NCBI GenBank assembly: GCA_020002185.1
Contig: CM034544.1
Location: 4,524,632-4,588,631 of the forward strand
Source of the DNA: Paraescarpia echinospica
Lineage: Eukaryota; Annelida; Polychaeta; Sabellida; Siboglinidae
Direction: 5' to 3'
DNA length: 64,000 bases
Positions 1-64,000 of the stretch are shown in pieces. Below the pieces are notes generated by a model. The model searched no databases, was not told the origin of the DNA, and was given only the letters and a program-made list of their open reading frames with translations. The position numbers and the translations under genes are program-made. The first letter of the stretch is position 1, and each line of letters begins with the position of its first letter.

Positions 1-491
1 TAACCAAACATAATCAAAATTACGCTTGTTAATAGTACATTGGTTGTATGCTTAAATATAGGGGAATTATTCAAATCATCATTGCAGCATGAAATCTGAC
101 AGACGCATGCCTTATTATATGTAGTATAACAATATTTTTGGGAACCAAAGGTAACATAATTAAAATAGCCACCATTTCCAATATGGCTGCCAAATGAATA
201 ATTAGTTAATTTACAGATGATCAATATACAATTGTGTTCTAATTCACAAAGAGGCACAAAACTTGGTGGAAAGATATTTGATTTAATGCAGAATAAAAAA
301 ATACTGCTTCCTATGTTTGAAGCCAGCAGCAACACCATCAAAATGGTCGTTATTTCCAAGTCGCGCGTGTTACATCACACTATTTTTATGGCACTTTCCG
401 AATCGACGATATGAAATTGAAACCAACAGAAAAAAACGTGGCCGTTGAAGAGACACCTGGTGGGCGTGCACTGTACCTGAGGGGAGCCTAC
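1..491 (-). other. Fmr1 intron 10, partial
   Basis: AT-rich intronic sequence after the exon 10 donor. I see no further exon or repeat in it. Confidence 0.7.
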
Positions 492-601
492 CTCTACACG
501 GGGCACGAGCTGTTCGTTGTCACCCTCTATCTTCACCCTCACAACCCCTGACTTGTCTACGATATCCTGGATATTTCTTCCGTTCTTCCCTATCACCTTG
601 G
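492..601 (-). CDS. Fmr1: Fmr1 exon 10 (KH2, first half)
   Basis: 110 nt, acceptor TTTCAG, donor GAG|GTAGGC. It encodes [20 protein letters not shown] and RVKIEGDNE. The GKNG loop and the hydrophobic Ile of the following helix are kept. The KH2 variable loop and later exons are not in the remaining 491 bases, so the gene runs off the window. Confidence 0.94.
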
Positions 602-3600
602 CTGAAAGCACACAGACGGGGCATCTAGAATGTACAGTCGAACCTCGCTTTACAGTCACGTCGCTAATGCAGCCACCTTGCAATTAAGGTCATCCAGTGG
701 TGATCATCGCTAGTACCGTTCTCACTAGTGCCTGACTCTACACCTTACATGATATTTAACATTTTATATATTTTAACTAGTGCTACCATCCATTAAGGGG
801 AGGTATGGCAGCTAGATAGGACAATTTTTAAAATGCAAAATTAACATAATGTTTTGCCCGAGTTTAAGTATAGGTCTTTTTGATTAAAGAAATTGAAATT
901 TGTTCTGCCAGACCCCCAGTTTCCATGGCAACAATCAAAGACGGCCATCGGATAGGGAAGATACAACATAATTTGGAAACATTGTACCTCCTCCTGTAAT
1001 ACAGTAATCAATGTAAATCTTTCTATTTCTTATTCACAACACCTTATTCTATGCAACGTCAGAGATGCATTTTATGTATTGCCATTATTTAACATTCAAA
1101 AACATATTTAAATGTCATCACACAATATATCCATATAAGTTACCTAGAACTATGTAAATGTTATAAAAGTGATCTTTATTAATAGTAAACATAAAATGCT
1201 ATCAAAGTGTCAGTTTAGTTGCAGTGTCCTGTCCTTAAGAACATCAGTTTGGAAGTCTAAACATTTGTTTGCCATGTAATGTAAGGCACATAGTATTAGT
1301 CATAAACATTGTAAATGAGCATTACGCCAGGACAACTCAGCCAGGCAACATCTGACAGGCAAGACTGCAGGAGGCTGTGCTCGAGTCGCCAAAAGTCGGA
1401 CCCGACTTGGCAGCGCAAGGTGACAAGGTGATCAACATTGTCGACAAGGCAAAACTTGTTATAGTATTTGCTGTCTGTACACTCACCTATCAAGTCTCGT
1501 GGTACTTGGAGCATGTCCTCAGTAAATTCTAATATGTCACGGGCTATTTTCACGGCCTTTTCCGTCTACAAACAACAAACATCCATACATATATTGTCCT
1601 GTAGAGAATCCACTTTGCTGTCACGTACATAAACAGAAAGCAGTCCTAGCCCAGTGATGGTCAAGTATACAGTGTGCGACCAGTTAAATAAAGTATAGTC
1701 GGTTTAATAAAAAACAGTACTTTTGTTGAAAAAGACTGTAAACGTTTGGATAGTTAAATATCATGCAATTCGTAGCTATCCAAAAACGTACAGTATAAAA
1801 ATACATAGTTTTGTTGTCCGTAATAACAACAGGAGTATTATTTTTGACGACTTTTAAGGTGTCCAAAAACATGGTGTGCAGAGGGTACAGCCATAAAGGC
1901 ACCTTCAACATTTTAATTCCAGTTTGCCGTATGCCAAATGAAAACCTCATAAAAATAGCTTTCAAGGGAGACTTTAAAGGACACAGAAAACGAGGAAGGC
2001 CACAGAAGAGGCGGAGTGACCAGGTTAGACAGGACACTGGACTCCCGCTTTTAACAGCAGAGCGGTGTGCTCTAGACAGGACGAAGTGGAGGGGAAGTGA
2101 AGGCGATTACGTAAAGCCACTGTCTGCCATCTTGCTTTCCACAAACCATTGATAAGAGGTCAGAGAACGATTTACGTGCAGTGAGTACGTGTCACATTTG
2201 GTGCATGAATACCTACATCACATCTAGCGGCAGATTCAAATTAAATTAGAGGGAGGATCATGTAAAAGTAAGATTTGTGGACACATACGCACACGTTTTG
2301 TTACAGATACATGAGAAAACGCGAGCGTTGCATGTGGACGCAATGCGTAACGTGGTTGAAATAATAGGACAGCAAAATCATTATACGTAACAATCGGGAA
2401 AGTAATATGGCGGCCTTGCTTGAAATCAAATCGACCTTTTTAACATTAGGCCTCCAAACCATGTATATAGATAGAGCAGTGTATGGCACCCACCTCCCCG
2501 TAGACACGAAAGGTACAGGAGTCCTCTTCAAGTTCGATGGCGGTGATGCCCTCTATGCTGCGGGCCTGTTGGATGTTGGCCCCGTGAGACCCGATGGCCA
2601 GACCCATCAGGTCCTCATGCACTGTGAATTCCTCCAGGTGGGGCGCTCGACTGTGCAGCTTCGTGCTCTAGCAAACCACAGTAGACATTTTCACTTTCTC
2701 TTTAATCATGTTTTTTGTGTTCTTTAAAAATAGTTTAATGGAAATCAGTGTATGGAAACTATTTCTTAACCGTAGAATGTATGCTTGCACTTATCTGAAA
2801 ACAGAGTTTTGTGCAGAATGATGTGTCACTCTATGTCGCTTTCACTTTTGTATTACTTTGTAACATTACGCTTTAATCAAAGAATGTATGTGTTTTCATA
2901 TATTGTTATTTACAAATGATCTCCAAGTGATGTGCACAATTGTGCAGCTTCATGTTCTAGCAATTCGATCACATCGGTGTACACAAACACTTTCAGTTTC
3001 GTTTTTATCACACAATGTGTTGTTATTTACGAATAGTTTAATGCACACTGATGTATGTAAGTTCTTTCAGTTTCTTTTTATCATGTTTTCTCTTATTTAA
3101 AAATAGTTTACAGCGAACTGATGTACGCAAACTCGTCCAGTGTGGTACGTAGGTACGAGAAATCAACAGACGTGCACCCAAGCCCTTGTATTCGCAAATT
3201 GCGCGTTTATTGGGAACAATATGTTATATTTCAGTGAGACTCAATAGTATTTATTTTCACAACCACTAGGACACCCCGTCAGCTCAAATTCCCCCTGTCC
3301 TAAATGAACTGAGCCCATCCAAAAGACGGGTGGAGGGTCTATATTAAAGCTGTTACCTCGAGTTTGCGCGCTGCCTCCTCTGTACGTTGCTTCAACAACA
3401 TCTTCTGTCGCAGGTTGCGGAAGTGCATATCACTCAACATGGACGCCCGTCTCACAGACACCTCCGAGGTCGACTGCAAACACAACACACGAGTGCTGTA
3501 CAACAGTATAACGCACGACACGCATCAGAACCAGGTCACAACACACGAGTGCTGTACAACAGTATAACGCACGACACGCATCAGAACCAGGTCACAACAC

Positions 3601-6600
3601 ACGAGTGCTGTACAACAGTATAACGCACGACACGCATCAGAACCAGGTGACTACATGACGGGGGAGGAAATAGAGAGCAACTGGCTCTTTCTCGGTTTCC
3701 TTCCATTCTAGCACCCCGATGGGTAATTGGTGTACTACTAGAGTATATAACCACTGCACTAACAGCGGAATGCTGTCTAACCCTGTTTATAACCCTGTCC
3801 TTATAACTATATAACCCTAATCCTGTGGTCATTGCACATGCACAATGTGACATAACTTATAACCCTAATCCTGTGGTCATTGCACATGCACCATGTGACA
3901 TAACTTATAACCCTAATCCTGTGGTCATTGCACATGCACCATGTGACATAACTTATAACCCTAACCCTGTGGTCATTGCACATGCACCATGTGACATAAC
4001 TTATAACCCTAACCCTGTGGTCATTGCACATGCACCATGTGACATAACTTATAACCCTAACCCTGTGGTCATTGCACATGAACCATGTGACATAACTTAT
4101 AACCCTAACCCTGTGGTCATTGCACATGCACCATGTGACATAACTTATAACCCTAACCCTGTGGTCATTGCACATGCACCATGTGACATAACTTATAACC
4201 CTAACCCTGTGGTCATTGCACATGCACCATGTGACATAACTTCCGCTGCAGGGCCCCTGGCTATTTGTACAGTATATTATCGGAACAGTTTCTACTACTC
4301 GCAGCTTTCTGCTGCCTTCAATACAGACCAATTAGCTTCCACAAAGTAACATTTTGTTATCAAACACAGGTGACATGACAATAGTGCTCCAGAAACTGAC
4401 ATCACAATCAAAATGACAGGTGCATTACATTCACACTACCAGCACAACGTCTGCCAGATCAATATGTCTCGCAAATAGTCTTTGTAAAAAATAAAAACAC
4501 TCTGGGTAAGAATTTCAACAAAATATATTATGGAGGAATTTCCAATTTATTAATACTATAATACAATAATAATAACGTTTATTTCAGACAAGTCTTAACA
4601 AATATGTATACATAAAATACAAATAAAAAAATACAAAGATATAGACACGCACCATGGAATAAAAAATAGTTGGTTAATAAAACCTCATATTCAATGAGAT
4701 CAGCCATTTTTTAAAAATGGACCCTTTTGCTAGGCGATAGTTGAGTGCAACTTACCAGGATCAAGATGGTCTTGTCGTCTGGGATGTACTGCATCACTGA
4801 CGGCTGGCACGCCTTCTTGAAGTCTCGGTGCATGCTCAGATCACTACAGCTGCATGGCGAAGGTCAAGGTCAGAGACATATTAAGGTCAAGGTCATACAT
4901 ACTGCACAGGTCACAATGTGCATGCTTGTGCAGTGATGATCAATGAGGCATAGTGTCACGATAAAGATCATGTTTAACTTGCTTAAAGGATATCCTAGAA
5001 TTTTTTTTATTTTATGCAACAGAGACAATCTTGGCAAAGAAAACTGACAAATGTTATTAGGAAGACAGATCAAACTGGCTGGGACATGTCATGAAATTTG
5101 AAGGAGTTTTGATGCTGATGACAGAAGGTTACAAGGAAAAAAAACAAGTTGGAGGAAAAAAATTAACGAATGGATTTATTTGACAGATGGAAAAAGGACG
5201 AAAATATAATAACAGCAGAATATGCAAGAAAATGGAGAATCATGTCTCCTTACCTTGTTATGTACACCTGCATTACAACGGATGGCAAACTGAAACTTAC
5301 ATTTCTTCGAGATCTGGCGGTACATTGATGACGCATTGGTGGAAGCTGTTGTTTGTGAGTGAAGGGCTGAAAGGTCAAATATTGACACAAATGTCATTGT
5401 AGATACAGCAGAGGTGGTACAAAGTGAAAGTAATTGTTGTAGTCTCTGCAAGAAGTGCCACAAACAACTGTGTGAAACAGAAATAAAAATACAGTGTGTG
5501 ACTAATATTAATAATAAAAATTTCAAATAATATAGTGTGTGACTAGTAATAATAAAAATGTTCAAATATACAGTGTGTGCCTAGTAATAATAATAAAAAT
5601 GTTCAAATATACAGTGTGTGCCTAGTAATAATAAAAATGTTCAAATATACAGTGTGTGCCTAGTAATAATAATAAAAATGTTCAAATATACAGTGTGTGA
5701 CTAGTAATAATAAAAATGTTCAAATATACAGTGTGACTAGTAATAATAAAAATGTTCAAATATACAGTGTGTGACTAGTAATAATAAAAATGTTCAAATA
5801 TACAGTGTGTGCCTAGTAATAATAAAAAAATTCAAATATACAGTGTGTGCCTAGTAATAATAAAAATGTTCAAATATACAGTGTGTGCCTAGTAATAATA
5901 ATAAAAATGTTCAAATATACAGTGTGTGACTAGTAATAATAAAAATGTTCAAATATACAGTGTGTGACTAGTAATAATAAAAATGTTCAAATATACAGTG
6001 TGTGACTAGTAATAATAAAAATGTTCAAATATACAGTGTGTGCCTAGTAATAATAAAAATATTCAAATATACAGTGTGTGCCTAGTAATAATAAAAATGT
6101 TCAAATATACAGTGTGTGCCTAGTAATAATAAAAATGTTCAAATATACAGTGTGTGACTAGTAATAATAAAAATGTTCAAATATACAGTGTGTGACTAGT
6201 AATAATAAAAATGTTCAAATATACAGTGTGTACCTAGTAATAATAATAAAAATGTTCAAATATACAGTGTGTGACTAGTAATAATAATACTAATGAGTCA
6301 ACTTGTACAGTTAAATTGGTATGCACTGTGTAGATGGTTTAATAAAAAGCGAGTACTTCTGTTGAAATTGTTGAAAGAATTGACTGAATTCAATGCGAGA
6401 TTAAGTCACTTGCAAAACTGAGAACAAACTTACGTTAAGTAATATACAGCCTAACATGATAAAAATAACTTAATAGTGGTTTCATCAAAACTAAATAATA
6501 TGCACAAACAAGCCAGCGTATCATAGCAAATACTCACAGGTTTATTGTTAAAGTCTTAAAGAACTGAATCTTTGGAAATTGTCTTTTCCAAGCTTGCAGA

Positions 6601-9600
6601 CATCGCAGTAGCGGCAGCACTTACTTTTTGTTTAGTGGCCGAATTCGATCCTTCTGTACAATCTCGCTGTAAGTGGAGTCCCAGCCGAGATACTCGACCA
6701 CGACAAAGTCACCCTTTATCATCTTCACCTTGGCATGCCACCAGCCGCATGGCTCCTCTGTTGACGACCGTGACAACACCTGCAGGACAGAAACAGGTGA
6801 AACGAAGTCAAGCTAAGGAGAAGTTCTTATATAGTGCAGCATCCAGTCCTTAGGACTGCTCTGAGCGCTTTGCACTTTACTCTCTGGCAGTGGCAGACCT
6901 GTTCAATCAAATACCATCTAAATTTCGCTGGGAAGCATTCAGCCATGCTACAATTACTGCGCCAAGATTATTCGTACACAAACATCACCATTGTTTATAG
7001 CCAGGTACTCATTCATACAGCTGAGCAAACCGGAGCAAGGTAGAGTGAACGAACATGCCCACTTGAGGTTAGAAACCACTGTCTATTGCCAGGTACTCAT
7101 TCGTACAGCTAAGTGAGTTAGAAACAAACCCAAGAGGATTCAAACCAGGAATCTCTCAACTGAGAGTGCAGTGCTCTAATCACTGAAGATATATTTCGTG
7201 ATCCATTAGTTTGGAAAATTAAATATAATACTTCAACATTGTCTTTGTTTGTAACTGCGTAAATATCATACACATGTCGTGGAGGTAAATCCCATACAGA
7301 TGGAGCAGTGTTTCAGACAGTCTATCTGACTTACAACAACAGTGATTACACTCGTCTGGGGAGACAGTGGAATAAATTCAGTTTGGCGGCTGCGAATCTG
7401 AACAATTGGCTTCAAGTCTCCCCAGCTATCATCCCATGGGTGGACCTTGTGCAGCAGAAATTAGGGATGTGCCCAATACCAATTAAATTAAAAACTAAAA
7501 TATGATAAAATGGGACTGATTTTTTTTATTTCTCAAGAGTCAATTTCTTTGGTTACCCTGATCCGGGGCATAGCCTTTATGCAAGCAACAACACGGAGAC
7601 AAATATAGATATGAAAAAGGCCAAATGGATGACGTTTGTTTATTATGGGTAACCAGTGTATAAGCCTTTTTGGCACACTGTAATATTTAAATAAAAGAAA
7701 TGTGGACTCTACAACCCAATGCCAGGCCTGTGACTGAGCCCATACTAGTCTCCTGAACATCAGGCTGTTAGAGCCCACATTTCAACATATAAAGCAGCAG
7801 CGGTATTCCTAGAACAATTGAAAGGAATGACATGTAATCACAGCAGAGCTTGTTATGTGTAGAGTTAATTTTAAAGCCAACATTATTAACTAAGCCAACA
7901 TGATTAACTAAAAAGTGCCTTTCTGAATACCACGCTATCTGCTGCCAAAAACACTAAATCTAAAATTATACTAATACCAAATGTGGGGGTATTTCGCCCC
8001 GATATATACAATTCCATACTATTCCTAAATCGAAAGTGGAAAAAAGGCATGCAACATCTCTTGCAATAAAACCCCGTGAACACCTCCGGTGCAAACCCTA
8101 TGCTCACAATCAATTATAAATGTGGGGAAAGCATCGAGACCAGCAACCCCTTTCCAATAACGATGTACAAATCATGACTATACATCAAACATTCCTGGAC
8201 GAAAAATAGGGAGGCGGGTGGGTCAAATTAGACAAACGTCTGCCCCTTTACGCTTTCGCAAACGGAGTGCGGGATCAGCTTAGGATTCTCCCGAGGGACG
8301 CGCGCCAGTGCGCGCTGATTGGTTGATTTGATTCTCCCCACGGGAGTAATTAACACGTCCTTGCATAAATTAGCCTCCTCTAATGGGAGGCCTCCGTGTG
8401 CTGTTGTCTTGCACAAAGTCAAGTATGCAAATCGGCTGTGCCAGATGTGCACACCATCATTTATGCAAGCAACAACACGGAGACAAATATAGATATGAAA
8501 AAGGCCAAATGGATGACGTTTGTTTATTATGGGTAACCAGTGTATAAGCCTTTTTGGCACACTGTAATATTTAAATAAAAGAAATGTGGACTCTACAACC
8601 CAATATCGGCTTTATTTTAAGTGTTTGTAAACAAGGGTCAAACAATCAGAGAATTTAAAAAAAATCTTCACCTGAACAGCACAATTCGTTATGGTCATAA
8701 AACATGTGAAGTGAGAGCCCAAACCACCTTATTGCACAAAGTAACATTCCAACAAGCAACTTACTGCAATAGTTTGATGGTATTTGCAATCACTTACTCT
8801 GAATAATTTTTCCTGTGGGGGCATATGTCCATAAATTGCTGTTGCCATGGCAACAATTATGCAAATTAGCTGATTGTTCACATGTTCAACAACCTTCCCC
8901 AACTAATGTTATCCTCAAATTTTATGAAAATATGATGAGTTTTCACCAAGATACGGCCAGTAGTACTTTAGGACCAGCGGCTACCATAAATTAACTGTGT
9001 TCAACCATAATCAAACTCCTGTTTTTGGATAACGTAGACAACGTAAACAAACTCTAACTGATTCCAGAGGAAGCATAGCGCGTAGTCACCCGACTGCAAC
9101 ATTTCACCACCAGATTGTGGAAGTGATCTAGTTTGAAGACAGCACATTCTCCATCATATCATGTAGCTGTTAGTCCTTCGCAAGCAAAGCACATGTCATA
9201 GCAAACTAGTTGATGTTTGTTTAATGGCACATTTAATATACTACAAGTGCTCAGTAAAGTTGTAAAATAGTTCAGAACCATCTGGCCATGTTGACAGACA
9301 TAACAATCATACACTGCATGCTGGGATAGAATGTACCACTTTGTACTTGAACGATATCATGCATATTTAAAACAGGAAACAACACTGTTATATATTAATT
9401 TTGATGTTTTCCCTAAATACAGTAATTCTAGACTCACAATCATAACAAAAACTGGACCTGTAGTTTAATATAAGTGAAGAATTTATAGTGATGGTATATA
9501 TACTGAAAGTGAAACTGCCCTTAGAAATGTTGCTTTCAGGCATACAAATAAGTGTTGTAAATAGTTCAGTCATTTGAGTGCCCACACTGTCTCTCATACT

Positions 9601-12600
9601 GCTATTCCTGTGGTTGTTTTGTTTCTCACACAGCAATTACGAACTCGGGAAAAACTACTGATGACGTCAGACAATTGCATAACCATAAGATAAAAAGCAG
9701 CTACTGAAATAACTAACGTGGCTGCAATGTAAGGTTAGCTCTGTGAGATGTACAGACCCAGCACATAGCTGTGGCTGCAATGTAAGGTTAGCTCTGTGAG
9801 ATGTACAGACCCAGCACATAGCTGTGGCTGCAATGTAAGGTTAGCTCTGTGAGATGTACAGACCCAGCACATAGCTGTGGCTGCAATGTAAGCCTAGCTC
9901 TGTGACATGTACAGACCCAGCACATAGCTGTGGCTGCAATGTAAGGTTAGCTCTGTGAGATGTACAGACCCAGCACATAGCTGTGGCTGCAATGTAAGGT
10001 TACCTCTGTGAGATGTACAGACCCAGCACATAGCTGTGGCTGCAATGTAAGGTTAGCTCTGTGAGATGTACAGACCCAGCACATAGCTGTGGCTGCAATG
10101 TAAGGTTAGCTCTGTGAGATGTACAGACCCAGCACATAGCTGTGGCTGCAATGTAAGGTTAGCTCTGTGAGATGTACAGACCCAGCACATTGCTGTGCAT
10201 AGCCAAATGACATTCTTTCTCAGCTATCTGCAATGACGCAACATCTGTATCAATAAACAATTTCACAGATTTGAATTTCTGAATACCAGGGCAGATTACA
10301 GACAATACCAGACAGAGTGTCTAAGATACACAGATAGATTTACAAAACACATGGCAGATATTGATTTGTATAGGAAATTTACAGGAAACAACCTAGCATC
10401 TCGTACTGGATACTAGGTAGGTTTCATTTTCTTAAATTAATCTAAATTGTAACAAACCAAAATTAACTTTGAAAGAACCTTTCACTGAGTTTCACTATCT
10501 TTTCCTGTGCATTTCTGCGCAATTTTAGTATGCAACATGGTCAAACATTGGAAGGGAGATCATGGATGGTTTGAAGATGGAGGGTCACAGTTCCGAACAA
10601 CTTCTGAGAGGGTAGAAATAAGTAGAAGGCACACTACAAGTGTTCACCAGTGATGTGTGAGTGCCAAAGTGATGTGTTCATCAGTGATGTGTGAGTGCCA
10701 AAGTGATGTGTTCATCAGTGATGTGTGAGTGCCAAAGTGATGTGTTTATCCGTGATGTGTGAGTGCCAAAGTGATGTGTTCATCAGTGATGTGTGAGTGC
10801 CAAAGTGATGTGTTCATCAGTGTTGTGTGAGTGCCAAAGTGATTTGTTGATCAGTGATGTGTGAATGTCAAAGTGATGTGTTCATCAGTGATGTGTGAGT
10901 GCCAAAGTGATGTGTTCATCAGTGATGTGTGAGTGCCAAAGTGATGTGTTCATCAGTGATGTGTGAGTGCCAAAGTGATGTGTTCATCAGTGATGTGTGA
11001 GTGCCAAAGTGATGTGTTCACCAGTGATGTGTGAGTGCCAAAGTGATGTGTTCATCAGTGATGTGTGAGTGCCAACGTGATGTGTTCATCAGTGATGTGT
11101 GAGTGTCAAAGTGATGTGTTCATCAGTGATGTGTGAGTGCCAAAGTGATGTGTTCACCAGTGATGTGTGAGTGCCAAAGTGATGTGTTCATCAGTGATGT
11201 GTGAGTGCCAAAGTGATGTGTTCATCAGTGATGTGTGAGTGCCAAAGTGATGTGTTCACCAGTGATGTGTGAGTGCCAAAGTGATGTGTTCATCAGTGAT
11301 GTGTGAGTGCCAAAGTGATGTGTTCACCAGTGATGTGTGAGTGCCAAAGTGATGTGTTCATCAGTGATGTGTGAGTGCCAACGTGATGTGTTCATCAGTG
11401 ATGTGTGAGTGTCAAAGTGATGTGTTCATCAGTGATGTGTGAGTGCCAAAGTGATGTGTTCACCAGTTATGTGTGAGTGCCAAAGTGATGTGTTCATCAG
11501 TGATGTGTGAGTGCCAAAGTGATGTGTTCATCAGTGATGTGTGAGTGCCAAAGTGATGTGTTCATCAGTGATGTGTGAGTGCCAAAATGATGTGTTCACC
11601 AGTGATGTGTGAGTGCCAAAGTGATGTGTTCATCAGTGATGTGTGGGTGTTCATCAGTGATGTGTTCATCAGTGATGTGTGAGTGCCAAAGTGATGTGTT
11701 CACCAGTTATGTGAGTGCCAAAGTGATGTGTTCATCAGTGATGTGTGAGTGCCAAAGTGATGTGTTCATAACAGGAGCTGTTGGAATACATGATTGGAAT
11801 GTAAGCTGTCCACTGCCTGGGTTATAAGAATTCCAATGTCATGGTGTTAACTGTACATAAACACCTTTACTCTCAGTCAACTAATACTAACAAAACAGAG
11901 TGCAATCTCAAAATAATAGGATTTATTATCATCAACAGCTAGCATGACATCAGCTGACCCACAAGTTGCTGGTAATCATAACATTTAAATGCTCCAGGGA
12001 CTGTTTCAATAACATTCTTATCAACTACTCAGTCTGATTTTGCTATATAAAATTGATTTCACTTCTTAACAGTGAATTTATAAATGAAAAACTGTCAACA
12101 TGCGGACGTGCGACTGGGACTCTTTCACTGGTGTGTCACAGAAATAGTATCCTCAGCGAAATGGCAGCACCTATTTACTTGTTGACAAAGTTTCCTAAAT
12201 GTAACAAGGGATGCTGTTCAATGATGGATTTCCATTAAGAGTTTGTTATCTTAGTGAACTGGTCAACTGTTGTTTACGATTATATGCTACAATCTGACCA
12301 CACTAGGCAGCCTGGATGTCAAATATGTAATTTGACAAGTTGGTCAAATTTTACAATCGTGTTAATGTGAATCTAAGGCAAATCTAACAAAATCTTACAG
12401 TTGTAGAGACACAGAAAGAATGTTACATACTCTTTAAAATAAACACACATTTGTACCTTACATTATCAATACTGTAAACGGTTTACATTATCAATACTGT
12501 AAATGGTTTACACAGTTACATGTTAAACACAGCGTGGCAACACACAATTTCACATTCAGTATGTGTCTATAATATAGTGTAAACTTAAATGAGAAAACAA

Positions 12601-15600
12601 TTACAAATCTTTCCCTTAGTCTATATTGCAATCTTTCATGTGATTGGTCAGTGGTTTTTTTAAACTGTGATACAGTAATAAAACATTTCAACATGACAAG
12701 TGATGAAATCAAAACGTCTACATTCTAATATATGAACAGGTAAATGAGAATTTGAGATTTCAGTATCTGTCTACCAGACACACACATAAGTGGCCATGTA
12801 AGACCATGGCCTGTCCACACAGAAAGATGATTCAACTTCAGGGAACACCTTCACAGGAGGCTGGCATTACTCACTGACTCAACCCTCATTAGTCATGCGA
12901 AAAACACATGTAGCTGCAGCATTAACCCTTTCAACTTCACTGGTTAGTGGATATCAACAAGGTTCACATAATCTTTGTGTGGGTTGCACACAAGAGGTGT
13001 CCCTGAAAAGAGCCTATGTAGTCTTGCAGGCATGGGATCAATTCCATTTTGTTAATTCCTAGTCTAGTGAATTCTAAAAATTAATAGTACCTTGCAAAAT
13101 ATCAATTCCAGTTCTAAATTATCTGGTCCAATTTTAACCTTTAAAACCCTAAACTAAGGAAAAATTCAAATTCAATTTGTTTTTTAAGTTTTGTTTGTAC
13201 TTGAAATCATGTGTGCACAATCGTATTTAATCTGATACATGGAGTTGACACTCCTAGTGTCAACAGTGACGGACTAACAGAGCAATTGTCTTGCTAGGAA
13301 TGTGCACGTCTTACTGAGCAGGTATGTTAGAAGCCAGCTATCAGTCTATTCACCTCTACTGTTCACATTATTTCAATGACAGAGCAGACAGTGTCTGTGC
13401 TGCAATGTTGACAGCTTCCTGGCTGTTACCAGATTCACGGTGACAGTAGACAAATATGATTTTAATAGCAAATTTAAGGGACAAAGATTAACAATATCAA
13501 GTCACTCATTCTTACAATTCCACACAAAATCAATTCCAATTCGACTTGCAACTAACTGTAGTGTGAATCCACCAAAACCCTGTCATTTTCACTGGGCAGC
13601 CTTGTGTACACTGCCATGCCACTAGCCTCAAAATGAAAGTCTCTAATCAGCTGCAATCAGTGTTTCCTTGGAGTATGTCAGACAGTATCTGATAGATAAA
13701 TCTCTGTAATAATTTCATCAGTGAAACAGCCTTGTAGTTGTAAGCCACAGTCACATAAAGCACTGGTCTCAATGATAGACTCAGGCAGCAGTGTAAGCCA
13801 CAGTCACACAGAGCACTGGTCTCAATGATAGACTCAGGCAGCAGTGTAAGCCACAGTCACATAAAGCACTGGTCTCAATGATAGACTCAGGCAGCAGTGT
13901 AAGCCACAGTCACATAGAGCACTGGTCTCAATGATAGACTCAGGCAGCAGTGTAAGCCACAGTCACACAGAGCACTGGTCTCAATGATAGACTCAGGCAG
14001 CAGTGTAAGCCACAGTCACATAGAGCACTGGTCTCAATGATAGACTCAGGCAGCAGTGTAAGCCACAGTCACATAAAGCACTGGTCTCAATGATAGACTC
14101 AGGCAGCAGTGTAAGCCACAGTCACATAAAGCACTGGTCTCAATGATAGACTCAGGCAGCAGTGTAAGCCACAGTCACATAGAGCACTGGTCTCAATGAT
14201 AGACTCAGGCAGCAGTGTAAGCCACAGTCACATAGAGCACTGGTCTCAATGATAGACTCAGGCAGCAGTGTAAGCCACAGTCACATAGAGCACTGGTCTC
14301 AATGATAGACTCAGGCAGCAGTGTAATGCCACAGTCACATAGAGCACTGGTCTCAATGATAGACTCAGGCAGCAGTGTAAGCCACAGTCACATAGAGCAC
14401 TGGTCTCAATGATAGACTCAGGCAGCAGTGTAAGCCACAGTCACATAGAGCACTGGTCTCAATGATAGACTCAGGCAGCAGTGTAAGCCACAGTCACATA
14501 GAGCACTGGTCTCAATGATAGACTCAGGCAGCAGTGTAAGCCACAGTCACATAGAGCACTGGTCTCAATGATAGACTCAGGCAGCAGTGTAAGCCAGTCA
14601 CATAGAGCACTGGTCTCAATGATAGACTCAGGCAGCAGTGTAAGCCACAGTCACATAGAGCACTGGTCTCAATGATAGACTCAGGCAGCAGTGTAAGCCA
14701 CAGTCACATAGAGCACTGGTCTTAATGATAGACTCAGGCAGCAGTGTAATGCCACAGTCACATAGAGCACTGGTCTCAATGATAGACTCAGGCAGCAGTG
14801 TAATGCCACAGTCACATAGAGCACTGGTCTCAATGATAGACTCAGGCAGCAGTGTAAGCCACAGTCACATAGAGCACTGGTCTCAATGATAGACTCAGGC
14901 AGCAGTGTAAGCCACAGTCACATAGAGCACTGGTCTCAATGATAGACTCAGGCAGCAGTGTAAGCCACAGCAGCACTGAGCACTGGTCTCAGCACTGGTC
15001 TCAGGCAGCAGTGTAAGCCACAGTCACATAGAGCACTGGTCTCAATGATAGACTCAGGCAGCAGTGTAAGCCACAGTCACATAGAGCACTGGTCTCAATG
15101 ATAGACTCAGGCAGCAGTGTAAGCCACAGTCACATAGAGCACTGGTCTCAATGATAGACTCAGGCAGCAGTGTAAGCCACAGTCACATAGAGCACTGGTC
15201 TCAATGATAGACTCAGGCAGCAGTGTAAGCCACAGTCACATAAAGCACTGGTCTCAATGATAGACTCAGGCAGCAGTGTAAGCCACAGTCACATAGAGCA
15301 CTGGTCTCAATGATAGACTCAGGCAGCAGTGTAAGCCACAGTCACATAGAGCACTGGTCTCAATGATAGACTCAGGCAGCAGTGTAAGCCACAGTCACAT
15401 AAACACTGGTCTCAATGATAGACTCAGGCAGCAGTGTAGAGCACTGGTCTCAATGATAGACTCAGGCAGCAGTGTAAGCCACAGTCACATAAGCACTGGT
15501 CTCAATGATAGACTCAGGCAGCAGTGTGTCAATAGTCACATAGAACACTGGTCTGATAGACTCAGGCAGCAGTGTAAGCCACAGTCACAGCACTGGATAG

Positions 15601-18600
15601 AGCTCAGGCATAAGCCACAGTCACACAGAGCACTGGTCTCAATGATAGACTCAGGCAGCAGTGTAAGCCACAGTCACATAGAGCACTGGTCTCAATGATA
15701 GACTCAGGCAGCAGTGTAAGCCACAGTCACATAGAGCACTGGTCTCAATGATAGACTCAGGCAGCAGTGTAAGCCACAGTCACACAGAGCACTGGTCTCA
15801 ATGATACTGATAGACTCAGGCAGCAGTGTAAGCCACAGTCACACAGAGCACTGGTCTCAATGATACTGATAGACTCAGGCAGCAGTGTAAGCCACAGTCA
15901 CATAGAGCACTGGTCTCAATGATACTGATAGACTCAGGCAGCAGTGTAAGCCACAGTCACATAGAGCACTGGTCTCAATGATACTGATAGACTCAGGCAG
16001 CAGTGTAAGCCACAGTCACATAGAGCACTGGTCTCAATGATACTGATAGACTCAGGCAGCAGTGTAATGCCACATGACTTAGTGGATTATAATTTTGTAT
16101 TACAGTCAAACTAAACCACATTGCTCTACTGGTGCTTGGTGAACAATTAATTATTGACTCAAGTACAAATACATCAGGATGTTTTTCACATCCATTGTAG
16201 TTTAGGCTGAATAGTGAGCACCATGGAGGCAGTCACTAAACCCATAGGCTTACTTCAAAAGAGTAGTTGGCAACTTGGCAGAACTGGCTTCAAAGCAGTG
16301 AAAGCCCAGTTTAATTGATTTAGTCAATGCAGCAGTCACACTGTCTCTTGTTATGTAAAGTGTCTCTTGTTATGTAAAGTGTCTCTTGTTATGTAAAGTG
16401 TCTCTTGTTATGTAAAGTGTCTCTTGTTATGTAAAGTGTCTCTTGTTATGTAAAGTGTCTCTTGTTATGTAAAGGCCCATCAAACTCTAGGGTAAGACTT
16501 TACCAGGGCCATGCTCAAGTTGACAAGGGGGGTAACCATAAAACCTGGAGAAACTAGTGGAATCTACAACCTAATCAAATAGAATTGTTATGTAGTTGAA
16601 ATTTGGTTTACATGTGTTCAATAGTGATATAAAAGTAATAGGTAAATTACTATTACATTGCTTCCTATTACTATTACATTGAGTTTTTGGTAAACCTATT
16701 GCTATTACTTCAATATTTGTAATCATTACTATTACTATTACAGATTACTATTATCCCAGCCTGTTAGGTAGACCAAATAATATTGATCTTTCTGGTTATC
16801 AGGTAAATGAATGTAGCAGTGTTTATGTCACAATAAGATTTTGTGACATTTATGTGCAACCCTGCATCAACCCAAGCATAAGAAATCATAAACCTTTGCC
16901 ATCTAACCTCCAGCTGTCAGAACATGCCAGGAAATATATTTGTCTCTTATTCAGAAGAAGTTGTGGGTGCAATATTTTTGCAACATTAATTACAAAGAAT
17001 ACGTCAAACTGTCTACCTACCTATTATCAAATACCCACAAATGCAAAAGCAAGACAGAAGAATGCTGACTAGAAGCACTGTGTTCAAGACATCACAGGAC
17101 CAGTTCACTAAGATTACAAGCTCATACAAGAAAAAATCCATCATTAAACAGAATTTATTTAATTTAAGGAGTTTGATCAACATGTAAAAAACCGCTGATA
17201 TATTACAGAGGGCAGTATTTCTGTTACACGTTGGCGAAAGTACCCCGGTGGCACGTCCTTGGGTCGACAGTTGTCACTATAGAAGATCGCTGTTAAGGCG
17301 TGAAATCAGTTTTAATGAGCAAACCAGGCTTATGAGCTCATCAGAATGTCGGTGAAATGGGCCCCAGGTCTGAACGGACACCGTAAGGTATATTGCATGC
17401 AGACTGGTGCTGTCAGAAATAGGTAGCAGACGCCATGATAAGCACTGTAGCCTCCAATGATTGGATCACCTACCTTGATCAGACAGATCTCTGATAGTCA
17501 CCTGCACTGGGCTATAACTTGGAGATTACAAGAAATCTCTGGTAGTATATTTCTGGTGTCAGATCACATATATCAGCCCAACTGGGGGGGACAGGCCACA
17601 AGCTTATCTTTTTAACTACTGCTACTCCTGAGGGGGGTCACATGACCCCAGGAGACACCAACTCTGACTGTCAGATTTGTTTCTTGAATGCAGGCACCCC
17701 CATGTGTTACAGGATATCCCAAGGGGCCAATGAATTACAGTATCATATTGAATATATTGGAATGTGCCAGTTGGTTAGATCACTACGCTCCAGCGAACAC
17801 AATCTACTCTGTGTCCTGCAAGCAAGGCACCGTTGGGGTGACCGGTTGTTTGGTGTGACAGCGTCCACAGAATCTCACTTCAACAACAATGATGGATGCT
17901 GTTGCTAAAAGAAACCTTAAAACCCAGTTTATTTAACCCATTTCATTCTGACAGCTAGTTAGCTGGCCACATTGCTCAGATCTGGACAAAATTACCAATT
18001 TACAGTTGTGATAAATTATTTCAGCGGGTGGGTCACATACTAATTTTTTGCCAGGTTTTGGTTGAAGAAAAGTGTATAAACCCTTACATTTCTGGAATCA
18101 GAAGAGAATTGCCTACTGATGGTGTTAACATTGTTTGTATAGAGGGAGCATATAAGAAGTTATCTCAAGGTGAAGAAGAAGACTGAAAAGCAATAATAAT
18201 AAAAACAGATTGTACATCGACTTTGGACTTGTTTTACCTGTATACAACCACTCAGGATGGTCATATATCCAATGAGAGAAATCTGCCAAATTCATTTCTT
18301 CAAACAGTGGTAAAAATTTCATGTAAATATCTTGTTTCAGTCGGAAGTTACACATTTCTGAATGAATGTTGTCGAGTATGTGAAAAGATATCTTTCCTGA
18401 CAGGGATTCACCAACGCTTCAATTATAATATTTTTTCAGGCAACTGTTGAAGAAAAGTGTATAAACCCATACATTTCTGGAATCAGAAGAGAATTGCCTA
18501 CATGATGGTGTTGAAACTGTTTCTGTAGAGTGAACATGGAGGAAGTTATCTCACGGAGAAGAAGAATGAAAGAAATAAAATAAAAACAAAATGTGTACAC

Positions 18601-21600
18601 AGACTTGGGGCTAGTTTTACCTATTATATAGCCACTTAGACATATCATATATCCAGTGAGAGAAACCTCCCAAATTAATTTCTTCAAACAGTGGTAAAAA
18701 TTTGATGTAAATGTCATATGTCAGTCCAAAGTTATAGTTTTTAGAATGGAAGTCGTCACATACACAAAATTAGTAATTTCCTTACAGTAATTCACCATTG
18801 CCATTGCCTTGGCATTGCAGTTTCCAATGAAAACGAATTACAACACAAGATATAATGTGCATAATAAAATTTAATGAAACAATAACCCTTCACCGAACTA
18901 AGGTAATATAATGTCCATGACACTGTTCATGACATCGGCGATGTCACAGTTCATATTGTTCACGTCACTGACTGCCAAGTGCCAACTCACAAGTTGAACA
19001 GGCTGTGGAAGTGCGTACAGACACACTCCAAGCTGTTGGCACTGGACACAACAGATTCGTCGTTTTCAGTCGTTTTCAGTCGAAATACTGCTCGTACTAC
19101 TGCCGATTTCACTGTCTTCCACGTCGATATCGCTTCCATCACTAACTGCACCATCATCCGCCATTTTTAAATGCCAAAAATCTCCAAAATATCGAACTCG
19201 AACTTCACTCCAAACTTGCAGATAAACACTCGGTTGAAAATTTGCAAATGGCTTCCAAACCGGTAGTGTGGTCATACTGCATCATGGGAAAAATGGTAAA
19301 AGCTTGCTACGATGCACACAGTTTCTATAAATACCCGATAAGGCCGTCACGTGCGTTGACTACGCCTGCAGGCGTATCCCGAATGAAAAGGTTAACTACG
19401 CCCGTAGGCGTATCCCGAATGAAATGGGTTATGGCTTACGTGTGATCCACACAATACGTGTGATCCACACAACACGTGCGATCCACACAACGCGTGCGAT
19501 CCACACAACGCGTGCGATCCACACAACGCGTGCGATCCACACAACGCGTGCGATCCACACAACGCGTGCGATCCACACAATACGTGCGATCCACACAATA
19601 CATGCGATCCACACAATACGTGGGATCCACACAATACGTGGGATCCACACAATACGTGCGATCCACACAATACGTGCGATCCTCACAATGCGTGCGATCC
19701 ACACAATGCGTGCGATCCACACAATACGTGCGATCCACACAATACGTGCGATCCACACAATACGTGTGATCCACACAATGCGTGCGATCCACACAATACG
19801 TGTGATCCACACAATGCGTGCGATCCACACAATGCGTGCGATCCACACAATACGTGCGATCCACACAATACGTGCGATCCACACAATACGTGCGATCCAC
19901 ACAATACGTGCGATCCACACAATACGTGCGATCCACACAATACGTGCGATCCACACAATACGTGTGATCCACACAATACGTGCGATCCACACAAATATTG
20001 TATACATGGTTTAAATACGTGTTATGTTCAGTGCAAATGAAGCCCAACTCACAAATGCCAGTTCATTGTAGAAATCATGCAAGTCAGTTCACTGACAACA
20101 CTAGTTCCTAACTCTACTTCTAAAACTGGTTCCACATCTTGATCACCCCCTTTATACTGGAGTTGTCTGAGGGGTTTCACTGACGACATTAGTGCCTACC
20201 TCTACTTCCTCGCCCTCCCTCAGCTGACTGTTGATGTCGCAGGTGTCGGTGGCCGGCAGTCTCGCCTCAGACAGCGGGATACAGCGCTCAGGCAGCACAC
20301 TGTAGACACAACACAGAGGATCAACAACAACACATTAAAGGGAGACAGTCTCGCCTCAGACAGCAGGATACAATGCTCAGGCAGCACACTGTAGACACAA
20401 CACAGAGGATCAACAACAACACATTAAAGGGAGACAGTCTCGCCTCAGACAGTGGGATACAGCGCTCAGGCAGCACACTGTAGACACAACACAGAGGATC
20501 AACAACAACACATTAAAGGGAGACAGTCTCGCCTCAGACAGCAGGATACAACGCTCAGGCAGCACACTGTAGACACAACACAGAGGATCAACAACAACAC
20601 ATTAAAGGGAGACAGTCTCGCCTCAGACAGTGGGATACAGCGCTCAGGCAGCACACTGTAGACACAACACAGAGGATCAACAACAACACATTAAAGGGAG
20701 ACAGTCTCGCCTCAGACAGCAGGATACAACGCTCAGGCAGCACACTGTAGACACAACACAGAGGATCAACAACAACACATTAAAGGGAGACAGTCTCGCC
20801 TCAGACAGCGGGATACAGCGCTCAGGCAGCACACTGTAGACACAACACAGAGGATCAACAACAACACATTAAAGGGAGACAGTCTCGCCTCAGACAGCAG
20901 GATACAACGCTCAGGCAGCACACTGTAGACACAACACAGAGGATCAACAACAACACATTAAAGGGAGACAGTCTCGCCTCAGACAGCAGGATACACGCTC
21001 AGGCAGCACACTGTAGACACAACACAGAGGATCAACAACAACACATTAAAGGGAGACAGTCTCGCCTCAGACAGCAGGATACAACGCTCAGGCAGCACAC
21101 TGTAGACACAACACAGAGGATCAACAACAACACATTAAAGGGAGACAGTCTCGCCTCAGACAGCAGGATACAACGCTCAGGCAGCACACTGTAGACACAA
21201 CACAGAGGATCAACAACAACACATTAAAGGGAGACTGTTGAATTCAAAAGTCGTTTCTGTTTCATTTAAATATATTACGGTGGTATGTATGTTAAAATAA
21301 ATAAATTATATAGTTTTTAGAATAAAAACAAACAAACAATCTCCCTTTAAAGGTGCTACATCAATTCGATTTTTGTTTGTCTCACTTCAAATTAATTTTG
21401 TGAAAAAACTAGCCTACATAGTAAACATCAAGACATGTTAGCCTGTTGTTTTAGTAAAATCGCTTGACAAATTAATAACTTTAATTCTTGCCCGAGAAAG
21501 AATCAATTAAAGTGATTTTCAATACTGGAATCTACATGTGAATATGTAATATGATTACTCAAGTGTGCCTGTGTTTCCTTGCTCTCTCAAAAACCATGTG

Positions 21601-24600
21601 CCCAACAAATCCCGTGGCTTGAACTTGAAGGTTAAATGTCTGCACAACAGTTGACTTTGGCCAGTTTCCACACGTAACGACCAACATAAGTTATGTTGGC
21701 CATTAAAACAAATGTACTTTTGTATTAAACCGATTGCAGATATTATTTAAACTATTACACATTTGGACATCAAAGAATCAGATACGTGATGTGCTAAAGC
21801 AGGTAAGGACCAACTTAAAGGTAGGCTGTTAAGAGCTTTGTGGTTGGCATGCTGTTATATTGCCCCCTGTAAAGTTGTTTATAATTTTACTGTCGTTTCA
21901 TTTTGCTCTCTCATAAACCCTATATGTGAGTAACAAATCATGAGGGTAGTACTAGAAGGCTAAACGTCGGCCAAACAGTTGACTTTGGCACGTAGCCAGA
22001 TGTCACGAGTAACAACCCATATTTTTGTTTTGTTAAAATGACAGCTTTTAGCTGCTGGTTAAAGTAGCTAAATAGCTCAATTCAGTGTATTACCCAGAAA
22101 ATAATAGTAATACAACAGTGCTCCCAAATGATGACAAAGCCACATCGTCATTATGGTCTGGAACCCTTTCAAAACTGTAAACACTACTGAATCAGCATTC
22201 TGTAGTCAGACATATACATCTCACACACACTACATTAAACTTTGTGATCTTTACTGTTTGTTTTACTATAAAACCATGTTACGCAATATAAACAACAATA
22301 ACAATTATATATATTTATAACATACTGACCACCAGAAACCATTTTAGAATACAAGTTCAATATTTGCAAAAATCACTGTGCTGTCTCTCAAATCTCCAAG
22401 TTACAAGCTAGAATAATACATAGCAAGGACGTGAGAAACAGGGTGAAGCTTCAAGGTCAAAACACTGTCACCACGGTTACAGACATGAGGCCATTCCTTC
22501 AAAAGCAATGCACTGCCATGTCAACAAAATGTTTCATCACAAAACACTTAAATTTCCACAACAAAAAGCAGTTAATTATAATTTTAAACACACTAGGACA
22601 GTCTGTCAGTCTGTTCTAACATAGTTTACTCAGACTGTGAAATAAGGCCCATCTAATCATCATGGATGAGCAGTTTGATTGACCAGACTAGTCCATGTTT
22701 AGGAGCAGTCCCATCGCACTAGCTGTGATTACGTGAATTAACTTATGCTAGTTGAGTGTTGTGATGGAATAAAAGAACAGACAATATGATAGCCTGTTAT
22801 CATATGCAGAGCTAAATATTCCGTCCAACTGTCAAATAGGAAACTTACTGAGCTGTGTACATGCTAGTTGGGTGTTGTGATGGAATAAAACAAAATAAGA
22901 CAATGAGGTAGCATTTTATCACACATCTAAATATTCCAAAAAAACTTCGAATAGGAAACTTGCTGAATGCGGATTTGACACACAAAAAAAAAACTGAAAA
23001 GGTCCATTTAAACAGCCAAATAACATTGGATGTACTTACTCATTTTCAAAGGACACTATGAGTTCTCCATCCAGGACGTTCTTTACAAAACCCTGCAACA
23101 AAAGACAGAACACAGAGATGACACTTCAGTTTTAAGTTTGGTTATGCCTTGAGACCCTGATAATAATCAGGGACAAAACTACCCACAAGTTCACACACTG
23201 GTAAAAATGTCCACGGACCAGTAAAGCCATGAACCAACTAGTCCACGTGTCTACTAAAATTGAATATGTTGCATGGTGCCACCACTAGTAAAAACAAAAC
23301 AAAACTTTTGTGCACCACCACCTAGCACCACCAGACAAAGACTGAGCTACTGGTTGGTTGTGGTATGATACGGTGTTGATCATTTGGAGAGTGGGAGCAA
23401 GAATTCCTACATCCGCTTTTCAGGGTCGGGGTCAATTATAATTCGTAATTGTGTAATTAATTACAATTACGGTGTAATTGAAATATTTGAAAGTATCGCA
23501 ATTGTAACTGATTTTGTGTCGTAATAATTGTAATTGGCCATTGTAATTGCATTAATTGTTCAATTACAATTCAGTTACTTTCCTGTCATTTCTCCAATTG
23601 TGGGTGAAACTCCCAGAACTGTTTTTTTTATTTCATTATGAAAACCAAGGATGTTCCCCTCTGAAATCACCTTCCCTCTCATGCTCCCCATTTTTGGGTG
23701 TGTTATATGTAGTCAGACAGTGACTCTTTCTGGTGAACATGGGCAGATAACAGCTGCCTGGCTGTCCTGCCACAGTCATGTTGCATAAAGCATTTAGCAG
23801 TGTCTTTCCAAACAATCAGTCACCCATGGACAGGCACAGTGCCAACTAGTCATCATTTGCCTTATTCACTTGGCACATTGGAAGCACTGATAGAGAGATA
23901 AAACATGGCTTCTCTTCCATTGGGGAGGGCACATAGAGCTGATCCATTGAAGCACTAGCTCTAGCAGTAGCAGGCTTCAGCAGTTGAAAAGTGTGGAGTA
24001 GGATGCCAAGAACAAATTGTACTAATTGTAATTTAGTTAAATAAGGCTGTGCACTAACACTATCCTTTCACTGTGGAATTATTTTCTAGTAAGCTTGAGG
24101 GCAGCAAGGTGCTGAGAAGCCAATTGTGTGGTAATGATATAAATATGGGATGTTCTCAGATATATCATTAGTTCTGTTTATATTATTTTAAGCGAAACAA
24201 AAATCCATTGTAATTGACAATTATAATTGAATATTTCGGGACAGTAATTGTAATTGCATTTGAAGTGAAAAATAATTGTAACTGAAAATTATCCAGTCAT
24301 GTAATTGAACCCAACCTTGCCGTTATTAAATTTTCTTTTTATATTTAATTATCATGATCCGTTCGTCATTATTCTGCAACATGCATTGTTATTTAACTAG
24401 CGTTGCAAAGCCAGTACTGAAACGAAGGTTAGAAAAGTGCGACTAGGACACCTTAACAAGTTGAAGCACACATGTGGCTATTTAAAAAGTTGGAACAGAG
24501 AGTATGCACGGCTGTCATACGATGATCAGCAGTCGATGATGTTTTGTACATTGTGCCGAATACATCAGATGACTGACACATCAAACAGTTGAGTAAACTA

Positions 24601-25650
24601 TGACATACCTCAGCATGGCTGCCATGGTTTCTGTTTCCCATGATGATACCAGTTATTTGTTGAATAAATGATGGGTGATGATGTTTTGTACATTGTGCCG
24701 AATACATCAGATGACTGACACATCAAACAGTTGAGTAAACTGTGACATACCTCAGCATGGCTGCCATGGTTTCTGTTTCCCATGATGATACCAGTTATTT
24801 GTTGAATAAATGATGGGTGACGGTGCTTATGATTTATTTCAGGACTAATAAACTCATAGGCGGACTATTCTGCCCCTGATAACAATCATGTCACAAACTA
24901 TCCCTTGCTATAAATGTTGTTATTAGACAATCTCCCATCATTCTAAATACATTTGTATGTTAAATAGTCTTCTATTTTCACAGTAGTCCGAGACTCCTTG
25001 TTCCATCCTCTAAACTTCTTAAATCCAGTTCATGAATATGACTTTCTGCTTTAATTTAGAAGACAACACATCCAGTCACCAGGTCTAGCCTAAATTGTCC
25101 AATTCAACGGTGTTCATATTATACACATTGCCATCTTTAATCAGCTTTGGCCTGTACCGAGTAGTCCCAAAAGTAACACCAATAAATGAATAAGTCAATA
25201 ACCAGTTTCGTTTTCTGACTGGCGTACTGACTACGTCTACTGTCGTAAAAGTTGTCATCATGACATGTTATGTCTTTAATGCATATTTATGGGTCTGTCC
25301 AATGAAATAAAAATATTAACCCTACATGAAGCACTGGTCACGTAACATACCAAGGCATGTTCGCCTGCTTGAAGGTTTACTGCTATGCAAAAATGAATTG
25401 TCACTCAACCGGTTGTGTGTTATGTAGCATCGTCATGCTTGGGCCTGGGAACAGCGATACCCGGTGCTAATTACCACGCTAAAATAGGACTTATACATTA
25501 ACAGCAGACTAGAAACTAAACGAAATTAATCACACTGTATCAATTAAGACACTGTGTTTCGAATTAAGGTCAATGTCAACAGAACACGGCAATATTTACC
25601 TTATAATAAACTCCTTTTCTACCGCATACCTCCACTGCTAAATCGTCCAT
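492..25650 (-). CDS. Fmr1: FMR1/FXR-family RNA-binding protein, exons 1-10 (5' half of gene)
   Basis: Ten minus-strand exons join in phase to a 331-codon open frame, cut by the left window edge. In FMRP-family proteins this part binds RNA and polyribosomes and represses translation, notably in neurons. Domains in order: Tudor/Agenet 1 (about residues 4-50), Tudor/Agenet 2 (63-115), KH0 (about 126-200), KH1 with a GSHG loop (about 222-282) and the start of KH2 with a GKNG loop followed by [16 protein letters not shown]. Exon lengths of 51, 53, 117, 79 and 110 nt equal those I recall for human FMR1 exons 1, 2, 7, 9 and 10. The start ATG has A at -3 and G at +4, and an in-frame TAA lies 69 nt upstream. 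FMR1, FXR1 and FXR2 cannot be told apart here, and most invertebrates have a single gene. All splice junctions are canonical and the frame is intact, so it is probably functional. Confidence 0.95.
602..1486 (-). other. Fmr1 intron 9
   Basis: 885 bp, unremarkable AT-rich sequence without a visible repeat. Confidence 0.85.
1487..1565 (-). CDS. Fmr1: Fmr1 exon 9 (KH1-KH2 junction)
   Basis: 79 nt, acceptor TTTGTAG, donor ATAG|GTGAGT. It encodes [20 protein letters not shown] then PRDLI, aligned with [20 protein letters not shown]. Same length as human exon 9. Confidence 0.93.
1566..2493 (-). other. Fmr1 intron 8
   Basis: 928 bp. It holds a short plus-strand reverse-transcriptase remnant (listed separately). 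Otherwise nothing recognised. Confidence 0.85.
1880..2095 (+). mobile_element. Non-LTR retrotransposon C-terminal remnant
   Basis: The frame reads [16 protein letters not shown]...RQDTG...ALDRTKWR. This resembles the C-terminal tail of LINE polyproteins, where a GRP-(K/R)-RW motif is followed by a DRxxWR motif. No RT core is present. It is a short, isolated fragment in antisense orientation to Fmr1. Confidence 0.55.
2494..2667 (-). CDS. Fmr1: Fmr1 exon 8 (KH1)
   Basis: 174 nt (58 codons), acceptor TTGCTAG, donor GAG|GTGGGT. It encodes the KH1 core [18 protein letters not shown] and [19 protein letters not shown]. The GSHG loop corresponds to GTHG of FMRP. One residue longer than human. An alternative AG 21 nt inside would break the frame. 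Confidence 0.92.
2668..3356 (-). other. Fmr1 intron 7
   Basis: 689 bp, T-rich on the plus strand, with loosely repeated blocks around 2,640-3,120 (recurring GTGCAGCTTCRTGYTCTAGC and TAGTTTA motifs), one of which overlaps the exon 8 acceptor region. Confidence 0.7.
3357..3473 (-). CDS. Fmr1: Fmr1 exon 7 (KH0 end, linker)
   Basis: 117 nt, acceptor TTTGCAG, donor GAG|GTAACA, phase 0 on both sides. It encodes the [20 protein letters not shown] segment and an acidic/basic helix, aligned with TSKRAHMLIDMHFRSLR. Same length as in human. A 56-bp array begins only 6 nt upstream of the acceptor AG. Confidence 0.93.
3481..3648. repeat. 56-bp tandem repeat, 3 copies, in intron 6
   Basis: Three near-identical 56-bp units (3,481-3,536, 3,537-3,592, 3,593-3,648), each carrying ACGAGTGCTGTACAACAG. 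The array abuts the exon 7 acceptor. Confidence 0.97.
3811..4242. repeat. 48-bp tandem repeat, 9 copies, in intron 6
   Basis: Exactly nine 48-bp units with ATAACCCTAACCCTGTGG and GCACATGCACCATGTGACAT. Because 48 is divisible by 3, both strands show long open frames (16-residue peptide repeats). I treat these as artefacts of the period. Confidence 0.97.
4756..4843 (-). CDS. Fmr1: Fmr1 exon 6 (KH0)
   Basis: 88 nt, donor CTG|GTAAGT, acceptor most likely CTGTAG. It encodes [20 protein letters not shown] then PDDKTILIL, aligned with [20 protein letters not shown] in FMRP and two residues shorter. The precise acceptor is the least certain junction in the model, because a second AG lies 11 nt further in and is also in phase only if two bases are borrowed differently. 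Confidence 0.85.
4844..5300 (-). other. Fmr1 intron 5 with LINE debris
   Basis: 457 bp. Just upstream of the exon 6 acceptor are two TCAAGGTCA-type half-sites (around 4,863-4,872 and 4,884-4,895). About 5,060-5,245 (plus) gives a broken frame with [13 protein letters not shown] and EYARKWR-like pieces that resemble a decayed LINE C-terminus. Confidence 0.45.
5301..5366 (-). CDS. Fmr1: Fmr1 exon 5 (start of KH0)
   Basis: 66 nt, acceptor CTTTCAG, donor AT|GTAAGT. It encodes [20 protein letters not shown] plus E, E and two bases, aligned to the TFHKIKLDVPEDLRQM region of FMRP. Together with exon 4 it totals 221 nt, the same as human exons 4 plus 5. Confidence 0.9.
5367..6624 (-). other. Fmr1 intron 4
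   Basis: 1,258 bp, about two thirds of it the AT-rich 38-bp array. 6,291-6,600 shows no feature. Confidence 0.85.
5491..6290. repeat. 38-41-bp tandem repeat, about 20 copies, in intron 4
   Basis: AT-rich unit containing ACTAGTAATAATAAAAATG and TTCAAATATACAGTGTGTG. Units differ mainly by one extra AAT triplet (38 or 41 bp) and an A/C change in TGACTAG/TGCCTAG. Confidence 0.96.
6625..6779 (-). CDS. Fmr1: Fmr1 exon 4 (Tudor/Agenet 2)
   Basis: 155 nt, acceptor CCTGCAG, donor AAA|GTAAGT. It encodes the [20 protein letters not shown] core of Tudor 2 and continues through DSTYSEIV to the IRPLNK segment. Compared with my recollection of human FMR1 it fuses exon 4 with the first 83 nt of exon 5, so the intron inside Tudor 2 is missing and a new one lies downstream. 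Confidence 0.93.
7576..7720. repeat. 145-bp direct repeat, copy 1
   Basis: From TTTATGCAAGCAACAACACG to CTCTACAACCCAAT, almost identical to 8,460-8,604. The 739 bp between them are unrelated to the repeat. Confidence 0.95.
8460..8604. repeat. 145-bp direct repeat, copy 2
   Basis: Second copy of the 7,576-7,720 segment, same length and orientation. It is preceded by CpG-richer sequence (8,220-8,460) with an inverted CCAAT (ATTGG near 8,319) and an octamer-like ATGCAAAT near 8,427. It does not begin TG or end CA, so it is not a standard LTR. Confidence 0.95.
9718..10194. repeat. 53-bp tandem repeat, 9 copies
   Basis: Nine units exactly 53 bp long, each with GTGGCTGCAATGTAAGGTTA and GAGATGTACAGACCCAGCAC. 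Very low divergence, so a recent expansion. Confidence 0.97.
10640..11769. repeat. 34-bp tandem repeat, about 33 copies
   Basis: Unit with GATGTGTTCATCAGTGATGT and GTGAGTGCCAAAGT. Single-base variants (CACCAG for CATCAG, CAACGTG for CAAAGTG) recur in the same order in two blocks, showing block duplication of several units. Confidence 0.96.
13741..16074. repeat. 53-bp tandem repeat, about 44 copies
   Basis: Unit with TAAGCCACAGTCACATAGAG and CACTGGTCTCAATGATAGAC. There are scrambled or shortened units around 14,965-15,010 and 15,390-15,620. The last five units carry an inserted ACTGAT (59-bp variant), indicating polarity of expansion. Confidence 0.96.
16342..16474. repeat. 19-bp tandem repeat, 7 copies
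   Basis: Seven perfect units of TGTCTCTTGTTATGTAAAG. Confidence 0.97.
18066..18735. repeat. Diverged tandem duplication, about 280 bp x2
   Basis: 18,066-18,346 and 18,447-18,735 share many blocks (for example GTGTATAAACCC, GGAATCAGAAGAGAATTGCC, CTTCAAACAGTGGTAAAAAT) with substitutions and small indels. An old duplication. No gene content seen. Confidence 0.8.
19066..19164 (-). CDS. Short acidic open frame, unrecognised
   Basis: An ATG at 19,164 opens an acidic Ser/Asp-rich frame ([20 protein letters not shown]...) that ends after STEND. A directly repeated ACTGAAAACG (two copies) causes the stop. If one copy were absent, the frame would continue about 20 residues. The composition resembles N-termini of some domesticated transposases or nuclear proteins, but I cannot name a family. 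It lies inside Fmr1 intron 3 on the same strand and may not be a gene. Confidence 0.2.
   Translation of the reverse strand: MADDGAVSDGSDIDVEDSEIGSSTSSISTEND
19354..19425. repeat. 36-bp direct repeat, 2 copies
   Basis: Two units sharing GGCGTATCCCGAATGAAA, next to the 18-bp array. Confidence 0.85.
19437..19994. repeat. 18-bp tandem repeat, 31 copies
   Basis: 31 units of GATCCACACAATACGTGC with C/T and A/G variants. Each carries an (A/G)CGTG core and a CpG, unusual in an otherwise AT-rich intron. 18 is divisible by 3, so several frames on both strands are open throughout. These are not genes. Confidence 0.97.
20200..20299 (-). CDS. Fmr1: Fmr1 exon 3 (end of Tudor 1)
   Basis: 100 nt with acceptor CTACAG and donor GAG|GTAGGC. 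It encodes the PERCIP...LREGEEVE segment, aligned with PDRQIP...ESDEVE in FMRP, two residues longer than human. Its first 43 nt (20,257-20,299) and its acceptor form the first unit of an 89-bp tandem array that extends 11-fold into intron 2. The downstream copies diverge from the true exon at several positions. Confidence 0.92.
20257..21235. repeat. 89-bp tandem array that includes the exon 3 acceptor, 11 copies
   Basis: Eleven units of 89 bp (one lacks a base). The leftmost unit contains genuine exon 3 sequence (20,257-20,299) plus its acceptor. The other ten carry copies of the acceptor CTACAG followed by TGTGCTGCCTGAGCG, with pseudo-exon starts at 20,388, 20,477, 20,566, 20,655, 20,744, 20,833, 20,922, 21,010, 21,099 and 21,188. 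Two unit types (GCGGG/GTGGG versus GCAGG) partly alternate. Confidence 0.95.
20300..23039 (-). other. Fmr1 intron 2
   Basis: 2,740 bp. The 3' third is the 89-bp array with decoy acceptors. 21,351-23,030 has no recognised feature apart from two similar blocks (GTTGTGATGGAATAAAA at about 22,755 and 22,871). Confidence 0.85.
21224..21350. mobile_element. Small MITE-like element
   Basis: About 127 bp, AT-rich, bounded by inverted repeats TTAAAGGGAGACTGTTG and, on the other strand, TTAAAGGGAGATTGTTTG. The left inverted repeat is part of the last 89-bp unit and is copied in every unit of that array. Confidence 0.5.
23040..23092 (-). CDS. Fmr1: Fmr1 exon 2
   Basis: 53 nt between acceptor TTGCAG and donor GA|GTAAGT. 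It encodes [17 protein letters not shown] plus two bases, equivalent to the family segment ending in FEN. The length equals the 53 nt I recall for the human exon. Confidence 0.93.
23421..24319. mobile_element. hAT-like nonautonomous element with TIRs
   Basis: 899 bp bounded by CAGGGTCGGGGTCAATTA and, inverted, CAAGGTTGGGTTCAATTA. Subterminal regions are packed with TAATTGTAATTG motifs at both ends. The flanks CCGCTTTT and CCGTTATT match at 6 of 8 positions, as expected for a decayed 8-bp hAT target duplication. No transposase. Inside Fmr1 intron 1. Confidence 0.65.
24535..24818. repeat. 142-bp tandem duplication, 2 copies
   Basis: Two adjacent copies (24,535-24,676 and 24,677-24,818) starting GATGATGTTTTGTACATTGT, nearly identical. 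Inside Fmr1 intron 1. Confidence 0.92.
25600..25650 (-). CDS. Fmr1: Fmr1 exon 1 (coding part)
   Basis: 51 nt encoding [17 protein letters not shown], the first strand of Tudor 1, matching the 17-residue first coding exon of vertebrate FMR1. The donor is AAG|GTAAAT. The ATG is in strong context and is preceded by an in-frame stop at 25,717-25,719. Phase 0 at the 3' end. Confidence 0.93.
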
Positions 25651-26319
25651 CTTGAACGCACGTGAAGGCACATGGGAAATTTTTGATTTATCGGATATGT
25701 TAATACCAAGATAAGATTAAAAAGTTGTAACGCTTATGCAATTTACGATGAGAACAAATCATCTGACAATCATAGGCACGAGACATAACATTTGCAATTC
25801 GTTTCCGAGTTTCACGTAACCAAAGATGTAACCTAGGCGCTTTGGATGAAACCCGGACATGGCCATGGATATGAACAAACAGAGACATTCCGACCAAACA
25901 AAACCACAAACAAGTGGCAAGCGGACAGGCGGACCAGATAATGAACTAGGGGTCTGTAACTCGATTTATCGAGTGTCCGACAATTATTTATTTATTTAAT
26001 ACGAACACATTCACATGTAAAAACAGCATATCCTATGTTTGGGCCAGTCGTTAAAAAAACTCCTTGGATCAACGTTTATGCTGATTTTTTTTCTGAAAGT
26101 CTTAAATTAAATTAGCTGAATACAGAATACATGTAATTTAATTCTATCTCCGGCACCAAATAGTAAAATGGGGATTTTGTAAATGTTTTGCAGTTTTATA
26201 GTTTTACTATTCTCACGGAGATCGAGAGGTGATCAATAGTTGTTCTTTTCAGATGCACTCAAGAGCAACGGAGAACTATTATTTCCGCAAAAGAAAATGT
26301 ACGGTGATTAATAAACCCC
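25651..26319 (-). promoter_or_regulatory. Fmr1 5' leader and upstream region
   Basis: Sequence upstream of the Fmr1 ATG. The in-frame stop at 25,717-25,719 fixes the N-terminus. No CGG repeat tract of the vertebrate FMR1 type is visible. A transcription start cannot be placed from sequence alone. No other gene recognised. Confidence 0.4.
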
Positions 26320-29300
26320 GCGTATTCCCACATTATTGAACAACTTTACTTGCTTATGCCCATCGTCCCTCTTGGGATATAGGCCGTCGACAACAGCTCT
26401 CCCAGAGTCATCTGTCCTGGGGCCGCACTTCTCGCCATCTGTTTCCAGGTGTGTATATATAGCTTCGATCATCTGCTTAGTGTACGAGATCTCTTCGCCA
26501 AGTGTTTTTCGGTCGGCCTCTTTTTATCTGGATTCCATGTCAGCACTTGTCGGGTGATGCTTGAGCCTGGTTTCCGGAGTGTGTGGCTAATCCACCCACA
26601 TGTTCTTCTTCTGATCTTTTCCTCGGCTGGGAGTTGGTGTGTCCTCCTCCACAAGTCGACGTTGCTGATCGTGTCTGGCCAGCGGATCTGGAGGATTCTT
26701 CTTATACCGTTGTTGATGCAGGTATGCACTCTGTTGATGGTGGTGTTGGTTGCCCTCCACGTCTCGGCTCCATACAATAAGATTGACTTCACATTTGGGT
26801 TAAACAGCCGGATTTTTGTGTGTAATGACAGCACTTTGGAGCTCTAGATGTTCTTTAGCTGTAGAAATGTTACTCTCGCCTTGCCAAACCTTGCTATTAT
26901 GTTTGCGTCTGTGCCGTCCTGTTTATCGATGACATTGCCCAAGTAGGTGAAGGCATCTACCTCTTCAACTGCATTCCTTCCAGCGTGACTGGGTCAGTGC
27001 TAGCTGTGTTAACATTGAGGACATCCGTCTTTGTTTTATGTATGCCAAGTCCCACTTGTGAGGAAATTACTGCCAGTTCTGTTGTCTTGTCCTGCTTCTG
27101 CTGGTGGCTGTAGGACAGCAGTGTCAGATCATCGACGAAGTCTAGGTCTTCTAGTTGTGTCTACAGTGTCCATTGGATTCAATTCCTCATCGGCATTGTG
27201 CACTTCATCATAATCCAATCACTGGACAGGAGGAAGTGGTATGCGGACAGCAGGCAGCTTTGTTTAACTCAAGTCTTCTCTTATAAACGACTCGTGAGCT
27301 GTCCTGCGTGGATTACTCTGCACCCCGTTCCCTCATAGATGTTCGTGATCAGGTTTACCCGTTTGTTTGGCACTCCATAATGTCGTAGTGGTTTCCCGAT
27401 GATCTCCCTGTCTACACTGACGAATGCCTTTTCGTAGTCGACGAAGCTGATGTAGAGAGAGGAGCTCTACTCCAAAGATTGCTTTACTATGATGCGCAGT
27501 GTTGCGATCTGATCCACGCATGATCTGTTCTGACGGACTCCAGCTTGCTGATCTCTCAGCAGTGGGTCAACTGTGTCTTTCATCCTTTTAAAATGATCCT
27601 GTTGAAAACTTTCCCTGGCACTGACAGAAGTGTGATTCCTCTGTAGTTGGAACAGTTGCTGAGGTCTCCTTTCTTGGGAAGTTTTATGAGGTATCCCTCT
27701 CTCCAGTCTGATGGCACTACTTCCTCTTCCCCGATCTTTTCAAAGAGGGGGTACTGTTGTTCCACAGATTTATTTACATCTGTCTTGAGTGCTTCTGGCG
27801 GACTATCGTCTGGTCTCTTTACTTTGTAGATCGTCAGCTGTTTTATGACCTTCCTGATTTCTTCCTTGGTATGCTTGTCACAGTTGATGGGTAGGTGTTT
27901 CAGCTGGCTGAATGTCAGAGAAGGTGTTCGGTGGGGCAGATCTGTTCAGAAGTTCTTCAAAATGTTCAACCCATCTGTTCAGCTGTTGCACAGTTCCTGG
28001 GATGACCCCTCCCTCCTAGTCTTTGACGGGTCTTTCTGGCTTGCTGTACTTGCCTGATAGTTTCCCGGTGGTGTCATACAGCTGTCTCGTGTTTCCACTA
28101 CATGCCGCTTGCTCTGCCTCTTCAGCCAGGCTGTCAATGTAGTTTATCAATTCAGCCTGATATGATTTGTGATTTGTGAGATGATTAACTTTTGTAACAT
28201 ATTTAACTTACTTAACATATTTAATTTATTTAATTTATTTAACTTATTTAACTGATATAACTCTTATTACTATTTTTATATTTTTATATTGCATGTACAT
28301 TTGTTTTATTTGTTTTAATATGCTGCCACGATCCAAATGTATTTCCCTCCCAAGGGACAATAAAGTATTGTGATTGTGATTGATTGTCTGTTTTTACACT
28401 CTTCTTTACTTCTCTGTTCCTTTGCCTTAGCCTTCGGCGCTGTTGTGCGACTGTTGTTTACTGCTGTTTTCTTCTCATTCCGCATTTTGATCCTGTGCAA
28501 AGTTTCTGCTGATGTCCACTCTCTTTGCTGCTGGCCAACAACTTCTTGGCAAGTTGATGTCAGTGTCTCTTCGATGTTCTGCCACAGGCTGTTCAGTTCG
28601 AGTTCTTCTTCTTGTAGCTCTTGTAGCACTTGGAATTTGTTAGCAAGGTTCAGCTTGTATTCCTCTCTTGTCAGTGGATCTTTCAGGAGGCCGACATTGT
28701 ACTTTCGTCTCTTTGTTGCTGTCTCCATCCAACATTCTTTAGGTTGTGTTTCAGTCTAGCAACCAACAGGTGATGGTCGGATGCAACGTCAGCTCCCCTC
28801 ATCGCTTTCACATCTTGAAGTGACCACTTGAATCTCTTGCCTATACACATGTGATCCAGTTAGTTTTCTGCCACGTGATCTGGTGACATCCACGTAGCCT
28901 TGTGTATCCTCTTGTGTGGGAAAATGCTGCCCCGATGACAATCTTGTTCAGGGCACACGTGTCCGCAAATCTATCTCCATTCTCGTTCATCTCTCCAGGT
29001 CCAAGGGTCCCCATTACTTCTTTATACCCCGTTCTGTCCATTCCAATCTTCGCATTGCAATCTCCCATGAGAATGTTGACATCTTTCTCTGGGCACTTGT
29101 CGAGGATGCTGTTATATAATTGGTCCTTCGTTTCTTCATCTCTATCGTGCGTTGGTGTGTAGCACTGGATCACATTCATCTTGATTTTCTGTTTCTTTGT
29201 TCTGAAGGATGCTGTGCAGTACCCTCTGTGTCAATCTTGATAGCCCGAGTGCTACGCCTTCAGAGTGAAGTGCATTATGGGGCAGTGCAAGGTTGTAGTT

Positions 29301-29650
29301 CTTCATTTCTGCTGCAACCTGCGCAGTTTTTCATGTCTGGTGCAAGGTCCTCACGTTCTATGTTCCTGAGGTTGTGTTCCTAGTCGAAAGAAGGGTAAAT
29401 CCCGGCGTTCACCACACGGCGTCATAGTGCTTTGAGATGAAGACCCTTCCTCTTCCAAGCATGTGTTCTCTGTAAGTTCTCTAGTCGACGTTTCGTTTCT
29501 GTAGCAAGTTTTTTTTTATGAGGTAGGGGTGCTAGCCCCACGCTCAACCCTCCTCCTTTCTCACCCGGGCTTGGGACCGACCACGGTTGAGTTCATAATT
29601 GAACAAGTTCAGCGGATTTTCCCATTCTTCAGCAGCTGTTAGTACCCCTG
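26320..29650 (-). mobile_element. Decayed non-LTR retrotransposon (APE endonuclease + RT)
   Basis: Read right to left: a GC-rich 5' leader (29,400-29,650), APE-type endonuclease pieces (NVIQCYTPTHD, ILMGDCNAKIGMDRTGY, GEMNENGDRFADTCALNKIV and SDHHLL-like, about 29,180-28,750), a linker, then RT motifs LPKKGDLSNCSNYRGITLLS (about 27,700), a YEKAF-type block (27,450) and the catalytic FVDD (27,128-27,139). It ends in a C-terminal domain with [25 protein letters not shown] and DGLYPKRDDGHK. Frameshifts, stops, a deletion in the endonuclease and a nested insertion make it inactive. The clade (RTE, CR1/Jockey or other) is not settled by what I can see. Confidence 0.9.
28160..28385 (+). mobile_element. 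Short retroelement nested in the LINE
   Basis: About 225 bp of AT-rich sequence interrupts the LINE reading frame between ECKNRQ and NYIDSLAEEAE. It ends with GGGACAATAAAGTATTG and an ATTGTG microsatellite, a 3' end typical of CR1/L2-like LINEs or SINEs that use them. Orientation is opposite to the host LINE. Confidence 0.65.
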
Positions 29651-30122
29651 TACTTGTACGCCGAGTTGAATCAAATTCCTGGTCACAGAAACATTTGGCA
29701 TATATATATATGATTATATATACAGTATATTATGATTATTTTGGTTAGCTGTCCTAATTAATTTCCTATAATGTTGCAGCACTGTTATGATAAGTGTTGC
29801 ATTGTTGCTAGCCAGAACGTGTAGAGAAGGTCTAGTGGTGAAACTATACGAATGCATGCGTACTCCTGGTCTATGTACGTTGGCCTACTTGTGTTCGTGC
29901 GTAATCATTCATTCTTTATAACAGCTGGCCTAAATGAATGTCCGTGTATTGTTAAGAAAACTATAGTAAACATATTAAGCAATTGTAGCTTGTCTTGATG
30001 AAGATGGAGGAACAGTCATCATCAAAGTTTTATAAAGTTTAAAAATATATATAGTTGAAAAATATATATAGTTAAAGAATGTAGCCTTGTACCTAATATA
30101 CATGTACGTTTCGGTGCTGGTT

Positions 30123-30248
<126 letters not shown>

Positions 30249-31472
30249 GGTTTTGCTGGACACAGTCCAGGACGACAACACGTGGCAGAGGGAAACGTAG
30301 GCCCAGCACTAGGATCTGTGGAGCCGTCATGTACACAGGGACGTCCTGGCCTTGACTTCGATGACAGTGTGGACTGACTTAACGACATCGCGTATAGTTA
30401 TAACTATCTAATTTTACTATAATCGAACTAGCGTGCCTGTCATTGCGTGAGTGCGTGTGTGTGTGCGCGCGCGTGTGCATGTATATGTGGATATGTAAAC
30501 TTTTTCTTTTTAGACGGTTTACATTTCGGGCGTCAAAGTTTCAGGGATCAACGACACTTCGGAAGACACGTAATTCGCTGTTATATATTTTCTCGAAATT
30601 TAATTAATTCACCGTATATTTGAGGGTTCTTACAAGGTTCGTACTGGACGTTAGTCGATCGTTCACAACGTTATGCGTGGTTTGTGCGATTGTTCCGAGC
30701 AACGTAAACCGTTCACCGATCACTTGGGGGCGGTTTACGTAACTTGCAACAATCGTAGAAAACACGCGGAGCGTTGCCTAAATCTGCTCAAAGTTACGTC
30801 AGCTGTGTTTTAATATGCCACGTAAATGACGTTAACTTTGCAGCTTGTATCTCTTCTTATGCGCCGAGTTTCAGTTACCTCGTTCTAAACTGATTCGGTT
30901 CCATTGATAATTATTGGCATGTGTTCATTGGCAGTGTTTTAGAACAAATCCAGGTAGATGTTTTTATTTTCTTACTTGACAGTCATTCCCCAGATGGCGC
31001 CACGTGAGTTATGTGTGAACATTATCTTCTGCACGGCGACAATTGCAGCTCTTGGATTGTTGCTCCACGGATGACTGTATGCTGGTTGTTAAGTCACATC
31101 AGAATTCTTCGGGAAAGCGTCTTCTGCGTCTCGTGTGTGTGTGTGGGTGCGCGAATGCGTGCCATTGTGGTTGTGTGTGTGCGTGTGCATATACATGTAC
31201 AATTATGTGGGTACGTGTGGAGAGAGGATGGGCAAGAGTTCTGCTTGAGAAAAAAGTCGATTTGCAGTGTCATGTGGAGTGCAGCTGGATACTTTTGGGA
31301 GCCTCAAGAGGGGTGCGTGCGGTTGGTGGTTTTGGTAGCCCAATAGTGTGCAGTTGGAGGTCTCAAAGGGGGTTCATTCGGCGGTTTTTGGGGTGCCTCA
31401 AAGTGGACTGCAGTGGGAGGTTTCCGAGAGCCGAAAAACTCACCCCAATAATCAACGACGTCACGGGCCTGA

Positions 31473-31594
<122 letters not shown>

Positions 31595-31950
31595 CATGCT
31601 GTGTGTTTGTGTATGCATGCATGAATGTGTGTATTCTGAAAGTTTATCAACCGGCTAAACGCATTTGTAATTGAAATGTTGACGTGTGTATAAAACAGCT
31701 ATCTTTTATAAACATTTCCTTTGTCAAATCTTGGCATCTGTACATACCATTAAACTACGTCAAACCTGAAAAATATATGTTGCAGACAAAAGATAAGACT
31801 TCCCTCGACATAACTAAATCAAGAGATTATAACATGTGGTAGGGTTCAACTGATAACTGTGTTCCAAGTTTCAACGTTGTAAGCCACTGTACAAACAGCA
31901 CACAATGTCTACACAAGCGGAACTCATCAACAACAAACTATCGAATATAC

Positions 31951-33779
31951 CCAATAACACCAACGGCTAGAGCAAGCGTCTGATCCTTCAATATGTTTCT
32001 ACTGATGCTCCATGATCCATCAGTGGCAACGACTGTGACATTCTGATCCTTCAAGATGTTTCTACTGATGCTCCATGATCCATCAGCGGCAACGACTGTG
32101 ACATTCTGATCATTCAAGATGGTTCTACTGATGCTCCATGATCCATCAGCGGCAACAATTGTGACATTCTGATCCTTCAAGATGTTTCTACTGATGCTCC
32201 ATGATCCATCAGCGGCAACGATTGTCACATTCTGATCCTTCAAGATGTTTCTACTGATGCTCCATGATCCATCAGCGGCAACGACTGTGACATTCTGATC
32301 CTTCAAGATGTTTCTACGGATGCTCCATGATCCATCAGTGGCAATAATTGTCACATTCTGATTCTTCAAGATGTTTCTACTGATGCTCCATGATCCATCA
32401 GCGGCAACAATTGTGACATTCTGATCCTTCAAGATGTTTCTACTGATGCTCCATGATCCACCAGCGGCAACAATTGTCACATTCTGATCCTTCAAGATGT
32501 TTCTACTGATGCTCCATAAACCATCAGTGGCAACAATTGTCACATTCTGATTCTTCAAGATGTTTCTACGGATGCTCCATGATCCACCAGCGGCAACAAT
32601 TGTGACATTCTGAACCTTCAAGATGTTTCTACTGATGCTCCATGATCCATCAGCGGCAACAATTGTGACATTCTGATCCTTCAAGATGTTTCTACTGATG
32701 CTCCATGATCCATCAGCGGCAACGATTGTCACATTCTGATCCTTCAAGATGTTTCTACTGATGCTCCATGATCCATCAGCGGCAACGACTGTGACATTCT
32801 GATCCTTCAAGATGTTTCTACGGATGCTCCATGATCCATCAGTGGCAATAATTGTCACATTCTGATTCTTCAAGATGTTTCTACTGATGCTCCATGATCC
32901 ATCAGCGGCAACAATTGTCACATTCTGATCCTTCAAGATGTTTCTACTGATGCTCCATAAACCATCAGTGGCAACAATTGTCACATTCTGATTCTTCAAG
33001 ATGTTTCTACGGATGCTCCATGATCCACCAGCGCCAACAATTGTGACATTCTGAACCTTCAAGATGTTTCTACTGATGCTCCATGATCCATCAGCGGCAA
33101 CAATTGTGACATTCTGATCCTTCAAGATGTTTCTACGGATGCTCCATGATCCATCAGTGGCATCAATTGTGACATTCTGATCCTTCAAGATGTTTCTACT
33201 GATGCTCCATGATCCATCAGTGGCAACAATTGTGACATTCTGATCCTTCAAGATGTTTCTAAGGATGCTCCATGATCCATCAGTGGCATCAATTGTCACA
33301 TTCTGATTCTTCAAGATGTTTCTACTGATGCTCCATGATCCACCAGCGGCAACAATTGTGACATTCTGATCCTTCAAGATGTTTCTACGGATGCTCCATG
33401 ATCCATCAGTGGCAATAATTGTCACATTCTGATTCTTCAAGATGTTTCTACTGATGCTCCATGATCCATCAGCGGCAACAATTGTGACATTCTGATCCTT
33501 CAAGATGTTTCTACTGATGCTCCATGATCCACCAGCGGCAACAATTGTCACATTCTGATCCTTCAAAATGTTTCTACTGATGCTCAATGATCCATCAGTG
33601 GCAACAATTGTCACATTCTGATTCTTCAAGATGTTTCTACGGATGCTCCATGATCCACCAGCGGCAACAATTGTGACATTCTGATCCTTCAAGATGTTTC
33701 TACTGATGCTCCATGATCCATCAGCGGCAACAATTGTGACATTCGAGAGGTCGTTCTTTTCCAGAGTTGTTCTCAGTAC
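31951..33779 (-). CDS. Galc: Galc exon C expanded by a 21-residue coding repeat
   Basis: Acceptor TCGATCTAG preceded by a pyrimidine-rich stretch; predicted donor ATTGG|GTATAT (weak). 1,829 nt. Removing 27 of the 28 repeats leaves 128 nt, close to the 131 nt of the matching 44-residue vertebrate segment. The unique start is VLRTTLEKNDLS and the unique end TLALAVGVI. If the weak donor is not used, the frame ends six codons later (...GYIR, stop at 31,938-31,940). There is no stop or frameshift in any repeat. There is no ATG, as expected for an internal exon. Confidence 0.8.
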
Positions 33780-36700
33780 CTAGATCGACGAAGACAGGGT
33801 ATGCAAGAATACAGAGACACAAGAATATTAAAAAATACTATCTGAGTATTACCGGCTTACCCATTCTATGAATTTATCCATTTTCCACAGATTTTAGTGC
33901 CAAAAATATTATGAGGGTGGATTTGAATTGACTTGGAAGAATTCTGAATACACGATTACTATAAGTCTATATACTGAATGCACAAGAAAGGCTCGCATTA
34001 GAATGGCTATTTCTACAGTGTCATTACAGCTTAAATGTTTTTACCTCCAATGAAAATTATAAAGAGGCTAAACAAAAATGATATACAAACACCTACTTAC
34101 CTTGATGTATGTAGGAGTATACGCCCTCTCATTACAGATCTACAAATTATATGTTCACAATATCAGGATATGAAAACACAGTGTTAAATGTTTCTCCCTT
34201 TTGGTAGAAAAATCAACACATTTAATTCATGCAATCCTAAAGACATGACTGCCATGATAAATTACGATACGATATTTGGGTGTTTTTTTTTCTAAAAGCT
34301 TGTTAGCCATCAACATTTGATATTTTATATCCAACCAGGGCTTGAAATTTATCAAATTATCTACTTGTCCAGTGGACGAGTAGAACCAAAAGTTCACTTG
34401 TCCGTACAACAATTCACTTGTCCTAAAAACAACTAACTTTCAAAAGCTACTTCTCCGTAATTAATTTGTTTTTTCTATTTTAAATCATTACTGTAGCACT
34501 ATTTGCCATCGGCAGCCAATGTACACTAGTGTTCCCAGTCACATACAGTATTTACAGTTGAATAGTGTGTGCTGATAACCAATGTACACTAGTGTTCCCA
34601 GTCACATACAGTATTTACAGTTGGATAGTGAGTGCTGATAACCAATGTACACTAGTGTACCCAGTCACATACAGTATTTACAGTTGGATAGTGTGTGCTG
34701 ATAACCAATGTACACTAGTGTTCCCAGTCACATACAGTATTTACAGTTGGATAGTGTGTGCTGATAACCAATGTACACTAGTGTACCCAGTCACATACAG
34801 TATTTACAGTTGGATAGTGTGTGCTGATAACCAATGTACACTAGTGTTCCCAGTCACATACAGTATTTACAGTTGGATAGTGAGTGCTGATAACCAATGT
34901 ACACTAGTGTACCCAGTCACATACAGTATTTACAGTTGGATAGTGTGTGCTGATAACCAATGTACACTAGTGTTCCCAGTCACATACAGTATTTACAGTT
35001 GGATAGTGTGTGCTGATAACCAATGTACACTAGTGTACCCAGTCACATACAGTATTTACAGTTGGATAGTGAGTGCTGATAACCAATGTACACTAGTGTA
35101 CCCAGTCACATACAGTATTTACAGTTGGATAGTGTGTGCTGATAACCAATGTACACTAGTGTTCCCAGTCACATACAGTATTTACAGTTGGATAGTGTGT
35201 GCTGATAACCAATGTACACTAGTGTACCCAGTCACATACAGTATTTACAGTTGGATAGTGTGTGCTGATAACCAATGTACACTAGTGTTCCCAGTCACAT
35301 ACAATATTTACAGTTGGATAGTGTGTGCTGATAACCAATGTACACTAGTGTACCCAGTCACATACAGTATTTACAGTTGGATAGTGTGTGCTGATAACCA
35401 ATGTACACTAGTGTTCCCAGTCACATACAATATTTACAGTTGGATAGTGTGTGCTGATAACGCTATCAAAGGCAATGCATGCTACACTTTTATGTTTAGC
35501 AGAGACGAACAATGCTGCTCTGTGCCCTATTATGATTAAATTATGACATATTTGAAGTTCCAGTGTGTTTTTACTAGAAGCAGCACAGGGAGATGGCTAT
35601 ATTTAGGTTTTTTTTTAATACAAGTCTTCACCTTAATTGGGTGTTTAGACCATGATGGCGCTGGAACACATGTAGATGGAGACATGGAATAGCTGCTGGG
35701 AAAACAAACAATAAACACTTATTGTGTTGAACTGTCACTAATTGTATACTTTGATTTCACATGTTTTTAGGCAAAACAACATATTTTATGAAAATAATAT
35801 CATGGTTACGTTTGAAAGCACCTGTTAAGTTTGTCTAGAATAGGCAGATACATCAGTCATGCAACACGAACATCCAAGGTCTCTCAAAGTTTAATATATT
35901 GTTATTTTCAATTGTTTGACTAAGATAAAGGTGGCTCTTAATTGGAGTCTCCGTGACCATTTATTTTTGTTTATATGTTGATTGTATTATATTTATTTAA
36001 ACAAAATAAATGAGTCTAAGTCTGGTGCAAATGACTCGTCACCTTTCAGCAAAATGGACACTGAATTGTACAAACAACCCCCATTCCCAGTACAGTACTT
36101 TTCCGGGCAATGCAATCCCCCAGGGCATTGCCAGGTGGAATCAGTAGAGTTGAAAACTCATCTTCTCTTATTTGAAATGGAATGACTAATAGAAAATGCA
36201 TCTTGCAAAACAGTTATTTTTTAAATGTGGTTGTATTTTATCCATTCTGAGGACACATTGATATTATTTTGGTATGGATGTGGTGGCTCGAAATTGCAAT
36301 TCTGAAAATAACAAATATATCAAGTTGCAAAATGCATTTGCTTTATAATGTTATTGCGGGCAACCACGAATGATGATGGCCATGCACATACCACTTATTA
36401 CAGTGAAATTAGTGGCGCTGTAGCATAACATACTACAGTTGTTAAATAATGCAGTTCCAGCCCTTAAATGCACATATCTGGAAATAGAAGTTCACTGTGT
36501 AAGGGAATAGTCTGCTCTATTCTAACAACAATGTGTAATATTGTATTTAAATGACCCAAACTAGGTTCATCCGAATGACTCTACGTTCCAAACCTATGCT
36601 TCAACCCAGGGGATTACCTACCAGGCAGATGCTGCTAATAATGTAGACCAATTAAGTAAAAGATCGCCAAAATATGAATCTAAGCGTTATGAATATTTGC

Positions 36701-38232
36701 GAATGGATGGGTGCAAAATTACTAGACTGTTACTCATCTGAAACATTTGGAAGAAAGATAAATGTGGAAATACTTATATTAGGTAATTAAGGTGTTGTAA
36801 GTTGTATTCAGCACAAATTTTCAACAAACTACCAAAACACATATTTGGTGCTAAAATAATTGATGTTTCGGAGGAGAATATTTACTTACACAGCGAACTT
36901 TCATTTCTAGACATGCGCATTAATGGCTGGAACTGCATTATTTTATAACAGCAGTATTTTATGCTACAGCGTTAGGGCTTCAGTTGCTCATCTGTCCGCT
37001 ACGCGTGGGGTAGTTGCCGATCTGTCTACTAGGCCCTTGGCGGACTTTCTATGAACTACAAGTAGTGCTACGGCAATTCGCAAACTTCTGCGCGAACAAT
37101 TTAAAACCACCGTTTATTATCGCCAAATGACATTCGTTGACCGGCACTGTTTTGCTGTCATGTACCGTTATCATGATCAATGTGCTAATCTGTTCATGGG
37201 ACTTCGATGCTGAAATGTTGTGCCCCAAAACGGGCCGTTTACCTACCGCGTACCGGTGACGGCGTTATTCTTTAACAAGCACCATAGCCAGGTAAATCAC
37301 CCGAGTCCTGCTCTTGACAAAAACCCTGATTAGATTCTTATAAAATGAATGCTATTTTATTCAAGCAAATTCACCCAATAACTAAATAAAAGGCAAACAG
37401 AAATTTTCGTATGTTTCAAAGTCTACAGACAACACGCCATAGACAAAGTCCACTAACGCAGGCCGATTCAGCGGCAGAGGGTGGCACCTCATCATGCCGA
37501 CTATGACTTTCATTTTCAAAATGGCAGACGGTGTCGGCTGTATTTCTTGCGGTTTATTTTGTGTTTACCGTCATTAGAGAACAACATTTACTGAAGAAAT
37601 TTACTGTATGATATATGTTTTAGAGAACGGACGACTTAGTACTAATGTTGTAGTTGTCCTGACTGTAAATGGCTAGGTTGTCCCACGGAAAAGAAGTAGT
37701 AGCAATTTCATTTGTCCAGCAGCAAATCCAGTTACCTCGGGCTAATAGACAAGCGAAATTTCGAGCCTTGCCTAGTTCCCTACACATATGTACTTCAAAT
37801 TAATATGTTTTATAATAATATTATTAGGGCATGGATAGTTGTCTTAAAATAAAATGTATCGCTATTAGGGCATGAACAGTTGTCCTAAAATACAGTTTTT
37901 ATATTAGCCTTCTGGGTAATTTATTTATTATTTGTTTAGTTACATAAACAGTCCAAAAAATGTTTACTATGCATATTATATGAACTTGATATTACATGTT
38001 TAATGACATTGGAACAATTACAACAAATCCTGATCTATTTAACATTCCTTGAGGTATCGTTTTGTTACAAATATCCACCATTTTAATCAATGTTGTTAAT
38101 CTGTCTACCTGAATGGCCTTGTCAACAAATGCCTGTGAAAAGTGTTTATGTTCGTGCACCTACCCCAATGTAGTCAATGTGCAGGCCGTAGTACTTCCGT
38201 GCCCCTACCACCCATTGTACAACATAGTCAAT
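31951..38232 (-). CDS. Galc: Galactocerebrosidase (GALC, GH59) gene fragment, three exons
   Basis: Three minus-strand exons (38,164-38,232; 34,101-34,139; 31,951-33,779) join in phase to the middle of the catalytic TIM barrel of galactocerebrosidase, the lysosomal enzyme that removes galactose from galactosylceramide. Matches: VVGARKYYGLHIDYIG (family IVGAKRYHDLDIDYIG), ICNERAYTPTYIK (IWNERSYNANYIK, which holds the acid/base Glu of NER) and VLRTTLEKNDLSNVTIVAAD...VGVIG ([20 protein letters not shown]...VDVIG). Odd points: Cys replaces the conserved Trp before NER, the third exon is expanded by 28 in-frame repeats, and no further exons are found on the left before Fmr1. N-terminal exons may lie to the right or outside the window. 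All frames and most splice sites are intact, so either a diverged gene or a recent partial copy. Confidence 0.82.
31980..33743 (-). repeat. 63-bp coding minisatellite, 28 copies, inside Galc exon C
   Basis: 1,764 bp = 28 x 63. Each unit encodes NVTIVAADGSWSISRNILKD plus Q with recurring substitutions (A/T, D/G, S/R, D/N, I/V). Each unit carries an N-V-T glycosylation sequon. Marker units with VQ in place of DQ recur 441 bp (7 units) apart and are followed by the same variant series, showing block duplication. Confidence 0.96.
34101..34139 (-). CDS. Galc: Galc exon B (acid/base Glu)
   Basis: 39-nt exon, acceptor TTTGTAG, donor AAG|GTAAGT. It encodes ICNERAYTPTYIK. The NER glutamate expected to act as general acid/base is present, but the Trp of WNER is Cys here (TGT). 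Phase 0, 321-bp intron to the next exon. Confidence 0.85.
34336..37770. mobile_element. Candidate hAT-like TIR element carrying a minisatellite
   Basis: Left end CAGGGCTTGAAATTT and right end (inverted) CAAGGCTCGAAATTT, with repeated TTGTCC/GGACAA motifs just inside both ends. 3,435 bp, no transposase. The 8-bp flanks (TATCCAAC, CCTAGTTC) do not match, so the two ends could belong to separate insertions. Confidence 0.45.
34516..35461. repeat. 63-bp tandem repeat, about 15 copies, dimeric
   Basis: Unit with GATAACCAATGTACACTAGTG and CCAGTCACATACAGTATTTA. GTGTTCCC and GTGTACCC types alternate almost strictly, giving a 126-bp dimer. The plus-strand open frame through it has no homology and I read it as an artefact of a period divisible by 3. 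Confidence 0.95.
38164..38232 (-). CDS. Galc: Galc exon A (barrel strand preceding the acid/base)
   Basis: 69 nt, acceptor CTATTAG, donor GGG|GTAGGT. It encodes IDYVVQWVVGARKYYGLHID plus YIG, matching the YVVTW...DYIG segment of vertebrate GALC. Phase 0 at both ends. Confidence 0.85.
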
Positions 38233-38331
38233 CTAATAGTGAAATTTTATTGTTTAATGAAGCAACACACAACCTTTGGCACATCTATCTGTACCACATC
38301 CCCTGAAGATATATTGTGACACGGTAAGCAT

Positions 38332-38735
38332 TTGTTTAAAGGGGCCCAAATTAAGGGGGTGAAAACTTATCATGAGTCTCAAATCATGAGTCTCAAATCC
38401 AAGCTCAGACTCATGCGTGCCCTGGTCATCTCCATCTACCTGTACGCATGCGAGACATGGACACTAACAGCGAAGCTTGAGAGGAGAATACAAGCTATGG
38501 AAATTAGGTGCTTCCGAAAGATCTTGGGCATCAGCAACACTGACCATGTCACCAACGCGACCGTGCGCCAGATGATTGAAGCACACACAGGGCCTTACGA
38601 GGAACAGCTGACAACAGTGAGAAAAAGGAAAGTCCAGTGGTACGGCCATGTAACAAGACCGGGTGGCCTAGCAAAGACCTTCTCCAGGGCACGGTGGAAG
38701 GAAAAAGAAGACTACAGAGGCTACTTCCCAAGCAG
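38332..38735 (+). mobile_element. LINE reverse-transcriptase C-terminal fragment
   Basis: Plus-strand frame with LKSKLRLMRALVISIYLYAC, ETWTLTAKLERRIQAMEIRC, FRKILGISNTDHVTNATVRQ and KRKVQWYGHVTR, the post-RT domain typical of non-LTR elements. A frameshift follows at about 38,680, after which the GLAKDLLQGTVEGKRR tail appears in another frame. 5' truncated. Confidence 0.85.
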
Positions 38736-39650
38736 ATTTGCTTTCGTATTAATGTCTTGTTTGTTTGCACCGTCTATGTTCATTGTGTATTTGGTATACG
38801 TTTTTATCAGAAAGCGCCAAAATTATATATCAAATGAAAGCTAATAAAACTACATTTGCAACTATGTGACATTTTTAGGTGTAGGTATATATTAATTTTA
38901 CAATACAATTTTTATTTTTATAAATGTTTGAGTTCATACAAACTTAAGATACTTACATACACAGTCAAATTCAATGTCATTATGACAATTATTAATACAT
39001 TTTGATCGCTGGTATCAGTTACTGAAATCTTAAGATTTAAGTCCTGATTCCGTTGGTACAAAAATGTGATTGTATAAATCGGCCGCACGTGGACGTATAA
39101 GCTTTTGATCGCCATTGAATACCAAAATCGTAAACGTTTCTAACCGCAAAAACGTCGACCATCCTTCCTCTGTGTCCGTGAAAACCGTCGAAATAACCGC
39201 CTCCAACGGACGCTCAGTATTTAAATTCAAGTACATGTCGCATCCATCTCATAAACATCGTTACCAACATGTACTTGACTTCGATCGAATGAAAACAACC
39301 GCTGAATTACAGTCCAAAACATCGTCCAAATCATCAGAAAACGCATGAACATCTCTTCCACCACGCACGACATCAATGGCGTCGGCCGCTTTGCGCCAAA
39401 AATGAAACTTAGCCGTGTATTTATTCATTTATAATTCTCAAAATCACCGTCGACACTTTCCAATGACCAGCGCATATAAAACGGAAGTGTCCCGGCCAAG
39501 TACATATACACACATTTTGTGACGTCATAGGAATATGTGTACGTTGTCTTGAGGTTATTCAATAGGCCTACACAACTACGTGGAAAGTCGTAGTTGCGAT
39601 AGAAAGAGTTAATGTATATTTCATATCGATTAAACTCTTATATCAGGGTC
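38736..39650. other. Spacer
   Basis: AT-rich DNA with no recognised gene or repeat. Confidence 0.5.
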
Positions 39651-39654
39651 ACTC

Positions 39655-39843
39655 ATTAACTCAGTCACTCACTCAGTCACTCACTCACTCACTCACTCAC
39701 TCACTCACTCACTTATTCAAATACTCACTCACATTCTCACGCACTCACTCATTCACTCACTATCTCACTTACTCACTCACTCACTCACTCACTCACTCAC
39801 TCACTCACTCACTCACTCACTCACTCACTCACTCACTCACTCA
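39655..39843. repeat. (ACTC)n microsatellite
   Basis: About 190 bp of CACT/ACTC repeats, interrupted around 39,710-39,775. Confidence 0.98.
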
Positions 39844-40041
39844 TGTCGGCCACTCTAATACCTACCACAATTGGTCTACAGAAGCGTCCCCTTTGACCGT
39901 AGCTCTCCTGATTCCAGCCCAAAGTGTCACATTAGACATAATGATAACAATGAATCTTATTCGTAATCGGCAATAATTTGTACGTTAAACGTCAATTCAT
40001 AAATACAAGTCTGCCTATTATCTGTTACCAATCATAACCAG

Positions 40042-41058
40042 ACCTGCCACATGATACGGATTACCCGTATCCGATACGGATTTTGACGATTTTTTTAGTA
40101 ATACGGCCGTATTCCATTTCCACACGGATTTCAATAAAATTTAGAAAAACCTTTATATAGCCACACTATTTACTTGTATGTGTCATACTCTTGTTACATC
40201 AGTCGAAAAAACAACAGTTTCCGGTGCAATGAAGTAATCGTTTATTTTAATGACCAACCAGGCTACCTCGAAAGAACGAACTCATTAAATCGCCCATTTA
40301 GTTCGTTGTAGCGCGCAATAGCCAATAGATGGAGCGCTCGTAAATTGTAGTTCTGAAAAATGCGGCAGGTGGTTCAACGGCGGGAAACAGCTAATCGCCA
40401 CATCCGCAACGTTGTTGACCCACGCACTATCAACGATCGCCCCATCCAGCACGATGACTCGACGGATGACTCGACCATCGCTGTCAGTTTGAAGATGCGC
40501 TCCTTCTTCGAGGCTGAATATGTCACGCCAGCCGTCCAGGCGTCATTCATTCAACGCGCGCATTTCACTGTGCGGCTGTGTGCAAGATGGTCGCAAAGTT
40601 TCCGTTCGGCAACCCGGTGTTGCGCGACTTGGGTGTCCTCGACCCTGCAGCCCGTGTGAACCTCATGCATGAGCCGATTGTGCGCCTGGCAGCAGGCTTT
40701 GCCCCCGACGTTGATGCCGAACAGCTGAAAGATGAGTATGAGGACTTTCAGCTGCTGGCCGATGACGCCATCGTGCTGGAGGAGGATGGCCAAGCGCGGC
40801 AGATCGACCACGTCTCGTCTGCGATTCAGTCAAGACGCCATTGCAGGCCTTCCGCTTCCCGCTATTGGCAAAGGTGGTGTAGAGAGGTTTTTTCCATCTT
40901 GCGGAAAATACACACAGACGCACGCCACAGCTTGAATGCGGGCACCATTACTGCGTACCTTCAGTGTAAACTGAACATCGACAGCCCCTGCCACCAGTTG
41001 ACTGTGTCAGCTTAGATGCTGAGACTGGCTAAATCAGCAATGCATGCTGAGTCATAGT
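40042..41058 (+). mobile_element. hAT-like transposase remnant
   Basis: Plus-strand frames starting near 40,360 (MRQVVQRRETANRHIRNVVD...) and 40,580 (MCKMVAKFPFGNPVLRDLGV...) reach a region (FPSCGKIHTDARHSLNAGTI, TAYLQCKLNIDSPCHQL) that resembles the C-terminal dimerisation region of hAT-type transposases. It ends LAKSAMHAES then stop near 41,056. At least two frameshifts. The upstream 40,042-40,130, rich in ATACGG motifs, may be the terminal region. Only the C-terminal part remains. Confidence 0.6.
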
Positions 41059-41604
41059 GATGAATGCGGTTTGTGGCAAATGTTGGAGATAATGTAAGAG
41101 CAATAAAATGACGTGCTTGTATTCACGTACTGTTGTGGAATGCGCGACATATATGTATACTTATATGATGCAGATTGATACAGATTCTTACAGCATTTTA
41201 GGTCAAAAATACACATTGCAACCAAAAAAAGTGACAGGTCAGCATAAGCTAATGTACCAGCACCCATGAGGGTTAGGCTAACGATCAACGATATTCAATA
41301 ATTACATGTGTAATTTTGTCGACGCCACGTATTTGGCCTTCCGTTCAAAATGGTTTCAGGCCCCTGACTTACCACACTTGTTCGTCCGCGCACTGGTTGC
41401 CACGGTAAGGTCTGGATGTCATTTCAACTTGTTCTGTCTGCCGCAATGTGCAACAAATCTCAGTCTTTCTTCTTGAATCTCCACATCTCTGTATGTCTTT
41501 ACATTATGGTCTTTCCAGTTAGTGTTGTATACATGGCTCTTACCGTTCTTGTATTGCACACATCACGTTGCATTTTTAGTATGTTTTTAGTGTACACTAC
41601 TCGC
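41059..41604. other. Spacer
   Basis: No recognised feature. Confidence 0.4.
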
Positions 41605-41874
41605 ACAGACTCTACGGTTACCGCGAAGAGCTGCACAGACTCCACGGTTACCGCGAAGAGCTGCACAGACTCCACGGTTACCGCGAAGAGCTGCACAGAC
41701 TCCACGGTTACCGCGAAGAGCTGCACAGACTCCACGGTTACCGCGAAGAGCTGCACAGACTCCACGGTTACCGCGAAGAGCTGCACAGACTCCACGGTTA
41801 CCGCGAAGAGCTGCACAGACTCCACGGTTACCGCGAAGAGCTGCACAGACTCCACGGTTACCGCGAAGAGCTGC
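41605..41874. repeat. 30-bp tandem repeat, 9 copies
   Basis: Nine units of 30 bp with ACGGTTACCGCGAAGAGCTG; only the first differs (TCTACGG for TCCACGG). GC- and CpG-richer than its flanks. Three frames stay open because 30 is divisible by 3. Confidence 0.97.
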
Positions 41875-43640
41875 TGTATATTTCACATTTATAGTCTTTG
41901 ATTAAATATCGCCTTCATGATCTTGATATAATTGGTTATAAAGCTGACCGTGGAACCGATGCATTTATAGCCTTACACATTCTTCAAAGTTGTTCTTTCT
42001 CTGGTCAAGTGTTTTGGGTGGGTGTGGCCATGAAGTTCGTCTTTCCGGAATTGAACTTCAACTCAGTTTTTGCTCACGAGTTTTCCGCTCTCGCACGTAA
42101 CTATTTTGCCTGTAATATATTTTGCAGTAGAGCGATATATTGTGCAATTTCGAATTGTGCGGTAACTTCCGGTTTGACTCGTCTGCTGTGTCTTCTTTTA
42201 AGTTGGAATCGCAAGTTTCTCTTCACGTCCAACTATTCCTTGGCAATGATACAGTTCACGTTAATACAATGTTGTCTTATTCATACATAGTCTTATGGTG
42301 CTGCACACTGGGAACTAGTTAGTCTGCTGATGGTTGAGGTTTTTATAACTTGTAACGTCACAAAATTTTATACTGTCGAATTGTCTTAAATTGACAAACT
42401 GATACGCAAACAAACCTAGATATAGTCGATTGCACCAGTTTTATTTTATGCGAAATATTATATCAACCTCACATACGTATGTATCGTGGTGATGGTGTCA
42501 AGGGGTGGACGTCTGCGCATTGTTGCAATGTTGCAGAATTGTGGATTCAGACGTGTTATTTAGCGTAGGTGACGGAGGCGTCTTACTTCTAGGGACCGCG
42601 TTGTCCCGGGTTGCTCAACGCCGGAGTCCCACGACTACATGAAGCAGCTCGGTTCATCTGTCAATGCGTACACATGTCGCGGAATGGCAACTCCACTAAG
42701 CTGATATTGACATTTTTCGATCAACCATCAAAGGAGAATGCAAAGATGTCCTTAAAGACTAAGCGAAATGAACTTTTTTTATTCCCTATCTGAATGAAAT
42801 ACACTCAAAAATAGTGTCCTGATATTCAACTATTTTAAGCTCCCTCAATCACCCTGTTCAAGGCACCTTCTGGTCGCACTTTTCTGCACATTTTCTTCAC
42901 ATTTCTTGTGCGACACCTAGCGGTCGTTGTGACGTCACCGCACCGCTAGGATTTACCGCGCGCATCTATGCGCTTTGTTGTTTCAGGCCGTACCTAAAAT
43001 CTTGGAATTTAGTATAACTTTATATCACCATAAAATAATAATTCTATCTACAAACATGCCGCTGGATGTAGCCATGATTTGTTTTTCGTTTTTTTAGTTA
43101 ATGCCGTTTAAACATTGCGAATACTTAACCCTGCCGTGTGTGTGGCAGCGGATGTAATGCAAGGCTGAGCATTCGTCATGTTCAAACGGCAATAATTCAA
43201 AAAAGTTAACACAATTCCTTAGTACATCCAGCAACAAACGAGTAGATAAGATTATCATCGTTCCGATGATAAAACAAACATTATATTCCGTTTTTGCAAT
43301 CTCAAGTTCAGTCTGAAACAACAGGCTAATGGATTGGGCGTGCTCAGCTCAGCAACATATGACGAGCTGGGTGCTTTGTGACATGAGTCTTAATAACATG
43401 AGTTCGCAAATCATATTTGACACATTACTTGACAAAGGTATTAAGATTACGTTTATGAAGTTTGAAACACATTTAATATTTCATTTCACTTAGTCTTTAA
43501 AGCTTCCACATAAGATTTTTTAAATACAAATACCTGTTGCAGAACGGTAACCAATTGTACAAAAAAGTTCGTCAAATTATTAAAGGTTATATTATATTAA
43601 CGACACAACAAAAATGGTTCGGCAGAACATTGGTGCCGTT
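41875..43640. other. Spacer
   Basis: Mixed sequence with a GC-richer block around 42,480-43,000. No gene or repeat recognised on either strand. Confidence 0.4.
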
Positions 43641-44620
43641 ACGACATTGATGACGTCAGTGCATTTATTACGTCAGGGTTATGGGTGATCTTCAATCATA
43701 CAGGTCGTTCAAGAAAGGTGGTCTACAACGGCAGGTTGCAAGTAAATAACAAAACTAATTAGAGGACGACAATCTGGCAGACAATGGGAGGTTACTTAAA
43801 TACTACACATGACACTTGTTATCAATCCTGCAATGATCTGAATTTGGCTGTCGGCTTGTATGGTGTCTCATAGCCGGTAAAAATAAGGGTAACATGACAG
43901 GAAATTGTGGTTAGGCAGGTGGCAGTTCGCGGAAGGTACTTATCTGTTTGAAACAGCTCGTGCCTGCGATTGTGGTTGCCTGAAAGTTGTTCTACTGTAT
44001 CAGGGTATTGATGACGTCGGAACGTTCATGACGTCAGAGCTTTGATGACATATTGGCTTTGATGACGCTATAAATTGTTGACGTCATTGCATTAATGACA
44101 CCAATGTATTTGTAGGCAAGGGCATTGTTGACATCAGGGCAATGGTGGCGACAGGGCATTGGTGGTATCAAGGCAATTATGATGACATGGCATTGGTGAA
44201 ATCAGTGCAATGATGACGACAGGACATTGATGACGTCAGGGCAATGGTGACGACAGGGCATTGGTGACATCAGGACAATGCTGACGACAGGGCATTGACG
44301 ACATCAGGGCAACGATGACGAGCGGGCATTGGTGACATCAGTGCAATGATAACAACAGGGCATTTGTGACAACAGGACAATGATGATGACAGGGCATTGG
44401 CGACATCAGGGTAATGATGACGACAGGATATTGATGATGTCAGGGCAATAGTGACGAAAGAGCATTGGTGACATCAGGGCAATGATGACGACAGGACATT
44501 GGCGACATCAGGACAATGGTGACAACAGGATATTGGCGACATCAGGACAATGATGACAACAGGGCATTTGTGACATCAAGACAATGATGACGACAGGACA
44601 TTGGCGACATCAGTTAGGTT
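43641..44620. repeat. Degenerate GACATCAGGGCAATG-type array with CRE palindromes
   Basis: Loose repeats alternating GGCATTGGTGACATCAGG and GCAATGATGACGACAGG (about 34 bp, clearest at 44,100-44,610). Four perfect TGACGTCA palindromes at 43,651, 44,029, 44,079 and 44,231. Old and heavily mutated compared with the other arrays. Confidence 0.85.
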
Positions 44621-45034
44621 TCCGTCACATACAAGTTGTATATCCATTGAAGCCGCTGCCACAGTCGCACGTTGTATTACTGATCTCAGTAGTGTTATGC
44701 GTACACAAATGCACTTGTTAACTTGTACAACCTGTATGCCGATCTACACAATTACGACAGCATGTGTCAGTATTTATGTGTCACCGTGCGTGAGTACGTG
44801 TGCATGCGCGAACGTGCATGTGCGTCTGAGCGCGTCTCTCGTGTGACCGTTACATAGAATCCGAGTGGATGACCTGATTGTGTGGTGGTATGTAACTACA
44901 CCCAGCCGATGGGACATCTGCAATGCTGGGTGTTGATTGAAGGAGCATGTGCTTTATTAATCCTCCACGTACAAACACGTGTAATCACCTGATGTAAATC
45001 TTCTCAAAAGTAATTTCAACGTATCCCTAGCATC
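44621..45034. other. Spacer
   Basis: No recognised feature. Confidence 0.4.
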
Positions 45035-48000
45035 CAACCTTACCGTAACACTAAACACCTCAACATAACATATTCCAGTCTGCACTCCAATGGAACCTTA
45101 CCGTAACACTAAACACCTAAACATAACATATTCCAGTCTGCACTCCAATGGAAACTTACCGTAATTTTAAACACCTAAACATAACATATTCCAGTCTGCA
45201 CTCCAATGGAACCTTACCGTAACACTAAACACCTAAACATAACATATTCCAGTCTGCACTCCAATGGAACCTTACCGTAACATTAAACACCTAAACATAA
45301 CATATTCCAGTCTGCACTCCAATGGAACCTTACCGTAACACTAAACACCTAAACATAACATATTCCAGTCTGCACTCCAATGGAACTTTACCGTAACACT
45401 AAACACCTAAACATAACATATTCCAGTCTGCACTCCAATGGAACCTTACCGTAACATTAAACACCTAGACATAACATATTCCAGCCTACACTCCAATGGA
45501 ACCTTACCGTAACCCAAAACATCTAAACATAACATATTCCAGTCTGCACTCCAGTGGAACCTTACCGTAACACTAAACACCTAAACATAATATATTCCAG
45601 TCTGCACTCCAGTGGAACCTTACCGTAACACTAAACACCTAAACATAACATATTCCAGTCTGCACTCCAATGGAACCTTACCGTAACATTAAACACCTAG
45701 ACATAACGTATTCCAGCCTACACTCCAATGGAACCTTACCGTAACCCTAAACATCTAAACATAACATATTCCAGTCTGCACTCCAGTGGAACCTTACCGT
45801 AACACTAAACACCTAAACATAATATATTCCAGTCTGCACTCCTATGGAACCTTACCGTAACATTAAACACCTAAACATAACATATTCCAGTCTGCACTCC
45901 AATGGAACCTTACCGTAACACTAAACACCTAAACATAACATATTCCAGTCTGCACTCCAATGGAACCTTACCGTAACATTAAACACCTAAACATAACATA
46001 TTCCATTCTGCACTCCAATGGAACCTTACCGTAACACTAAACACCTAAACATAACATATTCAAGTCTGCATTCCAATGGAACCTTACCGTAACAATAAAC
46101 ACCTAAACATTACATATTCCAGTCCGCACTCCAATGGAACCTTACCGTAACACTAAACACCTAAACATAACATATTCCTGTCTGCACTCCAATGGAACCT
46201 TACCGTAACACTAAACACCTAAACATAACATATTCCAGTCTGCACTCCAATGGAATCTTACCGTAACATTAAACACCTAGACATAACATATTCCAGCCTA
46301 CACTCCAATGGAACCTTACCGTAACCCTAAACACCTAAACATAACACATTCCAGTCTGCACTCCAGTGGAACCTTACCGTAACACTAAACACCTAAACAT
46401 AATATATTCCAGTCTGCACTCCAATGGAACCTTACCGTAACATTAAACACCTAAACATAACATATTCCAGTCTGCACTCCAATGGAACCTTACCGTAACA
46501 CTAAACACCTAAACATAACATATTCCAGTCTGCACTCCAATGGAACCTTACCGTAACATTAAAAACCTAAACATAACATATTCCAGTCTGCACTCCAATG
46601 GAACCTTACCGTAACACTAAACACCTAAACATTACATATTCCAGTTCGCACTCCAATGGAACCTTACCGTAACACTAAACACCTAAACATAACATATTCC
46701 TGTCTGCACTCCAATGGAACCATACCGTAACACTAAACACCTAAACATAACATATTCCTGTCTGCACTCCAATGGAACCTTACCGTAACACTAAACACCT
46801 AAACATAACATATCCAAGTCTGCACTCCAATGGAACCTTACCGTAACATTAAACACCTAAACATAACATATTCCAGTCTGCACTCCAATGGAACCTTACC
46901 GTAACACTAAACACCTAAACATAACATATTCCAGTCTGCACTCCAATGGAACTTTACCGTAACACTAAACACCTAAACGTAACATATTCCAGTCTGCACT
47001 CCAATGGAACCTTACCGTAACACTAAACACATCAACATAACATATTCCAGTCTGCACTCCAATGGAACCTTACCGTAACATTAAACACCTAAACATAACA
47101 TATTCCAGTCTGCACTCCAATGGAACCTTACCGTAACACTAAACACCTAAACATAACATATTCCAGTCTGCACTCCAATGGAACTTTACCGTAACACTAA
47201 ACACCTAAATGTAACATATTCCAGTCTGCACTCCAATGGAACCTTACCGTAACACTAAACACATCAACATAACATATTCCAGTCTGCACTCCAATGGAAC
47301 CTTACCGTAACATTAAACACCTAAACATAACATATTCCAGTCTGCACTCCAGTGGAACCTTACCGTAACACTAAACACCTAAACATAACATATTCCAGTC
47401 TGCACTCCAATGGAACATTACCGTAACATTAAACACCTAGACATAACATATTCCAGCCTACACTCCAATGGAACCTTACCGTAACACTAAACATCTAAAC
47501 ATAACATATTCCAGTCTGCACTCCAGTGGAACCTTACCGTAACACTAAACACCTAAACATAATATATTCCAGTCTGCACTCCAATGGAACCTTACCGTAA
47601 CATTAAACACCTAAACATAACATATTCCAGTCTGCACTCCAATGGAACCTTACCGTAACACTAAACACCTAAACATAACATATTCCAGTCTGCACTCCAA
47701 TGGAACCTTACCGTAACATTAAAAACCTAAACATAACATATTCCAGTCTGCACTCCAGTGGAACCTTACCGTAACACTAAACACCTAAACATAATATATT
47801 CCAGTCTGCACTCCAATGGAACCTTACCGTAACATTAAACACCTAAACATAACATATTCCAGTCTGCACTCCAATGGAACCTTACCGTAACACTAAACAC
47901 CTAAACATAACATATTCCAGTCTGCACTCCAGTGGAACCTTACCGTAACACTAAACACCTAAACATAACATATTCCAGTCTGCACTCCAATGGAACCTTA

Positions 48001-50950
48001 CCGTAACATTAAACACCTAAACATAACATATTCCAGTCTGCACTCCAATGGAACCTTACCGTAACACTAAACACCTAAACATAACATATTCAAGTCTGCA
48101 CTCCAATGGAATCTTACCGTAACACTAAACACCTAAACATTACATATTCCAGTCCGCACTCCAATGGAACCTTACCGTAACACTAAACACCTAAACATAA
48201 CATATTCCTGTCTGCACTCCAATGGAACCTTACCGTAACTCTAAACACCTAAACATAACATATTCCAGTCTGCACTCCAATGGAATCTTACCGTAACATT
48301 AAACACCTAGACATAACATATTCCAGCCTACACTCCAATGGAACCTTACCGTAACCCTAAACACCTCAACATAACACATTCCAGTCTGCACTCCAGTGGA
48401 ACCTTACCGTAACACTAAACACCTAAAAATATTATATTCCAGTCTGCACTCCAATGGAACCTTACCGTAACATTAAACACCTAAACATAACATATTCCAG
48501 TCTGCACTCCAATGGAACCTTACCGTAACAGTAAACACCTAAACATAACATATTCCAGTCTGCACTCCAATGGAACCTTACCGTAACATTAAACACCTAA
48601 ACATAACATATTCCAGTCTGCACTCCAATGGAACCTTACCGTAACACTAAACACCTAAACATAACATATTCAAGTCTGCACTCCAATGGAACCTTACCGT
48701 AACACTAAACACCTAAACATTACATATTCCAGTCCGCACTTCAATGGAACCTTACCGTAACACTAAACACCTAAACATAACATATTCCTGTCTGCACTCC
48801 AATGGAACCTTACCGTAACACTAAACACCTAAACATAACATATTCCTGTCTCCACTCCAATGGAACCTTACCGTAACACTAAACACCTAAACATAACATA
48901 TTCCAGTCTGCACTCCAATGGAACCTTACCGTAACATTAAACACCTAAACATAACATATTCCAGTCTGCACTCCAATGGAACCTTACCATAACACTAAAC
49001 ACCTAAACATAACATATTCCAGTCTGCACTCCAATGGAACTTTACCGTAACACTAAACACCTAATCGTAACATATTCCAGACTGCACTCCAATGGAACCA
49101 TACCGTAACACTAAACACATAAACATAACATATTCCAGTCTGCACTCCAATGGAACCTTACCGTAACATTAAACACCTAAACATAACATATTCCAGTCTG
49201 CACTCCAGTGGAACCTTACCGTAAAACTAAACACCTAAACATAACATATTCCAGTCTGCACTCCAATGGAACCTTACCGTAACATTAAACACCTAAACAT
49301 AACATATTCCAGTCTGCACTCCAATGGAACCTTACCGTAACACTAAACACCTAAACATAACATATTCCAGTCTGCACTCCAATGGAAACTTACCGTAACA
49401 TTAAACACCTAAACATAACATATTCCAGTCTGCACTCCAATGGAACCTTACCGTAACACTAAACACCTAAACATAACATATTCAAGTCTGCACTCCAATG
49501 GAACCTTACCGTAACACTAAACACCTAAACATTACATATTCCAGTCCGCACTTCAATGGAACCTTACCGTAACACTAAACACCTAAACATAACATATTCC
49601 TGTCTGCACTCCAATGGAACCTTACCGTAACACTAAACACCTAAACATAACATATTCCTGTCTGCACTCCAATGGAACCTTACCGTAACACTAAACACCT
49701 AAACATAACATATTCCAGTCTGCACTCCAATGGAACCATACCGTAACATTAAACACCTAAACATAACATATTCCAGTCTGCACTCCAATGGAACCTTACC
49801 ATAACACTAAACACCTAAACATAACATATTCCAGTCTGCACTCCAATGGAACTTTACCGTAACACTAAACACCTAAACGTAACATATTCCAGTCTGCACT
49901 CCAATGGAACCTTACCGTAACACTAAACACATAAACATAACATATTCCAGTCTGCACTCCAATGGAAACTTACCGTAACATTAAACACCTAAACATAACA
50001 TATTCCAGTCTGCACTCCAGTGGAACCTTACCGTAACACTAAACACCTAAACATAACATATTCCAGTCTGCACTCCAATGGAACCTTACCGTAACATTAA
50101 ACACCTAGACATAACATATTCCAGCCTACACTCCAATGGAACCTTACCGTAACCCTAAACATCTAAACATAACATATTCCAGTCTGCACTCCAGTGGAAC
50201 CTTACCGTAACACTAAACACCTAAACATAATATATTCCAGTCTGCACTCCAATGGAACCTTACCGTAACATTAAACACCTAAACATAACATATTCCAGTC
50301 TGCACTCCAATGGAACCTTACCGTAACACTAAACACCTAAACATAACATATTCCAGTCTGCACTCCAGTGGAACCTTACCGTAACACTAAACACCTAAAC
50401 ATAACATATTCCAGTCTGCACTCCAATGGAACCTTACCGTAACACTAAACACCTAAACACAACATATTCCAGTCTGCACTCCAGTGGAACCTTACCGTAA
50501 CATTAAACACCTAAACATAACATATTCCAGTCTGCACTCCAGTGGAACCTTACCGTAACACTAAACACATAAACATAACATATTCCAGTCTGCACTCCAA
50601 TGGAACCTTACCGTAACACTAAACACCTAAACATAAAATATTCCAGTCTGCACTCCAATGGAACCTTACCGTAACATTAAACACCTAAACATAACATATT
50701 CCAGTCTGCACTCCAATGGAACCTTACCGTAACACTAAACACCTAAACATAACATATTCCAGTCTGCACTCCAATGGAACCTTACCGTAACACTAAACAC
50801 CTAAACATAACATATTCCAGTCTGCACTCCAATGGAACCTTACCGTAACACTAAACACCTAAACATAACATATTCCAGTCTGCACTCCAGTGGAACTTTA
50901 CCGTAACACTAAACACCTAAACATAACACATTCCAGTCTGCACTCCAATA
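45035..50950. repeat. 58-bp satellite array, about 102 copies (5.9 kb)
   Basis: Unit with TTACCGTAACACTAAACACC and ATAACATATTCCAGTCTGCA. Mostly alternating AACACT/AACATT types. A marker series (CCAGCCTACACTCC, then CCCTAAACATCT, then CTCCAGTGG, then AATATATTCC) recurs at about 45,484, 45,714, 46,294, 47,454, 48,324 and 50,124, spaced by near whole numbers of units. Another marker, CAGTCCGCACT or CAGTTCGCACT, recurs at about 46,120, 46,640, 48,150, 48,740 and 49,550. No stable open frame. Confidence 0.98.
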
Positions 50951-51889
50951 CAACCGTTTCACGAGGAGGGGAGCAGGAAGCTCCTTCTGACATTGAAGGC
51001 TGCCAAACCAGAGAATGGCAACGTATAATAGAGCGAAATGTTGGCCCCGGTCCCTCGCGCCGGTCCCCCCCGTCATTCTGCCCGGTTCCTCGCCCCCGAC
51101 CCCCGGTTCTTCGCCCCCGCGTCCCGGTCCCTCGCCCCGGTTCAAGCCCCCCGACCTTCGATCATCTATCCACTTTTCAAAAAAACTTCACGATCCCCCA
51201 CAACCGCCCCCATACTCCCAGCCCCTGGGCCCGCGGCCATGACTTCTGTCCCCGTCCTCCTGCCCCACACAGCGGCTCATCACTCCGTTTCATCGGCACC
51301 CAATCACTGGCCCCGGACCCCGGCCCCCGATCCTCGGTGTCAGGCCCCGACTGTCCGGTCCATTGTGGACAACGACGGAACCGACGTAGTCATTTGATGT
51401 CTTCATAAACAACCGTTCGTGGTAGATTGGAATAACGCCGGAGACGTGATTACACATTAACTAGAACAACTGCCTAGAGTTGAGCCGATGTTGGCAGAAT
51501 GATATCAGTCGACAGCCGCACTCGTGTGCGATATTAAGGTGCATTGATGACGTCATATTGTTGAACGAAGCATTTTGTGCATTGTGTATAGCCCGGACTT
51601 GGCCGTCAACGGGATCAGATTAGCGAGAATCCGAGCAACAGCGGCGTAAACGCTGAGGCTACACTACTGTAATCTCAACCTTGTCACGCGTCAGTGACTA
51701 GCAGTCTACAAACGTGTTGGGGGTTTGCTCAAAATCCTTCCCCACCAACGCCTTGTGTGACGCAAGTACACCGATGTAGGCGACCTTTATTCCCTTGATT
51801 AGGTATATAATGTTATCAATATATTATTGGAATGAATCACATGTGTCTCGTTGGGCGGTGATTAAGTAATATGCGTACACGTTGATACG
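50951..51889. other. Spacer with C-rich tract
   Basis: 51,040-51,370 is strongly C-rich, with irregular CCCGGTTCCTCGCCCC repeats giving proline-rich open frames on one strand. I do not consider these coding. TGACGTCA at 51,548. Confidence 0.5.
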
Positions 51890-52174
51890 ACCCCTGTACA
51901 CGTTGATACGACCCCTCTACCGAGTTTTTTGTTCGAGGTGCCGAAGACAATCGAGGTAGCAACAAACATCAGCTCACTGTCCCATTCAGACTTTACGCGC
52001 AAGCTAAAGACAAGTGTACGAGTCCTTCACCGCCATTCGTGAAAAACATTATTTCCTTAAACAGCGAAGGTAAGTAAAGTTTAGTTCATAGCAGAAAGGT
52101 TCAGTGCGGCAAATTTGTATCATGTACGTGTAGCAGAAGCGATCTACACGTACAAGTTCCACATTTCACAAGCC

Positions 52175-52622
52175 AAGAGGTTCAGCAACTGAGAGGCCTG
52201 TACTAAATGACGTTAATGACGCAACGAGACAAGAGGTTCAGCAACTGAGAGGCCTGTACTAAATGACGTTAATGACGCAACGAGACAAGAGGTTCAGCAA
52301 CTGAGAGGCCTGTACTAAATGACGTTAATGACGCAACGAGACAAGAGGTTCAGCAACTGAGAGGCCTGTACTAAGTGACGTTAATGACGCAACGAGACAA
52401 GAGGTTCAGCAACTGAGAGGCCTGTACTAAATGACGTTAATGACGCAACGAGACAAGAGGTTCAGCAACTGAGAGGCCTGTACTAAATGACGTTAATGAC
52501 GCAACGAGACAAGAGGTTCAGCAACTGAGAGGCCTGTACTAAATGACGTTAATGACGCAACGAGACAAGAGGTTCAGCAACTGAGAGGCCTGTACTAAAT
52601 GACGTTAATGACGCAACGAGAC
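52175..52622. repeat. 56-bp tandem array, 8 copies
   Basis: Eight units with AAGAGGTTCAGCAACTGAGA and TGACGTTAATGACGCAA; almost no variation (one AAGTGACG unit). Confidence 0.98.
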
Positions 52623-54879
52623 GACCAGAAAACAATGCAGCTCTAGGATTACGACTCAAAAGTTGCAAGTTATTTTTATGTATCAGTTTAAAGAACTGTT
52701 TGGTTCGTTGGACATTATTTGTATAAAATTGTACCTAAGCGATTTGTACACGGGTATAATTGCACGAGGCAGTGGTGTAGTAGTTGACTTAATCGGACAT
52801 GGCGGCGTCCGATTATTTGTGCTACTAATCGTCAAAATACAGCTTGATGCTTGCTTGGTGCTTGATGCTTGATGTTATAATCCCTTTACAGCTGTTCACA
52901 GCTAAACTGGGATTTGTGCGGTGCGTAACGTCAGGGCAGTTGAACAAAAAGGGAAAAAATCGCGTAGAAGGATGTTCAAAATAAAGAAAGAAAAACAATG
53001 AAAACCAACGAAAAACAAACAACAATGGCATGCAGGTCACAAGCAACTGTTAATATTACGTAAGACTTCTAAAGGCATTACAACATTCAACGGCGTCGTC
53101 TGTGTATTTCTATTCGCAATAGGTTGTTGTTTGGTTTGAAGACATTTGAAATGTGTGTTCGTCTGCCAATATCTACGCGATGACGTCAGCAATACGTTTG
53201 TTGTCATCGCACGTAAATAAATATTTTTTCTTAATTCAACGTTTGTAATACTCAATCAGAAATCCACTCGTCATTGCACAAGAATAACAAATGTAAGAAC
53301 GTCTTGTGTATTGCTAAAATGATGTATGACCAGAGGAAAACTGTATATAATGTTTGCTCCACGGCTCTCTCAAGTAAACGCACTCTATGGCTGACTAGAA
53401 GTAGTCCATCCTGTACTAGGAGCAAATACAAAATCAATCCCTTCGAAAAACACCACGTCGACTCAAACAACTGCGTCCATCTTATTTATATTCATGTGTA
53501 AATATTACTTTCCCATCTAATGAGTTAGAGGTTATTTTTATTGAATAATCCCGTGATACACGACAAAAGGCTGTCGTGGTCGTTCGTAAAAAACACAAAT
53601 CGAGTCACTTGTGAGACGATTAATGATTAATTTAGTTGTGTGTGTCTCTCCAGACCCCCACCAATGAGTGCGATATGTTTGTTACATTCAAAACGTGTTC
53701 TCAACTGTACTGACATACATTTTCAATATTCATCGTGGCATGTAATTTATAAAGTTATGTTGAATGCTTATGCCATCATAAATCCGATATATCGTAAGAC
53801 TCTTCCTTTGAATACAACACAGACTGAGCAGACCATAGTAGTTGAACAATAGTTATTGATATAAAACAGTGTTTCTTTGTAACGACAACGATCACTCTAT
53901 AAACAAACACTGTGTAAAACATAATGTTCAACATTAAGTTGGAGGCGTCGCCGTTGCCTTGGTAACGTGTACAGCTCTCACCAATCACCTGACAAACATT
54001 CTGCTCTGTACACTACATATAATTCATATTTATAGAACGTTGTTTGATAATCCACCTTAATAGTTGATGAAAATAATAATAGTGCTCGTGACCGTGTACA
54101 AGAACTATTATGGAGGTATGTTGATCAAAACAGACGAGAGCGACGTTTTAACCTTCCAGTAATTGCGCTGGTAAAAGACAGCTTATCAATCAAACGTCCG
54201 CATGAAACAGGCACACGTTGACATCCTGGTTTGGGTATGCGTCGTCGGTAATATTTTAAAAATGAACGACCAGGGGAAACTATCGATTGGTATGGGACGG
54301 ACGACTTTATATAAACGTGGCTTGTTCAGGCTGTTTACTCTACTTTAACAAGCCCAGTCGTGTCGTAAGATTGCTAACAGCTGACGCACGAGGCGCGTCA
54401 GTCGCTGGCTGCTTCGGGATTAACGCAATGTCCGCCGTGAATTAAATACTACGACCCACAGAATGACACGGTCCGAGCAGCATTGCTCTCTTTATGTGTC
54501 CATTGCTAATGCACACAAAAGAACCATACAATCAACTGCACTCAGCCGTCGACTAGACTGAATTGAACCATGGTAGCACTTAACTCTGGGCGTATTTTTG
54601 CGGGAAAGAATTAATATTACAATTTAAAAGTTTTTCTCACAAAATACACTATATATAGTATTAAAACACCAGGTCAAACTTAGAGTATTGGTCAAAAACA
54701 ACGAACGAAAAGCTGTGCAGGATCAAAGACAAATTACCTGGCAATCTTTATTGTTTGGTTTTGCATTGATTCACTTCTGCCTAGTGTGTATCGTTTTGTA
54801 CAGTTTGTATTCTGCTATTCCAATCAGTGACGAATGTATTATATTGTACGTAACTTATCCATTTAGCCCGTCTTATCGC

Positions 54880-55115
54880 TGGTAGCGTCATCAATATAAA
54901 ATCACGCTGGGTATTAGTGCTAAGATCAACTGAAGAAGACTGACCGATTAGTCTTGCTACTCAATGTCTCCACTGACGATGTTTACAAAAGAACACCAGA
55001 TAAACTGTGCTGAGCCTTGCACTAATGACATCCGCCAACGTGTGTACAGAATAGGACAACAGCTATGGCCTCGGTCATTTAAAGGTGCGGCACAAAGCGT
55101 TCGAAGAATGGTATT
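54880..55115. repeat. 235-bp sub-repeat, occurrence 1 of 3
   Basis: From the GCTGGTAGCGTC block to GGTCATTTAAAGGTGCGGC. Further copies at 60,588-60,820 and 63,205-63,440. The middle copy directly abuts the head of copy B, as expected for a tandem array of the larger unit. Confidence 0.88.
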
Positions 55116-55235
55116 TATGATATCATTATTCAGTACAATCCAACTTACAGAAGTCGTACTGCAGAACGTTTCGTGGCATGATTTCTAATCAATACCATTT
55201 CTAATTCTGAATGTTACCATTGCAAGCATTGTTCC

Positions 55236-55788
55236 CAGGGGTGGATCCAGAGAGGGTGGTCTAGGGGGTACAAAAACGTTCATTGGCGGCCGAACCAAAT
55301 GGTGTAAAAATCTTTTGCTGCTGCGCCGTAACTTCAGCTTCTCCGCTGCTCGACACGACTGGTGACATCGGAAGACAGGGAGGACTGTTGATATTTGTTC
55401 GCTGCTACGCGGCCGTAATTTCAGCTATTCTTCAGCTTCTCGACTCTTCTTCTTCGTCCTTCACTAATACGGGAACGCCTGTCGCCCTCACGAATGACGC
55501 CGTCGTCCTCAAAGCCTCGATATCACCATGTAGTGTCTCATTTAGGGGGGTGCCATCTGGCCACGCTGGTTGCCTATGGCCAGCCTGTGGGTAGTGCTGA
55601 AGTAGATGCTCAGTGGTCATCGGGGCGGGCGGTTTCACAGCAGTTCAACTCGGACAGGTCAATCTCCATTTTGTCACTGTATGACGGATAACTTCTCGAC
55701 TGTGACAACGGAAGACGTGGGGGGTTGCTGTTGAAAATGTTTTGTAACACGAACGGGGGCCCCCAGACCGCCTGTGGATCCGCCAACG
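55236..55788. mobile_element. MITE with GGATCC-type inverted ends, copy A
   Basis: Left end CAGGGGTGGATCCAGAGAGG then GTGGTCTAGGGGG; right end, inverted, CGTTGGCGGATCCACAGGCG then GTCTGGGGG. This GGCGGATCC-type terminus is common in animal nonautonomous DNA elements, probably hAT-related. A clean target duplication is not visible. Confidence 0.7.
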
Positions 55789-55795
55789 GTTCCAG

Positions 55796-56581
55796 GCATA
55801 TTAAACGTTACTTGACAGGGTGTATCCCTTCAACATAATCAGTATGAATAATATTAATGTACGAGGATCAAATAAGGTGTGTTTAATAAAGTTACAACTT
55901 ATGTATAACTTCCCGTACAGTGTCTCGCACCGTTCACCTTGGTTATACAACCAGGTACACTGAACGCACGATTGTACGCGATATGACAACCTCAAACACC
56001 GCCATGTTCATATAAAGGTGCTGCACCTTATATTCGTAGAATACATATTTCGGGATTCACTAATGAGGACAAATCTAATTACACAAATCGCATTAAAGAG
56101 CAATTACGAGGTCGTATTATAGAACTGTATACCGCATGCTTTATAAGTAATTGCAAGCGCGCTTGACGATCAAAGTATGTAATTATCATATGTGATTAGC
56201 TGGAAGCCAAGCAACCTAGTCACAACAGGCGCGTAAACAAATAGCAACACCGAGAACATCGCAGTAATCTTAAACAAACTGTCGTGTTTACATTTATCCG
56301 GGCGTTAAATGTTATCTAGACGATGTGTCTGTGCGTATTATTTGGTATCAGTAGATCAGGCGGTGATACATAATATTCAGTCGTTAAAGGAAATAAAAAT
56401 AAGACATTAGCTAAAATCCCTTTTCCATGTGTACACAAAGTTTAACATTGTATGTAACATTTGACAACATTAAACAAATACAGAAAAATACATTTGTAGC
56501 ATAAATTCGATTTTAAGCTCGTCTGTGATGCGATTCCCGCGGAAAATGAAATTTTAATGAGCTAGGCGATCACGTGGTATC
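55796..56581. other. Spacer
   Basis: AT-rich; no gene, repeat or element recognised. Confidence 0.4.
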
Positions 56582-57027
56582 GTGACGTCACTTATGACAC
56601 ACACACTCGCATCAGGCCGACCCTTTCCATGCATTCAGAGCATGTTTACAAGGATAGCTTTTGGGTCGAAACGAGCGTCAGAACGAGTTATTGTGCAATA
56701 TTCCGACGTAAAACAAACACTAGTCATCATAGAGGAACAAACATTTATCTTACGGTTCCACATGAATCGAATTTTATTCAAAACAACGAATGCGAATGGG
56801 CCTACAAGTCGACTAGGTTTCGCCGAGCTTGGGCTCGTTTTCAGAATAATTATATCGAATGCAACCAACGGAAGATAATCTACACCAATAAACATACATA
56901 GCAAACATACATTGTATCCAGCTACATAAAGTAACGTCTATAATCTCATAATAGCACTAGAATATCGATATATGACGGAGTTGTACAATTTATCATAACA
57001 ACTTAAATCAGTCAGAGAGTTTCCGTT

Positions 57028-57110
57028 GGTTCCGCTAGCTCAGTGGGTAGGCGCGTTGGTTACTTGTCGTTTATTTTACAATCGGGCGACGCCGGTTCAA
57101 TCCTGACAGC
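57028..57110 (+). other. tRNA-like sequence in left arm
   Basis: A-box TAGCTCAGTGGG (57,036-57,047) and B-box GGTTCAATCC (57,094-57,103), about 47 bp apart as in tRNA genes. The acceptor and T stems pair poorly, so more likely a tRNA pseudogene or SINE head than a working tRNA. Confidence 0.6.
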
Positions 57111-57574
57111 ATGCAAACCTTTGATTTTCTATACATTTTTTTATGTTTTCACGAAGTAATATAAACAAAATCATTTTATACTATAATGCACTGTTTGTAA
57201 ATAAATTTTTTATTTTTGTAGTAACTATTTATTCGCCACAAAAATGAAAATATGGTCATTATATAACGATGTTTCTAAATTTTATTTATCCAAACAAATA
57301 TAATGTAATGGATATATAATTTATTAATTGTAAATATATTATACGGTAATATATTGTAATTATACATGTGAAAACAGATTGAGATCTGTCTGGATAAATA
57401 CAATTTAGAAACATCGTTAAATATAATGACCATATTTTAATTTTTGTGGCGAATAAATAATTACAACAAAAATTTAAAAAAATATTTACAAACAGTGCAT
57501 TATAGTATAAAATGATTTTGTTTATATTACTTCGTGAAAACATAAAAAGTGTATAGAAAATCAAAGGTTTGCAT

Positions 57575-57657
57575 GCTGTCAGGATTGAACCGTCGTCGCC
57601 CGATTGTAAAATTAACAACAAGTAAATAACGCGCCTACCCACTGAGCTAGCGGGACC
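57575..57657 (-). other. tRNA-like sequence in right arm
   Basis: Inverted counterpart of 57,028-57,110. B-box complement GGATTGAACC at 57,582-57,591 and A-box complement CCCACTGAGCTA at 57,638-57,649. The first stem reads GGTCCCGC here versus GGTTCCGC on the left. Confidence 0.6.
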
Positions 57658-58537
57658 AACAGAAACTCTCTCACTGATTTAAGTTGTTATGATAAATTGT
57701 ACAAATCCGCCTTCATACATCGATATTCTAGTGCTATTATGAGATTATACACGTTACTTTATGTAGCTGGATACAATATATGTTTGCTATGTATGTTTAT
57801 TGGTGTAGATTATCTCCCGTTGGTTACATTCGATATAATTATTCTGAAAACGAGCCCAAGCTCGGCGAAACCTAGTCGACTTTTAGGCCCATTCGCATTC
57901 GTTGTTTTGAATAAAAGTCGATTCATGTGGAACCGTAAGATAACTGCTTGTTCCTCTAGTGTTTGTATTACGTCGGAATATTGCACAATAACTCGTTCTG
58001 ACGCTCGTGTCGACCAAAAAGCTGTCCTTGTAAACATGCTCTGAATGCATGGAAAGGGTCGGCCTGATGCAAGTTTGAGTCATAAGTGACGTCACATCTC
58101 GGCATCCCGAAAAGCGCGCAAAAAATATGCATATTCGAAAATGTCCGGATGCACACCATAAAATGAGGAAATTTCTAATTCATTGAATTTATTTGATTTT
58201 TTTGGCTTGGTGGACGTGTAAATATATAGCAGGATATAATATAACATGAATTCGAGCAATATATGTTTTTATTCCCTTTAATAAACAGACGTTGATAAAC
58301 AGATCTCCGTCGTCCAACGTCGCCGCAAATGCGTAGCTACTAAGTAACGTCTTCAGTCGTTGTTGTCTTCGCACATTACTTAAGTATATAATAATCAACA
58401 CTGCGTGGCACTGTTCCTCTAAATAGGCTTCTCGTGTGACATGATTTGAATGTCGCTTTTGTGTTTGTGCGTAGAGCATGCAAATATAGACTTTTGTGAA
58501 GGCCGGGTCATAAGAACTGGGCCCTCTGTTGCAATAG

Positions 58538-58936
58538 TTGCCAAAGCAGACAGTAAACACTGACGTGTCCAACGGACGCTCGTTCCAGCGTGTCGCTACA
58601 CGACGTGGCGAGGTGAAGCGGATATACACGCAGGAAGAATCACGGAACCGTGTCTACATTGCTGGTTGTAAAATGTCTAGCGCTAGGTGTCACGACAATC
58701 CAATATATTATTGGCAACTCAGTCACATTGATTTGCGAGCTATTGTTCCCTTCTTCATTTTGTTGTCATATTTTATGTGCATCCTATGGACATTCGGAGT
58801 GAGGACCATTGTCAATAACCCTATTTCGCTCTATGTATGTTTCAGTAGATTGTCGAAATCAGTTTGTGATTCTTATTATAAGTGGGCTATAGATCTATGT
58901 TCTGCATGTGAAACGAGCGAAATAAGTATACCCTGA
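58538..58936 (+). CDS. Unrecognised open frame
   Basis: An open frame of about 130 codons with one hydrophobic stretch (AIVPFFILLSYFMCILWTFG). An opposing open frame of 146 codons overlaps it (58,189-58,629, minus). Neither has recognisable domains or splice structure, and both may be chance. Confidence 0.12.
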   Translation: MPKQTVNTDVSNGRSFQRVATRRGEVKRIYTQEESRNRVYIAGCKMSSARCHDNPIYYWQLSHIDLRAIVPFFILLSYFMCILWTFGVRTIVNNPISLYVCFSRLSKSVCDSYYKWAIDLCSACETSEISIP

Positions 58937-59645
58937 AGTGATTATTTTTAAATTGCTGAATTTTTAATAACAATAATGTCTGCTGTTCGCAGTAACAAGA
59001 TTTCCGAGACACAAAAAAACATTTTACTAAAATATTATGTCATGAAAAGGGACGCACGAAATTCCTCAACCGAGCAATAATGTTCGCAGTAACGCGAGAA
59101 GTAGCTGACCACGAAAGCAATGCGTCGTTAAGGCAGAGTTGTTTAAAAGAAGCAATAAGTGCACGTACTACGGCGTTATGTTGTATTCAGACTGAGCACC
59201 GCACCAGAATTTACCCAGTGTGCGAAAGAACAACATTGGTCACGTGTCAGCCTTATTGGTTGTTAATATGTGTCACAAGGTGTCACTATTAGCCAGCATT
59301 GGTGTGTCACATACCAACATCGGTCAACAGCAGTGGACTTCACGCGGTTGTTGTCTGCTTGTGGGTGTTGTTATTCTAATACGTCTTATCACCGAGACGA
59401 TCACGATATTAAAGTTTCCAATAATGGACACATCAAAACAGTTCAGTTGGGCTGTAGTTGACAGAAATCAGCACTAAACAGGGTAGTCCTACTCGCGTTG
59501 ACGATATGCATTGATATTTGTAGAAATATATATCTATTAGAATAACTTATTGTTATTGATACGACATTGATATATATAGAAATATATATCTACTAGAATA
59601 ACTTATTGTTATTGATACGACAATTCTCTTGCATTACGATTAAGT

Positions 59646-60026
59646 TTAACTATCTTGTGTTCGTAACGAACGCGCGTAGTTAAGTATTTCACTATACTTG
59701 CAATGCATTAACGTATCGGGACGACGTTGTTCAAGTCCGTATGGTCGATCAGTATTGTTTAAAAGGTGCCTAGAACCGTCCACGAAATGTAGAGAGGTGA
59801 TATTGTGCCCAGGCCTACTAGCCAAAATATAGCATAGAAAGAGGATAACGCAAACAACTAACAAAACAGTTTTGGGAATGCGTTTGGGTAACACAAAAGA
59901 AAAACGACCTGGCGGCAATTCTTGGTTGGCATGGAACAGGTTAATATATGTAAATGTGTTCCGTATGGCCTGTTTTGTACACGGGCAATTTTCGCTGGTT
60001 TGAATTCCTTTTTTTACAATGTTCAT
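59646..60026 (-). CDS. Possible type II membrane protein (126 codons), unrecognised
   Basis: The ATG opens a frame with about 50 basic or polar residues, one clear membrane segment (TVLLVVCVILFLCYILAS) and then a segment with two N-glycosylation sequons (NIT, NNT), ending at a stop. Short cytosolic tail, single anchor and glycosylated lumenal stem is the layout of Golgi glycosyl- or sulfotransferases. No catalytic domain follows, so it could be a first exon, a fragment or chance. Confidence 0.3.
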   Translation of the reverse strand: MNIVKKGIQTSENCPCTKQAIRNTFTYINLFHANQELPPGRFSFVLPKRIPKTVLLVVCVILFLCYILASRPGHNITSLHFVDGSRHLLNNTDRPYGLEQRRPDTLMHCKYSEILNYARSLRTQDS

Positions 60027-60329
60027 AACTTATGAAAATTTACGCCGGCTATTTCGTGATTATTACAATGTCTCGCCGAGAATTAAGTACTAAGATTCAT
60101 AGATTACACTGTCTGATTAGCGTCGCACAGTTTACGTTTCCATTGAAAAAGCATATCATGAACAACACAAAGTCACAGACTAGTCCGACAACAAAGTGGA
60201 TTACAGTGAAGTCATCCTCGGGCATGCTTTTTTGTAAGACGTAGGCTAATTTGAAAAGGTTCACCTATAGAAAAATGCCCACATTAATAGCCCAGCTTCT
60301 GGCATGCGTTGTTTGTCAGACATATGTAA

Positions 60330-60470
60330 TGTTGACACTACCAACAGGTGTGGTGTAACGAATAATGACTTATGTAGTGTTGAATCTACCAACAGGTGTG
60401 ATTCAACGAATAATGACTTATGTAGTGTTGACACTACCAACAGGTGTGGTTCAACGAATAATGACTTACT
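60330..60470. repeat. 48-bp tandem repeat, 3 copies
   Basis: Three units with CTACCAACAGGTGTG and AACGAATAATGACTTA. Confidence 0.92.
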
Positions 60471-60587
60471 GAATATTCTTGTTTGATTTGGGACAGACTC
60501 TTTTAAATATATCGTATTATAACCTGCTCAGTATTATTGTCGTATATGCTATAGAGTAGGTAGTCTACCAATAAAGCCGGTCTACCG

Positions 60588-60820
60588 CTGGTGGCGTCTT
60601 GATTGTCATAAAAATGCGCTATGAATTTGTTCTAAGATCAACCGAACAAGACTGACCGATTAGGATTGCTACTCAATGTCTCCATAGACAATGTTTACAA
60701 AAGAACATCAGATAAACTGTGCCTAGCCTTGCACTAATGACGTCCGCCAACGTGTGTACTGGGTAGGTACAACAGCGATAGCCACGGTCATTTAAAGGTG
60801 CGGCCCAAAGTATTCGTTAA
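60588..60820. repeat. 235-bp sub-repeat, occurrence 2 of 3
   Basis: Matches 54,880-55,115 and 63,205-63,440, and runs directly into the head of copy B at 60,820. Confidence 0.88.
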
Positions 60821-61084
60821 TACGACCCCTCTACCGAGCTTTTGTTCGAGCTGCCGAAAACAGTTTTGGTAGTAACAAACACCAGCTCACAGTCCCATTC
60901 AGACTTCACGCGCAAGCTAAAGATAAGTAAGTTCTTGACCGCCCTTCGTGAAAAAACAATATTTCCTTAAACAACGAAGGTAACTAAAGTTTTGTTCGTA
61001 GCAGAAAGGTTCAGTGCGGCAAATTTGTATCATGTACGTGTAGCAGAAGCGATCTACACGTACAAGTTCCACATTTCACAAGCC

Positions 61085-62036
61085 AAGAGGTTCAGCAACT
61101 GAGAGGCCTGTACTAAATGACGTTAATGACGCAACGAGACAAGAGGTTCAGCAACTGAGAGGCCTGTACTAAATGACGTTAATGACGCAACGAGACAAGA
61201 GGTTCAGCAACTGAGAGGCCTGTACTAAATGACGTTAATGACGCAACGAGACAAGAGGTTCAGCAACTGAGAGGCCTGTACTAAATGACGTTAGTGACGC
61301 AACGAGACAAGAGGTTCAGCAACTGAGAGGCCTGTACTAAATGACGTTAGTGACGCAACGAGACAAGAGGTTCAGCAACTGAGAGGCCTGTACTAAATGA
61401 CGTTAGTGACGCAACGAGACAAGAGGTTCAGCAACTGAGAGGCCTGTACTAAATGACGTTAGTGACGCAACGAGACAAGAGGTTCAGCAACTGAGAGGCC
61501 TGTACTAAATGACGTTAGTGACGCAACGAGACAAGAGGTTCAGCAACTGAGAGGCCTGTACTAAATGACGTTAGTGACGCAACGAGACAAGAGGTTCAGC
61601 AACTGAGAGGCCTGTACTAAATGACGTTAGTGACGCAACGAGACAAGAGGTTCAGCAACTGAGAGGCCTGTACTAAATGACGTTAGTGACGCAACGAGAC
61701 AAGAGGTTCAGCAACTGAGAGGCCTGTACTAAATGACGTTAGTGACGCAACGAGACAAGAGGTTCAGCAACTGAGAGGCCTGTAATAAATGACGTTAGTG
61801 ACGCAACGAGACAAGAGGTTCAGCAACTGAGAGGCCTGTACTAAATGACGTTAATGACGCAACGAGACAAGAGGTTCAGCAACAGAGAGGCCTGTACTAA
61901 ATGACGTTAATGACGCAACGAGACAAGAGGTTCAGCAACTGAGAGGTCTGTACTAAATGACGTTAATGACGCAACGAGACAAGAGGTTCAGCAACTGAGA
62001 GGCCTGTACTAAATGACGTTAATGACGCAACGAGAC
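61085..62036. repeat. 56-bp tandem array, 17 copies
   Basis: Same unit as 52,175-52,622. Units 1-3 and the last four have GACGTTAATGACG; the ten in the middle have GACGTTAGTGACG, showing expansion from an internal founder. Confidence 0.98.
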
Positions 62037-62951
62037 GACCAGAAAACAATGCAGCAGTATCATTACAACTCAAAAGTTGCAAGTTACTTATATGTATCTG
62101 TCTCAAGAACTGTTCGGTTCGTTGGACATTATTTGAATAAAGTTAACCCTAAGCGACCACACAGGTCTAATTGTACGATGTAGTGACATAGTAGCTGACT
62201 TAATTGGACATGGCCGAGTCCGATTATTTGTGCTACTAATCCTCCAAATACAGCGGCATGCAGGTCACAAGTAACTGGTGATATTATGTAAGGCTCCTAA
62301 TGACATTACAATATTCAACGGCGTCGTCTTTGTATTTCTCGTCGCAATAGGTTGTTGTTTGGTTTGAAGATATATGAAATGTGTGTTCTACGCGATGACG
62401 TCAGCGGTACGTTTGTCGTCATCGCACGTAAATAAATAATTGTTCTTAATTCGACGTTTGTGATACTCAATCAGAAATCTACTCGTATTTGTACAGACGT
62501 CATTGCACAAGAGTAACAAATGTAAGAACGTCTTGTGTATTGCTAAAATGATGTATGACCAGAGGAAAACTGTATATAATGTTTACTACACGGCTCTCTC
62601 AAGTAAACGCACTCTATGGCTGACTAGAATTAGTCCATCGTGTACTAGGAGCAAATACAAAATCAATCCTTCGAAAAAAATAGCGTGGACTCAAACGCAA
62701 AAAGCAGCGTCCGTTTTATTTATATTTCTGTGTAAGCATTACTTACCCGTCTAACGAGCTGGAGATTACTGTTATGGATTATCCCGTGATACACCGCGAA
62801 AGGCTGTTGTGATCGTTCGTGATACGCACAGATCGAGTCACTTGTGAGGCAATTGGTTTAGTGTCTCTCCAGACCCCGTTAGAGGGTGCGCAATGGTTGT
62901 TACACTCAAAACCAAAACAAATTACATACATTTACTACAGTCATGTTAATA

Positions 62952-62954
<3 letters not shown>

Positions 62955-62990
<36 letters not shown>
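62955..62990. repeat. (TA)n microsatellite
   Basis: About 36 bp of TA at the point where copy A has 0.95 kb of extra sequence. Confidence 0.95.
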
Positions 62991-62993
<3 letters not shown>

Positions 62994-63204
62994 ACAGTAT
63001 TAACACGCCAGGTCAAACTTAGAGCGTTGATCAAATTCGGAGGTGAAACACCGAACGGAGAGCTGTGTAGGATCAAAGACAAATTGTTTGGTTTTGGACT
63101 GATTCATTTCTGCCTAGTGTATATTGTTTTGTACAGTTTGTATGCCGCTAGTCGAATCATTGGAGTGTGTTTTATATTGTACGTAGCTTATCCATTTAGC
63201 CCGT

Positions 63205-63440
63205 CTATCGCTGGTAGCGTCGTATTGTCATAAAAACCCGCTGTGAATGAGTGCTAAGATCAACGGAAGAAGACTGACCGATTCCCCCTGCTACTCAATG
63301 TCTGCAATCACGATGTTTACAAATGAACATAAGATAAACTGTGCTGAGCCTTCAACTAGTCAAGTCCGCTAACGCGTGTACAGAGTAGGACAACAACTAA
63401 AGCCACGGTCATTTAAAGGTGCGGCACAAAGCGTTCGTAG
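63205..63440. repeat. 235-bp sub-repeat, occurrence 3 of 3
   Basis: Third occurrence, within copy B, colinear with 54,880-55,115. Confidence 0.85.
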
Positions 63441-63567
63441 AATGCGTATTTAGGATATCATTATTCAGTACAATCCAAATTGCAGAAGTCGTACTGCAGA
63501 ACTCTACGTGGCAAGATTTCTAATCAATACCATTTCTAATTCTGAACCATTACAAGCATTCTTCCTA

Positions 63568-63935
63568 GGGGCGAACCAGAGAGGGTTGTCTAGAAGGGCA
63601 CAAAAACCTCCATTTGCGGCCGAACCAAATGGTGTAGAAAATGTTTCGCCTCTGCTAGACATGACTGGTGACATCGGAAGACGGGGTAGGGGGGTATTGT
63701 TGATTTTTGTTCGTCACTGCGCGGCCGTAATTTCAGCTCTTCTTCAGCGTCTCGATTATGACATCGGAAGACGGGGGGGAGCTGTTGAAATTATTTGTTG
63801 TAACATGAAAGGGGCACAAAGATCTGAGGGCACGGTCCCATGGGCCAATTCAAAAAGGTCTACGGGCATGCCAAATTGCAATGGTCTAGGGGTCCCGTGC
63901 CCCCAGGCTCCCTCTCGATCCGGCGTGGGTCCGGG
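63568..63935. mobile_element. MITE with inverted ends, copy B
   Basis: Left end AGGGGCGAACCAGAGAGGGT and right end with CCCCCAGGCTCCCTCTCGAT, colinear with the MITE at 55,236-55,788 but shorter. Its presence in both copies means the insertion preceded the duplication. Confidence 0.6.
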
Positions 63936-64000
63936 CATATTAAACGTAGGCCGTATACCTTCAACGTAATCGCCATACTATGAAGACTATTATATTAATA

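What the first reader, a model, noticed from the sequence alone, without database searches (positions are those of the whole stretch)
31951..33779. A galactocerebrosidase exon expanded about 14-fold by an in-frame 63-bp repeat
The exon corresponds to a 43-44-residue segment of the GALC catalytic barrel. Here 21 of those residues are repeated 28 times (1,764 bp = 28 x 63), with unique GALC-like sequence on both sides and no stop or frameshift. The exon would add 567 residues inside a TIM barrel, just after the acid/base Glu. Each repeat also adds an N-V-T glycosylation sequon. Either a remarkable coding minisatellite is tolerated or spliced away, or this is a dying copy with homogenised repeats.
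Basis: partly seen in the sequence, partly recalled or inferred. Interest (0 to 1): 0.9.

Follow-up and report, generated by a model that had tools for sequence, protein, structure and literature searches.

The report
Dead gene exon turned minisatellite
A 63-base piece of a galactocerebrosidase exon is repeated 28 times without a stop codon, but most of the gene was not found around it and the repeats vary as unselected DNA would, so this is likely a minisatellite born in a dead gene fragment rather than a giant new enzyme exon.

Summary
In detail: on the minus strand, a GALC (GH59) exon at 31951-33779 is 1,829 nt instead of 128 nt, because 63 bp is repeated 28 times (31980-33743), open throughout, with splice-like ends. 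The functional reading fails. The window holds three exons (4 truncated, 5 with Trp-to-Cys, 6 with the array) of a duplicate of a fuller GALC gene on contig C4, where the unit is single copy. No nucleophile exon or other GALC exon was found in 144 kb around it. A second duplicate on C12 carries the same array (93 full units, one split by an LTR insertion, one of 61 bp), with stops and frameshifts. The 28 units hold 5 silent, 16 replacement and 0 stop variants; neutral expectation is about 5, 15 and 1. Open frames are usual for sampled arrays of period divisible by 3 (14 of 18). AlphaFold's confident beta-solenoid is no evidence: a nearby intron array gives one too. Verdict: an exon-derived minisatellite in an unprocessed pseudogene fragment, in a minisatellite-rich genome, probably a vestimentiferan tubeworm's. 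Unresolved: whether the array arose after duplication or sat in the ancestral gene and was lost from C4; true copy number; transcription.

The parts
31951..33779 (-). GALC exon 6 (my numbering) with the array; 1,829 nt against 128 nt in the C4 gene; AG before 33779 and GT after 31951 kept
31980..33743 (-). 28 x 63-bp tandem array, consensus unit translates as NVTIVAADGSWSISRNILKDQ
34101..34139 (-). GALC exon 5 (acid/base Glu exon), reads ICNERAYTPTYIK; Trp of WNE is Cys; next bases GTAAGT
38161..38229 (-). 3' part of GALC exon 4 only (DYVVQWVVGARKYYGLHIDYIGV); DNA homology to C4 stops at 38229
31472..38229 (-). whole duplicated fragment, 81-89% identical in blocks to C4:8356423-8366654 (array units 89-95%), without a 6.3-kb insertion that C4 carries at 8359663-8365961
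34516..35461 (.). second, unrelated 15 x 63-bp array in intron 4; single copy in the C4 and C12 copies

Best explanation
This is a 28-copy minisatellite made from 63 bp of a GALC exon, lying in a three-exon fragment of a duplicated GALC gene that is likely dead. Shown: the unit is single copy in a fuller GALC gene on C4; only exons 4 (part), 5 and 6 of it were found in the window and 40 kb on either side; a second, clearly broken duplicate on C12 carries the same array in the same register. Inferred steps: (1) a GALC-a gene was copied, introns included, to other chromosomes; (2) in a copy freed from selection, one 63-bp stretch was duplicated in tandem, probably by slippage or end joining over a 2-bp microhomology (GA); (3) unequal exchange or slippage then multiplied and partly homogenised the units, copying blocks of three or more units; (4) because 63 is divisible by 3 and the founder unit had no stop, the frame stayed open by inheritance rather than by selection; (5) the two descendants drifted apart: 28 open units on C14; on C12 93 full units, 8 of them with a stop, plus a 2-bp deletion and an LTR-element insertion.
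For: C4a has the single-copy exon in a gene whose exons E1-E13 are open; E1-E8 joined score 328.5 bits to PF02057 and E1-E13 joined are 79% identical to a Ridgeia GALC over the whole query. Nucleophile-exon search of the genome: 6 places, none on C14 and none at the C12 50.1-Mb copy. Exon-4 search: 6 places, C14 only residues 35-58 of 58. Exon peptides E1-E13 against 144 kb of C14: GALC-like, collinear matches only for E4 part, E5 and E6. Unit variants in C14: 21 distinct, 5 silent / 16 replacement / 0 stop; expectation with kappa 2: 23.4% / 72.2% / 4.4%, i.e. 4.9 / 15.2 / 0.9. C12: 93 full units, 38 distinct variants, 8 / 28 / 2, 8 units with a stop, one 61-bp unit, frameshifts in exons 4 and 9. 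Same unit boundaries and one identical unit type in both arrays. 14 of 18 sampled arrays with period divisible by 3 have a frame open over 95% of their length (12 of 15 without the three pieces of this exon's arrays). In 335 kb sampled, 80.6 kb lies in arrays of period 10 or more.
Against: All 28 units are open and the splice-like ends of exons 5 and 6 are kept in C14, so a spliced transcript is not excluded. Zero stops against 0.9 expected is uninformative either way. Lineage-unique substitutions (C4a 54, C14 56, C12 103 in two aligned segments) fit, under a strict clock, C4a and C14 as sisters, which would put the array in the ancestor of all three and make the C4 single copy a contraction; the one informative amino acid (Ridgeia as outgroup) instead groups C12 with C14. 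Beyond the 40-kb flanks only exons 4, 6 and 7 were sought genome-wide on their own. No transcript data.
Confidence: 0.85

Rival explanations
1. The array arose in the working ancestral GALC-a gene, was tolerated or skipped there, passed to both duplicates, and was later lost from the C4 gene by contraction to one unit.
For: Both duplicates share the array with identical unit boundaries; substitution counts C4a 54, C14 56, C12 103 suggest under a clock that C12 split first.
Against: Ridgeia GALC has one unit; of 120 listed GALC proteins (5,142 hits in all) 107 could be measured, and these have 55-62 residues between the WNE and HYPG anchors; one outgroup-polarised residue groups C12 with C14; shared indels also join C12 and C14, though they cannot be polarised; a simple order (duplicate, expand, duplicate again) needs no contraction.
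Confidence: 0.12
2. The fragment is a live gene: the array exon is expressed, within a chimeric transcript, as a secreted repeat protein with many N-glycosylation sequons.
For: 613-aa open frame; exon-intron borders kept; AlphaFold2 gives a beta-solenoid, pLDDT 83.5, pTM 0.74.
Against: Neutral variant spectrum; no upstream or downstream GALC exon found; the protein search gave only 3 hits, two with PF00691 (OmpA-type, name recalled) and one without a domain (only 7,996 candidates scored); the opposite-strand frame of the nearby intron array also folds as a beta-solenoid, pLDDT 76.0, pTM 0.69, and AF2 is reported to do this with meaningless repeats (PMC11795689, abstract).
Confidence: 0.04
3. 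The copy number is an assembly artefact.
For: If the genome is Paraescarpia echinospica, it was assembled from R9.4 Nanopore plus Illumina reads with MaSuRCA (passages of PMC8476170), where array lengths can be wrong.
Against: The array has 18 distinct unit types in an ordered pattern, no N gap lies in the window (the only one in the 144 kb is at 73809-74808 in window numbering), and a second array of the same unit with different variants stands on another chromosome.
Confidence: 0.05

Closest known systems
Duplicated (unprocessed) pseudogene fragment
   Same: Introns kept, large parts missing, high identity to a parent gene
   Different: Frame and splice-like borders of the exons that remain are still open
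Minisatellites / VNTRs that grow from single-copy DNA (model of Haber and Louis, recalled, not read)
   Same: Unit single copy in the paralogue; array internally varied with repeated blocks of units
   Different: The founder DNA is a coding exon; microhomology at the boundary is only 2 bp (read by eye), too short to test the model
Coding minisatellites such as the Prdm9 zinc-finger exon (search listings only)
   Same: In-frame tandem units within an exon
   Different: No sign of selection on the units and no intact host gene here

Membership tests
GH59 galactocerebrosidase (functional enzyme) | Homology to GH59, directly or through the C4 paralogue | tested here: met
   Through C4a: E1-E8 joined 328.5 bits, single-copy exon 6 30.6 bits, cut-off 27. 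The window ORF alone scores 26.0 bits, just under the cut-off, and the profile search of the genome did not list it
GH59 galactocerebrosidase (functional enzyme) | Acid/base Glu exon (WNE) | tested here: met
   NE kept, but the preceding Trp is Cys in the window copy; role of the Glu recalled
GH59 galactocerebrosidase (functional enzyme) | Nucleophile exon (LWSSEDYST) | tested here: not met
   6 genomic places, none on C14; none in 144 kb; role recalled
GH59 galactocerebrosidase (functional enzyme) | Rest of the barrel and C-terminal domains | tested here: not met
   E1-E3 and E8-E13 not found in 144 kb of C14; C14 rows for these exons have E 0.04 or higher
Minisatellite | Head-to-tail array of a unit of some 10-100 bp | tested here: met
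   63 bp x 28
Minisatellite | Internal turnover by unequal exchange or slippage | tested here: met
   18 unit types; units 4-6 = 21-23 and 15-17 = 23-25
Minisatellite | Length polymorphism between individuals | not testable with these tools
   One assembly only
Unprocessed pseudogene | Introns retained, parts missing relative to a parent gene | tested here: met
Unprocessed pseudogene | No selection on the reading frame | tested here: met
   5/16/0 variants against 4.9/15.2/0.9; units only, small numbers
Coding minisatellite in an expressed gene | Array transcribed and translated | not testable with these tools
   No RNA data

The most novel reading that the evidence does not exclude
This genome turns exons into minisatellites as a matter of course: GALC alone gives three arrays made from exons whose single-copy form is known (exon 6 in two duplicates with 28 and about 95 units, exon 5 of the otherwise open C4b gene with 16 units of 43 bp), and the exon-6 array may even have lived inside the working ancestral gene before C4 contracted to one unit. 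Such loci would record minisatellite birth with the founder sequence known.
Probability: 0.25. Interest if true: 0.55.

Novelty: new member of a known kind. Interest (0 to 1): 0.35.

Why it matters
As a claim about an enzyme it does not matter: the copy is very probably dead. As a case of minisatellite birth it is useful, because the single-copy state, two descendant arrays and three further local births (intron 4 in C14, intron 3 in C4a, exon 5 in C4b) can be compared directly. It also warns that long open frames and confident AF2 beta-solenoids over in-frame repeats can be expected by default.

Tried and rejected
Array as functional barrel insertion: rejected on missing exons and neutral spectrum. 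Open frame as evidence of coding: rejected, 14 of 18 comparable arrays are open in some frame (12 of 15 without this exon's own arrays), including the intron array with its 34562-35539 frame on the opposite strand. AF2 solenoid: rejected after the control. Pfam hits PIGA, DUF7634, KPP10_Orf10, IL33_bt and others on the array ORF: rejected, each has 0 stretches passing alone, so they are sums over repeats. Period 63 as a sign of selection for frame: rejected, the non-coding intron array has the same period, and 18 of 42 arrays of period 20 or more and at least 5 copies have a period divisible by 3 (the sample is this window's neighbourhood and GALC loci, not random, and includes this exon's arrays). 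Processed retrocopy: rejected, introns are present. Organism: no tool names it; inferred from GALC and assembly size only. Rooting the three copies: not settled. Rfam: no hit in the window. First run of the outgroup table had one row shifted by a residue and was replaced. Two statements in my notebook are wrong and corrected here after a recount: exon 3 of the C12 copy is not frameshifted, and of its 94 units one is split by the LTR insertion; with that unit one search counted 44 variants (11/31/2), without it 38 (8/28/2). Papers: PMC9921365, PMC8476170 and PMC3449122 seen as passages, PMC11795689 as abstract and outline, others as listings only. The search for GALC with tandem repeats and exon listed 5 papers, none on this by title.

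Full report
What is there. On the minus strand 31951-33779 is an exon-like stretch of 1,829 nt, AG before it and GT after it, holding 28 gap-free copies of a 63-bp unit at 31980-33743. The frame is open for 613 aa.

What it comes from. The same genome (1.08 Gb in 3,111 contigs; the window is C14:4524632-4588631) has three GALC loci on contig C4 (a, b, c), in each of which peptides E1-E13 find a match. Locus C4a holds the single-copy form of this exon: 128 nt...NNLS-NVTIVAADGSWSISKNILKDK-TLAQAVGVIG. Window 31472-38229 is a duplicate of C4:8356423-8366654, with blocks 81-89% identical and array units 89-95%; C4a has a 6.3-kb insertion at 8359663-8365961 that C14 and C12 lack and whose ends have close relatives on C7 (three blocks at 94.8-97.6%). 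Exons 1-8 of C4a joined score 328.5 bits to PF02057 and match mouse GALC at E 1e-104; exons E1-E13 joined are 79% identical to a protein of Ridgeia piscesae over the whole query, the best of 5,142 hits (7,996 candidates scored).

What organism. Not named by any tool. The best GALC match is a vestimentiferan tubeworm, and the published Paraescarpia echinospica assembly (1,090.9 Mb, 14 pseudochromosomes; passages) is close to G000 in size. I infer a vestimentiferan, probably P. echinospica or a near relative.

What is missing. With exon peptides E1-E13 of C4a against 144 kb of C14 (window plus 40 kb on each side, 1 kb of N), the collinear GALC-like matches are the last 23 residues of exon 4, exon 5 and exon 6; the other C14 rows are weak (E 0.04 or higher) and out of context. 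Exon 5 reads ICNERAYTPTYIK, with Cys for the Trp of WNE. The nucleophile exon occurs at 6 genomic places, none on C14. The exon-4 query finds 6 places, C14 with residues 35-58 only. From what was found, no barrel can be made at this locus.

The second copy. Of 74 listed matches to the two-unit query, 72 lie on C14, C12 or C4a and two are weak (E 1.2 and 4.2). C12:50091592-50113346 is a fuller duplicate of C4a with frameshifts in exons 4 and 9 and no nucleophile exon at this place (another nucleophile-exon fragment lies 49 Mb away on C12). Its exon 3 is in frame. Its array has 21 full units, one unit split by an LTR insertion, 64 full units, a 61-bp unit and 8 full units; 8 of the 93 full units hold a stop. 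The insertion spans about 7.85 kb with terminal repeats of about 184 bp, 97.8% alike, and an inner pair of 160-bp repeats; three of its frames match reverse transcriptase, RNase H, aspartyl protease and, in two frames, integrase families, so it may be one element within another. Both arrays use the same unit limits and share one exact unit type, so by inference they descend from one tandem duplication or one array.

Selection. Relative to the C4a unit, the 28 C14 units show 21 distinct substitutions: 5 silent, 16 replacement, 0 stop. All single substitutions of the unit give 23.4% silent, 72.2% replacement and 4.4% stop with kappa 2, that is 4.9, 15.2 and 0.9. C12 without the split unit: 38 distinct, 8 silent, 28 replacement, 2 stop. 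Neither differs visibly from neutral. The numbers are small and each variant counts once. Three differences (positions 6, 44 and 61) are shared by both consensus units, and the Ridgeia protein has Gln at the last codon, so C4a's Lys there is probably the derived state and a few changes happened on the C4a side.

Is an open frame surprising? In 335 kb sampled (non-random: this neighbourhood and GALC loci), 122 arrays of period 10 or more cover 80.6 kb; of 42 with period 20 or more and at least 5 copies, 18 have a period divisible by 3. Of these 18, 14 are open over 95% of their length in at least one of six frames; without the three pieces of this exon's arrays it is 12 of 15. The neighbouring intron array (34516-35461, also 63 bp, 15 copies) lies in a 325-aa open frame on the opposite strand. 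So a 63-bp period and an open frame are ordinary here.

Would it fold? AlphaFold2 without an alignment gives a beta-solenoid for the 613-aa frame (pLDDT 83.5, pTM 0.74). The control, the 325-aa frame of the intron array, gives another (76.0, 0.69). PMC11795689 (abstract) reports that AF2 does this with random perfect repeats. The model says nothing about function.

How it grew. Read by eye, in C4a only two bases (GA) are repeated at both ends of the unit; for the 57-bp array in C4a intron 3, single in C12, it is three (TCT). These are too short to prove a mechanism; slippage or end joining followed by unequal exchange is inferred. Block copying is visible: C14 units 4-6 equal 21-23, and 15-17 equal 23-25. 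Within the GALC copies I count further local births: the intron-4 array in C14 (single in C4a and C12), the intron-3 array in C4a (single in C12), and the 16 x 43-bp array over exon 5 of C4b.

Order of events. Two aligned segments give lineage-unique substitutions of 19 + 35 (C4a), 20 + 36 (C14) and 34 + 69 (C12). Under a strict clock this favours C4a and C14 as sisters, and then the array would be older than all three copies and C4a would have contracted. Against that, of 15 variable residues with Ridgeia as outgroup, one is informative and groups C12 with C14, 5 are ambiguous and 9 are unique to one copy. Whole-segment identities with gaps counted give C12-C14 86%, C4a-C14 85%, C4a-C12 82%; the matching C14 query did not complete. 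Part of intron 4 is an interspersed repeat with dozens of genomic relatives, which weakens all these counts. I keep the contraction reading as the main rival.

Conservation of the site. Of 120 listed GALC proteins, 107 had both anchors (13 did not), and these have 55-62 residues between WNE and HYPG: none of the 107 carries such an insertion. The search with the array ORF gave 3 hits, two with PF00691, none GALC.

Verdict. The finding is a true and tidy observation with an ordinary cause: a minisatellite grown from an exon in an unprocessed GALC pseudogene fragment.

Noticed in passing
G000:C4:9714606-9715293 (L014): Exon 5 (acid/base Glu, VWNERPYDVKYIT) of GALC locus C4b is the head of a 16 x 43-bp array; many units end in a donor-like GTTAGT or GTGAGT across the junction, read by eye.
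   Followed up: partly
window 34516-35461: A second 63-bp array (15 copies) in intron 4 of the same fragment, single copy in C4a and C12, lying between the two ends of an interspersed repeat.
   Followed up: partly
window about 34336-37795: Interspersed repeat in GALC intron 4: its two ends match dozens of places genome-wide, at 8 or more of them as a same-strand pair with starts 1.5-2.8 kb apart, by eye (only the best 40 candidates scored in each).
   Followed up: partly
G000 C2:50996615, C3:44983418, C7:22653404 and 30119500, C8:35436843, C12:769964: Further scattered fragments of GALC-a (exon 4; exon 7; exon 1 with a stop and exon 7; intron 4; exon 7).
   Followed up: no
window 45036-50949: A 102-copy, 58-bp minisatellite nearly 6 kb long; the window has many further arrays.
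   Followed up: no
window 26469-29230 (-) and 38320-38844 (+): Broken frames that look like LINE reverse transcriptase remnants by eye; Pfam supports only DUF6451 at 26472-26843. The second lies next to the edge of the GALC fragment.
   Followed up: partly
G000:C1386 and C2375 (L026, L027): Small contigs repeating exon 8 (and, on C1386, later exons) of C4b at 96-100% amino-acid identity, with long 56/168-bp arrays; perhaps unplaced haplotype pieces.
   Followed up: no
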